DNA of 39,276 nt from a virus: positions 1-39,276 of the IMG/VR virus record IMGVR_UViG_3300031576_000159; one strand, given 5' to 3'. Each line of letters opens with the position of its first letter. Within the stretch, counting starts at the first letter, position 1. The notes beneath the pieces are model-generated. The model was not told the DNA's origin. It did no database searches and was given only the letters and a program-made list of their open reading frames with translations. A program made the position numbers and the translations under genes. This document shows positions 1 to 39,276 of this stretch, one piece after another.

Positions 1-113
1 TGATCGCGATCCCCCGGGGGGGCCGAAATCCTCCGGGGGCTGGCCCCTACAAGGCGTCTCTGCCCGCCTTCGAAAAACGTATCGATATCAAACATAATGG
101 AAGCCATGGGTAA
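1..113 (+). CDS. C-terminal fragment of HNH endonuclease (wraps from window end)
   Basis: This is the duplicated last part of the HNH gene found whole at 38811-39239. It is open from base 1 and stops at TAA 111-113. The fragment encodes the glycine/proline-rich tail after the HNH core. One residue differs from the other copy: GGC CGA (Gly-Arg) here and GGT GGA (Gly-Gly) there. It overlaps the small terminase start by a few bases. It is not a separate gene. Confidence 0.8.
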   Translation, partial: IAIPRGGRNPPGAGPYKASLPAFEKRIDIKHNGSHG

Positions 114-150
114 ACGAGGTCCGAAGCCTACTCCGACGAAAATCCTTCAG
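1..150. repeat. Left copy of 150-base terminal repeat
   Basis: Bases 1-150 are repeated at 39127-39276 with only two adjacent differences (positions 23-24, CC here and TG in the right copy). The repeat covers the end of the HNH gene and the start of the small terminase gene. It therefore joins the two window ends into one continuous gene order, HNH-terS-terL. This shows a circular or terminally redundant genome of about 39126 bases. Whether it is a physical terminal repeat or an assembly overlap of a permuted genome cannot be told from sequence. Confidence 0.93.
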
Positions 151-591
151 ATCCGTGGATCGAGGGTCCTTGAGAGGCGTACTCGGGATCCACGACCGGC
201 TTTGGCCAGGCCAGAAATTCCGACGACTCTCGATACCGAGAAGGAGAAGCAGGAGTGGGATAGGCTTTGTTCCTTGCTCCTTAAAATGAAGGTGCTCTCG
301 ATAGTGGATGGAGATGCACTTGCACGCTACGTTCGGCTTTTGTGCCGGTGGTGCCAGGTGGATGCTTTCCTACGCAAGCATGGCGATGTTCGGCCGATCA
401 AGAGAGAGGATGGGACAATTGATTTTGTAGCGTTCCCGCAATCGAACGTTGCGATCAAGTTGGCACCGCAACTTTTGCGACTGGAGCAGGAGTTCGGGAT
501 GACGCCGAGTTCCAGGGCTCTACTGAAAACTGAAAATGACCACGCAGACGACAACCCGCTCTCGGACTTCACGGCGCAGAAAAGCGTCTGA
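106..591 (+). CDS. terS: Terminase small subunit (P27-like)
   Basis: This is the DNA-recognition subunit of the packaging motor; it binds the phage packaging site and hands DNA to the large subunit. The N-terminus KRGPKPTPTK followed by basic residues is typical of the P27 family small terminases, and about 160 residues is the usual length. The ATG at 106 is preferred because family members begin just before the GPKP motif. An in-frame ATG at 97 would add three residues, and neither start has a strong ribosome-binding site. The start overlaps the HNH stop, and the 3' end overlaps terL by 56 bases, so all three are probably translationally coupled. The start is repeated at the right end of the window. 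Confidence 0.88.
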   Translation: MGKRGPKPTPTKILQIRGSRVLERRTRDPRPALARPEIPTTLDTEKEKQEWDRLCSLLLKMKVLSIVDGDALARYVRLLCRWCQVDAFLRKHGDVRPIKREDGTIDFVAFPQSNVAIKLAPQLLRLEQEFGMTPSSRALLKTENDHADDNPLSDFTAQKSV

Positions 592-2203
592 TCTTCAGGA
601 GGACACGAAGCGCTGGACGCGAAGCCACGCCGACGAGGTGGCGGTCGCGAATGGATGCACCTTCTCCGAGCGCCTCGCGTGCCATGCCGTGGAGTTCTTT
701 GAGAAGCACCTCCGGCACACTATCGGAGAGTGGGCGGGGAAACCTTTTATCCTCATGCCATGGCAGCGTGATGACGTGATCAAGCCGCTCTTCGGGTGGC
801 TCGACGCCCGGGGCCGCCGGCGTTACCGCATGGCGTATATCGAGGTCCCGAAGAAGAACGGGAAGTCGGGGATGTGCAGCGGTCTCGCGCTCTATCTTCT
901 TGCGGCCGACAGTGAGCCTGGGGCCCAGGTCTACTGCGCTGCTGCCAGTCGTGAGCAGGCTGGGATCGTCTACCGGGAGGCGTCGGCGATGGCGAAGGCG
1001 TCCCCGCTCCTGAAGGACTACGTCTTGCCGTCGGACAGCGTGAAAAACCTCGCGATCCCATCGGCGAACGCCTTCCTCCGCGTGGTCTCCTCTGAGAGCT
1101 ACACGGCTGAGGGGCTCAATATTCACGGCCTGATCTTCGACGAGCTGCACGCGCAAAAGAACCGCGAGCTGTGGGACGCCTTGCGTTACGGCGGGGCCTC
1201 CCGCCGGCAGCCGCTGATCGTGAGCATCACGACGGCGGGGTGGGACCGCGAGTCGATCTGTTACGAGCTGCACCAGCGCGCGCTGGGGATCCTTGACGGG
1301 ACTCCGGAGGACGATTCGTTCTTCGCCTACGTCCGGGCGGCCGGGGATCAGGACGACTGGCAGTCCCCAGAGGTCTGGAAGAAGGCGAACCCGTCCCTTG
1401 GGGTCACGATTGACGAGGTGGATTTCGCCCGCGAGGCACACGAGGCCGCGGAGTCCCCGGCAAAGGAGAACTCCTTTAAGCGCTACCGGCTGAACATCTG
1501 GACGGAGCAGGCGGTCCTTTGGCTGCGGATGGAGAGCTGGGACGCCTGTCAGGAGCTGGTGGACCCGGCGGCGCTGGCTGGTCGCGAGTGCTATGGGGGG
1601 CTGGACCTCTCCTCCACGCAGGACTTCTCAGCATTCGTCCTCGTGTTCCCAGAGGTTGGTGGCGGCTATCAGGTCCTGCCGTTCTTCTGGCTGCCGGATG
1701 AGGGGCTCCGGGAGCGCCAGCGGGACCTCCGGCTCAACATCACGAACCACGTGCGTGGCGGCCTAATCGATGTGACGTCCGGGAACGTGATCGACTACGA
1801 CCGTATCCGGGCGAAGATCAACGAGCTGGGGAAGCTCTACCGGATCAAGGAGATCGCGCGGGACCGTTGGAACGCGACGCAGATCACGACCCAGCTTCAG
1901 GGGGACGGGTTCGCCATGGTGGAATATGGCCAGGGTTTCAAGGACATGACCGCGCCGACGAAGGAGATGCAGAAGCTAGTGCTGGAGGGGAAGCTACGGC
2001 ACGGGCGGAATCCGGTTCTTCGGTGGATGGCTTCACACACGGCCGTGGACCAGGACGCCGCCGGCAACGTGAAGCCGACGAAGGAGCGGAGCGCGGACAA
2101 GATCGATGGGATCGTGGCGATGACGATGGCAATCGGGCGAGCGATGCTTTTGCCCGTGAAGAAGCCGAGCGTTTATAATACGCGCGGACTTTTGATAGTT
2201 TGA
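536..2203 (+). CDS. terL: Terminase large subunit
   Basis: ATPase-nuclease motor that pumps DNA into the prohead and cuts concatemers; 555 residues, normal for the Terminase_1 (HK97-like) group. A Walker A-like VPKKNGKS lies at residues 104-111, Walker B LIFDE at about 199-203, and the coupling motif SITTAG at about 230-235. The C-terminal nuclease shows an acidic GGLDLSSTQD segment near 354-363, a DRWNATQ segment near 445, and a late KIDGIVA aspartate. The gene begins inside terS (56-base overlap), which implies coupled expression. Its last codons carry a perfect TATAAT box that may drive the next genes. Confidence 0.97.
   Translation: MTTQTTTRSRTSRRRKASDLQEDTKRWTRSHADEVAVANGCTFSERLACHAVEFFEKHLRHTIGEWAGKPFILMPWQRDDVIKPLFGWLDARGRRRYRMAYIEVPKKNGKSGMCSGLALYLLAADSEPGAQVYCAAASREQAGIVYREASAMAKASPLLKDYVLPSDSVKNLAIPSANAFLRVVSSESYTAEGLNIHGLIFDELHAQKNRELWDALRYGGASRRQPLIVSITTAGWDRESICYELHQRALGILDGTPEDDSFFAYVRAAGDQDDWQSPEVWKKANPSLGVTIDEVDFAREAHEAAESPAKENSFKRYRLNIWTEQAVLWLRMESWDACQELVDPAALAGRECYGGLDLSSTQDFSAFVLVFPEVGGGYQVLPFFWLPDEGLRERQRDLRLNITNHVRGGLIDVTSGNVIDYDRIRAKINELGKLYRIKEIARDRWNATQITTQLQGDGFAMVEYGQGFKDMTAPTKEMQKLVLEGKLRHGRNPVLRWMASHTAVDQDAAGNVKPTKERSADKIDGIVAMTMAIGRAMLLPVKKPSVYNTRGLLIV
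2150..2179 (+). promoter_or_regulatory. Possible sigma70-type promoter inside the end of terL
   Basis: TTGCCC at 2150-2155 and a perfect TATAAT at 2174-2179 are separated by 18 bases. Transcription would start near 2186, about 30 bases before the ATG of the next gene, whose ribosome site is AAGGAAGG. The -10 is strong and the -35 moderate. The box lies in coding sequence, so chance is possible. Confidence 0.4.
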
Positions 2204-2215
2204 AAGGAAGGATCA

Positions 2216-2731
2216 ATGGCGCATTTTGACTACCTCGTTCCGATGCAGATCGCGCAAGGGTTTCTGCCGGTTGATATGAGCCTTGGCGCGAACGATGGCG
2301 ACTGGGTGAACCTCGCAAGCGGCTATCCGCACTGTCTGGTGACGCTCTTCAAGGATCCCGGGACAGTGGCCGAGGACCCGACGCTGACTCTGGAACAGGC
2401 CACATCGGCCGCCGGGGCCGGGGCAAAGGCTCTGAATTTCACCCGGATCTACTCCAAGCAGGGAGCGACAGATCTATTAGCAGTGGCGGATTTCACGGAG
2501 ATCATCCAGGCTGCGGCGGCGACGTACACGCACGGGACCTCCGGGGAGGACGCTGCGATTTGGTGCGTCCCGATCAACCTCGACATGCTCGACCGTGCCG
2601 GCGGGTTCAAGTTCATCCGTGGTCGCGTGGCAGACACGGGGGCTACGGCCGGCTGCATGGGCTCGCTTCTTTACATCTTCGACGAGCGGCAGCGAGGGAG
2701 GAGCAAGGCGCACGCCAGCGTGATTGCGTGA
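2216..2731 (+). CDS. Hypothetical structural-like protein
   Basis: 171 residues following terL by 12 bases, with a good ribosome site (AAAGGAAGG). No catalytic motif, signal peptide or membrane segment is seen. The sequence is rich in Ala, Gly and Thr with alternating hydrophobic stretches, as in beta-sandwich virion proteins. It ends in a short basic tail. Its place between terminase and portal suggests a head-associated or decoration protein, but I do not recognise the family. Its stop overlaps the GTG of the next small gene (GTGA), indicating coupled translation. Confidence 0.7.
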   Translation: MAHFDYLVPMQIAQGFLPVDMSLGANDGDWVNLASGYPHCLVTLFKDPGTVAEDPTLTLEQATSAAGAGAKALNFTRIYSKQGATDLLAVADFTEIIQAAAATYTHGTSGEDAAIWCVPINLDMLDRAGGFKFIRGRVADTGATAGCMGSLLYIFDERQRGRSKAHASVIA

Positions 2732-2886
2732 AATCTGGTGGCTCTGATCGGGCCATTAACATCCTGGGCGTGGCGGGGTTTGCCTGTCTCGCCGTTGGGC
2801 TCTTCATGTTGAGCCTGCCCTGGGCATTCGTCGTTCTCGGCTCCGTGCTTCTCGTGGCGTCCGTGATTGGTGCTGTGATGAGATGA
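2728..2886 (+). CDS. Small two-helix membrane protein
   Basis: 52 residues from a GTG that overlaps the previous stop (GTGA) and ending in an ATGA overlap with the portal start. After about 10 polar residues there are two closely spaced hydrophobic segments (about residues 11-27 and 29-50) separated by a proline/tryptophan turn, then a final arginine. This tight fit between two genes argues it is real. A two-helix protein between terminase and portal is unusual. It could be a holin-like or head-assembly membrane factor, but no family is recognised. Confidence 0.6.
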   Translation: MKSGGSDRAINILGVAGFACLAVGLFMLSLPWAFVVLGSVLLVASVIGAVMR

Positions 2887-4589
2887 TCACTTTTCTCTTC
2901 GGCCGCAAGCGGCCGCCTTTACGTAGGCGGTCGATCGAGAATCCGAACACACCTCTTTCCGATCCGGACGATTGGCTGGTGGAGGCGTGGGGCGGCGGTA
3001 CGGCTTCTAGCGGCGTTGTCGTGAACCAGAAGACGGCGCTCTACTATGCGCCGGTTTGGCGAGCGGTGAACCTGATCTCTTCCTATGTGGCGAAGGTCCC
3101 GCTGGTGCTCTACAAACGAATCGGGACCGGGAAAGATCGGGATCTTAATCACCCTGCGTACAAGCTCCTGAAGCACAAACCGAACCCGAGCCAGACGTTC
3201 TTTCAGTTTCGGTTGATCCAGCACGCGCGTGTGCTGCTTCGTGGAAATGCCTACGGCTACATCTTTCGCGAGGCGAATGGCGATCCTCGCGAGATTGTGC
3301 CGATGGATCCAGCTCAAACCTATCCGGTAAAGGAAGATGGGAAACTCGTATACATCACCAAGGTCTTGGGAGAGGATCGGAAGCTTCTTCCGGAGAACGT
3401 GCTTCATATTCGTGGGCTTGGTGATGGGCTGTTCGGGTACTCAGTTGTTGGACAAGCGAAGGAGTCTCTGGGGCTTGGAATGGCTGCCGGGAAGTACGGG
3501 TCGGTCTTCTTTCGGAACTCTGCGCGTCCGAGTGCGGTTCTTGAGCACCCTGGGATCCTCGGAGACGAGGCTGTCAGGGCGCTTCGTGATGGTTGGGAGA
3601 AGCTCCACACTGGACTCGACGAGAAGCACAGGATCGCAATCCTTGAAGAAGGGATGAAGCTGAATCCATTCGGTATGTCGAACGAGGATGCGCAATTTCT
3701 CCAGACTCGGCAATTCGAGATCCGCGAGGTTGCGAACTGGTTCGGCCTCCCACCGCACAAGCTCGGGGACACTACACGGACGGCGTTTGCATCCCTTGAG
3801 CAGGAGAATCAGAGCCTGCTCGATGACTGCCTGGACCCATGGTTTGTGAACTGGGAGTCCGAGTGCTGGGACAAGCTTCTGACTGAGAATCAAAAGCAGG
3901 CGGACTCTCACGTTGTGGAGTTCCTCCGACAGGCGCTAGTCAGGGCGGACCTGAGCGCTCGCAGCACCTTCTACGCTTCGGCGCTCCAGAACGGCTGGAT
4001 GAATCGCGACGAAGTGCGCGGGCGCGAGAACATGAACCCGATCCCCGATGGGGAGGGGGAGAAGTTCTTCGTCCCGAAAAACATGGGACTTTCCGGTGAG
4101 GAGGAGGAGCCGGGCGGGGGTCCCCCTGTCCCCGCACCGCCACCGCCAGGCCCTCCTCCTGTTCCTCCTTCGGACGATGATAATGACGACGAAGAAGAAA
4201 ATGACCGAGCCCGGAAGATCCAGGCTGCTCACCGGGCGTTGCTTTGCGACGTGGTCTTCCGGGCCGTCCGGAGGATCTCCCCTCACGTCAGGAAGCAGGC
4301 GAAAAACTCAGCAAGCTTCATGGGCTGGATGGAGGACTCGATGGAGAAGGATCATCGGGCCTTCATCCTGGAGGCCGCTGGGCCGTCCGTCATGGCCGTG
4401 GAGGCCGCCGGGCCTGGCGGGAAGATCGCTGGACGGCTGGTGGATCTCTTCTTCCGGCACCTCGGGGAGGCACTCCTGACGGCCTCGGAGTGCCAACCGA
4501 AGGACCTGGAGAGGAGCATGGCGGCTGCGTGCGAGCGCCTCGAGGTGTCTTTGCCCGCCGTGGTTGTTGGGGAATGGATGGAGGAGTAG
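2883..4589 (+). CDS. Portal protein, HK97 family, with C-terminal extension
   Basis: Forms the dodecameric ring at one capsid vertex through which DNA enters and leaves. The N-terminal 390 residues carry the phage_portal features: YYAPVWRAVNLISSYVAKVP near residue 53, the conserved RGNAYGYI segment, and EVANWFGLPPHKLG near 280. At 568 residues it is longer than the usual 400-450. An acidic, proline-rich linker (about residues 405-442) is followed by an extra helical domain of about 125 residues. The start overlaps the preceding small gene (ATGA). The prohead protease follows after two bases, the classic HK97 order. The extension could be a scaffold or neck adaptor; that is inference. Confidence 0.95.
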   Translation: MITFLFGRKRPPLRRRSIENPNTPLSDPDDWLVEAWGGGTASSGVVVNQKTALYYAPVWRAVNLISSYVAKVPLVLYKRIGTGKDRDLNHPAYKLLKHKPNPSQTFFQFRLIQHARVLLRGNAYGYIFREANGDPREIVPMDPAQTYPVKEDGKLVYITKVLGEDRKLLPENVLHIRGLGDGLFGYSVVGQAKESLGLGMAAGKYGSVFFRNSARPSAVLEHPGILGDEAVRALRDGWEKLHTGLDEKHRIAILEEGMKLNPFGMSNEDAQFLQTRQFEIREVANWFGLPPHKLGDTTRTAFASLEQENQSLLDDCLDPWFVNWESECWDKLLTENQKQADSHVVEFLRQALVRADLSARSTFYASALQNGWMNRDEVRGRENMNPIPDGEGEKFFVPKNMGLSGEEEEPGGGPPVPAPPPPGPPPVPPSDDDNDDEEENDRARKIQAAHRALLCDVVFRAVRRISPHVRKQAKNSASFMGWMEDSMEKDHRAFILEAAGPSVMAVEAAGPGGKIAGRLVDLFFRHLGEALLTASECQPKDLERSMAAACERLEVSLPAVVVGEWMEE

Positions 4590-4591
4590 CG

Positions 4592-5233
4592 ATGGGAATG
4601 GTGATCGAACAGAGAACCTTGACGAACGACCGGCTGGTTGTCGAAAGAAGCAGCGAGTCTGGCTCAAAGACTACTACCATCCGGGGTTATGGCGCGGTCT
4701 TCTACCGCGGCACCCCCGAGACCGAGTTTAAAATCTGGGACGACATGGTGGAGCGGATCATGCCGGAGGCCTTCGATCGGGCGCTGAAGGAGAAGGACGA
4801 CGTGCGAGCGCTCTTCAACCACGACCCGTCCATGGTCCTTGGGCGGCGGTCGGCCGAGACGCTCAAGCTCTCAACGGACAACATCGGCCTCCTCTACGAG
4901 ATCCCAACCGGGGACACCACGGTTGCGCGGGATCTGATCGAACACCTCCGCCGCAAGGACATTTCGGGGAGTAGCTTTTCATTCCGGACAACCGACGAGG
5001 ACTTTCGGCGTGAGAACGGGGTGATCATCCGGGAGATCCGAGGAGTTGAACTCTTCGACGTTGGTCCAGTCACCTTCCCCGCCTACGAGGCTACCACGGC
5101 CGGTGTGCGCGGCGTGGAGGGCAGGGGCGAGGCGCTGGCCGCCCGGGAGCGGTTCCTTCTTCAGGAGCGAGTCCGGAAGGCCAAGTCCATGGCGATGGAT
5201 CTTCGGGTGGCCGAGATCGAAACAGGGGCTTGA
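4592..5233 (+). CDS. Prohead protease (HK97 gp4-like, S78/U35)
   Basis: Capsid maturation protease that is packaged in the prohead and removes the N-terminal delta domain of the capsid protein. 213 residues. The conserved RGYGAVF segment lies at residues 31-37, the catalytic histidine in FNHD near 77, and the nucleophilic serine in ISGSSFSF near 128, as in family S78. The ATG at 4592 is used because it lies two bases after the portal stop and gives the normal N-terminus. The TTGACA of a probable promoter overlaps the stop codon. Confidence 0.95.
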   Translation: MGMVIEQRTLTNDRLVVERSSESGSKTTTIRGYGAVFYRGTPETEFKIWDDMVERIMPEAFDRALKEKDDVRALFNHDPSMVLGRRSAETLKLSTDNIGLLYEIPTGDTTVARDLIEHLRRKDISGSSFSFRTTDEDFRRENGVIIREIRGVELFDVGPVTFPAYEATTAGVRGVEGRGEALAARERFLLQERVRKAKSMAMDLRVAEIETGA

Positions 5234-5258
5234 CAGGTCCTTGGGGGAGCGATAGGAT
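5230..5258 (+). promoter_or_regulatory. Sigma70-type promoter for probable small RNA
   Basis: TTGACA at 5230-5235 is a perfect -35. The 17-base spacer is optimal and TAGGAT at 5253-5258 is a good -10. Predicted start is near A5265. The -35 overlaps the protease stop codon (cTTGAca). The only thing downstream before an intrinsic terminator is about 130 bases of non-coding, GC-rich sequence. Confidence 0.7.
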
Positions 5259-5264
5259 CCTCTT

Positions 5265-5395
5265 ATTGATGCCCGGGCCGCGAGCTTGCGCCAGACGTAA
5301 GATCCGGCTCCAAAGCGACCGAGGCCGCGGCTAGTCCGGGGGCTCCTCGCTGGCGATGGTTTGATCCATTGTCCGCGAGGAGCCCTTTTCTTTTT
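5265..5395 (+). ncRNA. Candidate structured small RNA between protease and capsid genes
   Basis: The stretch is bounded by a strong promoter and an intrinsic terminator and has no credible reading frame. It can fold: CCCGG and GCCGCG (5272-5282) pair with CGCGGC (5326-5331) and CCGGG (5336-5340) across a four-base bulge. Inside, CTTGCG (5285-5290) pairs with CGTAAG (5296-5301) around a CCAGA loop, and the terminator hairpin follows. It may be a trans-acting RNA or the leader of the capsid transcript. I recognise no known family. Confidence 0.55.
5340..5395 (+). terminator. Intrinsic terminator upstream of the major capsid gene
   Basis: GGGCTCCTCGC (5340-5350) pairs perfectly with GCGAGGAGCCC (5375-5385), an 11-bp stem, followed by TTTTCTTTTT (5386-5395). 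The 24-base loop can form an inner ATGG/CCAT hairpin. It lies 38 bases before the capsid start with no promoter in between. Capsid expression from upstream must therefore read through it. Confidence 0.85.
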
Positions 5396-5433
5396 GGTCT
5401 CTAGCGGACGCAAGATGACGAAGGAGACCGAAC

Positions 5434-6885
5434 ATGCCGTCTGCCAAGGAGCTGAGAGAAAAGCGTGGGGCCATGGTTCCCGAGATCAAGAAGCTGCGGG
5501 ATTTATACAACCAGGAGGGCCGCAAGTGGACCGACGAGGACGAAACCGCGTGGAAGAAGCTGAACGCAGACTACGACGCGCTGGGGGCCCAGATCGAAAA
5601 GGAGGAGCGTGTCGAGAAAATCTCGGCGGACATGCTCATCCCCGCCGGGGATCCGCTGGTCGGGCACGAGAACCGTTCCGGGAAGCCGAAGGATCTCGAC
5701 GGGGCCGGGGAGGTCGAGGATCTCGAAGGAGATGAACTCGCAGCCGCGATCGCCACAGAAGAGGATGGCGAAGGCGTGGACCCGGAGTTTCGAGGCCGGA
5801 AGAACCGGCTCGTTACCAAGAAGGCCGAAATCTTCAACCTCGCGCTCCAGGCGTGGTGTCGATACGGGAAGTATGAGCTGACCAAGCGGCACGTCGCAGC
5901 CTGCAAACAGACAGGGCTCAATCCATCCTTGAACTACCTGGACCTCGGATTCCGGACCGGCAACTACGCGAAGCTGCGCCGGGAGTACCGAGCGCAGTCA
6001 ACGAGCGCGACGGCCGGAGGGGAGACGATTCCGGAAGGTTTCGTGAACGCCCTGGAGATCTCGATGCTGGCGTTTGGCGGGATGCGCCAGGTGGCGGAAG
6101 TCATTCGAACTGCTACCGGGACTGCGCTTCCCTGGCCGACCACGAACGACACCGGGAACATCGGGGAGCTACTCGCCGAGAACGTTGCGGCGGCCGAGCA
6201 GGACATCGTGACCGGCGCAGTGACCTTCAACGCCTTCAAGTATTCCTCGAAGCTGATCAAGGTCTCGACGGAGCTTCTTCAGGATTCGGCCTTCGACCTG
6301 GCGTCAGTTCTCGGGACCATGCTCGGCGAACGAATCGGCCGGATCACGAACAACCATTTCACGACCGGGACAGGCTCTGGCCAGCCGAACGGGATTGTGA
6401 CGGCTTCATCGGCCGGCGTCACGCTGGCAAATGCGACAAGCAACGTGACCACGTTCACCGCCCCGCAAGGTGCGGATGGGTTCTTCCAGCTTCTCCACTC
6501 GATCGATCCGGCCTACCGCACGGCCCCTGGTGTCGGCTTCATGATGAACGACACCACGCTTTCTCACCTTCGGCGGCTGAAGGCTACGACCAATGAGTAC
6601 ATCTTCCAGGAGTCGATGCGAGTCGGAGAGCCTGACCGCCTCCTCGGCTACCCGATCTTCATCAACCAGAGCATGGCGAGCCCGGCGGCCTCCGCGAAGA
6701 CCGTGCTTTTCGGCCAGCTCAACAAATACAAGATCCGCGATGTGGCGGGTCTTCGCCTTCGCCGGCTGGTCGAACGGTACGCGGAAGTCGATCAGGAGGC
6801 TTTCATCGCGTTCTCCCGCCATGATGGGGACATGCTCGACGCCGGGACGGACCCGGTGAAGCACCTCGCGATGGCGGCGAGCTAA
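5434..6885 (+). CDS. Major capsid protein, HK97 fold
   Basis: Main shell protein, 483 residues. The N-terminal 150 residues are charged and helical (coiled-coil-like with an acidic stretch), typical of the delta/scaffold domain cut off by the preceding protease. The mature part, from roughly residue 185 (the GGETIPEGF segment), shows the HK97 pattern: ATGTALPWPT, a YSSKLIKVSTELLQDS helix region, TGTGSGQPNGI, the GYPIFINQSM segment near 408, and a C-terminal RLVERYAEVDQEAFIAF strand. Ribosome site GAAGGAG lies just before the ATG. A terminator sits immediately upstream. Confidence 0.96.
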   Translation: MPSAKELREKRGAMVPEIKKLRDLYNQEGRKWTDEDETAWKKLNADYDALGAQIEKEERVEKISADMLIPAGDPLVGHENRSGKPKDLDGAGEVEDLEGDELAAAIATEEDGEGVDPEFRGRKNRLVTKKAEIFNLALQAWCRYGKYELTKRHVAACKQTGLNPSLNYLDLGFRTGNYAKLRREYRAQSTSATAGGETIPEGFVNALEISMLAFGGMRQVAEVIRTATGTALPWPTTNDTGNIGELLAENVAAAEQDIVTGAVTFNAFKYSSKLIKVSTELLQDSAFDLASVLGTMLGERIGRITNNHFTTGTGSGQPNGIVTASSAGVTLANATSNVTTFTAPQGADGFFQLLHSIDPAYRTAPGVGFMMNDTTLSHLRRLKATTNEYIFQESMRVGEPDRLLGYPIFINQSMASPAASAKTVLFGQLNKYKIRDVAGLRLRRLVERYAEVDQEAFIAFSRHDGDMLDAGTDPVKHLAMAAS

Positions 6886-6896
6886 TTGGAGGAACC

Positions 6897-7133
6897 ATGG
6901 CTCTCGTCTGCCTGAAGGCATCCGTGTTTCACGACGGCCGGTATCGGCGAGCCGGTCACGTGCTCGATGTGCCGCAGGCGGAGGCCAATAGGCTGGTGGG
7001 TCTCGGCGTCGCCGTGCTAGTTGGCACGGTCAAGGTCGATCTGGCGGGGAAGGTAAGTCTTGACGTGGAGACGGCCTTCCTCGCCCAGCCCGAGACGGCC
7101 ATGATGGCCTCTGGCCGCCCAAGGAAGCGGTGA
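6897..7133 (+). CDS. Small head-associated protein (DUF7210-like)
   Basis: 78 residues, 11 bases after the capsid stop, with ribosome site GGAGG. The N-terminal half reads as a short beta barrel with the phrase FHDGRYRRAGHVLDVP followed by EANRLVGLGVAV. That pattern is common in small proteins encoded after capsid genes (the DUF7210-type group). The C-terminal part is variable and ends in basic residues. The function is unknown; a head-tail junction or capsid accessory role fits its position. Confidence 0.7.
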   Translation: MALVCLKASVFHDGRYRRAGHVLDVPQAEANRLVGLGVAVLVGTVKVDLAGKVSLDVETAFLAQPETAMMASGRPRKR

Positions 7134-7136
7134 GGC

Positions 7137-7700
7137 ATGGCAGGGCTGGTCCTCGTCACGGCTCCGGTGATTGAGCCGGTCTCCCTATCAGAGGCCAAGG
7201 CGCACCTCCGAGTCACCTCCCGGGACGAGGACCTCCTGATCTCCTCCCAGATCAAGGCCGCCAGCGCGCGGGCCAGGCAGTATTTCCGCCGCGAGAATGC
7301 GCAGTCAACCTGGGACCAGACCTTTGATAAGTGGGAGGAGTTCCTGGTCCTTCGGAAGAAGCCGCTGGTCTCAGTAACCTCGGTTACATATCTCGATCCC
7401 GACGGGGCCCCCCAGACCTTGGCGACTACGGTTTGGGAAGCCGTGACCAATCGTGAGCCCGGATACGTGCGCAGGAAGTTCGGCCAGTCGTGGCCGCCGA
7501 TCCGGGCGCATGGGGACGTGGTCACGGTGCGCTATCTGGCGGGTTACGCGACCGTCCCAGAGCTTCAGAAGGCTTACGTGAAGCTCCTGGTGGCCCTCCT
7601 CTACGAGTTCCGAGAGCCGACGATCACCGGGACGATCCAGGCGAAGATCGAGGACCTCGAGGCGGCTTTCTCTGGCGAGCGCATGGTGGGGGCGGTCTGA
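7137..7700 (+). CDS. Head-tail connector (gp6-like adaptor)
   Basis: 187 residues. The opening EPVSLSEAKAHLRVTSRDEDLLISSQIKAASARARQYF is cut here only by description: it is the helical signature of the phage_connect/gp6 family. This is followed by a beta region with GDVVTVRYLAGY, where proteins of this family end in a C-terminal helix. It would form the ring beneath the portal. The gene starts three bases after the previous stop and is followed four bases later by the next connector gene, in the standard HK97 order. Confidence 0.85.
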   Translation: MAGLVLVTAPVIEPVSLSEAKAHLRVTSRDEDLLISSQIKAASARARQYFRRENAQSTWDQTFDKWEEFLVLRKKPLVSVTSVTYLDPDGAPQTLATTVWEAVTNREPGYVRRKFGQSWPPIRAHGDVVTVRYLAGYATVPELQKAYVKLLVALLYEFREPTITGTIQAKIEDLEAAFSGERMVGAV

Positions 7701-7703
7701 GCC

Positions 7704-8027
7704 ATGCGAGCCGGGAAGCTCAACAAGTTCGTGCGGATCGAGAACCCGACGAACGTCTCGGATAGCCAGCTTGGGTTTACGACGACCTGGGCGCTTGCCG
7801 AGGAGGTCTGGGCGGCCGTGGAACCGCTGACGGCCCGGGAGTACTTCCAGGCCGGGGTGGTGGACCCGCGAATCACGCATCGCGTTCGGATGCGGCACAC
7901 GGCGAACATGAAGCACGACTCGCGGATCGTCTTGGGGGCGAGGACATTCCATCCCCTTCAGCCGCCCGTGAACGTGGACGAGAGCGGCGCGGAACTCACG
8001 ATGAACTGCGAGGAGAGGCTCGCCTGA
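7704..8027 (+). CDS. Head closure / head-tail joining protein (gp16-like)
   Basis: 107 residues. The start MRAGKLNKFVRIENP, the central segment WAAVEPLTAREYFQAG, and the pattern HRVRMRHT ... RIVLGARTFHP are characteristic of the phage head-tail joining family (SPP1 gp16 / HK97 gp7-like). It closes the portal channel and binds the tail. The stop TGA overlaps the next ATG by one base (TGATG). Confidence 0.88.
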   Translation: MRAGKLNKFVRIENPTNVSDSQLGFTTTWALAEEVWAAVEPLTAREYFQAGVVDPRITHRVRMRHTANMKHDSRIVLGARTFHPLQPPVNVDESGAELTMNCEERLA

Positions 8028-8563
8028 TGCCGATCTACCTCAAAGGCCAGTACCGCCTCTTCCAGGGGCTCGACAGGATCTCCCGCGAGGCGCGGGCGCG
8101 CATGAAGGCCGCGATCGTACGGACTGCGGATGCTATTAGCGATGATGCCGCGAGCCTTGCTCCTGTCGATACCGGCCGTCTCGCGCAGAACTTCGAGAAG
8201 ATCCCGCTTGCTAGAGGTCTCGCGATGCGTGTGAGGAGTCCTGCACATTACGCACTTGCCCAGGAGGTCGGCTACAAGGGCCGAGGGGCGCTACTGAAAA
8301 CCGGCAGGACTTCCAAGGCAACTGGGGAGGCGATCCTTCGGCGTGGAAACCTCAATCAGAAGCTTCCCTGGAGTCGCGACCTCGTCTCCTGGGCGCAGCG
8401 GCGCGGGATCAACCCGTGGGCGCTGTCGCGCTCGATTGCGAAGAAGGGCTACAAGCCACAGCCGTTCATGTTCGAGTCGCTTGACCGTAACAAAGAGGAA
8501 TTTCTCAAGGAGTGCCAGGCGGCGCTCGACGCAGATGCGCTCGCGAAGGCGGCGAGGGGATGA
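8027..8563 (+). CDS. HK97 gp10-like neck / tail completion protein
   Basis: 178 residues. The helix-rich N-terminus followed by DDAASLAPVDTGRLAQNF is the hallmark of the HK97 gp10 family, in which APVDTGxL is conserved. An inserted basic stretch follows (about residues 85-150), then a C-terminal YKPQPFMFESLDRNKEEF segment, again typical. Likely acts in joining the tail to the head. It overlaps the previous stop by one base. Confidence 0.87.
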   Translation: MPIYLKGQYRLFQGLDRISREARARMKAAIVRTADAISDDAASLAPVDTGRLAQNFEKIPLARGLAMRVRSPAHYALAQEVGYKGRGALLKTGRTSKATGEAILRRGNLNQKLPWSRDLVSWAQRRGINPWALSRSIAKKGYKPQPFMFESLDRNKEEFLKECQAALDADALAKAARG

Positions 8564-8566
8564 TGG

Positions 8567-8989
8567 ATGGCCAGGCTGAGATTCCCATTCGACGAGGTCC
8601 TGGCAGCGGTCTCCGCGCGCCTTCTGGCCGATCACCCAACCCTGAAGATCTGGGCCTTGGTTCCACAGGCCACGGCCAAGCCCTACGTGGAACTTGCCGG
8701 GATCTCTTTGACCGACCGGAGCTTCAAGGGAACCGGGGTCATGGAGATATTCACGGCCTTCTCTTGCGTCTCGGCGGACTCCTCCGCGAAGGACATCAAC
8801 GCCATCCTGAACAACCTGGCCGGCTCTTTGTCGAGGATGCCGGTTCCGGTTCTGACCGGGGATTGGGTCATCGAGGACGTAGACCAGGATGGTCCGGTGG
8901 AGGTTCACAAGGAGTTCGACTCTGTGGATGTCTTCTGGCGTGGGAGCTTGCGGGTCCGGTGGCTCGTGAGGGATCAGCGGGTCCGGTGA
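8567..8989 (+). CDS. Tail terminator / tail completion protein (gp17-like)
   Basis: 140 residues. An N-terminal helix (FDEVLAAVSARLLADHP) is followed by a strand-rich domain and a conserved-looking HKEFDSVDVFWRGSLRVRWLV end. This fits proteins of the DUF3168/gp17 type that cap the tail tube. Gene order (gp10-like, this gene, then tail tube) supports the assignment. Recognition is by size, position and overall pattern rather than by a strict motif. Confidence 0.7.
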   Translation: MARLRFPFDEVLAAVSARLLADHPTLKIWALVPQATAKPYVELAGISLTDRSFKGTGVMEIFTAFSCVSADSSAKDINAILNNLAGSLSRMPVPVLTGDWVIEDVDQDGPVEVHKEFDSVDVFWRGSLRVRWLVRDQRVR

Positions 8990-9013
8990 AGTCAAACTGG
9001 AGGAGGTAATCTC

Positions 9014-9400
9014 ATGGCTGCGATCACGATTCAGAAAATCTCCGGCGGCACGGTTGCGCTTTCCGCCGGGAAGGCTGTTTGGACCGGGCTCATTCCGGCC
9101 GCGGCGGTTGCGGCTGCGGCTGGTGGTGACTCGATCGTGAACGACGGTCGGACTTACTACGAGGTCATTAACGGCGGTGCCGGATCGATCGATGTCACGA
9201 TCGGCCAGGCCAAGAAGTCGAGCTATGGTGAAGACCACGACCCGGTGGTGACGCTTGCCGCTGGTGTCACGAGAGTTTTCGGGCCGTTCTCGAAAGATCG
9301 GTTTGACGATGGGGGCGGGCTTGTGCAGTTCACGTACTCCGGGGTCACGACCGTTACGGTGCGTGCGTTCTCGCTCGCTGAGCAGTTCAGCAGCAACTAA
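9014..9400 (+). CDS. Hypothetical virion protein before the tail tube gene
   Basis: 128 residues with ribosome site GGAGGAGG. The sequence is rich in Gly, Val, Thr and Ala with alternating hydrophobic residues, so an all-beta fold is likely. No signal or membrane segment is convincing, although residues 25-42 are alanine-rich. Its position between tail terminator and tail tube genes suggests a tail or decoration protein. I do not recognise a family. Confidence 0.65.
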   Translation: MAAITIQKISGGTVALSAGKAVWTGLIPAAAVAAAAGGDSIVNDGRTYYEVINGGAGSIDVTIGQAKKSSYGEDHDPVVTLAAGVTRVFGPFSKDRFDDGGGLVQFTYSGVTTVTVRAFSLAEQFSSN

Positions 9401-9411
9401 GGAGGATTGAA

Positions 9412-9831
9412 ATGGCTCTGAAGCTCGGCAAAGATGTCAAGGTCAAGATCGACCTCAACGGGGTCGGCGGGGCCGGCGCGAACTGGTCCACGATCGGGCA
9501 GCAGCGCGGCGGCAGCGACACGATCGGAAACGATACGGTGGACGGCACTACCAAAGATTCCGCCGGCTGGGTCGAGTCCGTGATCGTCCACAAGAACTGG
9601 TCCGTGTCGATCGACGGCGCGCTCGATCCAGCGGACGCCGGGCTCTCCTACCTCCGGACGCAGCTCAAAGCCGGCGCGAAGGTCTATGTCCAGATCGATG
9701 CCACGGTTGCCGGCGGGATCAAGGAGGAAGGGCGTTCAATTGGGAACATGACGCGGGATCACCCCGAGGGGGATCTCGTGTCCTTCAGCGCGGAATTCAC
9801 TGGCGATGGGGCACTGACCACGAGTCCGTAA
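9412..9831 (+). CDS. Major tail tube protein
   Basis: 139 residues. The start MALKLGKDVKVKIDLNG, the internal NWSTIGQQRGGSDTIGND segment, and a C-terminal SFSAEFTGDGALTTS strand match the TP901-1/phage_tail_2 type tail tube pattern, where a final 'F.GDG.L' strand is common. It lies directly before the frameshifted chaperone genes and the tape measure, the universal order for long-tailed phages. Ribosome site AAGGAGG. Confidence 0.85.
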   Translation: MALKLGKDVKVKIDLNGVGGAGANWSTIGQQRGGSDTIGNDTVDGTTKDSAGWVESVIVHKNWSVSIDGALDPADAGLSYLRTQLKAGAKVYVQIDATVAGGIKEEGRSIGNMTRDHPEGDLVSFSAEFTGDGALTTSP

Positions 9832-9851
9832 ACAACGGAGGGGGGGGATCT

Positions 9852-10364
9852 ATGGCGAACCGCATGGCCGGAGAGGTCTCGATCCGGCTCGACCGGACGA
9901 GGGTCCTCAAGTTCGATTTCAACGCACTGGCTGAGTTCCGGCAGAAGACCGGCAGCTCCGTGGAGTTGCTCTTCGTCCGGCTTTCGAAGGCGAAGCCGCA
10001 GGGCGAGATGGCGGCCGTTGAGTACGCGCTTGAGCTTCTGAGCGAGCTTGAGCTGCGGGCGCTTCTCTGGGCGGCCCTCCTCCACCAGGAGCCGCAGATC
10101 ACGCTGGAGGAGGCCGGGCGGCTGATGGATCAGGCCGACGGCGAGAGCCAGACCGAGAAGGCGAACTATATCTTCTTGAGGATCTTCGAGGCTTGGGCCG
10201 CCACCAAGCCGGCCGAAGTAAAAAAAAACCTCCTCAAGAAGGTGCAGGCAATCGAGGCGCAGAAGCGGATGTTGGACCAGATTCCGGGGAATGGGACTGG
10301 GACGCTCTCCGACGCACCGCCTTCGGATACCTCGGCATCACCCCTCGGGATTTCTGGCGGCTGA
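9852..10364 (+). CDS. Tail assembly chaperone G-like (pre-frameshift product)
   Basis: 170 residues in the zero frame. This is the abundant chaperone that coats the tape measure during tail assembly. A beta-strand start leads to KFDFNALAEFRQKTG and a helical body typical of these proteins. Codons 124-126 (AAA AAA AAC, 10221-10229) form a slippery site in frame. After it the zero-frame tail is low-complexity (Ser, Pro, Gly, Thr) and soon stops, while the -1 frame continues into a conserved domain. Ribosome site GGAGGGGGG is just upstream. Confidence 0.85.
   Translation: MANRMAGEVSIRLDRTRVLKFDFNALAEFRQKTGSSVELLFVRLSKAKPQGEMAAVEYALELLSELELRALLWAALLHQEPQITLEEAGRLMDQADGESQTEKANYIFLRIFEAWAATKPAEVKKNLLKKVQAIEAQKRMLDQIPGNGTGTLSDAPPSDTSASPLGISGG
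10223..10229 (+). promoter_or_regulatory. Programmed -1 ribosomal frameshift site A AAA AAC
   Basis: The heptamer A AAA AAC is in the X XXY YYZ register of the G-like gene and sits at the end of a run of nine A. Slipping back one base moves ribosomes into the open -1 frame that encodes the T domain up to 10621. This is the same arrangement as lambda G/GT. Both the heptamer and the conserved downstream frame are visible directly. Confidence 0.9.
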
Positions 10365-10621
10365 CGCCAGCGGAGTATCAGCTCATGGTCGAGGCACGGC
10401 AGAAGTTCGAGCGACGCGACCGCGAGCAACGGGCTTGTGAAATCATTGCGAGTCTTTCAGTCCACGGAAAGAAGCGAGTATCTGGGCGGGATATCTATCG
10501 CATGGTGGTAGGAGATGAGGCAGCGCACGATGTGGATCTTGAACGGTTCGCAGACATGATTGCCGAATCACGCGAGCGTGTGAAAGCTCAGCAAGAATCT
10601 GCCGGGGTGGACCTTGGCTAA
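10229..10621 (+). CDS. T domain of the GT tail chaperone (reached by -1 frameshift)
   Basis: Read in the -1 frame from 10229, this adds 130 residues to the first 126 of the G-like protein, giving a GT fusion of about 256. The T part contains WDWDALRRTAFGYLGI and DFWRLTPAEYQLMVEARQ, the typical motif of tail chaperone T domains. The domain has no credible start of its own. The fusion would recruit tail tube protein to the tape measure complex. Its stop overlaps the TTG start of the tape measure gene. Confidence 0.85.
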   Translation, partial: PPQEGAGNRGAEADVGPDSGEWDWDALRRTAFGYLGITPRDFWRLTPAEYQLMVEARQKFERRDREQRACEIIASLSVHGKKRVSGRDIYRMVVGDEAAHDVDLERFADMIAESRERVKAQQESAGVDLG

Positions 10622-12599
10622 AATCGGGGACCTCTTCGTCCAGATCGGCGCGGACGTTCAGGACTTCGAGAAGGGCCTGAAGAAGGTCGAGCAGACGGTT
10701 GGGAAGCTCGGGAAGGACCTCAAGCAAGCCGGCGGGGATCTGACGAAGGTCTTCACCGCTCCGATCGCCGGCTTCGCCATCGTAGCGCTCAAGAGTTCCA
10801 AGGAAGCGACGGCGGCATTCTCAGCCTTCGGGACTCGGATCACGGCGATCATGGGGGAGCTGGGGACGGAAATCTTCCGGGCGCTCAACCTCGATTCGTT
10901 TCTTTCGGGGTTGGGGGACGCCTTGCGGTCAACGGCCGATTGGTTCAAGGGCCTATCCGACGGCATGAAGACCACGGTGGTGACGATCGCCGCAGTAGTG
11001 GCGGGGCTCGGGCCGGCGCTGTTCCTCTTCGGGCAGACGATTGTCCTCGTGAAGGACCTTGCGGCCGTGGTGCGGGTCTTGACCGTGGCGATGAACTTCC
11101 TTGCGTTGAATCCGATCATCCTGGTTCTCGCTGGAGTTGCCGCGCTTGCGGTTGCATTCGGAGTTTACTCGATCACGACACGCGACGCAGACAAGGCAAC
11201 TGGAAATTTTTCTGAAAGCTCGAGGCGATTGGCAGAAGGAACCCTGAGCGTCGAGAAGGTCATGGAGTCGTTTGATAGCGAGGTCAAGAGGCTTAAAGAT
11301 CGTTTAGCAGAGCTTACCAAGCGGGAACAGGAAATGGTTGCCCAGCATGAACGTGGTGTTGCTGGGGGAATGGGCTTCAACGCTGTCTTGATATCAATCC
11401 GCAACTCAATCGCGCAGCTAATTGCTGAACTTGCCGGTCTGGATCGTGTTGCTGTCGAGAATGAGGCAACCACCAATGCTCTTTTTGGTGCTTACAAGGC
11501 CTACGGCGACGCCATCGTGATTGTCGCGAAGGATGAACAACTTCAAGCTGACGCGCTCGACATTGTAAACGACAAGATCAAGGTGAACCTCGACCTCAAG
11601 AAGAAGCTCCTTCAGATATTGCCTGTTGAGTCTGAGCAGCTCAAGAACGTAGTCGCCGACTTGAAGAAGCTGAACGCGGAGAAGGAACGAATCAAAGACG
11701 AGGTGAAGGATCGCGACGATCTCGCCAAAAGCTACGAGCGCTTCGGCGACGCCATGACTTCCGTGGCGGTTGCCGAGGAACTTGCGCTGCCGCATTACAG
11801 CTCGATCAACGCGGAACTCCAGGCAAGGATCCAGCGTTACGATGAGCTGCGCCACACACAGGGCGCGACGAACGAGCAGCTTGAAGAACAGCGGACGAGG
11901 ATCGAGGAGCTATCGTCCCCCCTGAATCAGCTCGTGGCGCACATCCAGGAAGTGGAGATCACTTCCGCGGAATTCGTGATCGGGCTTTTCGACCAGGTCT
12001 CGCAGGGGATTGGTAACGCACTGGCGCAGATCATCGTTTTCGGCGGAAAGGTGAAAGACGTTTTCGCGCAGCTCGGGAAACAGATCCTCGCGACGGTGAT
12101 CTCGACTCTGGTAGCAATCGGGATCCAGCAACTCATTCTCGCTATCGTCGGAGTCGCCGCTGCTGAAACCCAGGGTGGTGCGCAGATCGGAGTGAACATC
12201 GCGAGGGCTGGAACCGCAGCCTACGCAGCTTCAATCGAAAGCCAGGGTCTTCTCGGGCTGGTTACTGGTCTCGCCGCGGCGGGGGCTGCCATTGCAGCCG
12301 CAACTGGAATCGCGGCGGCAGGAGGAACGGCAGGAATCGGTAGCGCCAAAGGCATCGGTGTGGCCTCGCTCGCCACGGCAGCAGCCGCCGAAGGTGGCCT
12401 CTTCACCCGACCGGCCCTAACCACGATCGGCGAACGCGGGCCCGAGATCGTCCTCAACCGCCGGAACGTCGAAGACTTCATGTCGCCCGGCATGGGAGGC
12501 CTTCGTCGCGTGGAAATGTTCTTCGACGGGCGGCCGATTGCCGAGTACACGCTTGAGAGAATGCCGGAGATCCTGCGCTTGCATGGAGTGGCAACCTGA
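10614..12599 (+). CDS. Tape measure protein
   Basis: 661 residues from a TTG start that gives MAKIGDLFVQIGAD, a standard tape-measure N-terminus. It sets tail length; at about 1.5 angstrom per residue a tail near 100 nm is expected. Features: hydrophobic segments around residues 119-190 (membrane-passage type), a long charged coiled-coil region (about 200-440), an Ala/Gly-rich hydrophobic region (about 480-590), and the typical C-terminus EGGLFTRPALTTIGERGPE. The start overlaps the T-domain stop and the end overlaps the next gene (TGATG). The middle coiled-coil part looks AT-richer than its neighbours. Confidence 0.95.
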   Translation: MAKIGDLFVQIGADVQDFEKGLKKVEQTVGKLGKDLKQAGGDLTKVFTAPIAGFAIVALKSSKEATAAFSAFGTRITAIMGELGTEIFRALNLDSFLSGLGDALRSTADWFKGLSDGMKTTVVTIAAVVAGLGPALFLFGQTIVLVKDLAAVVRVLTVAMNFLALNPIILVLAGVAALAVAFGVYSITTRDADKATGNFSESSRRLAEGTLSVEKVMESFDSEVKRLKDRLAELTKREQEMVAQHERGVAGGMGFNAVLISIRNSIAQLIAELAGLDRVAVENEATTNALFGAYKAYGDAIVIVAKDEQLQADALDIVNDKIKVNLDLKKKLLQILPVESEQLKNVVADLKKLNAEKERIKDEVKDRDDLAKSYERFGDAMTSVAVAEELALPHYSSINAELQARIQRYDELRHTQGATNEQLEEQRTRIEELSSPLNQLVAHIQEVEITSAEFVIGLFDQVSQGIGNALAQIIVFGGKVKDVFAQLGKQILATVISTLVAIGIQQLILAIVGVAAAETQGGAQIGVNIARAGTAAYAASIESQGLLGLVTGLAAAGAAIAAATGIAAAGGTAGIGSAKGIGVASLATAAAAEGGLFTRPALTTIGERGPEIVLNRRNVEDFMSPGMGGLRRVEMFFDGRPIAEYTLERMPEILRLHGVAT

Positions 12600-13390
12600 T
12601 GGCGACGCTGGATCCGATTGCGAACTTTGCCATCGTCACGGTCTCGCAGGGGTACAACAACGCGGCTACCTCGATCGTGCTTTCAACGGGCGACGGATCG
12701 AAGCTTCCATCTACCAGCTCCGTCTACAACGGCACCTGGTGGAACGCCACGGACTATACTAACCCGGCGGACGATCCTCTGAAAGAGATCTTCCGTGTGA
12801 TCGCGAGGACCGGCGACACGATCACGATCACGCGCGCGCAGGAGGGGACAACCGCACAGAACCACAACACTGCCGGGAAGACTTACAAAATGATCTTCGC
12901 CTTCTCAAAGAAGTTCCGCGATGACATCGAGAACAAGATCGACGGGATCTATAAGTCCGGCTTCCGGGCAACCATGTCGGCGAACCAGAGCGTCCCGACT
13001 GGTGTCCAGACAAAGATAGTCTTTAACACCGAGGCCTTCGACCTCGCGGCGGAATACGACCCGACAACGAACTACCGTTTCACGGTTGCGCGGGATGGAT
13101 ACTACCTCTTCATGGCCGGGGCGAAATGTACCGGCTTGACCGTGGATCTGGCCGAGTATATTCAGCTATCAATCAACAGCACTGATGCCTCCGGCAGCGA
13201 GCAGTGTCGCCATCATTCACGAGTAGTAGCGGCAGAGATCAACCTGCTCGTCTCTGTCTTGAAGTTTTTCTCCGCAGGTGCGACGGTCGGAGCTTGGCTT
13301 GAGCAAAACACTGGAGCCAACGTCACAGTGGACTCGAACCCGATCCAGAGCTACTTCCTCGGCTTCCCCATGATCAATCCGGCGGCTTGA
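12599..13390 (+). CDS. Tail protein with C-terminal C1q/TNF-like domain
   Basis: 263 residues. Residues 1-100 are beta-rich, with ARTGDTITITRAQEGTTAQNH, a pattern frequent in phage tail fibre and baseplate proteins. From about residue 122 (GFRATMSANQSVPTG) the sequence follows the C1q-like jelly roll: VFNTEAFD, YRFTVARDGYYLFMAG, then late strands ending in SYFLGFPM. Such trimeric heads often bind receptors or stabilise tail tips. The start overlaps the tape measure stop by one base. Confidence 0.72.
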   Translation: MATLDPIANFAIVTVSQGYNNAATSIVLSTGDGSKLPSTSSVYNGTWWNATDYTNPADDPLKEIFRVIARTGDTITITRAQEGTTAQNHNTAGKTYKMIFAFSKKFRDDIENKIDGIYKSGFRATMSANQSVPTGVQTKIVFNTEAFDLAAEYDPTTNYRFTVARDGYYLFMAGAKCTGLTVDLAEYIQLSINSTDASGSEQCRHHSRVVAAEINLLVSVLKFFSAGATVGAWLEQNTGANVTVDSNPIQSYFLGFPMINPAA

Positions 13391-13397
13391 GGGATCC

Positions 13398-15047
13398 ATG
13401 GTAGGAGTTGATGCGGCGGGGACGAGCGCGGCTGGGTCCACGGCTTATCATCTTGACCAGGAACTCGTGGTGGATGTCGCTGGCGGAATTCGAACCGGGA
13501 CAATCATGGACAATGGCCTCCGGATCGTTGACCGCCTGGCCGGCCGAAGCACCTGCGAGATTTCAACCCGCGATCCGACCGGCAACCTCCACTACTCCCC
13601 CGGAGAGCAGGCTTATGTTACCTGGCATGGCCGCAGGCTCTTCGGCGGCAGCATCGAAGAGATCGAGGAAGAAGCTCCCGGAGAGAGCGAAGACATCTTC
13701 AACCGTCTCCGGTGCGTGGATTTCAACCAGCTCTTGGATCGGTTCTTCGTCTCGGCGACTTACGAAGAGAAGACAGTCCTCCAGATCGTCACGGATATCG
13801 TGAACGTCCAGACACGGTTGAAGGATGAGGGGGTCACCGTCGGAGAGGTCCAGGTTGGACCAACGATCAAGAAGGCGAATTTCAACTACGTCAAGGTCTC
13901 GGACGTCTTCAAGGATCTCGCCGAACTAACCGGCATGGCGTGGAATGTTGACCACTACAAGGCCGTGCGGTTCTTCGAGCGAGCCACGTATACGGCTCCG
14001 TTCAATTTCACTGCGACCCCTGGCGAAAGGAAGTATCGAAATCTGAGCTACTCGAAAAGCCGGAGCCAGTACCGTAACCGGCAGTGGCTTCGGGCCGGAG
14101 TAGATGAAACTGCCCAGAGGACTGAAAACTTCAGGGGAGACTCAACCTCTATTGAGCCCTCGAAGCGCAATCGGACGTTCACTCTCACGTTTCCGGTTTC
14201 GCGCATCGTGTCGATCAAGCGCGATGGGATAACACAGCGCATCGGGATCAAGGGCAAGGACAAAGATGGGGATGCCACAGTTCCATCCTCCACGACCTGG
14301 CCGCAATGGCTTCACCAGAAGGGTGATGCGGATATCTCCCAGAACTCGCTGAGCGACGAGACGCTGAATCCGACCCTGACCTCCCCGCAGATCCTGGAGG
14401 TGGTCTACTTCGGCCAGTTCCCGATCGTGATTGATGCGCAGCTTGATTCCGAGATCACCGCACGCGCGCTCGTGGAATCCGGAACCGGGATCTACGAGTC
14501 TGTCGTGGACGATAAGGACCTTGACGGCGGTGGCTTTGCGGCGGAGAAAGCTGCGCGTCTCTTGACGCTCTACGGTCGGATCCCGGCTGAGGTCTCCCTG
14601 GAGACAGATGTCTTCGGGCTTGCACCAGGGCAGCTTCAGACAAACACGTTCAACCAGCATGATCTCACGGCGGTTCAGTTTCTCATCGACTCTGTAAACG
14701 TGAGCTTTCCGCGGTTTGATCTGCCGCGTGTCGTCGTAAAGATGCTTGACGGGGAGCGCCAGGAAGGCTGGGCTGATTTCTTCCGCAAGCTCTTTGCGGC
14801 TGGCCGGGAATTCGTGATCCGCGAAAACGAGACGATCATCCTGGTGCGGTCGGAAACGGACACGGTGACTTTCACGGATACTAGGACTCGATCTGTCACC
14901 CCTCCCGACACCGACCTCCTGAAACCCTATACCGACGACCCGTATTCCTGGGCGGTCTTCGGAGAGTACTCGGTTCCTTTTTCTTCCGAGAAGTTGGCGC
15001 TCGCGGCCTTCGGGCGGTCGCGGTGGGGGGCTCCCCATGGAAGCTGA
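13398..15047 (+). CDS. Baseplate / tail-tip hub protein
   Basis: 549 residues. The N-terminal part (GIRTGTIMDNGLRIVDRLAGRSTCEIST, then YVTWHGRRLFGGSIEEIEEE) has the beta-barrel pattern of tail hub proteins (gp27/Dit-Tal-like), followed by a long domain with repeated strands and a C-terminal threonine-rich segment. No peptidase motif is visible. Position after the tape measure supports a tail-tip role, such as hub or fibre attachment. It overlaps the next gene by 11 bases. The ribosome site before ATG 13398 is GAGGGATCC. Confidence 0.7.
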   Translation: MVGVDAAGTSAAGSTAYHLDQELVVDVAGGIRTGTIMDNGLRIVDRLAGRSTCEISTRDPTGNLHYSPGEQAYVTWHGRRLFGGSIEEIEEEAPGESEDIFNRLRCVDFNQLLDRFFVSATYEEKTVLQIVTDIVNVQTRLKDEGVTVGEVQVGPTIKKANFNYVKVSDVFKDLAELTGMAWNVDHYKAVRFFERATYTAPFNFTATPGERKYRNLSYSKSRSQYRNRQWLRAGVDETAQRTENFRGDSTSIEPSKRNRTFTLTFPVSRIVSIKRDGITQRIGIKGKDKDGDATVPSSTTWPQWLHQKGDADISQNSLSDETLNPTLTSPQILEVVYFGQFPIVIDAQLDSEITARALVESGTGIYESVVDDKDLDGGGFAAEKAARLLTLYGRIPAEVSLETDVFGLAPGQLQTNTFNQHDLTAVQFLIDSVNVSFPRFDLPRVVVKMLDGERQEGWADFFRKLFAAGREFVIRENETIILVRSETDTVTFTDTRTRSVTPPDTDLLKPYTDDPYSWAVFGEYSVPFSSEKLALAAFGRSRWGAPHGS

Positions 15048-15561
15048 GATGCGCCATTCGATCCGCGACGGGGTCCTGATCACCAACAACATCGTCGTCG
15101 AGATCTGCTCTCCCGGGGACCTGGCGGACTACCTCGCTGGCCGGCTGAAGGTCCTGGATCGGATTGAGACCTCGAACCTCGTCGTGGACAACGGCCTCAA
15201 CGCACTCCGCGACCTGATGATGAATCCCTACGTCGGGGGTGTGGGAGCCTCTCCGGATTACATCGCGCTTGGGACGGACGGCTCAGAAGTGGTCGCGAGC
15301 CAGACGGCACTCGTGGCGGAGGCCTTCCGGAAGCAGATCACGCGTCGGAGCCCGCTCAATAAGGCTCTGATCTGGCAGATGTTCATGGCGGCGACAGAAG
15401 GTAACGGCGGCGGGACGGTGATCTATAAAGAAATCGGGCTCTTCGAGCAGGCGATTGTCGGGGCTGGCAGGATGTGGGCACGAGGTCCATTGACATCGGC
15501 GACCAAGACTTCAAGCGTTTCGATCACGGTGAACTGGCAGATGAATTTGGCGGCAACGTAA
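15037..15561 (+). CDS. Tail-associated structural protein
   Basis: 174 residues. The segment NLVVDNGLNALRDLMM followed by YIALGTDGS and later IYKEIGLFEQ is a pattern I associate with small tail or baseplate proteins of siphoviruses and myoviruses; the exact role is not known. No signal or membrane segment is present. It starts inside the previous gene and precedes the fibre gene by four bases, so it is likely part of the tail tip. Confidence 0.65.
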   Translation: MEAEMRHSIRDGVLITNNIVVEICSPGDLADYLAGRLKVLDRIETSNLVVDNGLNALRDLMMNPYVGGVGASPDYIALGTDGSEVVASQTALVAEAFRKQITRRSPLNKALIWQMFMAATEGNGGGTVIYKEIGLFEQAIVGAGRMWARGPLTSATKTSSVSITVNWQMNLAAT

Positions 15562-15565
15562 TCCC

Positions 15566-16333
15566 ATGGCACTGATTTGGTACCCAGGCGAGATCCCGGC
15601 GGGGAACTTCTACAACAAGTCGGCACGTGACTTGAGGGAGTTCCAGGCGATCGAGTGGATGCATCTGAATCTCGGAAGATCCCTTGACAGCTTCGTTCTT
15701 TCTGGGATGGACCTTGCCGCTGTTGCTGCGCAGCTCTCGGTAGACGTCGCGGTCGGCCTTGCGGTGATCCATCAATCGGTGGTGGAAGTTCAGACCTCGG
15801 CATTCAGAATCACCGGACTTCCGGCTTCGGCAACGGATGTGAAGGTTTACCTGGAGGCGACGAAGAACGCGGCCGGGCAGATTACGGCCGTCACTGGCGC
15901 AGGGACCACTGGAGCGCTGCCGGCGAACACGGTTCTACTCGGGCTGGTGAACACCGGCGTGAGCGAGATCACGGCGGGGACGATTCGGAACTCGGCGAAG
16001 AAGCCGTTTCCGGTATACAAGGGAACCTATACCGGAAATGATGCCGCAACTCGCAGTTTATTTCTAGGGTTTGCGCCGAAACTTGTTTTTCTTACTGGGC
16101 AAGTTCATGAAGCTGCATCAACAAGGCGCGCGGCAATTAGCGGACTAATGGCTGGTGGCATTGGCTTCAATTATGGAGATGGAGATGTTTCCGGTGCAAG
16201 TAATAGTAATTTATTCAGACCGAATCTCACATCTCTTGGATTCGACATTTCCTTCGCGAATTCGGCAATTCTTGGCACTTATGAAGGCTTCAACAAATCA
16301 GGGCAGGTTTATGACTTCCTCGCCTTCCCGTGA
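15566..16333 (+). CDS. Probable tail fibre / receptor-binding protein
   Basis: 255 residues. The N-terminal helix-containing region (residues 1-80) probably attaches to the tail. A middle domain follows (ITGLPASATDVKVYLEATKNAAGQ), and then a C-terminal beta domain with GTYTGNDAATRSLFLGFAPKLVFLTG. That phrase is common in phage fibre tips. The DNA of the last third (about 16040-16330) is visibly AT-richer than the rest of the structural region, as expected for an exchanged host-range tip. It is the last gene of the block and its stop abuts the stop of the convergent methyltransferase gene. Confidence 0.7.
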   Translation: MALIWYPGEIPAGNFYNKSARDLREFQAIEWMHLNLGRSLDSFVLSGMDLAAVAAQLSVDVAVGLAVIHQSVVEVQTSAFRITGLPASATDVKVYLEATKNAAGQITAVTGAGTTGALPANTVLLGLVNTGVSEITAGTIRNSAKKPFPVYKGTYTGNDAATRSLFLGFAPKLVFLTGQVHEAASTRRAAISGLMAGGIGFNYGDGDVSGASNSNLFRPNLTSLGFDISFANSAILGTYEGFNKSGQVYDFLAFP

Positions 16334-17854
16334 TCACTTCAAGCACGCCGAACTAAACCACACCCGCTCCAGGAACCTGTTCGCTGCGCCTTGCTTTTTG
16401 CCAAGGCTACTCATGCCTCCGCTAGCTTTCCATGCGAAGCATTTCCAGTTGCCAGGCAAAACATGCTCGCCTTCGTATCCGCAAAGCGCAATCCGCAACC
16501 GTGGATCTTCTCCATGTTCAATCGCCCAGGCGCAAACATCCTTCGCAACCTTGAGATCATCCGCAGAGTAGCAGTTCGCATCTCGGTTGGCCTCGGCTGA
16601 ATATGGCGGGTCTAGGAAAATCCCGCATGGAGTTCCGCTTGCAAAGAAGTGCGACAGTGAATCTCCTGAATCTCCACCGCAGATTCGCTTCCAATCCCCG
16701 CAGCAGATTCGGACTCGCTTCAACCTCTCGGATAGAGCCTGCATCCATTTGAGTAATCCTTGCTCACCGCATCCGGCTCGCCCGATGTCGCCGAGGTGGA
16801 CGAGCGTCCGATTGACGCCTTGGCCCTTGTCGCCGAGGTGGACGAGCTGCCGATTGACGCCTCGACCTTTGTTGCCGAGGTGGACGCGCATCCGATTGAC
16901 GCCTTGACCTTTGCTGCCGAGGTGGCCGCGTGTCAGGACGCTTTCTCCTTTTTCGTTCTTCTCGATCCTCCATGGTCCATCACCGCGACAGAATCCACCT
17001 CCGATCCAATGCGCCATTCCCCAAGCCCACCAGCCGGCAATCTTAGGATCGAAGTAATCGGGATCGCCTTCGAGTTTTTCTTGCAGTGTTGCCTTGCGCA
17101 TCACGAGCCATGCGTGGCGCGCGTGAAGGTCGTTCTCGATCACTGGCCAATCGGCATATTGCGCGACTAGATCGGGATCCTTTTTCACGGCACGCCAAAA
17201 ATTCGAGACCATGCCATCCAGGTCATTCACGGTCTCTGTGCCATCGAATTGATTCGGCCTGTTGAGCATCACGGCCCCGGACCCGAAGAACGGTTCGATG
17301 TAGCCTTTTACGTCTCCAAATACCTGCCAGACTTTGCGTGCGATTCTGGATTTCCCCCCGAACCATGGGAATGGGGCCTTGAACAGAAGGTCGAGTTTGT
17401 CTTCTTCTTCCTCGCCATCTTCTTCCTCTGTGATGTCCGAAAGGTTTAGCCTAGCGATCGAGATCGCGATTTCTTCATCGGTGAATCCAGGAATCTTCTC
17501 GCCTTCTAAATTCGGGATCTCGATCGCCGAAAGCTGCCGCAGGGCGTCGTCGAGAAACGCCTGATCCCACTGCGCAAGTTCCGCCGTCCGGTTGTCGGAA
17601 AGCGAATAGGCGCGCGCCTCGGACCCGAGCAAGCTCGTCCGATAGACCGCGATCTCCTTCCAGCCGAGTGCCATCGCGGCCTCCAGGGTCCCATTCCCGG
17701 CGATCACGGTTCCTCCCTCATCCACAACGATCGGCTTCTGCTGGCCGAAACGTCTGAGGGAATCCTTGATGGCTTCGAGGTTTCGCTGGTCGTGGTGGCG
17801 AGCGTTCTTGGGATCCGTCTTCAGTCGGTCGAGGGGGACGATTTCGATTTCCAC
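16334..17854 (-). CDS. ParB-domain / Dam-type adenine methyltransferase fusion
   Basis: 506 residues from GTG 17854, chosen because AAGGAG (17863-17868 on this strand) is well spaced and the protein then begins directly with the ParB-like fold. The N-terminus (VPLDRLKTDPKNARHHD ... VIAGNGTLEAAMALG) is a ParB/sulfiredoxin-like domain. After an acidic linker comes a D12-class N6-adenine methyltransferase: FPWFGGKSRIA, EPFFGSGAV (AdoMet site), and LDPPYS (catalytic DPPY). Between them lies a tandem repeat HLGxKGxGVNR. This fusion is common in phages, where it modifies phage DNA against restriction. The target site is unknown; GATC is the usual target of the class. Confidence 0.93.
   Translation of the reverse strand: MEIEIVPLDRLKTDPKNARHHDQRNLEAIKDSLRRFGQQKPIVVDEGGTVIAGNGTLEAAMALGWKEIAVYRTSLLGSEARAYSLSDNRTAELAQWDQAFLDDALRQLSAIEIPNLEGEKIPGFTDEEIAISIARLNLSDITEEEDGEEEEDKLDLLFKAPFPWFGGKSRIARKVWQVFGDVKGYIEPFFGSGAVMLNRPNQFDGTETVNDLDGMVSNFWRAVKKDPDLVAQYADWPVIENDLHARHAWLVMRKATLQEKLEGDPDYFDPKIAGWWAWGMAHWIGGGFCRGDGPWRIEKNEKGESVLTRGHLGSKGQGVNRMRVHLGNKGRGVNRQLVHLGDKGQGVNRTLVHLGDIGRAGCGEQGLLKWMQALSERLKRVRICCGDWKRICGGDSGDSLSHFFASGTPCGIFLDPPYSAEANRDANCYSADDLKVAKDVCAWAIEHGEDPRLRIALCGYEGEHVLPGNWKCFAWKASGGMSSLGKKQGAANRFLERVWFSSACLK
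16788..16930 (-). repeat. 42-base tandem repeat inside the methyltransferase gene
   Basis: The anchor CCGAGGTG recurs on the plus strand at 16791, 16833, 16875 and 16917, exactly 42 bases apart. It encodes 14-residue units of the form HLG(S/N/D)KG(Q/R)GVNRxxV, three full copies plus a degenerate one. The repeat keeps the frame and lies between the AdoMet and DPPY motifs, in the probable target-recognition region. Confidence 0.9.
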
Positions 17855-17859
17855 CAGGG

Positions 17860-18051
17860 CTACTCCTTCGCCCTTCTCCTGCGTGCCGCCTCCCGAGTGC
17901 GGCAGCGATCCGAGCAGTAGCGCCGATCCGCGCGGCTCGGCCAGAACCACGAGGAGCAGCCGTGGCACCAGTGCCGGGTGCGGTGTTCCGATCCCGGGCG
18001 CTCGCGCAGGACCTCCGCCCAGGCTCTCGCTGGCGTTGACGCAACTTTCAT
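17860..18051 (-). CDS. Small zinc-ribbon protein
   Basis: 63 residues. Two cysteine pairs (C29-x2-C32 and C46-x3-C50, in CHGC ... YCSDRC) form a zinc ribbon, followed by an arginine-rich tail (TREAARRRRAKE). The pattern is typical of small phage or bacterial zinc-ribbon proteins that bind nucleic acid. It is the first gene of a two-gene minus-strand unit; its TAG stop lies within the ribosome site of the methyltransferase, so translation is probably coupled. The ATG at 18051 has no ribosome site and sits directly after a predicted -10 box. Confidence 0.75.
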   Translation of the reverse strand: MKVASTPARAWAEVLRERPGSEHRTRHWCHGCSSWFWPSRADRRYCSDRCRTREAARRRRAKE

Positions 18052-18058
18052 GCCGCTG

Positions 18059-18086
18059 ATTCTTGCGGCTGCCGGCGGGATGGCAA
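18059..18086 (-). promoter_or_regulatory. Promoter for the minus-strand unit
   Basis: On the minus strand TTGCCA (18086-18081) and AAGAAT (18064-18059) are separated by 16 bases. Predicted transcription start is at about 18052, one base before the ATG. The transcript would therefore be leaderless, which agrees with the lack of a ribosome site. It is divergent from the plus-strand promoter at 18097. Confidence 0.5.
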
Positions 18087-18096
18087 GGGAAAAGTG

Positions 18097-18125
18097 TTGA
18101 CTTCTTCCGGGGGCCTGATTACCCT
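18097..18125 (+). promoter_or_regulatory. Promoter of the replication/recombination operon
   Basis: TTGACT (18097-18102) and TACCCT (18120-18125) are separated by 17 bases, giving a start near 18132. About 110 bases of untranslated leader follow before the first ATG at 18244, and that leader is strongly structured. The -10 keeps only the TAxxxT core, so an activator may be needed. Confidence 0.55.
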
Positions 18126-18168
18126 CGCCCCCCTGCTTTGTGTGCCGCGCTTTCCCGGACAATGACCA

Positions 18169-18243
18169 GGGCTGCCCGATGCCAGGGCGCTGCACACTCC
18201 CCCGGTGGCATCGGGTGCCCGTTTTTCGGAAGGAGTGTGCACG
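18169..18243 (+). promoter_or_regulatory. Structured leader: attenuator hairpin with SD-pairing loop
   Basis: GGGC (18169-18172) and CCCGATGCC (18175-18183) pair with GGCATCGGG (18207-18215) and GCCC (18217-18220), followed by GTTTTT, which is a terminator-like hairpin. In its loop TGCACACTCC (18191-18200) is the exact complement of GGAGTGTGCA (18232-18241), which contains the core of the ribosome site GGAAGGAG of the next gene. The RNA can thus form a pseudoknot or alternative helix that hides the ribosome site. This points to control of the operon by attenuation or translation; the effector is unknown. Confidence 0.65.
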
Positions 18244-19395
18244 ATGTCTCACACGTACGACAGTCCGGTTGACCCGCCAACAGCGATGATCCAGGACTTG
18301 GCGCAGCGAGCTGAGGATGCAACGCGGCTCATGGAGGAGGTCGATTCCTTTGCGGCCCGACTCGCGGCCGATGTGGCTGATGTGGTCGTCGGGACGGGGA
18401 ATGGGGGGATCTCGGCGGAAGCGGCTGGGGCAGTTGGAGTCAATCCGGAGGCGGCCAAGGATGTGGTATTCCGGCCCTCGGCGGCTGCCCGGGTGATCCC
18501 CAACAACCCTTTTCGTCGACCGGCTGCAACCGAGAAACGGTTGAAGCTCTTCCTCTGGGGTCATAGCGGGTCCTACAAGACGCGGCTTGCGCTGGCGTTT
18601 CCGCGAGTCGCGCTCGTGGACCTAGAGCGTGGTAGCGATCTCTACGCCAGCGAGTTCGATTTTGATCGTCTGGAAAATGTCTCGACGGCCCCAGACGTTG
18701 CGCGTGCGGTAGACTGGCTCGCGACGACCCGCCACAACTACCTCACGCTCGTGATCGACCCCATTACCATCTTCTGGGAGGCTCTCCAGAAACGATGGTC
18801 CGACGTGTTTATGGAGCGGCGCAAGGAATCGCGCGGCTTCAAACACGAATTTTACGACATGCAGTTCAAGGACTGGAGCACGGTGAAGAGCGACCTCAAG
18901 GAATTCTTCCGGAAGCTCCTCGCACTCGACATGAACGTGATCGTGACGGCGAGAGAGAAGCCGCTCTACGCCGAGGGGGAGTTGGCGAAGAAGATCGGCG
19001 AGACCTTCGACGGCGAGCGATCGCTACCCTACCTCTTCGATGTCGTTCTTCGGGTGCGCGCCGTCGATGGCCGCTGCCTCGCGCGCGCGGAGAAGGACCG
19101 GACGAACCGGCTGCCGAAGGGGGAGTTCCCCTGCGACTTCTCCCTCCTCGCGCGTGCCTTCGGGGGCGACATCCTCACGCGCGCATCCGAGCCGATCTCG
19201 CTTGCGACGCCGGATCGGAAGGATGAAATCCTGCGGCTGGCGAAACTCTGCGCAATGACGGAGGCGCAGATCAGCGACCGGCTCGCGAGCTACGGCGCGG
19301 CCTCGATCGACGATCTGACGCAGGTCAACGCGGAGGTGATCCTCGGGAAGTTGCGGGGGGTGGTCGTGGCGGCAACTGTTTCGGTACCAAAATAG
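18244..19395 (+). CDS. RecA-like ATPase (AAA_24 / Sak4-like)
   Basis: 383 residues. After a charged N-terminal segment of about 95 residues comes LFLWGHSGSYKTRLALAFP, whose GHSGSYKT (106-113) is the Walker A of the AAA_24 family. VALVDLERGSDLYA and LTLVIDPITIFWE give the Walker B-type strands. Such proteins act in phage single-strand annealing or recombination (Sak4-like) next to SSB-like proteins, as here. The start at ATG 18244 is set by GGAAGGAG at 18228-18235. It is the first gene of the replication operon and is controlled by the structured leader. Confidence 0.85.
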   Translation: MSHTYDSPVDPPTAMIQDLAQRAEDATRLMEEVDSFAARLAADVADVVVGTGNGGISAEAAGAVGVNPEAAKDVVFRPSAAARVIPNNPFRRPAATEKRLKLFLWGHSGSYKTRLALAFPRVALVDLERGSDLYASEFDFDRLENVSTAPDVARAVDWLATTRHNYLTLVIDPITIFWEALQKRWSDVFMERRKESRGFKHEFYDMQFKDWSTVKSDLKEFFRKLLALDMNVIVTAREKPLYAEGELAKKIGETFDGERSLPYLFDVVLRVRAVDGRCLARAEKDRTNRLPKGEFPCDFSLLARAFGGDILTRASEPISLATPDRKDEILRLAKLCAMTEAQISDRLASYGAASIDDLTQVNAEVILGKLRGVVVAATVSVPK

Positions 19396-19417
19396 TTAGG
19401 GATGAAAGGACGAACCA

Positions 19418-19888
19418 ATGGGAATGAAAATCGACTTCACCGGCATTCCGGAACCAGGTGACTACGCGCCGATTCCCGACGGCAGTTACGTGATGACCTG
19501 CGAGGAAGTCAACACAAAGGACGAGCACGGTGCCGACCTTGCGACCTCGCATGGAGATCCAATGTGGCGGCTGGTCTTCGCGGTGGATCCCCCGAACGAG
19601 TTCGCCGGCCGGAAGATTTTCGATCAGGTTATTTTCGGCGGGAAGCTGGCGTTGCGGTCGCGGCTGAAGCTGATCTGCTCACGGCTCGCCGGGAAGAAGT
19701 GCGACGGGCAGATCGAGATCGAGCCGGCGGATTTCGTCGGCAAACGCTGCCGCGTGACGGTGTTCCAAGATGAATACAACGGCAAGAAGAACAACAAGGT
19801 TCAGTTCGCCGGGTACGACCACCTCGACGCGGTGGGGCCCGGCAACGGTGTCTCGGGCGTCGCGACGGATGACTCAACTCCATTCTGA
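19418..19888 (+). CDS. DUF669-family protein, probable ssDNA-binding
   Basis: 156 residues. The opening (IPEPGDYAPIPDGSYVMTCEE) and the middle KIFDQVIFGGKLALRSRLKLIC are typical of DUF669 proteins, which accompany Sak4-like ATPases and recombination genes in phages. The last residues, DDSTPF, resemble the acidic tip of bacterial SSB (DDDIPF) that recruits replication partners. It is therefore likely a single-strand DNA-binding protein, although the OB fold cannot be shown here. It follows the ATPase by 22 bases. Confidence 0.82.
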   Translation: MGMKIDFTGIPEPGDYAPIPDGSYVMTCEEVNTKDEHGADLATSHGDPMWRLVFAVDPPNEFAGRKIFDQVIFGGKLALRSRLKLICSRLAGKKCDGQIEIEPADFVGKRCRVTVFQDEYNGKKNNKVQFAGYDHLDAVGPGNGVSGVATDDSTPF

Positions 19889-19928
19889 TCACTTTCTCTA
19901 CACCTTTTTTCTCTGAGGACTGGCGGCT

Positions 19929-22145
19929 ATGAGCGCAAACGGTACGGTTCAGATTGATGGTCTGCTCGGCCAGGTCGTCTGGCGCAAGGAGGGTGGCCGC
20001 TTCGTTATCGCCAGGTTCACTCTTACAGACGGCCGCGCGTGCTCCGTCAAGGGCGATCTTGCAGTCCCCTGCGAGGGCGCACGCTATAAGCTGTCGGGCC
20101 GTTGGTCGGATCACCCGCGCTTCGGCCGCCAGTTCTCTTTTGAATCCTACGAGTCCGAGAAGCCCACGGACGCCGGCGCGGTCCGGGGATATTTAAAGGC
20201 AACGTGCAAGTGGATCGGGCCGCGTGTGGCGGAGGCGATCCTCGCAGCCTTTGGGGAGACGCGGGCGATGGAGATCCTGAAGAGCGATCCGGGGCGAGTC
20301 GCGCGCGAGATTAACGGGATCACGTGGGCGCGTGCGGAGGAGATTCAACGGGTGCTGGTGGACATGGAGGCCGAGGAGAAGGTGGCGCTGGATCTTGGGC
20401 GGATGCTGGGTGGCTTGCGGGTCCCGGAACGTGCGCTCAATCGGATCCGCGCACGCTGGGGGGCGGACGCGCCCGACGTCATCCGCCAGAACCCCTACGT
20501 CCTCGCGCGCGAGATTGCTGGGATCGGGTTCTCCACGGCGGACGCGATCGCCATGCGGCTCCAGTTCGATCCGAAATCCCCGCATCGGATCTGCGCCGGG
20601 ATCCTCTTCACGCTGGAGGAAGCGGCGACGATGGGCCACACGTGCCTCCTGCGGCGGGAACTGCTCGCGGCTGCGCGTGAGATCCTCAAGCTGGGCGAGG
20701 ACCTGGTCGACCGCAACGTCACGGCTTTGGAGGATCTGGAGGAACTGGTCGCTGTGGAGGGGTATGTCTATCTGCCGGACCTCCACGCGGCAGAGGCGGC
20801 CGTGGCGGGGACGCTGGCGGCCATGGTCCAGACCGAGATCTCGGGCGATCCGCTTTCTGCTCCCGAGCGCGTGCGTCTTTCGAACCAGCAGTTCCAAGCT
20901 GTGGAACTGGTGCGCTCGAATCGGGTGGTCGTCGTCAACGGCGCGGCCGGCACTGGGAAGACCTACTCAGTGAGAGCCTTTCTCGACGGCCTGCCGGCGG
21001 GCGTTCGCGTGGCCCTCTGCGCGCCAACGGGGAAGGCGGCGCGCCGGCTGACCGAGAGCTCGGGGTTGGAGGCTACGACGATCCACCGGCTCCTGGAGCC
21101 GCAGGTCGTGGAGAAGGACGAGGGGACGATCACCTTCGCCTTCCAGCGCAACGGCGGCCGGCCGCTGGAGGTTGATGTTCTCGTGGTGGATGAAAGCTCA
21201 ATGCTCGACATTCGGCTCTTCTCCCAACTCCTCGAAGCGCTGAACTCGAAGACGCGCGTCATCCTCGTCGGGGATCCCTACCAGCTTGCCAGCGTCGGGC
21301 CGGGGAAGGTCCTCGCGGACCTCGTTGGGTCCGGCGTGGTCCCTTTCTTCGAACTGCGCGAGATCCACCGCCAGGAGGCGGCCGGCATGATCATCCGCAA
21401 CTGCCACCGCGTGCGCGACGGCCTGCCGATCGAGATCAACAACAGCTCCCCGGATTTTTTCTTCATCGAGTCCGACGATCCCGAGGAGATCCATCGTCAG
21501 GTCGTGAGCCTCGCGGCGGAGAGGTTGCCGAAGCACTTTAACGTGGATCCGATCCGCGATGTGCAGGTGATCACTGCGAACCGCGAGAAGACGCAGCTCG
21601 GCGCGAAGCCGCTGAACGAAAGCCTCCAGGCGCGGTTGAACAAAAACCAGGACGCCGGCTTCGGTCGCTTCCGGCTGGGGGACAAGGTCATCCAGACGCG
21701 CAACGTTTCGCTCGACGGGACTGAGTTCACCAATGGCGGCGAGGAGATGCGCGGGAAGCTCTTCGTTGCCAACGGCGATATCGGGATCGTCATTGGGGTG
21801 GACATCGAGGCCCGGCAATACCTGATCGAGTTCAGCGCGCCGCGGCGGATCGCGACGGCGCCGATGGTGGAAAATGATCTCCAGCTAGCCTACGCCATCA
21901 CCGTGCACAAGTTCCAGGGGAGCGAGGCCCCGGTGGTCGTGGTGCCGATCCACTCGTGCGCGGGTCCCATGCTGCTCCAGCGGAGCTGGCTCTACACGGC
22001 AATGAGTCGCGCGCGGAAGGCGCTGGTTCTTGTCGGCCAGCGCGCGGAGGTGATGAAGGCGATCGGCCGCAATCAGGCGCGAGTCCGGCACTCGCGGCTG
22101 GCGAAGTTGTTGAGGGAGCAATTCGAGAAAATGAAAGCGATCTAA
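19929..22145 (+). CDS. RecD2-like SF1 helicase
   Basis: 738 residues, the normal size of RecD2. An N-terminal OB-like and helix-hairpin-helix region (residues 1-300) is followed by helicase motif I NGAAGTGKTYS near 337-347 and motif II VVDESSM near 417-424. Motif III is VGDPYQLASVGPG, and the C-terminal motifs are TVHKFQGSE and YTAMSRARKALVLVG. It unwinds DNA 5' to 3' and probably acts in replication or repair of phage DNA. It follows the SSB-like gene in the same operon, with a weak ribosome site (GAGGA). Confidence 0.95.
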   Translation: MSANGTVQIDGLLGQVVWRKEGGRFVIARFTLTDGRACSVKGDLAVPCEGARYKLSGRWSDHPRFGRQFSFESYESEKPTDAGAVRGYLKATCKWIGPRVAEAILAAFGETRAMEILKSDPGRVAREINGITWARAEEIQRVLVDMEAEEKVALDLGRMLGGLRVPERALNRIRARWGADAPDVIRQNPYVLAREIAGIGFSTADAIAMRLQFDPKSPHRICAGILFTLEEAATMGHTCLLRRELLAAAREILKLGEDLVDRNVTALEDLEELVAVEGYVYLPDLHAAEAAVAGTLAAMVQTEISGDPLSAPERVRLSNQQFQAVELVRSNRVVVVNGAAGTGKTYSVRAFLDGLPAGVRVALCAPTGKAARRLTESSGLEATTIHRLLEPQVVEKDEGTITFAFQRNGGRPLEVDVLVVDESSMLDIRLFSQLLEALNSKTRVILVGDPYQLASVGPGKVLADLVGSGVVPFFELREIHRQEAAGMIIRNCHRVRDGLPIEINNSSPDFFFIESDDPEEIHRQVVSLAAERLPKHFNVDPIRDVQVITANREKTQLGAKPLNESLQARLNKNQDAGFGRFRLGDKVIQTRNVSLDGTEFTNGGEEMRGKLFVANGDIGIVIGVDIEARQYLIEFSAPRRIATAPMVENDLQLAYAITVHKFQGSEAPVVVVPIHSCAGPMLLQRSWLYTAMSRARKALVLVGQRAEVMKAIGRNQARVRHSRLAKLLREQFEKMKAI

Positions 22146-22210
22146 CGGAGGAGGGCGAGCCGCGCCGAGCAGCACGCCCAAAGAAGTAGAAGTAGGAGAG
22201 AAGAAAAGTC

Positions 22211-22726
22211 GTGGTCGTGGAGAGTCGGCCTTGCCCGCCGGTGGTGGTTGACGATCGAGAGCGCCTGCCCTATGAGTTTCCCTGTTGGGTACCGGGGCGG
22301 CTTCCGACCGGCGACTACTCGCTGGTTGGTTGCGAATCACAGGTCGCCGTCGAGCGCAAAAGCAAAGAGGACGCCTATCGATCGCTCGGCTCCGATCGCG
22401 ACCGCTTCGAGGCTGAGGTGAAACGACTCTCCGAGTTCCGCTACCCGGCGCTGGTGATCGAGTCCAGCTTGCCCGACTTCCTTTGCCCTCCTCCATTTTC
22501 AGCGATGCACCCACGTGCGGCGATTGCGACGCTGCTGGCGTGGAGCGTCCGCTATCGGCTGCCGATCTTTTTCGCCGGCGATCGTTGGCACGCGCAGGCG
22601 CTCGTTCGAAATGTTCTGCGATTTTTTTGGCGGTACCACGGTGGGGGATCTGTTGTGGATGGAGGAGACCTTGAGGCCGATCGAGATCGTTCTGGAGAAG
22701 TTGACGGGTGCGGAGAAGAACGGTAA
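22211..22726 (+). CDS. ERCC4-type nuclease
   Basis: 171 residues from GTG. The N-terminal half carries the ERCC4 core: VDDRE (13-17), PTGDYSL (32-38) and VERKS (47-51), matching the GDxxxxERKxxxD arrangement of the XPF/Mus81 nuclease family. It would cut branched or flapped DNA during replication or recombination. The last 40 residues read out of a region that overlaps the primase gene and look less conserved. GTG codons at 22211 and 22217 are both possible starts after AGGAGAGAAG. Confidence 0.85.
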   Translation: MVVESRPCPPVVVDDRERLPYEFPCWVPGRLPTGDYSLVGCESQVAVERKSKEDAYRSLGSDRDRFEAEVKRLSEFRYPALVIESSLPDFLCPPPFSAMHPRAAIATLLAWSVRYRLPIFFAGDRWHAQALVRNVLRFFWRYHGGGSVVDGGDLEADRDRSGEVDGCGEER

Positions 22727-25277
22727 GGGCTGGCGCGCGCTCTGTCCGGCGCACCCCGACCGAACGCCTTCTCTTCACGTCACTGAGGCGGTTGATGGGA
22801 AGGTCCTCGTGAAATGCTTCGCCGGATGCTCGGCGCGGCAGATCGTGAACGCCATCGGCCTTCCCATGTCGGCGCTGTTCCCCGAACGGCCGGAGTCCGA
22901 GACGAAGGGGAAGAAGAAGCGCTACCCGGTGTTGCCGCCCGGACCACATCTCTGTCGCGTCTTCAGTTCGCGGATCGAGGGGGGGCCAGAGAGCGGGTAC
23001 TCGATCAACCTCCAGCTCATCGCGGTTGCCGGCGCGCAGAAGGGAGTCCGCGTTTTCGACCACTTCAAGATCTCGTCATCGGAGGACCTCTCGCGGCTGA
23101 AGGGGTTCCTCGGCGCGGTGGGGATCCAAGCGCGCGAGGACGTGAACCTCGAACCCGAGCAGATAGCCGGCCGGCTGCTCGTAGTATCAACGACTACCGT
23201 CGATGTTGTTGCTGGCGAGGATGGGGAGAAAAAACACCGGGTGAACTTTGGCGGTTACTCGATCCCGCCGGAGGGGATGATCACCACCTATCCCTACCGT
23301 GACGAGGCCGGCGAGCTACTCTTCGAGGTCCTGCGGCTGGTGCCGAAGGAGTTCCGCCAGCGCCGCCCGAACGGCCGCGGCGGCTGGACGTGGGATCTGG
23401 AGGGGACGCGGCGGGTCCTCTACCGGCTGCCGGAGTTGCGTGCCGCCTCCCGCGCCATGACCGTCTTCCTCGTCGAGGGGGAGAAGGATGTGGCGACGGT
23501 GGAGGACCTCGGCTGCCTCGCGACGACAGCGCCGCAGGGCGCGTCGGGGTGGGGGAAGCTGGACAAGACATGCCTGGAGGTCCTGCGAGGCCAGCGCGTG
23601 GTGGTGGTGCCCGACGCCGACCAGGCAGGGGTGGAGTACCTCGCTGCTGCGGCAAAGGACTTGGCGGGGGTGGCTGATTCGGTTGGGGTCCTCGACGTGC
23701 GCGCGCTTCCGCTGCCCGAGGGGACCGTTGCTGCCGTCAAGGACGTGTCCGACTGGCGCGCTGCGTGGATCACCGCCGGCGTGGACCCGCCGTCCTTACC
23801 CGAGGTTGCCGCGCGTATCGCTCTCACCCCAGAAGGCTACCTCGCCACGGTTGCGCCAACTCTTCCGGGCGGGAAGGGCCCCGCCTCGATGCCAGCCCGC
23901 CCGCAGATCACGAACTACCGCGAGGAGGAGATCGAGACGCCGGAAGGCGTGAAGAAGGCGAAGCTGGCCATCCCGATTACGGCGATCGTTCAGGATGTCC
24001 TCTGCATCTGCGGAGGCTGGCCGAAACGGATCGGCCGCGAGCTTTTCTTTGATAACGCCGGCGCGATCGAAATCCTTCCGGGTGACCCGGAGTTCCTCGC
24101 CTTCGTCTTGGCGCGCGCGGAACTCGTCTGGGCGGGCGGGGTGGACGCCGAGGGGGTTTGCCTCACGACCAAGCCCGAGGTGCGCGCCGGCGTCGTTCAC
24201 TCATGCGAACAGGTGGACGACGTATCCGAGTTTCCACTCTTCCCCGAGCCGGCCGGGATCTACATCACCAGCCGGTTTACGAAGTCCGAACGAACCGACG
24301 GTTCTTGCCTCACGGATTTTCTCAAGCGCTTCCGGCCGGCGACCGAGGCGGACGAGGCTTTGATCTGGGCGCTGGCGTTGACGCCGTTCTGGGGGGGCCC
24401 CCCTGGGGAACGGCCGCTGATTGTGATCACCGGCCCGGAGGGCCAGGGAGTCCAGGAGACGGGGAAGTCCACACTGGCGGATCTGGTGGGACTCGTGGCG
24501 GGGGGCGCTTTCCGCGTCCGTCTCGGCCGCGGGGACTTTGGCGAGGACGTGGCAAAACAGATCCTTGGCGACGCCGCAATCCGATATCGGGTAATGCTTT
24601 TCGACAACTTATCCGGCCTTACCGAGTCCGCCGAACTGGCGGACCTCATCACAGCCCCCGTGATCCATGGCCGCCCAGCCTACGGCCGCCAGCGCGCGCG
24701 CGCGAACCGGCTGACGTGGACGGCGACCTCGGTGTCCCCGGAATTCGACGAGGACCTTTCTTCCCGTTGCGTCGTGATCCACCTTCTCGCGCCGGCGAAT
24801 GGCGCGGACCCAGAGTTCCGGGCGGTCGGCGCGGCTTTCGTCATGGAGAACCACGCGCGGCTAATTTCGGACGCTCTGTCAATCCTCGGGGGGGAGAAGC
24901 GGTTTATCAGCGAGCGCTACTCCCGATTCCCTCTCTGGGATCGGGAGGTTCTCGGTTGCCATGAGGCGGCAAACGAGGCGTTGAAGGTGCGTGGCGAGCG
25001 CGTGAGGGCCTGCGACTCCCGTAGCGAGGACGTAGCCATCCTCGGATCCCACCTCAAGGCAAAACACCCGATAGGAACCACCGAGCTAACCCCATCCGCG
25101 CTGGCCGAGGCATGGAATGAATCCACCGGCCGGAAGACATCCTCTTCTTGGGTTTGCCGCCGGATTCGGATGGCCATCCGAGCTGGCAAAATCGGGCCTT
25201 GGCTTCAAGCGAAATGGGCTTCTGGAACCAAAGGAAGTCCTTGGATCTTCGATCCACATGAGCTACCTACCCACTGA
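22659..25277 (+). CDS. Primase-helicase (zinc finger, TOPRIM and ATPase domains)
   Basis: 872 residues from ATG 22659; the frame is open further upstream, but that part has no conserved character. A CHC2-type zinc motif (CPAHPDRTPSLHV near 29-41, then CFAGC near 53-57) is followed by a TOPRIM core (FLVEGEKDV near 269-277 and VPDADQAG near 316-323). A C-terminal ATPase carries GVQETGKST near 597-605 and MLFDNLSG. It would lay down primers and unwind DNA at the phage origin. It overlaps the ERCC4 gene by 68 bases. The end of the gene overlaps the first iteron-like copy of the repeat region downstream. Confidence 0.9.
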   Translation: MEETLRPIEIVLEKLTGAEKNGKGWRALCPAHPDRTPSLHVTEAVDGKVLVKCFAGCSARQIVNAIGLPMSALFPERPESETKGKKKRYPVLPPGPHLCRVFSSRIEGGPESGYSINLQLIAVAGAQKGVRVFDHFKISSSEDLSRLKGFLGAVGIQAREDVNLEPEQIAGRLLVVSTTTVDVVAGEDGEKKHRVNFGGYSIPPEGMITTYPYRDEAGELLFEVLRLVPKEFRQRRPNGRGGWTWDLEGTRRVLYRLPELRAASRAMTVFLVEGEKDVATVEDLGCLATTAPQGASGWGKLDKTCLEVLRGQRVVVVPDADQAGVEYLAAAAKDLAGVADSVGVLDVRALPLPEGTVAAVKDVSDWRAAWITAGVDPPSLPEVAARIALTPEGYLATVAPTLPGGKGPASMPARPQITNYREEEIETPEGVKKAKLAIPITAIVQDVLCICGGWPKRIGRELFFDNAGAIEILPGDPEFLAFVLARAELVWAGGVDAEGVCLTTKPEVRAGVVHSCEQVDDVSEFPLFPEPAGIYITSRFTKSERTDGSCLTDFLKRFRPATEADEALIWALALTPFWGGPPGERPLIVITGPEGQGVQETGKSTLADLVGLVAGGAFRVRLGRGDFGEDVAKQILGDAAIRYRVMLFDNLSGLTESAELADLITAPVIHGRPAYGRQRARANRLTWTATSVSPEFDEDLSSRCVVIHLLAPANGADPEFRAVGAAFVMENHARLISDALSILGGEKRFISERYSRFPLWDREVLGCHEAANEALKVRGERVRACDSRSEDVAILGSHLKAKHPIGTTELTPSALAEAWNESTGRKTSSSWVCRRIRMAIRAGKIGPWLQAKWASGTKGSPWIFDPHELPTH

Positions 25278-25282
25278 CTTAT
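25263..25282 (-). repeat. Degenerate iteron copy at the end of the primase gene
   Basis: CTACCTACCCACTGACTTAT resembles the minus-orientation iteron ACCTACCCATCGACTCAT found at 25396-25413, with a few differences. It overlaps the primase stop codon (TGA 25275-25277). It extends the iteron array leftward, making four copies in about 250 bases. Confidence 0.5.
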
Positions 25283-25314
25283 TTTTGAAAGATTCTCAAA
25301 GCATGTACACCTCT

Positions 25315-25459
25315 CGTACGTGCGTACTAGGCTCTATACCTCTACTAGGCGCGAGGCGAAATGAGTCGATGGGTAGGTTGGTTGGTAGGTTGTTTACCTA
25401 CCCATCGACTCATACTAGTCATTTCCTAGTATAGAGTATAGAGCCATTACGCACGTACG
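25315..25459. repeat. Large nested inverted repeat, candidate origin
   Basis: Four paired blocks nest within 145 bases. CGTACGTGCGTA (25315-25326) pairs with TACGCACGTACG (25448-25459). GGCTCTATAC (25330-25339) pairs with GTATAGAGCC (25436-25445). TACTAGG (25343-25349) pairs with CCTAGTA (25425-25431). ATGAGTCGATGGGTAGGT (25361-25378) pairs with ACCTACCCATCGACTCAT (25396-25413) around a 17-base loop. That is 47 base pairs in all. It is AT-richer than its surroundings and directly follows the primase-helicase gene, so a replication origin is the leading idea. Confidence 0.85.
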
Positions 25460-25491
25460 CTAGTGGTATATGGATTAGGAATGTTACGAGA

Positions 25492-25511
25492 ATGAGTCGA
25501 TGGGTAGGTAG
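25492..25511 (+). repeat. Third strong copy of the iteron
   Basis: ATGAGTCGATGGGTAGGTAG repeats, base for base over 18 positions, the left arm at 25361-25378. It lies outside the hairpin in direct orientation. Repeated copies in both orientations fit a binding site for an initiator or regulator. Confidence 0.8.
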
Positions 25512-25788
25512 ATCAGAGATGCGGGGACACCCCGCACCCCGTCACGTCATCTGCGCCTGCGTCGAGGGGGGTTGGCGGGGCGGCGGTTCGGGCGGATCGG
25601 CGAGCTGGTGCGGCGGGAAGGCGCGGTCGGCGGAAAGTAAAAGTATACGCTTCGGCGGGAAGGCCTCCGGCGGGCGTGCGGTGGTGGGGCGGCTGGTTGG
25701 GTGGCGCTGGACGCCAGACTGGCCGGTTGCGGCGGCGTGGTGCGGCGGTCGGCCGGCGCGATTTTGAGAAAAAATTGAAGGAGGCAAC
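25512..25788. other. GC-rich non-coding stretch after the iterons
   Basis: About 275 bases without a convincing gene. A short perfect hairpin TGCGGGG-ACA-CCCCGCA lies at about 25518-25534, without a T run. The sequence is strongly G-rich on the plus strand, with GGCGGGAAGGC present twice. The plus-frame open from 25492 to 25767 encodes only low-complexity Gly/Arg/Trp sequence with no ribosome site, so I do not call it a gene. Confidence 0.5.
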
Positions 25789-26046
25789 ATGATTCGATCG
25801 ATATGGAAGAACTCTTTGGAGATCCCTGCCACCGTCTACTCTCTCTGGCAGTCGGCGATCGAAGCCGTTACTCCTCCCTACGATCGCCTCGTGCGCGCGG
25901 GCCGGTACTTCTCGGATCCGCCGGAAGCCGTGGCGATCGAGGACGAAGCCGAGGCGGCGCACCGCCGGGGGGATCTCGCGGCGGTTGCCGCAGCGGTCGC
26001 GCGCTGGCGAGAGGTCTGGCTGGCGCGGCTGGAGAGGGTGATCTGA
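25789..26046 (+). CDS. Hypothetical small protein
   Basis: 85 residues with a strong ribosome site GAAGGAGG. The N-terminal half is aromatic and hydrophobic (SIWKNSLEIPATVYSLWQS), while the C-terminal half is an alanine-rich, charged helix with regularly spaced acids and arginines. No family is recognised. It is the first gene after the repeat region and is followed by a G-rich tract and a strong promoter for the next genes. Confidence 0.65.
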   Translation: MIRSIWKNSLEIPATVYSLWQSAIEAVTPPYDRLVRAGRYFSDPPEAVAIEDEAEAAHRRGDLAAVAAAVARWREVWLARLERVI

Positions 26047-26049
26047 GGC

Positions 26050-26081
26050 GGGGCGGGGGCCGGGCGGTGGGCCGGGGGGGG
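26050..26081 (+). other. G-quadruplex-forming tract upstream of a promoter
   Basis: Five runs of at least three G (26050-26053, 26055-26059, 26062-26064, 26069-26071 and 26074-26081) are separated by loops of 1, 2, 4 and 2 bases. This satisfies the usual G3+N1-7 rule with a run to spare. The tract lies between the previous stop and the -35 box at 26108. Confidence 0.6.
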
Positions 26082-26107
26082 CTGGAAAAAAGTAAACAGA
26101 TTTTCTT

Positions 26108-26136
26108 TTGACATCCGAAGGAAGAAAGCGTATACT
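26108..26136 (+). promoter_or_regulatory. Strong sigma70-type promoter
   Basis: Perfect TTGACA (26108-26113), 17-base spacer, TATACT (26131-26136). This is the closest match to consensus in the window. Predicted start is around 26143-26144, while the ATG of the next gene is at 26145. The mRNA would be leaderless or nearly so; no ribosome site is present. Confidence 0.8.
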
Positions 26137-26144
26137 CTTCCGCC

Positions 26145-26555
26145 ATGATTACCGACTACCTCCTCTCCAACGGCACGATTACGATCGAGTCCCTGCGGCC
26201 GGACGGCGGGCACCGCACCTTCCGGATCCGCACTCAACCCGAGGACTCGAACTTTGCACCCGGCCGCCGAGTCGTCGCGCTTCTCTCGGGGCCGGACAAC
26301 GAGTCGGACTACACCGGCTTTGCCTTCGTCGCCGAGGACGGCGGCGGCGTGGACGTGTGGCGGTCGAAGCGCGGCATGGATGAGAAACGCTCCACGTGGG
26401 AATGGTACGCCGACATGCTCACGCGGCCGGGGATCTACCAGACGCAAGGGTATCGCTACCTCGTGTCGCAGCGTTGCCGGCGGTGCAACCGGAAACTCAC
26501 CGATCCGATTTCGATTTCTGAAGGGATAGGTCCCGAGTGTGCGGGGAGGAGCTGA
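26145..26555 (+). CDS. DUF6011-like zinc-binding protein
   Basis: 136 residues. The N-terminal 100 residues form a mostly beta domain (ITIESLRPDGGHRTFRIRT and FAFVAEDGGGVDVW). The C-terminus CRRCNRKLTDPISISEGIGPEC is the typical DUF6011 zinc-finger signature (CxxC ... GIGPxC), widespread in phages and mobile elements, of unknown function. It is expressed from a strong promoter placed directly at its ATG, so it probably makes a leaderless message. The stop overlaps the next ATG (TGATG). Confidence 0.82.
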   Translation: MITDYLLSNGTITIESLRPDGGHRTFRIRTQPEDSNFAPGRRVVALLSGPDNESDYTGFAFVAEDGGGVDVWRSKRGMDEKRSTWEWYADMLTRPGIYQTQGYRYLVSQRCRRCNRKLTDPISISEGIGPECAGRS

Positions 26556-26839
26556 TGAAAAAAATCTCGAAGGGGAAGAAGAGGCGGCCGCGCCGTGATC
26601 CAGCGACCCTGCGGCCGCTTTCGAAGTTCCACTCGGACTACTACGAACGCAAGAAAGATTACTATCGGAAATGGCACCGCACCCACCGCAAACAGCAGAA
26701 CGTCTATATGCGTCGGTGGCGGCGCGAGCACCTGGAGGAGGCCCGCGCCTACCAGCGAGAGTACCGCCGGCGGTGGCGGGCGGCAAGGAAGCGAAGCAAG
26801 GCGCGGCCGGATAACGACTTGCGACAGAAGAAAAAATGA
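26555..26839 (+). CDS. Small highly basic helical protein
   Basis: 94 residues, very rich in Arg, Lys and Tyr. After a basic N-terminus come repeated helix-forming segments of the type YYRKWHRTHRKQQ, YMRRWRREHLEE and YQREYRRRWRA. Such Arg/Tyr-heptad proteins occur in phages and often accompany zinc-finger genes; a nucleic-acid-binding role is likely but inferred. It is coupled to the preceding gene by a one-base overlap, with GGGGAGGAG as ribosome site. An in-frame GTG at 26537 is a less likely start. Confidence 0.7.
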   Translation: MKKISKGKKRRPRRDPATLRPLSKFHSDYYERKKDYYRKWHRTHRKQQNVYMRRWRREHLEEARAYQREYRRRWRAARKRSKARPDNDLRQKKK

Positions 26840-26851
26840 AAAAGATTCTTA

Positions 26852-26879
26852 TGGACATTTTCACGGGGCGGGGTAGGAT
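26852..26879 (+). promoter_or_regulatory. Possible promoter upstream of the 71-residue gene
   Basis: TGGACA (26852-26857) and TAGGAT (26874-26879) are separated by 16 bases. The -10 is identical to that of the small-RNA promoter at 5253. Predicted start is near 26886, immediately before a 21-base palindrome, so repression by a protein bound there is plausible. Confidence 0.5.
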
Positions 26880-26886
26880 GCTGGTA

Positions 26887-26907
26887 GATCGATCATGGTG
26901 ATCGATC
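26887..26907. promoter_or_regulatory. Palindromic operator-like site with four GATC
   Basis: GATCGATCA (26887-26895) and TGATCGATC (26899-26907) are perfect inverted arms around TGG. The site starts at the predicted transcription start. It packs four GATC tetranucleotides, the usual target of Dam-class methyltransferases, one of which this phage encodes. As RNA it would also make a stable 9-bp hairpin in the leader. Confidence 0.65.
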
Positions 26908-26937
26908 GAGAGCCCACACGGGGGCGGAAAGTAACAA

Positions 26938-27153
26938 ATGGAATCACGATATTTAACGGAATGCGAGAGTGCGATGCTGGCTGAACACGCATCGATGATC
27001 CGGCAGCCGAAGCGGCGCGAGCTAGATATTGACCTCCTCACGTGTGAGGGGGACTACGGCTACGGTCCCTGTGGCTCCTACGTCGATTGGGGTGACGGGC
27101 GGTGCTCACACGGACACGAGATCGAGATCAAGATCGAGACAGAGCCGGCGTGA
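26938..27153 (+). CDS. Hypothetical small acidic protein
   Basis: 71 residues, acidic. The N-terminus resembles a short helix (YLTECESAMLAEHASMI). The C-terminal half has C36, C45, C56 and H58/H60, which could bind one zinc (CEGDYGYGPC ... CSHGH). No family is recognised. It lies after the operator-like palindrome and before a chain of small genes; GGAAAG is a weak ribosome site. Confidence 0.6.
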   Translation: MESRYLTECESAMLAEHASMIRQPKRRELDIDLLTCEGDYGYGPCGSYVDWGDGRCSHGHEIEIKIETEPA

Positions 27154-27171
27154 GCCGGCGGAAAGGAAAAC

Positions 27172-27522
27172 ATGAGTATCATTGGAGCGACGCCGACGAA
27201 GCTCAAGGACGGGACCTGGGGTGCTCGGATCCTGAGTGATATTGAGGTCGCCGTGGGACAGACAGTGCGCATCACCACAACCCGTGGAGGCGAAAGAGAA
27301 ACAGGAATAGGAATAGGAGGTCACACAGATGAAGGTATCGCGCGTCACGGTCCGACAGATCCTCGGACAGGAGTCGTTCGATTTCCGTCCCGCGGAGAGT
27401 GGGCTCACGATACTGCGCGGACGAAACTCCTCGGGCAAGTCCTCGATCCTCGAGGCGATCAAGGCGCTCCTGGCGGGCGGCACGGACGCTACCCTTCTCC
27501 GTCAGGGTTCCACGGAGGGTGA
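27172..27522 (+). CDS. Small beta-rich protein; 3' end overlaps the ATPase gene
   Basis: The first 45 residues (TKLKDGTWGARILSD ... VGQTVRITTTRGGE) look like a common small phage domain of the type 'TKLKDGTWGxRV ... GxxVxVTTxxGK', with a good ribosome site (GGAAAGGA). The frame then reads through the ribosome site of the next gene and 194 bases into it, giving an uncharacteristic tail. Either the true protein has this odd tail or a small frameshift removed the original end near 27300. The N-terminal domain is reasonably supported; the full extent is not. Confidence 0.5.
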   Translation: MSIIGATPTKLKDGTWGARILSDIEVAVGQTVRITTTRGGERETGIGIGGHTDEGIARHGPTDPRTGVVRFPSRGEWAHDTARTKLLGQVLDPRGDQGAPGGRHGRYPSPSGFHGG

Positions 27523-28876
27523 GGTGGTCCTCCTCCTCGACGAGGGGATCGAGCTGAGGGAGAGCCTCCGGCGCAGGGCCGGCGAGGATGGACAGCCCGG
27601 CGGGGTCGAGGCGAGCTACCGGGTCACGCACCCACAGCTCGGCCGGCTCAAGTCGCCCCGGCAGTACATCGAGAAGCTGATCCGGGGAGAGAGCTACAAC
27701 CCCGTCGCATTCCTCGATGCTCCGCCCGCGGAGCGCGTGCGGATGCTGCTCTCGGCGGTCGGCACCAAGCTCCCGCCGGAGGAACGGGCGCGGTTCCAAG
27801 CGGCAGCGACACTGCTGGGGGACGAGGGGACGACGACCGAGAACCTCTTCGACCTGCCGGCGCTCCAGGCGACCGATCAGCTCGAGGCGAAGCTCTTCGA
27901 CGCGCGGACCAGCGTTAATCGTCTGGCAGCCGAGAAGCAGAAGATGCTCGTGGAATTGTGCAAGGCGACTGCGGATGTCCACGATGTGGACGCCGCCCGA
28001 GCAGAGCTGGAGGCGGCGACCGCAGCGATGGAGGCAGAACGTCGGGACGCGGAGAAGCAATTCAACAACAACGAGCTCGTCCATCGATCGGCGTGTGAGA
28101 TGAGGACGGCGGCGAGGGACACGGCGCAGGAGGATTCCTACCAGGCGATCACGACCGGGGCCAAGGCAGCCGAGGAAAAAAAGGACTGCGAGATCACCGC
28201 GATGCTGGTGAGGATTCAGGATGCTGGTCGGATCCTGGAGGGACTGCAGCAAGCCCACTCCAAACTCAGGTCCGACCGTGCGGCGATCCGGGATGTGATG
28301 GTGGGGGACCAACAGGAGGTCCGGAAGGAGTACGAGAGAGCGCTCACCGAGGAGCACGCGCGAATCAAGGAAGAGCGGGACGTCCAGAGGGAGGTGATCC
28401 GGGCGGCGACGGGTCCACGGATCAGGGCTGCGCTGGACGCCGAAGCAGGGGCGAAGCTGCGCCTGGAAGAGGCCGTCAGAGCCTCTGGCCTGCTGGAGCT
28501 GGCAGAGGGCGCCAGGAAGGAGGCCGACGAGGCGGAGGCCAGAGCCGCGGACCTCACAATGGCGATCGACGGCGTGCGAGCCCTCCGCGAGAAGGTCCTC
28601 GCGCACTGCCCGGTGCGCGGGATCGATGTGCGGACCGACGGGCTCCACCTCGATGGGGTTCCGTTCGATCGGGCGAGCGAGTCTCGTCGGATCGAGGCAG
28701 CCGTGGACCTCGCGATCGCCACGGCGGGGGAGCTGAAGATGTGCATCGTCGACGGCCTGGAGCGTCTCGACCCGGAGCGACTGGAGGAGTTTCGCGTTCG
28801 CGTGGAGGCCGCCGGCCTCCAGTGCATCTGCGCGACCGTGGATGAGGGGGCGCTCAGGGTGGAAAGAGGTGACTGA
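27329..28876 (+). CDS. SMC/RecF-like ATPase
   Basis: 515 residues. Walker A GRNSSGKSS lies at 31-39, inside the typical start where the N-terminus leads to LTILRGRNSSGKSSILEAI. A long charged coiled-coil region with many Ala, Glu and Arg spans about residues 165-430. The C-terminal lobe has FDRASESRRIEAAVDLAIA (signature-like) and LKMCIVDGLERLD (Walker B-like). Such RecF/SbcC-like proteins bind DNA ends or gaps. Here it may serve replication, recombination or host takeover. Ribosome site AGGAGG at 27314. It overlaps the next small gene by one base (TGATG). Confidence 0.88.
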   Translation: MKVSRVTVRQILGQESFDFRPAESGLTILRGRNSSGKSSILEAIKALLAGGTDATLLRQGSTEGEVVLLLDEGIELRESLRRRAGEDGQPGGVEASYRVTHPQLGRLKSPRQYIEKLIRGESYNPVAFLDAPPAERVRMLLSAVGTKLPPEERARFQAAATLLGDEGTTTENLFDLPALQATDQLEAKLFDARTSVNRLAAEKQKMLVELCKATADVHDVDAARAELEAATAAMEAERRDAEKQFNNNELVHRSACEMRTAARDTAQEDSYQAITTGAKAAEEKKDCEITAMLVRIQDAGRILEGLQQAHSKLRSDRAAIRDVMVGDQQEVRKEYERALTEEHARIKEERDVQREVIRAATGPRIRAALDAEAGAKLRLEEAVRASGLLELAEGARKEADEAEARAADLTMAIDGVRALREKVLAHCPVRGIDVRTDGLHLDGVPFDRASESRRIEAAVDLAIATAGELKMCIVDGLERLDPERLEEFRVRVEAAGLQCICATVDEGALRVERGD

Positions 28877-28962
28877 TGAGAAAGCTTGTCCGTGGTGGTC
28901 AGGGCCGGCGGCACGAAAAGGTCGAGGATGAGGTTCGAGATGAAAAAAATCAACTGTGGTGA
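28876..28962 (+). CDS. 28-residue peptide, shortened relative of the downstream small gene
   Basis: ATG overlaps the ATPase stop (TGATG) and has a good ribosome site (GAGGTGA). The product begins MRKLVRGGQGRRHEKVED, nearly the same as residues 6-20 of the small membrane protein at 29347 (VRGGQGRRPEEVED), then ends early without a membrane segment. It may be a remnant left by duplication. The gene at 28928 begins inside it in another frame. Confidence 0.45.
   Translation: MRKLVRGGQGRRHEKVEDEVRDEKNQLW
28891..28928 (+). repeat. Left copy of a 38-base direct repeat
   Basis: 34 of 38 bases match 29368-29405; the first 22 (starting CGTGGTGGTCAGGG) are identical. The pair flanks the gene at 28928-29344, which looks AT-richer than its neighbours. 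This is consistent with insertion of a cassette by duplication or recombination. Confidence 0.8.
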
Positions 28963-29344
28963 CCAAAGCCAGAAGCCCAAGAGTGTGAAGGATGCTGCAT
29001 GGGCTTGGGCGGTCGCATACGCAGATCTATGCGATGCACGGTTTGAGTATGCGCAGGCCGTTACGCGCTCAAAATCTAAACGGACTCCGACTGCACAAAC
29101 AAAGGCGGAAGATGCGGTGGAAATAGCCGATCAGACGTTGGAATTGGCCTCGCGCAAAACAGATAAGGTGTGGAAAATGGTCGAGCTGGCGGCGGATCAG
29201 TGTGGGAGCGACTTGGCCAAGCAAGCGCTGCAACTGCTTCGTGAATGGCGCTCGACACCATTCTTTGATACTCGGGAAGCGTGGGCGCTCTGGGTTGAAG
29301 ACTTTGGCGCTCGCGTGGATAAGGTGATCAAGAAAGGAAGATAG
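28928..29344 (+). CDS. Hypothetical helical protein in a repeat-flanked cassette
   Basis: 138 residues from ATG 28928 (AAAAGG ribosome site); ATG 28940 is an alternative. Sequence is mainly helical, with WAWAVAYADLCDARFEYAQAV and a long amphipathic helix, and a C-terminal WALWVEDFGARVDKVIKKG. It is lysine-rich and no family is recognised. The gene lies between two copies of a 38-base direct repeat and is visibly AT-richer than adjacent genes, suggesting later acquisition. Confidence 0.65.
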   Translation: MRFEMKKINCGDQSQKPKSVKDAAWAWAVAYADLCDARFEYAQAVTRSKSKRTPTAQTKAEDAVEIADQTLELASRKTDKVWKMVELAADQCGSDLAKQALQLLREWRSTPFFDTREAWALWVEDFGARVDKVIKKGR

Positions 29345-29346
29345 CG

Positions 29347-29481
29347 ATGCATGATCGTGACAACGTGCGTGGTGGTCAGGGCCGGCGGCCCGAGGAGGTT
29401 GAGGACTCCGCGGCCGTGTTCCTCGTCTGCGCGGCGGCGTTCGCCGCGCTGGTGATCCTCGCGTGGTGGAGCCTGACGTGA
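29347..29481 (+). CDS. 44-residue single-pass membrane protein
   Basis: ATG with ribosome site GGAAG. Residues 1-21 are hydrophilic (including VRGGQGRRPEEVED, shared with the peptide at 28876), and residues 23-42 form one hydrophobic helix ending in WWSLT. The stop overlaps the GTG of the next tiny gene (GTGA). It is probably an inner-membrane peptide of unknown role. Confidence 0.6.
   Translation: MHDRDNVRGGQGRRPEEVEDSAAVFLVCAAAFAALVILAWWSLT
29368..29405 (+). repeat. Right copy of the 38-base direct repeat
   Basis: Pairs with 28891-28928 (34 of 38 identical). It lies within the intact small membrane-protein gene, so this copy is probably the ancestral one. Confidence 0.8.
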
Positions 29482-29564
29482 TAGCCTGGATCCTCGGCAT
29501 CTGGCTCGGCCTATGCATCGGTTTCCTGGTTGGATGCGGCTGGGCCGGACGGAGGCGCGCATGA
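29478..29564 (+). CDS. 28-residue membrane peptide
   Basis: GTG start overlaps the previous stop (GTGA), and the end overlaps the next ATG (ATGA), a gap-free fit on both sides. One hydrophobic helix with glycine spacing (IAWILGIWLGLCIGFLVG) is followed by WAGRRRA. Very short membrane peptides of this form are frequent in phage accessory regions, but the function is unknown. Confidence 0.5.
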   Translation: MIAWILGIWLGLCIGFLVGCGWAGRRRA

Positions 29565-29809
29565 AGGATAATGCCGTCACTATCGCAGATGTCATCTCGT
29601 GGAGTCCGTGTGGCGGCTACACGCTTAAGCGATTGGAGGAATTGGCCGCGGGCCGGAAGCGCATGACGGCCAGCGAGATCCTGTCGCTCGACATCCCAAT
29701 GGATCATCGTCTCTGGGTGGTGCTGAGACCTACTTTGGTGCGGCTGGAAACCATCCGTATTTTTGCCGTCGACTGCGCCGCCCTCGCCGAAATGGATGGG
29801 AAATCATGA
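29561..29809 (+). CDS. Hypothetical phage protein
   Basis: 82 residues from ATG 29561 with ribosome site GGAGG, which also marks the 4-base overlap with the preceding gene. The phrase SWSPCGGYTLKRLEELAAGRKRMT followed by SLDIPMDHRLWVVLRP is one I associate with small proteins in phages and mobile elements; no function is known. It ends by overlapping the next ATG (ATGA), in a chain of coupled small genes leading to tasA. Confidence 0.65.
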   Translation: MKDNAVTIADVISWSPCGGYTLKRLEELAAGRKRMTASEILSLDIPMDHRLWVVLRPTLVRLETIRIFAVDCAALAEMDGKS

Positions 29810-30024
29810 AGACGGACACCTGTCGCTCGTGCGGCCGGAAGATCCTATGGGGCGTGACCGCTGAGGGGAAGAAGATCCCGCTCGACGCGGTGGCACCATG
29901 CTACATAGATAGCGATCCTGGCGTTAACCATGAGGTTGCGCGATCTTGTGCCCACGTGAGCCACTTCTCGGTCTGCCCGGCCGCGAGCGAGTGGTCGGGG
30001 AAGACGCGAAAGGAAAAGCGATGA
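29806..30024 (+). CDS. Small zinc-ribbon-like protein
   Basis: 72 residues. CRSCGRKILWGVTAEGKKIPLDA is a recurrent phage zinc-ribbon motif (CxxCxxxIxW ... GKxxPLD), and further cysteine/histidine pairs (C48, H50, H53, C57) can complete the site. The function is unknown, possibly nucleic-acid binding. It overlaps its neighbours by four bases on both sides (ATGA), so it is translated together with the zinc-finger and tasA genes. Confidence 0.72.
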   Translation: MKTDTCRSCGRKILWGVTAEGKKIPLDAVAPCYIDSDPGVNHEVARSCAHVSHFSVCPAASEWSGKTRKEKR

Positions 30025-30482
30025 AAAAACATTACGGAATCCCACGGTCGGCCGTTGTCGCTGAAGTGAATCGGCGCAAGCGCGAAGGCCCGTCTATCTG
30101 TAGTGTGAATGGTTGCGGCAATCCACGCTTCGGCCGGAAGCATCGGATGTGGGTCCACCATCAACTATCGTGGTCAAGGGATCGAGCCTATTACTGCCAC
30201 TTTCACCGTGGCGAGGTCTGCTATATGTGCGGGGGCAGGGCGCTCAGGTTCCCAAGCCATGGGCGGCCCGATGGGGAGTTGCGTCCGCTCTGCCGTAATT
30301 GTCGGCTCTCGCTTTATGAGTCGTGGCTTGGAGAACTCAGGCTTGCGAAGATCGAGCGCCGGATTGCCATGGAGAAGAAGCGCAAAGTCTGGCGATTGAA
30401 ACGGGAGGAGAAGGAACGGAAGGCCGAGGAGCGGCGGTTGAAGAAGGTGCAGAAAGAAGGAGGTTTACATGGAAACGGATAA
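30021..30482 (+). CDS. Zinc-finger protein coupled to tasA
   Basis: 153 residues from ATG 30021 (4-base overlap with the previous gene). Two zinc sites are suggested: C27-x4-C32 with C59/H60/H62, and C67-x2-C70 with C91-x2-C94 (CYMCG ... LCRNCR), the latter resembling an HNH/treble-clef core. H46-H47 lie between the cysteine pairs, but no standard catalytic HNH triad can be assigned. The C-terminal 50 residues are a Lys/Arg/Glu-rich helix. The gene overlaps tasA by 14 bases, so the products are made together. It is a candidate partner or separated effector of the Tas protein; that is inference. Confidence 0.7.
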   Translation: MKKHYGIPRSAVVAEVNRRKREGPSICSVNGCGNPRFGRKHRMWVHHQLSWSRDRAYYCHFHRGEVCYMCGGRALRFPSHGRPDGELRPLCRNCRLSLYESWLGELRLAKIERRIAMEKKRKVWRLKREEKERKAEERRLKKVQKEGGLHGNG

Positions 30483-31542
30483 CAACGGCGACCTATGCAA
30501 GGTGGTGGTGAAGGATTCCAGGCGAATGACGCGCCTCCGAACGCTCAAACGGAAACCCATTGAAGGGCCGATCAATTTCGATGCCCTGAGACTTTTGGTG
30601 CGGAGCTTCTACGACATCCAGAAGCTCAGAATTTCGTACGTGCTGCGGCTCCAGGATCTCGACCGCCGGCAAATCATCTCGAAGGACTTGGCCGAGGAAT
30701 ACTATGGCCTGCCGTTCCAACACCTGGAGGGAGCAGAAGCAGAGCTACTTCGGACGGTGGCGGACATGGTCGCCGGGCATCCATTCGCCGTCTGGGCGAT
30801 GCAGGTGCGCGGGATCGCGGAGACCTTGGCAGGGGCCTTCCTCGCAGAGGTTGGGGCGGATCGTCAGGTGCGGATCGCGCCGTCCGGAGATCTGGCGGAC
30901 CTTGCCGCAACGGCCGGAATCTGCCATGAGACGTGGCTTACCCACCCGGACCGGATCCCACTGGCAAAAGGGACCAGCCGGAATCGAGACGGAAAGGACC
31001 AGGAGCCGGAAGAGGACTCAGAAACCGAGGATCTCGGGAAGAGCGTCGATGCTCGGGATCGGTTCTACGCGAAGCTCTCGAAGCTCTGGCACGGCAACAA
31101 GCGCGAGATGGTTGGGATTCTTGAGGAACGACGCGGGATCGCGTGTTTCCCCACTGTTTCTACTCTCTGGGCCTACTCCGGGCTTCACGTGGTCCAGGAC
31201 CCGAAAAGCGGGCTCATGGTGGCTCCCCGCCGGAGGAAGGGAGAGAAGCTCCGGGTGAACTCCTTCCTCCAAACCCTAGCCTACAAGATGAGCGACTCAT
31301 GGATCAAGTGTGGCGGATACTTCCGGGTGGTCTACGACCGCGAGAAGGCGCGGCAGCTTGCTACCGGGTTGCCGAAGTGGCACGCGGACATGAGGGCGAG
31401 AAGGAAGGCGAGCAAGCTTTTCTTTGCGCTGGCGTGGGAGGTCTGGCGCAAGGCGGAGGGCTTCCCGACTCGGGTTGGGTACTGCTTCGAGAAGCTGGGC
31501 CACACGGACCAGGTGCGGCCGGAGGAAGTGATAGAGAAATAG
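30469..31542 (+). CDS. tasA: TasA-like protein (IS110/Nop-related, no nuclease domain)
   Basis: 357 residues with an excellent ribosome site AAGGAGGT. The protein carries IS110-transposase/Nop-like features: VRGIAETLAGAFLAEVG (113-129), FPTVSTLWAYSGLH (227-240), RRRKGEKLRVNSFLQTLAYKMS (254-275, abbreviated here), and a C-terminal KASKLFFALAWEVWRKAEGFPTR pattern near 313-335. A charged low-complexity loop lies at 170-195. No RuvC or HNH catalytic motif is seen, so it resembles TasA, the Nop-only class of TIGR-Tas proteins that bind short guide RNAs with two spacers. It is directly followed by the matching repeat array, whose first degenerate repeat overlaps the TAG stop. The name is assigned from context and pattern, not from a database search. 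Confidence 0.85.
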   Translation: METDNNGDLCKVVVKDSRRMTRLRTLKRKPIEGPINFDALRLLVRSFYDIQKLRISYVLRLQDLDRRQIISKDLAEEYYGLPFQHLEGAEAELLRTVADMVAGHPFAVWAMQVRGIAETLAGAFLAEVGADRQVRIAPSGDLADLAATAGICHETWLTHPDRIPLAKGTSRNRDGKDQEPEEDSETEDLGKSVDARDRFYAKLSKLWHGNKREMVGILEERRGIACFPTVSTLWAYSGLHVVQDPKSGLMVAPRRRKGEKLRVNSFLQTLAYKMSDSWIKCGGYFRVVYDREKARQLATGLPKWHADMRARRKASKLFFALAWEVWRKAEGFPTRVGYCFEKLGHTDQVRPEEVIEK

Positions 31543-31679
31543 AGCCAGGCTTCCACAGAGATCCACGCCGGAGTAGCGAGCCATCGGATTCAAGAGAACC
31601 ATGAAGCCATAGCGAGCCTGCCCAAGTTAGAGAACCATCTTCATCGAGCGAGCCAATCGGGCCAAAGAGACCCACAGGT

Positions 31680-31735
31680 ACGTAGCGAGTCAACTCAGAT
31701 TAGAGATCCATGCGATCGTAGCGAGCCTGCGAGCC
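31680..31735 (+). repeat. Duplicated block within the array, left copy
   Basis: 56 bases identical to 31941-31996 (offset 261). The block includes the spacers AACTCAGATT and TGCGATCGT. It shows that the array has grown or rearranged by internal duplication. Confidence 0.9.
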
Positions 31736-31940
31736 ACAGAGATCCACTCGGCTGTAGCGAGCCTTGCCATGATAGAGAACCGTAATCCAGAAGCGAGCCT
31801 GAGGGCCAGAGAGAACCCAGTGTGTGCAGCGAGCCTTACATACATAGAGAACCATCACGGCGAAGCGAGCCAATCGAGCCAAATCAACCTAGAGAACCAT
31901 CTGGGTCGAGCGAGCCTTTGATCTAAAGAGACCCACGAGA

Positions 31941-31996
31941 ACGTAGCGAGTCAACTCAGATTAGAGATCCATGCGATCGTAGCGAGCCTGCGAGCC
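31941..31996 (+). repeat. Duplicated block within the array, right copy
   Basis: Identical to 31680-31735. The spacers just outside differ (CAGGTACGT against CGAGAACGT share only the last four bases and scattered positions), so the edges have diverged or the recombination ended there. Confidence 0.9.
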
Positions 31997-32238
31997 CAAG
32001 AGAACCAAAGTTGCGTAGCGAGCCTGATTAGATTAGAGAACCATTGCGTAGAAGCGAGCCACTACGGGCCAGAGAACCAAGGGACGTGAGCGAGCCACCC
32101 TCGAACAGAGATCCAGGCAACGGAAGCGAGTCGCTGCGGACGAGAGAACCATACAAGTTCAGCGAGCTATCCTCGGCAAGAGATCCACCGCGATTGAGCG
32201 AGCCGTTCGGCGACAGAGATCCACGCAGCTCAAGCGCG

Positions 32239-32268
32239 AGGCCCCCATCCTCGGGGGCCTTTTTATTT
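32239..32268 (+). terminator. Intrinsic terminator ending the array transcript
   Basis: AGGCCCCC (32239-32246) pairs perfectly with GGGGGCCT (32253-32260) around ATCCTC, followed by TTTTATTT. It begins inside the last degenerate repeat, so the array and terminator are one transcription unit, read on the plus strand with tasA. Confidence 0.92.
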
Positions 32269-32270
32269 CC

Positions 32271-32300
32271 TTGACTTTCGTCGATACTCGCAGTGAGAAT
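32271..32300 (+). promoter_or_regulatory. Promoter of the late tailspike/lysis block
   Basis: TTGACT (32271-32276) and GAGAAT (32295-32300) are separated by 18 bases, directly after the array terminator. Predicted start is near 32307, two bases before the ATG at 32309, giving a leaderless mRNA. There is no ribosome site. The -10 is only a fair match. Confidence 0.5.
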
Positions 32301-32308
32301 CGAGCCTC

Positions 32309-34057
32309 ATGGCCAATCCCGTCATCATCTTCGCGATGGATCAGGGATACGACGGCAACTCCGGGTCCGGGGCAGGGCCCGCGACGCCGGTCACGGGGAC
32401 GAAGGCGCGCTCTCGGTCTGCTGGCTCAACGCGGGTGGGATTCTGGGAGGCCTCCGCGCCGGATCTATCCCTCTTCGCCGTTGATGGATCGCACGTCCTG
32501 AAGCTCGGCACCGGCGCGGGCCGGCAGTGGTCGAAGGTCCTCGCGAAGAAAGACACCCAGCAGTCTGTGACCGGTGATATGACGGCTTCCGGGACGACGG
32601 TCTCGGACACGGTCTCAACCGGGATGACGGTCGGCGATACCGTCCGGATCGCCGGGGCGGGGGCGGCTGCGGCGGACCTCTACACGACCATCGCCACGAT
32701 CCCTGACGGGGTTTCCTTCACTACGAATGACGCCGCCTCGACGACCGTGGCCGACGTGGCCGTGGTGAACCCGAAGCAGGTCACGCTAGAGGACTCGTTC
32801 CAGCTCGTGAGCGACACGGCTTGGGCCTGCGGCGGCATGCGCGAAACGGCAATGGGTGCGACGCAGCTCTGGCTGGACCTCAAGCCCGGCTGGACCGTGG
32901 AGTTCCGGCAGATTACTGCCGAGACCGCGAACGATCAGGTCTTCACCTCGACCGTGACTCTCACGGTCTCGGGCGACACGACCAACGGGCGGATCACGAT
33001 CCGGGGCTCTGCGGCGCTGGGGGTCCGGCCTGTTCTCCGCGCGAACCCGTCCTCCGTCTCGCTCTTCACTTGCAGGGGCAAGCTTGTAAGCTTCGAGGGC
33101 TTCGACACGAACAACACCGCCGGGACCGTCCTCTGCGACTCCAACAACGCCGGCGACGTCACGCTGAAGAACGTGAAGCAGAGCAAGGGCACTACGAGCG
33201 ACTACGCGCTTCGCGTCACGAGCGCCGTTACGGGCGGCCGGTTCAACATCGTCGACTGCGACCTCCGTGACACGTCCTCGGCCTGCGTCTCAATGCTCGG
33301 CGGGGCGGCGCTCTACGTCGGGGGCTCGTTTCTGAAGAGCGGGAACAATCAATTGATCGAGAGTAGTGGAGCCGCCGACGTCTTCATCGAGGACTCTGCC
33401 CTCACCGGCGGTGGAAACGTTGCGATCAATATTCTGGCGAGCGCTGAGATCCTCTTCGTGGCGCAGCGGATCACGATCGACGGCTACGGGAAGGGGATCT
33501 CCCTCAACGCCAACGCTGCGCGCGGCTGCGTGATCACGAACGACCAGATCACGAACTGCTCTGGCACGGCGCTTGAGTTCCCCGCCGGCGGGGACGCCCT
33601 GAAGGGGCTCGTGGACCACAACAACTTCTTCGGCAACGCGACGAACCGGACGAACGTCTCGGCCGGAGCGAACGACACGGCGCTGGATCCGCAGTACAGG
33701 AATGCGGCTGGGTATGATTTTAGGACGGCTCAGAACGCGCGGGCGAAGGGTTGGCCGAAGCAGACGCCGGACGGCGGTACGAAGACTAGCGTTGACATCG
33801 GCATGGCCCAGCGGCCGGACCCGGCGGCCGGGGATATCATCGTCATGGTGATCTCGGTGATCGAGACCGCGAGCGATGTGACGGTCCAGTACCTCGTCGA
33901 AGGGGGTGCTGCCGACGGCTCGACCCAGGCCGTGGTTGTGAGCAAGTCTGGGATCCCTACGGGCATCCACCTCTCGGCGATCCAGCGGAACGTCGAGGCG
34001 GCCTTGCGCGGGGGCGTTTCGCCGAGTACCCTTGTGGGGCAAGAGATTCTGTGCTGA
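32309..34057 (+). CDS. Tailspike-like beta-helix protein
   Basis: 582 residues, rich in Thr, Val, Gly and Asn. The central part (about residues 215-470) shows short repeating strands and loops (GRITIRGSAALGVRP, FNIVDCDLRD, LYVGGSFLKSG, CVITNDQITNCSG, GLVDHNNFFGN), the pattern of a right-handed parallel beta-helix, as in tailspikes that bind or cut surface polysaccharide. N- and C-terminal parts probably attach and trimerise. No catalytic residues can be assigned from sequence alone. The last bases overlap a tiny possible ORF at 34051. Confidence 0.75.
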   Translation: MANPVIIFAMDQGYDGNSGSGAGPATPVTGTKARSRSAGSTRVGFWEASAPDLSLFAVDGSHVLKLGTGAGRQWSKVLAKKDTQQSVTGDMTASGTTVSDTVSTGMTVGDTVRIAGAGAAAADLYTTIATIPDGVSFTTNDAASTTVADVAVVNPKQVTLEDSFQLVSDTAWACGGMRETAMGATQLWLDLKPGWTVEFRQITAETANDQVFTSTVTLTVSGDTTNGRITIRGSAALGVRPVLRANPSSVSLFTCRGKLVSFEGFDTNNTAGTVLCDSNNAGDVTLKNVKQSKGTTSDYALRVTSAVTGGRFNIVDCDLRDTSSACVSMLGGAALYVGGSFLKSGNNQLIESSGAADVFIEDSALTGGGNVAINILASAEILFVAQRITIDGYGKGISLNANAARGCVITNDQITNCSGTALEFPAGGDALKGLVDHNNFFGNATNRTNVSAGANDTALDPQYRNAAGYDFRTAQNARAKGWPKQTPDGGTKTSVDIGMAQRPDPAAGDIIVMVISVIETASDVTVQYLVEGGAADGSTQAVVVSKSGIPTGIHLSAIQRNVEAALRGGVSPSTLVGQEILC

Positions 34058-34134
34058 CGAAAAACGATTGGAGGTACGAGTTCATAGAGTCGCTCAAAGC
34101 CAGGATAATTAAGGAGGCATCATGGCGAAACTGA
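34051..34134 (+). CDS. Possible 27-residue ORF
   Basis: GTG at 34051 inside the end of the tailspike-like gene, open to TGA 34132-34134, overlapping the next gene by 13 bases. The product is short and charged (LTKNDWRYEFIESLKARIIKE). No ribosome site stands out, and the frame may be accidental; kept only because it fills the gap before the next gene. Confidence 0.2.
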   Translation: MLTKNDWRYEFIESLKARIIKEASWRN

Positions 34135-34379
34135 TTCTCTTCCTCGTCTTCTACGCGGCGCTGGTGTTCTCCGGGTGCGCGGCACTCGACGACCTTTTCA
34201 CTCCTGGACCATCGGGGAAGTCGCCGGCTGGGGAGACCGGAGAGAAGTTTCGTGGTCTCTATCCTCCCTGGAGCGAAGTGGCACTCATGGGGCTCATGGC
34301 GATCCAGAACATCTACCTCGGGGCGCGGAAGGTTCAAACGCGCCGAAAGAAGCTCGTTGCAGTGAAGGCCGCGCCGTGA
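34122..34379 (+). CDS. Small phage lipoprotein
   Basis: 85 residues with a strong ribosome site AAGGAGG. An N-terminal signal (LILFLVFYAALVF) ends in a lipobox FSGC with the lipidated cysteine near residue 19, then a proline/glycine-rich stretch. A second hydrophobic segment (WSEVALMGLMAIQNIYLG) precedes a basic tail (KVQTRRKK). It fits an outer-membrane spanin-type lipoprotein or another envelope protein, which would imply a diderm host. Located next to membrane genes that look like a lysis cluster. It overlaps the next GTG (GTGA). Confidence 0.72.
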   Translation: MAKLILFLVFYAALVFSGCAALDDLFTPGPSGKSPAGETGEKFRGLYPPWSEVALMGLMAIQNIYLGARKVQTRRKKLVAVKAAP

Positions 34380-34774
34380 CATGGATCTTGCTCTCGATCG
34401 CATTCACGACGCTTTGCTTTTTTGGATGCGCCTTGTTCCTCGCCATGCACGCGAGGACATTGGGAAAGGTGTGGACGAGGAGGATTCTCGTCGGGTCGCT
34501 CGGGTTCGTCCTCATGGGAATTGGGCGGGCCATCTCCCTGTCGATCGTCAGGGATGGAGCTGTGTGGCTTCCGGAGATTCCGCAGGTCCGTCTACACGTG
34601 CAATCGGTCTTGACCGCCGTCGGGGCGTTTCTGGTCCTGTTGTTGCTCTGGCACATGGTTCAGACGATTCGCCGATGGCGGGAGATGAACCCCTTCCAAG
34701 TCGAGGACCTCCGGGCGAGCCTCGAAAGGGCTTTTCAGGATTTGGAGGATTCGGAGGATTCGGAGGATTCATGA
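34376..34774 (+). CDS. Membrane protein, holin candidate
   Basis: 132 residues from GTG (GTGA overlap with the lipoprotein stop). Three hydrophobic segments: about residues 3-23, 36-56 and 76-96, then a polar C-terminus ending in the tandem acidic repeat EDSEDSEDS, encoded by three nearly exact 9-base repeats (GGAGGATTC). The topology and the neighbours (lipoprotein and XhlA-like gene) make a holin plausible. The ATG-overlap with the next gene supports a lysis operon. The 9-base repeats could vary by slippage. Confidence 0.62.
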   Translation: MTWILLSIAFTTLCFFGCALFLAMHARTLGKVWTRRILVGSLGFVLMGIGRAISLSIVRDGAVWLPEIPQVRLHVQSVLTAVGAFLVLLLLWHMVQTIRRWREMNPFQVEDLRASLERAFQDLEDSEDSEDS

Positions 34775-35160
34775 GCGCACCGCCGCCGGAGGAGCACGAG
34801 GAGGTCGGGTCTAAGAGCGGGAGCGTCGGCTTTCAGAAGGCGTGGCTTCAGGATATCCTCAAGAGATTTGAGGCCGTTGGCGTGGCGTTCAAGGAGCTCC
34901 GCGACGAAAACAAGGTCGAGTTCTCGAAGTTGAGCGGGATCATCGAGAAGCAGCGGGAGGAGATCGGCGGCATGAAGGTGGTGCTCGGCGAGATCCGGGG
35001 GGTGTCCCAGGTGCATGACATGAAGAGCGTGATCGAGCGGCTCACGTCCTTGGAGGTATGGCGTGGGGAGATCAAGGGGCGTGTGGCGATGACGGCTGGC
35101 CTGATTGCGGGGATCATTTCGTTGATCGGTCTTGCTCTCAACGTCTGGAAGGGGAGGTGA
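34771..35160 (+). CDS. XhlA-like coiled-coil membrane protein
   Basis: 129 residues from ATG 34771 (ATGA overlap). An N-terminal charged region is followed by a long coiled coil (about residues 30-100) and one C-terminal membrane helix (MTAGLIAGIISLIGLALNVW) with a lysine/arginine end. This is the general form of XhlA/hemolysin-type phage proteins that act with holins at lysis. No enzymatic motif. A good candidate for a lysis accessory protein. Confidence 0.65.
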   Translation: MSAPPPEEHEEVGSKSGSVGFQKAWLQDILKRFEAVGVAFKELRDENKVEFSKLSGIIEKQREEIGGMKVVLGEIRGVSQVHDMKSVIERLTSLEVWRGEIKGRVAMTAGLIAGIISLIGLALNVWKGR

Positions 35161-35178
35161 AGTGATGGGAGATGCCTC

Positions 35179-35598
35179 ATGATCGACCAGGTTGAGAAGC
35201 ACTACAGACAACGCCGGGTCCTTGGGGTCAAGGTTTACTACGCCGATGGAACTATCCGGAAAATCACGCCGACATTGGTGAACTTCAGAAACCTTTCGGC
35301 CCTGGGGGTAGTCTTCATCGTGCTCTTTTTCGAGGAGCAGTACAGGATTTGGCTCCCGGAGGAGAACCGCGAGGCGCTTTTCCATTATGTGCGGGTCATC
35401 CCCGAGGACGTGACCATTGCAGACCATTTCTGGCTTGAGGGTGACGGGACTATGGGGGACCACTACCGTTACGGGCTCATCGATTCCGTGCCATTGGTCC
35501 TCGACCCGGCATTCAGGAAGCTTGGCCAGCGGGTGGATGATCAGGCCGTATTCAACTCGATGCAGAACGCAACATTCCGCGATAACGTCTGGGTGTAA
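35179..35598 (+). CDS. Hypothetical protein
   Basis: 139 residues, starting at ATG 35179 after a short gap, with a weak ribosome site. A single hydrophobic stretch (LSALGVVFIVLFF) lies near residues 41-53, too short to be a clear membrane helix. The rest is charged and aromatic, with AFRKLGQRVDD near the end. No lysozyme, amidase or peptidase motif is seen. The gene sits between the lysis-like cluster and virion genes; the function is unknown. Confidence 0.6.
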   Translation: MIDQVEKHYRQRRVLGVKVYYADGTIRKITPTLVNFRNLSALGVVFIVLFFEEQYRIWLPEENREALFHYVRVIPEDVTIADHFWLEGDGTMGDHYRYGLIDSVPLVLDPAFRKLGQRVDDQAVFNSMQNATFRDNVWV

Positions 35599-35600
35599 CT

Positions 35601-36911
35601 GTGGCTCTCTCATACGTCACTGGCGAGTTCAACATCGGCCTTGCTTCAGGGAACATCACGATTGACACAGGGGCTGGGTTCGAGGGAAAAATCATCCATT
35701 TCTGGTGGTCCGGCCTTACGGCGAACGGAACTGGAGTAAACTACAAGGGCGGAGATGGCTGGGCGGTGTCCTCGACCATGCGGCACTGCGCCACGCTTGT
35801 CGGCGATGACAACCTTGCCACTACAGCCTCTCGTCATGGTCTACGAGACAATGCCTGTATCTACTTTCAACAAAGTGGCAGCAGCACAAATTCAGTTACT
35901 GTAGATTTTGTCTCGTTCGGAACCGGTGGTGACGCCGGAAAGTTCACCTTGAATCGGTCTGCAACACCGTTCGAGGACAATCTCGTGAAGTACGAGATGT
36001 TCGGAGGGTCCGAGATAACGAACGTCTTCACTGGAATCTTCACTGGTCCGGCAGCCGGAGTGACTGGCAACAAGGCCTATACCGGTGTTGGCTTCCTTGC
36101 GAACTACTTGAGAACGGTGGCTGCCGAACTGAACACTACGGTTCCAGTTGCTGGTGGAGATGCGTGCCTATCGATTGGTCAGGCCTTGTCGAGCACCAAG
36201 AGAATGGTGACTGCGGTCTGTGATGATAGCGGGACCACTCATGCTAGCCGGGCTGAAAGCTATATGAACAATGCACTCTGTTATGCGGTCTACAACCCAG
36301 ATGCTGGCGGTAGCCCAGTTCTCAATCAGAAGGCTGATTTCGTATCATTCGACACGGATGGGTTTACGATGAACCATACCCTCGTCACGACTGGCTCCGT
36401 GCTATTCATAGGCGTGTTGATCAAGGGCACATTTCAGATCGATATGGGACAGACTGCGAGGCCGACCGCCACCGGGGATCAGGATTTCACCGGGGCTGGA
36501 TTCGAGCCAGTTGGTCTCAGCATCGTTGGCGGCTTCCCGGTGACGAATGATCTTGAAACCACGATTCTGCAAATCATCCAGGGGGCTGGAGAGGCTACTG
36601 GAACCGTCGTCGATCATTCGACGGTCCTCAACTCCGAAGCTACGATCAACTCGAATTGTGACCAGCGGAGCGCCGGGGCGAAGGTCTACACTGGTATCAA
36701 TTCAGCCGGAACCATCGTTGCCGAGGCTGACCTTACCGCATGGCTCTCGAATGGTTTCAGGCTCAACTGGCCGACGGTAGACGCTAACGCGCGACTCTTT
36801 CATTGGACGGCATGGGGGAATGCCGTTGCTGCAGAAACGATTACGATGGACAAGTGGAACGTGGAAAGACTAGAGCCGGTGCTCGTAGCCCCGACTGTAA
36901 TTCCATACTGA
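35601..36911 (+). CDS. Large beta-rich virion protein with three internal repeats
   Basis: 436 residues from GTG 35601. Three segments of about 110-120 residues (about 20-125, 155-265 and 295-415) share a plan: a glycine/aromatic start, a cysteine with serine/threonine-rich middle, then a DFVSFxTxGF(T/R)xN type ending (VDFVSFGTGGDAGKFTLN, ADFVSFDTDGFTMN, and a diverged third). This suggests a trimer-of-domains or pseudo-symmetric virion protein. The family is not recognised; position near other structural genes argues for a tail or capsid component. Confidence 0.65.
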   Translation: MALSYVTGEFNIGLASGNITIDTGAGFEGKIIHFWWSGLTANGTGVNYKGGDGWAVSSTMRHCATLVGDDNLATTASRHGLRDNACIYFQQSGSSTNSVTVDFVSFGTGGDAGKFTLNRSATPFEDNLVKYEMFGGSEITNVFTGIFTGPAAGVTGNKAYTGVGFLANYLRTVAAELNTTVPVAGGDACLSIGQALSSTKRMVTAVCDDSGTTHASRAESYMNNALCYAVYNPDAGGSPVLNQKADFVSFDTDGFTMNHTLVTTGSVLFIGVLIKGTFQIDMGQTARPTATGDQDFTGAGFEPVGLSIVGGFPVTNDLETTILQIIQGAGEATGTVVDHSTVLNSEATINSNCDQRSAGAKVYTGINSAGTIVAEADLTAWLSNGFRLNWPTVDANARLFHWTAWGNAVAAETITMDKWNVERLEPVLVAPTVIPY

Positions 36912-36929
36912 TACAAGGAGATCGAAAAC

Positions 36930-37376
36930 ATGGACCTTTACGCTACAACTCACCAAACCCCGGCTGGTACGAACCTGACGATCCTTGAGATCGTGGCTCC
37001 AGGCACGACCAGACGAGGTAGAATTTGCGAATTCGGAGTCTCATCGGACTCGACCCCGGCGGATGTCGCAACCGAGTTCCAGATCATTCGCGGGACGGTA
37101 TCCGGAACGGGGACCGCGCGAACCGGCCGGCTCATGGACCCTGCTTCTCCTCCGGCCGTTTTGCTTCCAGAGGGTGGGACCTTCGCTACACAGACGAAAA
37201 CCGCTGATTCCGACCTTTGGGAGAAAGCCTTGAATCAGCGGGCAAGCTATCGTTGGGTCTCCCAGCCGAAAGGGGAGATGCTCGTTCCGGCCGTTGCCGA
37301 CAATTGGGTTGGCCTCGAATCCATCGCCTCTGGAGGAACGCCGAACATCAATTCTTATTTCCACTGGTGGGAGTAA
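36930..37376 (+). CDS. Small virion protein
   Basis: 148 residues, ribosome site AAGGAG. An all-beta pattern: opening DLYATTHQTPAG, then ICEFGVSSDSTPADVATEFQIIRG, and an end in NSYFHWWE. Proteins of this form are common in phages near tail and capsid genes. The stop overlaps the next ATG (TAATG). Function is not known. Confidence 0.65.
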   Translation: MDLYATTHQTPAGTNLTILEIVAPGTTRRGRICEFGVSSDSTPADVATEFQIIRGTVSGTGTARTGRLMDPASPPAVLLPEGGTFATQTKTADSDLWEKALNQRASYRWVSQPKGEMLVPAVADNWVGLESIASGGTPNINSYFHWWE

Positions 37377-37630
37377 TGGGCAAGTTCACGGACCGCCGGT
37401 CGCTTGGGTTCGAGTTCACAACCTCCGAATCTGGCACTGTCGATGGGGAGACACTTCAGTGTTGCCACTGCGGAGGCCATTTCACGGTCAACCCTGGAAG
37501 CAAGAAGCGCCGAGGATTTTGCATGAACTGCGGCGCGGTGACGTGCGGGAAGGAGAAGTGCGCCCAGTGTACGCCTCTTGAGAAGAAGCTCGACCTTTAC
37601 GAGGGCGGGAAACTTGACATCTTGAGATGA
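37376..37630 (+). CDS. Zinc-finger protein in the structural block
   Basis: 84 residues. Four CxxC pairs are visible: CCHCG near 30, CMNCG near 49, then CGKEKCAQC near 57-65. They form one or two zinc sites. The ending PLEKKLDLYEGGKLDILR is a pattern I recall from phage zinc-finger proteins encoded next to virion genes. A role as structural or assembly factor is likely. It overlaps neighbours at both ends (TAATG and ATGA). Confidence 0.75.
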   Translation: MGKFTDRRSLGFEFTTSESGTVDGETLQCCHCGGHFTVNPGSKKRRGFCMNCGAVTCGKEKCAQCTPLEKKLDLYEGGKLDILR

Positions 37631-38505
37631 ACTGGAATGTCTGGCAGTATCCTCAGAAGGTTGAACCGATCAGGTCGGCATTCCCCGAGGCCGACCTTGA
37701 TTGGCTCGCAATTTATCCCGATCAGGTCTTCGACTTCGAGCGACTTCGTGAGTACCCACAAGCCATTCGAGGTCAGGATCCAAGCGAGATCACCGTCTCT
37801 GAATCAATCACGCTCGATAAGTGGCTTCCGATCTTCTCCGATCAGGTCTTCGACTTCGAGCGACTTCGTGAGCACCAACAGGCCGTTCGAGGGCCGGATC
37901 CGAGCGAGCTTCCGGCAGAGGCCATCACTCTCGACAAGTGGCTCCCGTCATTCCCCGACCAGGTCTTCGAGATCGAGAGGTTTGGTGAATACCAAGCGTT
38001 CTTCAAGGACTATCTTACCGAGGTCGACAGGATTCAAAACGGAGAGATCAGCCCGAGGGCGATCTATCCGGATGAGACGCGAGATGCCGGCTGGCTTCTC
38101 GAATATCCACAGGCAGTTAGGGGGCCGGATCCGAGCGAGATTGGCATCGGGCCTGAAGTCATCACCATCGACAAGTGGCTTCCGTCCTTCCCGGATCAGG
38201 TCTTCGAGATCGCAAGAGCACATGAATACCAGGCGTTCTTCCGTGTTGGATTCGAGCAGGAGTTCTTCGTCGATCCGGTTGGATGGGCCTCGATCTATCA
38301 AGACGTGGTTCTTGGGACTGAGGGGCTCCATGATTATCCGCAATCGGTTCGGGGGCCGGACCCAAGCGAGCTGCCGGCAGGAATTGTTTTCCAGTCGGGA
38401 CTTGATCACTGGCTGGTCCCCTCCTCGGGTAAGGATTGGCAAGTTCCTTCCTCTGGAAAGGATTGGCAGGTTCCTTCTTCTGGCAAGGACTGGAATCTGG
38501 AGTAA
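37627..38505 (+). CDS. Tandem-repeat protein with DKWLPxFPDQVF units
   Basis: 292 residues. A unit of about 40 residues recurs, centred on (D)xWLPxFPDQVF(D/E)xxRLxEYQ followed by (Q)AVRGPDPSE(L/I). At least five variants are seen (DQVFDFERLREYPQAIRG, DQVFDFERLREHQQAVRG, DQVFEIERFGEYQAF, DETRDAGWLLEYPQ, DQVFEIARAHEYQAF). The C-terminus carries three near-identical VPSSGKDWQ repeats. The function is unknown; a repetitive adaptor or fibre-like surface protein fits. The 33-base DNA match between 37718 and 37838 areas shows recent duplication. Confidence 0.7.
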   Translation: MNWNVWQYPQKVEPIRSAFPEADLDWLAIYPDQVFDFERLREYPQAIRGQDPSEITVSESITLDKWLPIFSDQVFDFERLREHQQAVRGPDPSELPAEAITLDKWLPSFPDQVFEIERFGEYQAFFKDYLTEVDRIQNGEISPRAIYPDETRDAGWLLEYPQAVRGPDPSEIGIGPEVITIDKWLPSFPDQVFEIARAHEYQAFFRVGFEQEFFVDPVGWASIYQDVVLGTEGLHDYPQSVRGPDPSELPAGIVFQSGLDHWLVPSSGKDWQVPSSGKDWQVPSSGKDWNLE

Positions 38506-38508
38506 ATC

Positions 38509-38811
38509 ATGGCAGGGGTGAAGACGGCTAACCAGGTATTCCGCAAGACGCCCGACGAGGTGGTCAAGAAGAACTTTGAGTTTTCCGGGGTGGACTTGGC
38601 CACAGGCGAGACAATCTCTTCCGTGGTCTCCACTACCGTGACCCCAACTGGAGCCCTTACCGCCACGTCTCCTGTGATCTCGGGGACAAAGGTCCAGTAC
38701 ACTCTAAGCGCAGGGACTCTCAACGGGGACTACGAGGTGAAGACCATGGTCACTACTTCACTCGGACAGACATTGGATGGGTGCGGTATCATCGAGGTGA
38801 GGGCCTGCTGA
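38509..38811 (+). CDS. Small beta-rich virion-associated protein
   Basis: 100 residues. An Ig-like pattern (FSGVDLATGETISSVVS, then SGTKVQYTLSAGT, then VKTMVTTSLGQTLDGCGIIEV) matches small structural proteins common near head-tail genes and fibre genes. No catalytic motif. The stop overlaps the ATG of the HNH gene (TGATG), so it lies in the same transcription unit. Confidence 0.65.
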   Translation: MAGVKTANQVFRKTPDEVVKKNFEFSGVDLATGETISSVVSTTVTPTGALTATSPVISGTKVQYTLSAGTLNGDYEVKTMVTTSLGQTLDGCGIIEVRAC

Positions 38812-39239
38812 TGCCTACAGCGCCACCGCGCCATGATTCAACGACGGGGACACCCCACCATTCCCCGCCGCGGGATGATGGGTTCTACTCACGCGCACGC
38901 TGGCGACACCTGCGCGCGTGGTACCTGGCTCGTCACCCGCTGTGCGTCCAGTGCGCGGCGCTGAGGGAGACCACGCTGGCTACTGAGGTACACCACCTCG
39001 AGGCTCGGCGGGGACGGCAGGACCTGGCCATGGCAGAGGCTAACCTCATGAGCCTCTGCAAGCCGTGCCATAGCAGAGAGACCAGGGCAGCCGGCAGGGT
39101 GGCGGCCCAACGATCGCAATCTACCATGATCGCGATCCCCCGGGGGGGTGGAAATCCTCCGGGGGCTGGCCCCTACAAGGCGTCTCTGCCCGCCTTCGAA
39201 AAACGTATCGATATCAAACATAATGGAAGCCATGGGTAA
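38811..39239 (+). CDS. HNH endonuclease next to the terminase genes
   Basis: 142 residues. The core has C45-x2-C48, EVHHLEARRG (H61, H62), N78, and SLCKPCHSRET (C83, C86, H87), a complete zinc-bound HNH motif. Genes of this kind lie directly before the small terminase in many HK97-like phages and help DNA packaging or cleavage of concatemers. It overlaps the previous stop by one base. Its last part lies in the terminal repeat and encodes a Gly/Pro-rich tail. The small terminase starts just before its stop. Confidence 0.93.
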   Translation: MPTAPPRHDSTTGTPHHSPPRDDGFYSRARWRHLRAWYLARHPLCVQCAALRETTLATEVHHLEARRGRQDLAMAEANLMSLCKPCHSRETRAAGRVAAQRSQSTMIAIPRGGGNPPGAGPYKASLPAFEKRIDIKHNGSHG

Positions 39240-39276
39240 ACGAGGTCCGAAGCCTACTCCGACGAAAATCCTTCAG
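39127..39276. repeat. Right copy of the 150-base terminal repeat
   Basis: Identical to 1-150 except for two bases (39149-39150, TG against CC at 23-24). It begins inside the HNH gene and ends in the small terminase gene. Confidence 0.93.
39232..39276 (+). CDS. terS: Start of the small terminase gene (continues at 151)
   Basis: The first 15 codons of the small terminase (MGKRGPKPTPTKILQ) as repeated at the right end. The gene is complete at 106-591 in the left copy, so this is a duplicate of the same locus in a circular map. Confidence 0.75.
   Translation, partial: MGKRGPKPTPTKILQ

Follow-up and report, generated by a model that had tools for sequence, protein, structure and literature searches.

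A nested inverted repeat of 257 bp directly behind a primase-helicase gene is, with a probability that we put at roughly 0.8, the iteron replication origin (or main initiation site) of the phage that carries it, and would be served by a self-loading primase-helicase. The element is read as an origin because it combines the iterons of SaPI/PICI origins with the stem-loop of plasmid pRN1. Direct observations are the anatomy of the element, its non-random character, its position, and the fact that inverted iteron clusters turn up repeatedly behind primase-helicase genes related to this one.

The window, i.e. the whole stretch of DNA that was analysed, measures 39,276 bp, carries a 150-bp terminal repeat and looks like the complete genome of a tailed phage. 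All of its replication genes point the same way; their products are a Sak4-like protein, a single-strand binding protein, a RecD2-like helicase and the primase-helicase. The features referred to below are as follows.

19929-22145, + strand: RecD2-like helicase, the syntenic neighbour in relatives.
22515-25277, + strand: primase-helicase of 920 residues and putative initiator; its start codon is the one given in the ORF list.
25259-25515, no strand: whole imperfect inverted repeat or nested hairpin, the candidate replication origin (from repeat search, folding, alignment of the halves and a self-complementarity scan).
25265-25282, - strand: iteron A, a degenerate copy with 3 mismatches that lies across the primase stop and belongs to the outer stem.
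25283-25360, + strand: left inter-iteron arm, AT-richer, with the alternating purine-pyrimidine run CGTACGTGCGTAC at 25315-25327.
25361-25378, + strand: iteron B, exact, left arm of the inner stem.
25379-25395, + strand: loop of the inner stem, 17 nt, with a fifth core GGTAGGT at 25384-25390.
25396-25413, - strand: iteron C, exact, right arm of the inner stem.
25414-25491, + strand: right inter-iteron arm, an imperfect complement of the left arm, with TACGCACGTACGC at 25448-25460.
25492-25509, + strand: iteron D, exact, in the outer stem as the partner of A.

The primase-helicase has a CHC2 zinc ribbon (residues 58-107), a TOPRIM-type primase part (approximately 255-417), a P-loop ATPase (approximately 636-660) and a C-terminal domain that extends to residue 920. 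AlphaFold models of residues 471-920 (pLDDT 47.9) and of the last 125 residues (pLDDT 50.6) were both of low confidence, give no evidence of a winged helix in the C-terminal part and were kept out of the fold searches, and a profile search of solved structures gave no credible match.

Several other loci in the genome were also noted. The principal long gene of the minus strand (16334-17968) encodes a ParB-like N-terminal domain fused to a D12-class adenine methyltransferase. An ORF at 30469-31542 (+) matches the NCBIfam family NF052498, 'TIGR-Tas system RNA-guided endonuclease', above cut-off (the system is described in PMC12045711), and is followed at 31539-32240 by an array in which AGAGA(A/T/C)CC and GCGAG(C/T)C alternate, with 10-11-nt spacers and a period of 36 bp, and then by a hairpin plus T-run. 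Two 83-nt stretches of this array (31664-31746 and 31925-32007), 261 bp apart, are 93% identical, which suggests a recent internal duplication of spacers. Finally, the ORF region at 37627-38505 contains degenerate tandem repeats of approximately 115-120 bp and, towards its end, three repeats of 27 bp.

The element is built around an 18-bp unit, ATGAGTCGATGGGTAGGT, of which exact copies form the two inner-stem arms (25361+ and 25396-) and a third lies in the outer stem (25492+). When up to three mismatches are allowed, four matches are found (25265-, 25361+, 25396- and 25492+) where 0.04 are expected. Two of the units thus point each way, in addition to the fifth core, and all five occurrences of GGTAGGT in the genome fall within the element. 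A 17-18 base unit in two orientations inside the structure, with one copy outside and a degenerate one at the primase stop, had already been described in a first-pass annotation of the sequence, and all of these parts are present beside the primase-helicase gene where it had placed them. The structure exceeds the size given there, 47 base pairs nested in 145 bases: a gapped alignment of the two halves pairs 92 of approximately 128 positions over 257 bp. The outer arms (25259-25326 and 25448-25515) are 75% complementary, and the inner stem (25361-25378 and 25396-25413) consists of 18 bp with 100% complementarity closed by the 17-nt loop. Folding of the DNA between 25200 and 25560 gave one nested hairpin of -85.7 kcal/mol with a z of -10.2, shuffled sequences reaching -42.6 +/- 4.2. 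A sliding 300-nt scan for self-complementarity gave 154 for the element, against 76 for the next unrelated region and a median of 32; the element, first described as the largest symmetrical structure in the window, is its most strongly self-complementary stretch. A telomere-resolution (protelomerase) palindrome was set aside, by inference from the asymmetric 17-nt loop at the centre.

The GC content of the element is 44.7%, with 63.1% and 70.7% in its flanks, although no distinct AT-rich block separates the inner iterons. The region had been called AT-richer and non-coding; the former holds, and the latter fails at the left end, where the element shares the last 19 bp of the primase-helicase ORF and iteron A overlaps the last codons and the stop (25275-25277). 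The two alternating tracts, CGTACGTGCGTAC and TACGCACGTACGC, are of the CG/CA type also seen in the cluster centres of several relatives. A strong match to a sigma-70-type promoter, TTGACA-17-TATACT (11/12), lies 3' of the element at 26108-26136 (+).

A position directly after a long gene would also suit a transcription terminator, possibly acting on both strands, or an RNA hairpin at the 3' end of the primase operon, in either case unconnected with replication. An RNA hairpin is in line with the mismatches between the arms, which on the + strand of the window favour G-T over A-C by 13 to 3 (p 0.02). However, across 26 similar elements this bias is gone (115 G-T vs 135 A-C), and the lack of a family-wide RNA-hairpin pattern fits a role as double-stranded binding sites. 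The short GC-rich hairpin with a T-run that marks an intrinsic terminator is not seen here: the stem is followed by GATCAGAGATG, which contains no T-run, the terminator scan was negative at the element, and it gives no support to the two-way terminator listed in the first-pass annotation. Nothing in Rfam scored above threshold. Moreover, a terminator does not require an 18-bp word repeated in both orientations, and other long genes seldom have such clusters behind them (see below). Taken together, a terminator or RNA hairpin seems quite improbable.

DNA relatives of the region around the element could not be detected. Searches of 50,697 phage records and of 72,556 plasmids found no copy of the element, and there is no second copy in the genome. 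The inner-hairpin pattern gave 0 matches among viral contigs, and the only viral contig to match the exact 18-mer (L005) carries a lone copy in an AT-rich stretch lacking repeats, which we consider a chance match. These searches bear on a further explanation, namely that a small MITE-like mobile element, consisting of two units of approximately 114 bp with 18-bp terminal inverted repeats, has been inserted where the primase gene ends. Each half of the element does measure approximately 114 bp and carries inverted copies of the unit at its ends. Yet a mobile element is very hard to reconcile with the absence of any further copy in the genome, the phage records or the plasmids and of any true match among viral contigs; no clear target-site duplication was evident by eye, and relatives fill the same position with clusters of unrelated sequence.

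Since DNA relatives were lacking, neighbouring proteins were used for the searches. Single-protein searches with the primase and with the RecD2-like helicase returned no close relatives; relatives of TerL were at no more than about 50%, and a matching primase was missing from those that were searched. Distant phages were reached by aligning the RecD2-like helicase, and a few of them also match the primase-helicase. In L106, L108, L109 and L111 inverted clusters at the primase-helicase 3' end are the strongest repeats of the stretch that was scanned, and a search for inverted and direct pairs of 9-mers revealed the same in L103, L107, L097, L105 and L150; in all nine the order RecD2, primase-helicase and inverted-iteron cluster recurs. 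Their iteron words are unrelated (GCGGGGACC, GGTGAACAT, GTGGGGACGT, GCGGGACGT, GGGGACCTT, TCGGGAACGT, GCAGAAGTT, GGTGACAGAT and others); the L108 word, GGTGAACAT, is one that we take to be close to the P4 iteron. Rhizobium phage RHph_Y3_1 has a comparable layout behind its annotated primase/helicase (9-mer pair scan), and so does Salinibacter phage M8CR30-2 behind its annotated primase (direct reading). Typically, blocks in one orientation stand opposite blocks in the other around a centre, which in several relatives contains alternating CG/CA tracts, and in some relatives the cluster lies within the last part of the coding frame.

The closest full-length relative of the primase, in L197, is 32% identical over residues 259-912 (E 5e-81 in a two-sequence comparison), a match that covers the primase and helicase parts and reaches the C-terminal region. 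Located 24 nt after its last sense codon is an inverted repeat with 32-nt arms and a word of its own, GCGTCCTA, with further copies. Place and design are thus shared with the window element, and the word is different. In two loci (L136 and L270) the iterons are tandem and few are inverted, and four among the nearest by the C-terminal part of the primase (L145, L148, L273 and L290) showed no cluster on inspection; the design is therefore frequent and not universal. Origin-like clusters were also noted in L204 (12343-12620) and L222 (12322-12600), where long TATATA and CACACA tracts, candidates for melting sites, lie between facing blocks of iterons.

The frequency of such clusters was assessed in 80 loci, 75 of them usable, that were gathered by alignment of the N-terminal half of the primase. 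As this half alone was the query, the repeats played no part in the choice of loci. The top window of inverted pairs lay within approximately 650 bp of the primase 3' end in 34 of the 75 loci, where 7.8 are expected from length (p 1e-14), and about half of the loci lack such a cluster by this measure. At least 8 inverted pairs were present at 20/75 primase ends and at 10/337 control ends (p 1e-9), the controls being other long ORFs and short-loop hairpins being excluded. In a second set of 31 loci, largely bacterial genome contigs, the corresponding figures were 6/31 and 2/85 (p 0.005), and the simpler top-window test was weaker (6/31 vs 2.6 expected). All of these p-values are optimistic because loci within a set are partly related, and the effect size is the firmer statement.

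Repressors and ParB proteins also bind inverted repeat words, and the phage encodes the ParB-like/methyltransferase protein at 16334-17968. The cluster might accordingly be a set of regulator binding sites, i.e. an operator, a partition locus or a replication-control locus, and not the origin itself. We give this only a slim chance: what recurs goes with the primase-helicase gene, the basis on which the loci were selected, and the ParB-like gene is encoded on the opposite strand at a distance of 7 kb.

GC skew and third-position skew were dominated by coding direction and gave no origin signal; the skew analysis suggested in the first-pass annotation showed no change at the element and is uninformative. 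Conservation, also suggested there, was found for position and architecture and not for the repeat word. The absence of a skew change together with a lack of conservation of the repeat unit had been proposed as evidence against an origin, which is misleading given that position and architecture are conserved instead. The two remaining options, an origin and a primase-loading hairpin, merge into the best-supported explanation in view of the analogous clusters behind related primase-helicase genes and of the experimental work on origins with this layout in SaPI/PICI elements and pRN1 (PMC7581432, PMC6092414, PMC4234260).

We infer that the protein binds the repeats, that replication begins at the element and that the hairpin form may matter; as the iteron word is not conserved, recognition cannot be demonstrated by sequence. 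In the proposed mechanism the 18-bp units would act as iterons and be bound by the primase-helicase encoded upstream, through a DNA-binding part of its own that is probably the C-terminal domain. Two helicase rings may assemble on the iterons, and we propose that they face each other because the iterons do. The primase-helicase would then melt the AT-richer DNA between and beside the iterons and prime both strands for other polymerases. The long complementarity could form a cruciform in supercoiled DNA, or a hairpin in single-stranded DNA, and may help loading.

A bolder version, which we regard as rather doubtful, holds that the palindrome itself is functional: the initiator would recognise a cruciform with iteron stems, supercoiling would switch origin firing, the pRN1 and SaPI modes would be joined in one element, and uncultured phages with TOPRIM primase-helicases, a large group, would generally use origins of this type.

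With the iteron origin as the preferred reading, an orphan phage gains a concrete pair of origin and initiator that is open to testing. The survey suggests that in many uncultured phages the origin may be readable as a cluster of opposed repeats behind the primase-helicase gene, despite a lineage-specific word. The fixed position and fast-changing words provide pairs for studying the co-evolution and compatibility of initiators and origins.

Three known systems are comparable. The P4 alpha protein combines a TOPRIM-type primase and a helicase in one chain and binds short origin repeats (cited in PMC4234260). The window protein likewise has both parts in one chain, in resemblance to alpha with its ori/crr, but the window element has no sequence match in phage records. 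In pRN1 a 100-nt stem-loop 3' of the primase-helicase gene is required for replication and, alone or moved, restores it; its sequence varies between plasmids, and a similar stem-loop was seen in Bordetella phage BIP-1 (PMC4234260). Shared with both is a large stem-loop just 3' of a multidomain primase-helicase gene, with structure kept and sequence not. However, the pRN1 initiator is an archaeo-eukaryotic prim-pol with an SF3 helicase and a winged-helix domain, and its stem-loop is approximately 100 nt long and free of iterons, whereas the primase part in the window is of the CHC2/TOPRIM type and the element spans 257 nt with iterons. PICI origins have two sets of iterons around an AT-rich region 3' of the initiator, as tested for EcCICFT073 (PMC6092414), and in the rep-ori of SaPIbov1, SaPI5 and EcCICFT073 the iteron sets differ between elements (PMC6092414, PMC7581432). 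The window element is similar in lying directly 3' of the putative initiator gene and in having short iterons in two facing sets. It differs in that a single long palindrome holds the iterons in its stems, in that the primase part is fused to the helicase, as it is in some PICIs too, and in that its carrier is a complete-looking tailed phage and not a satellite. Most likely, then, the element joins the origin type already known from phage satellites, here in a tailed phage and with a word of its own.
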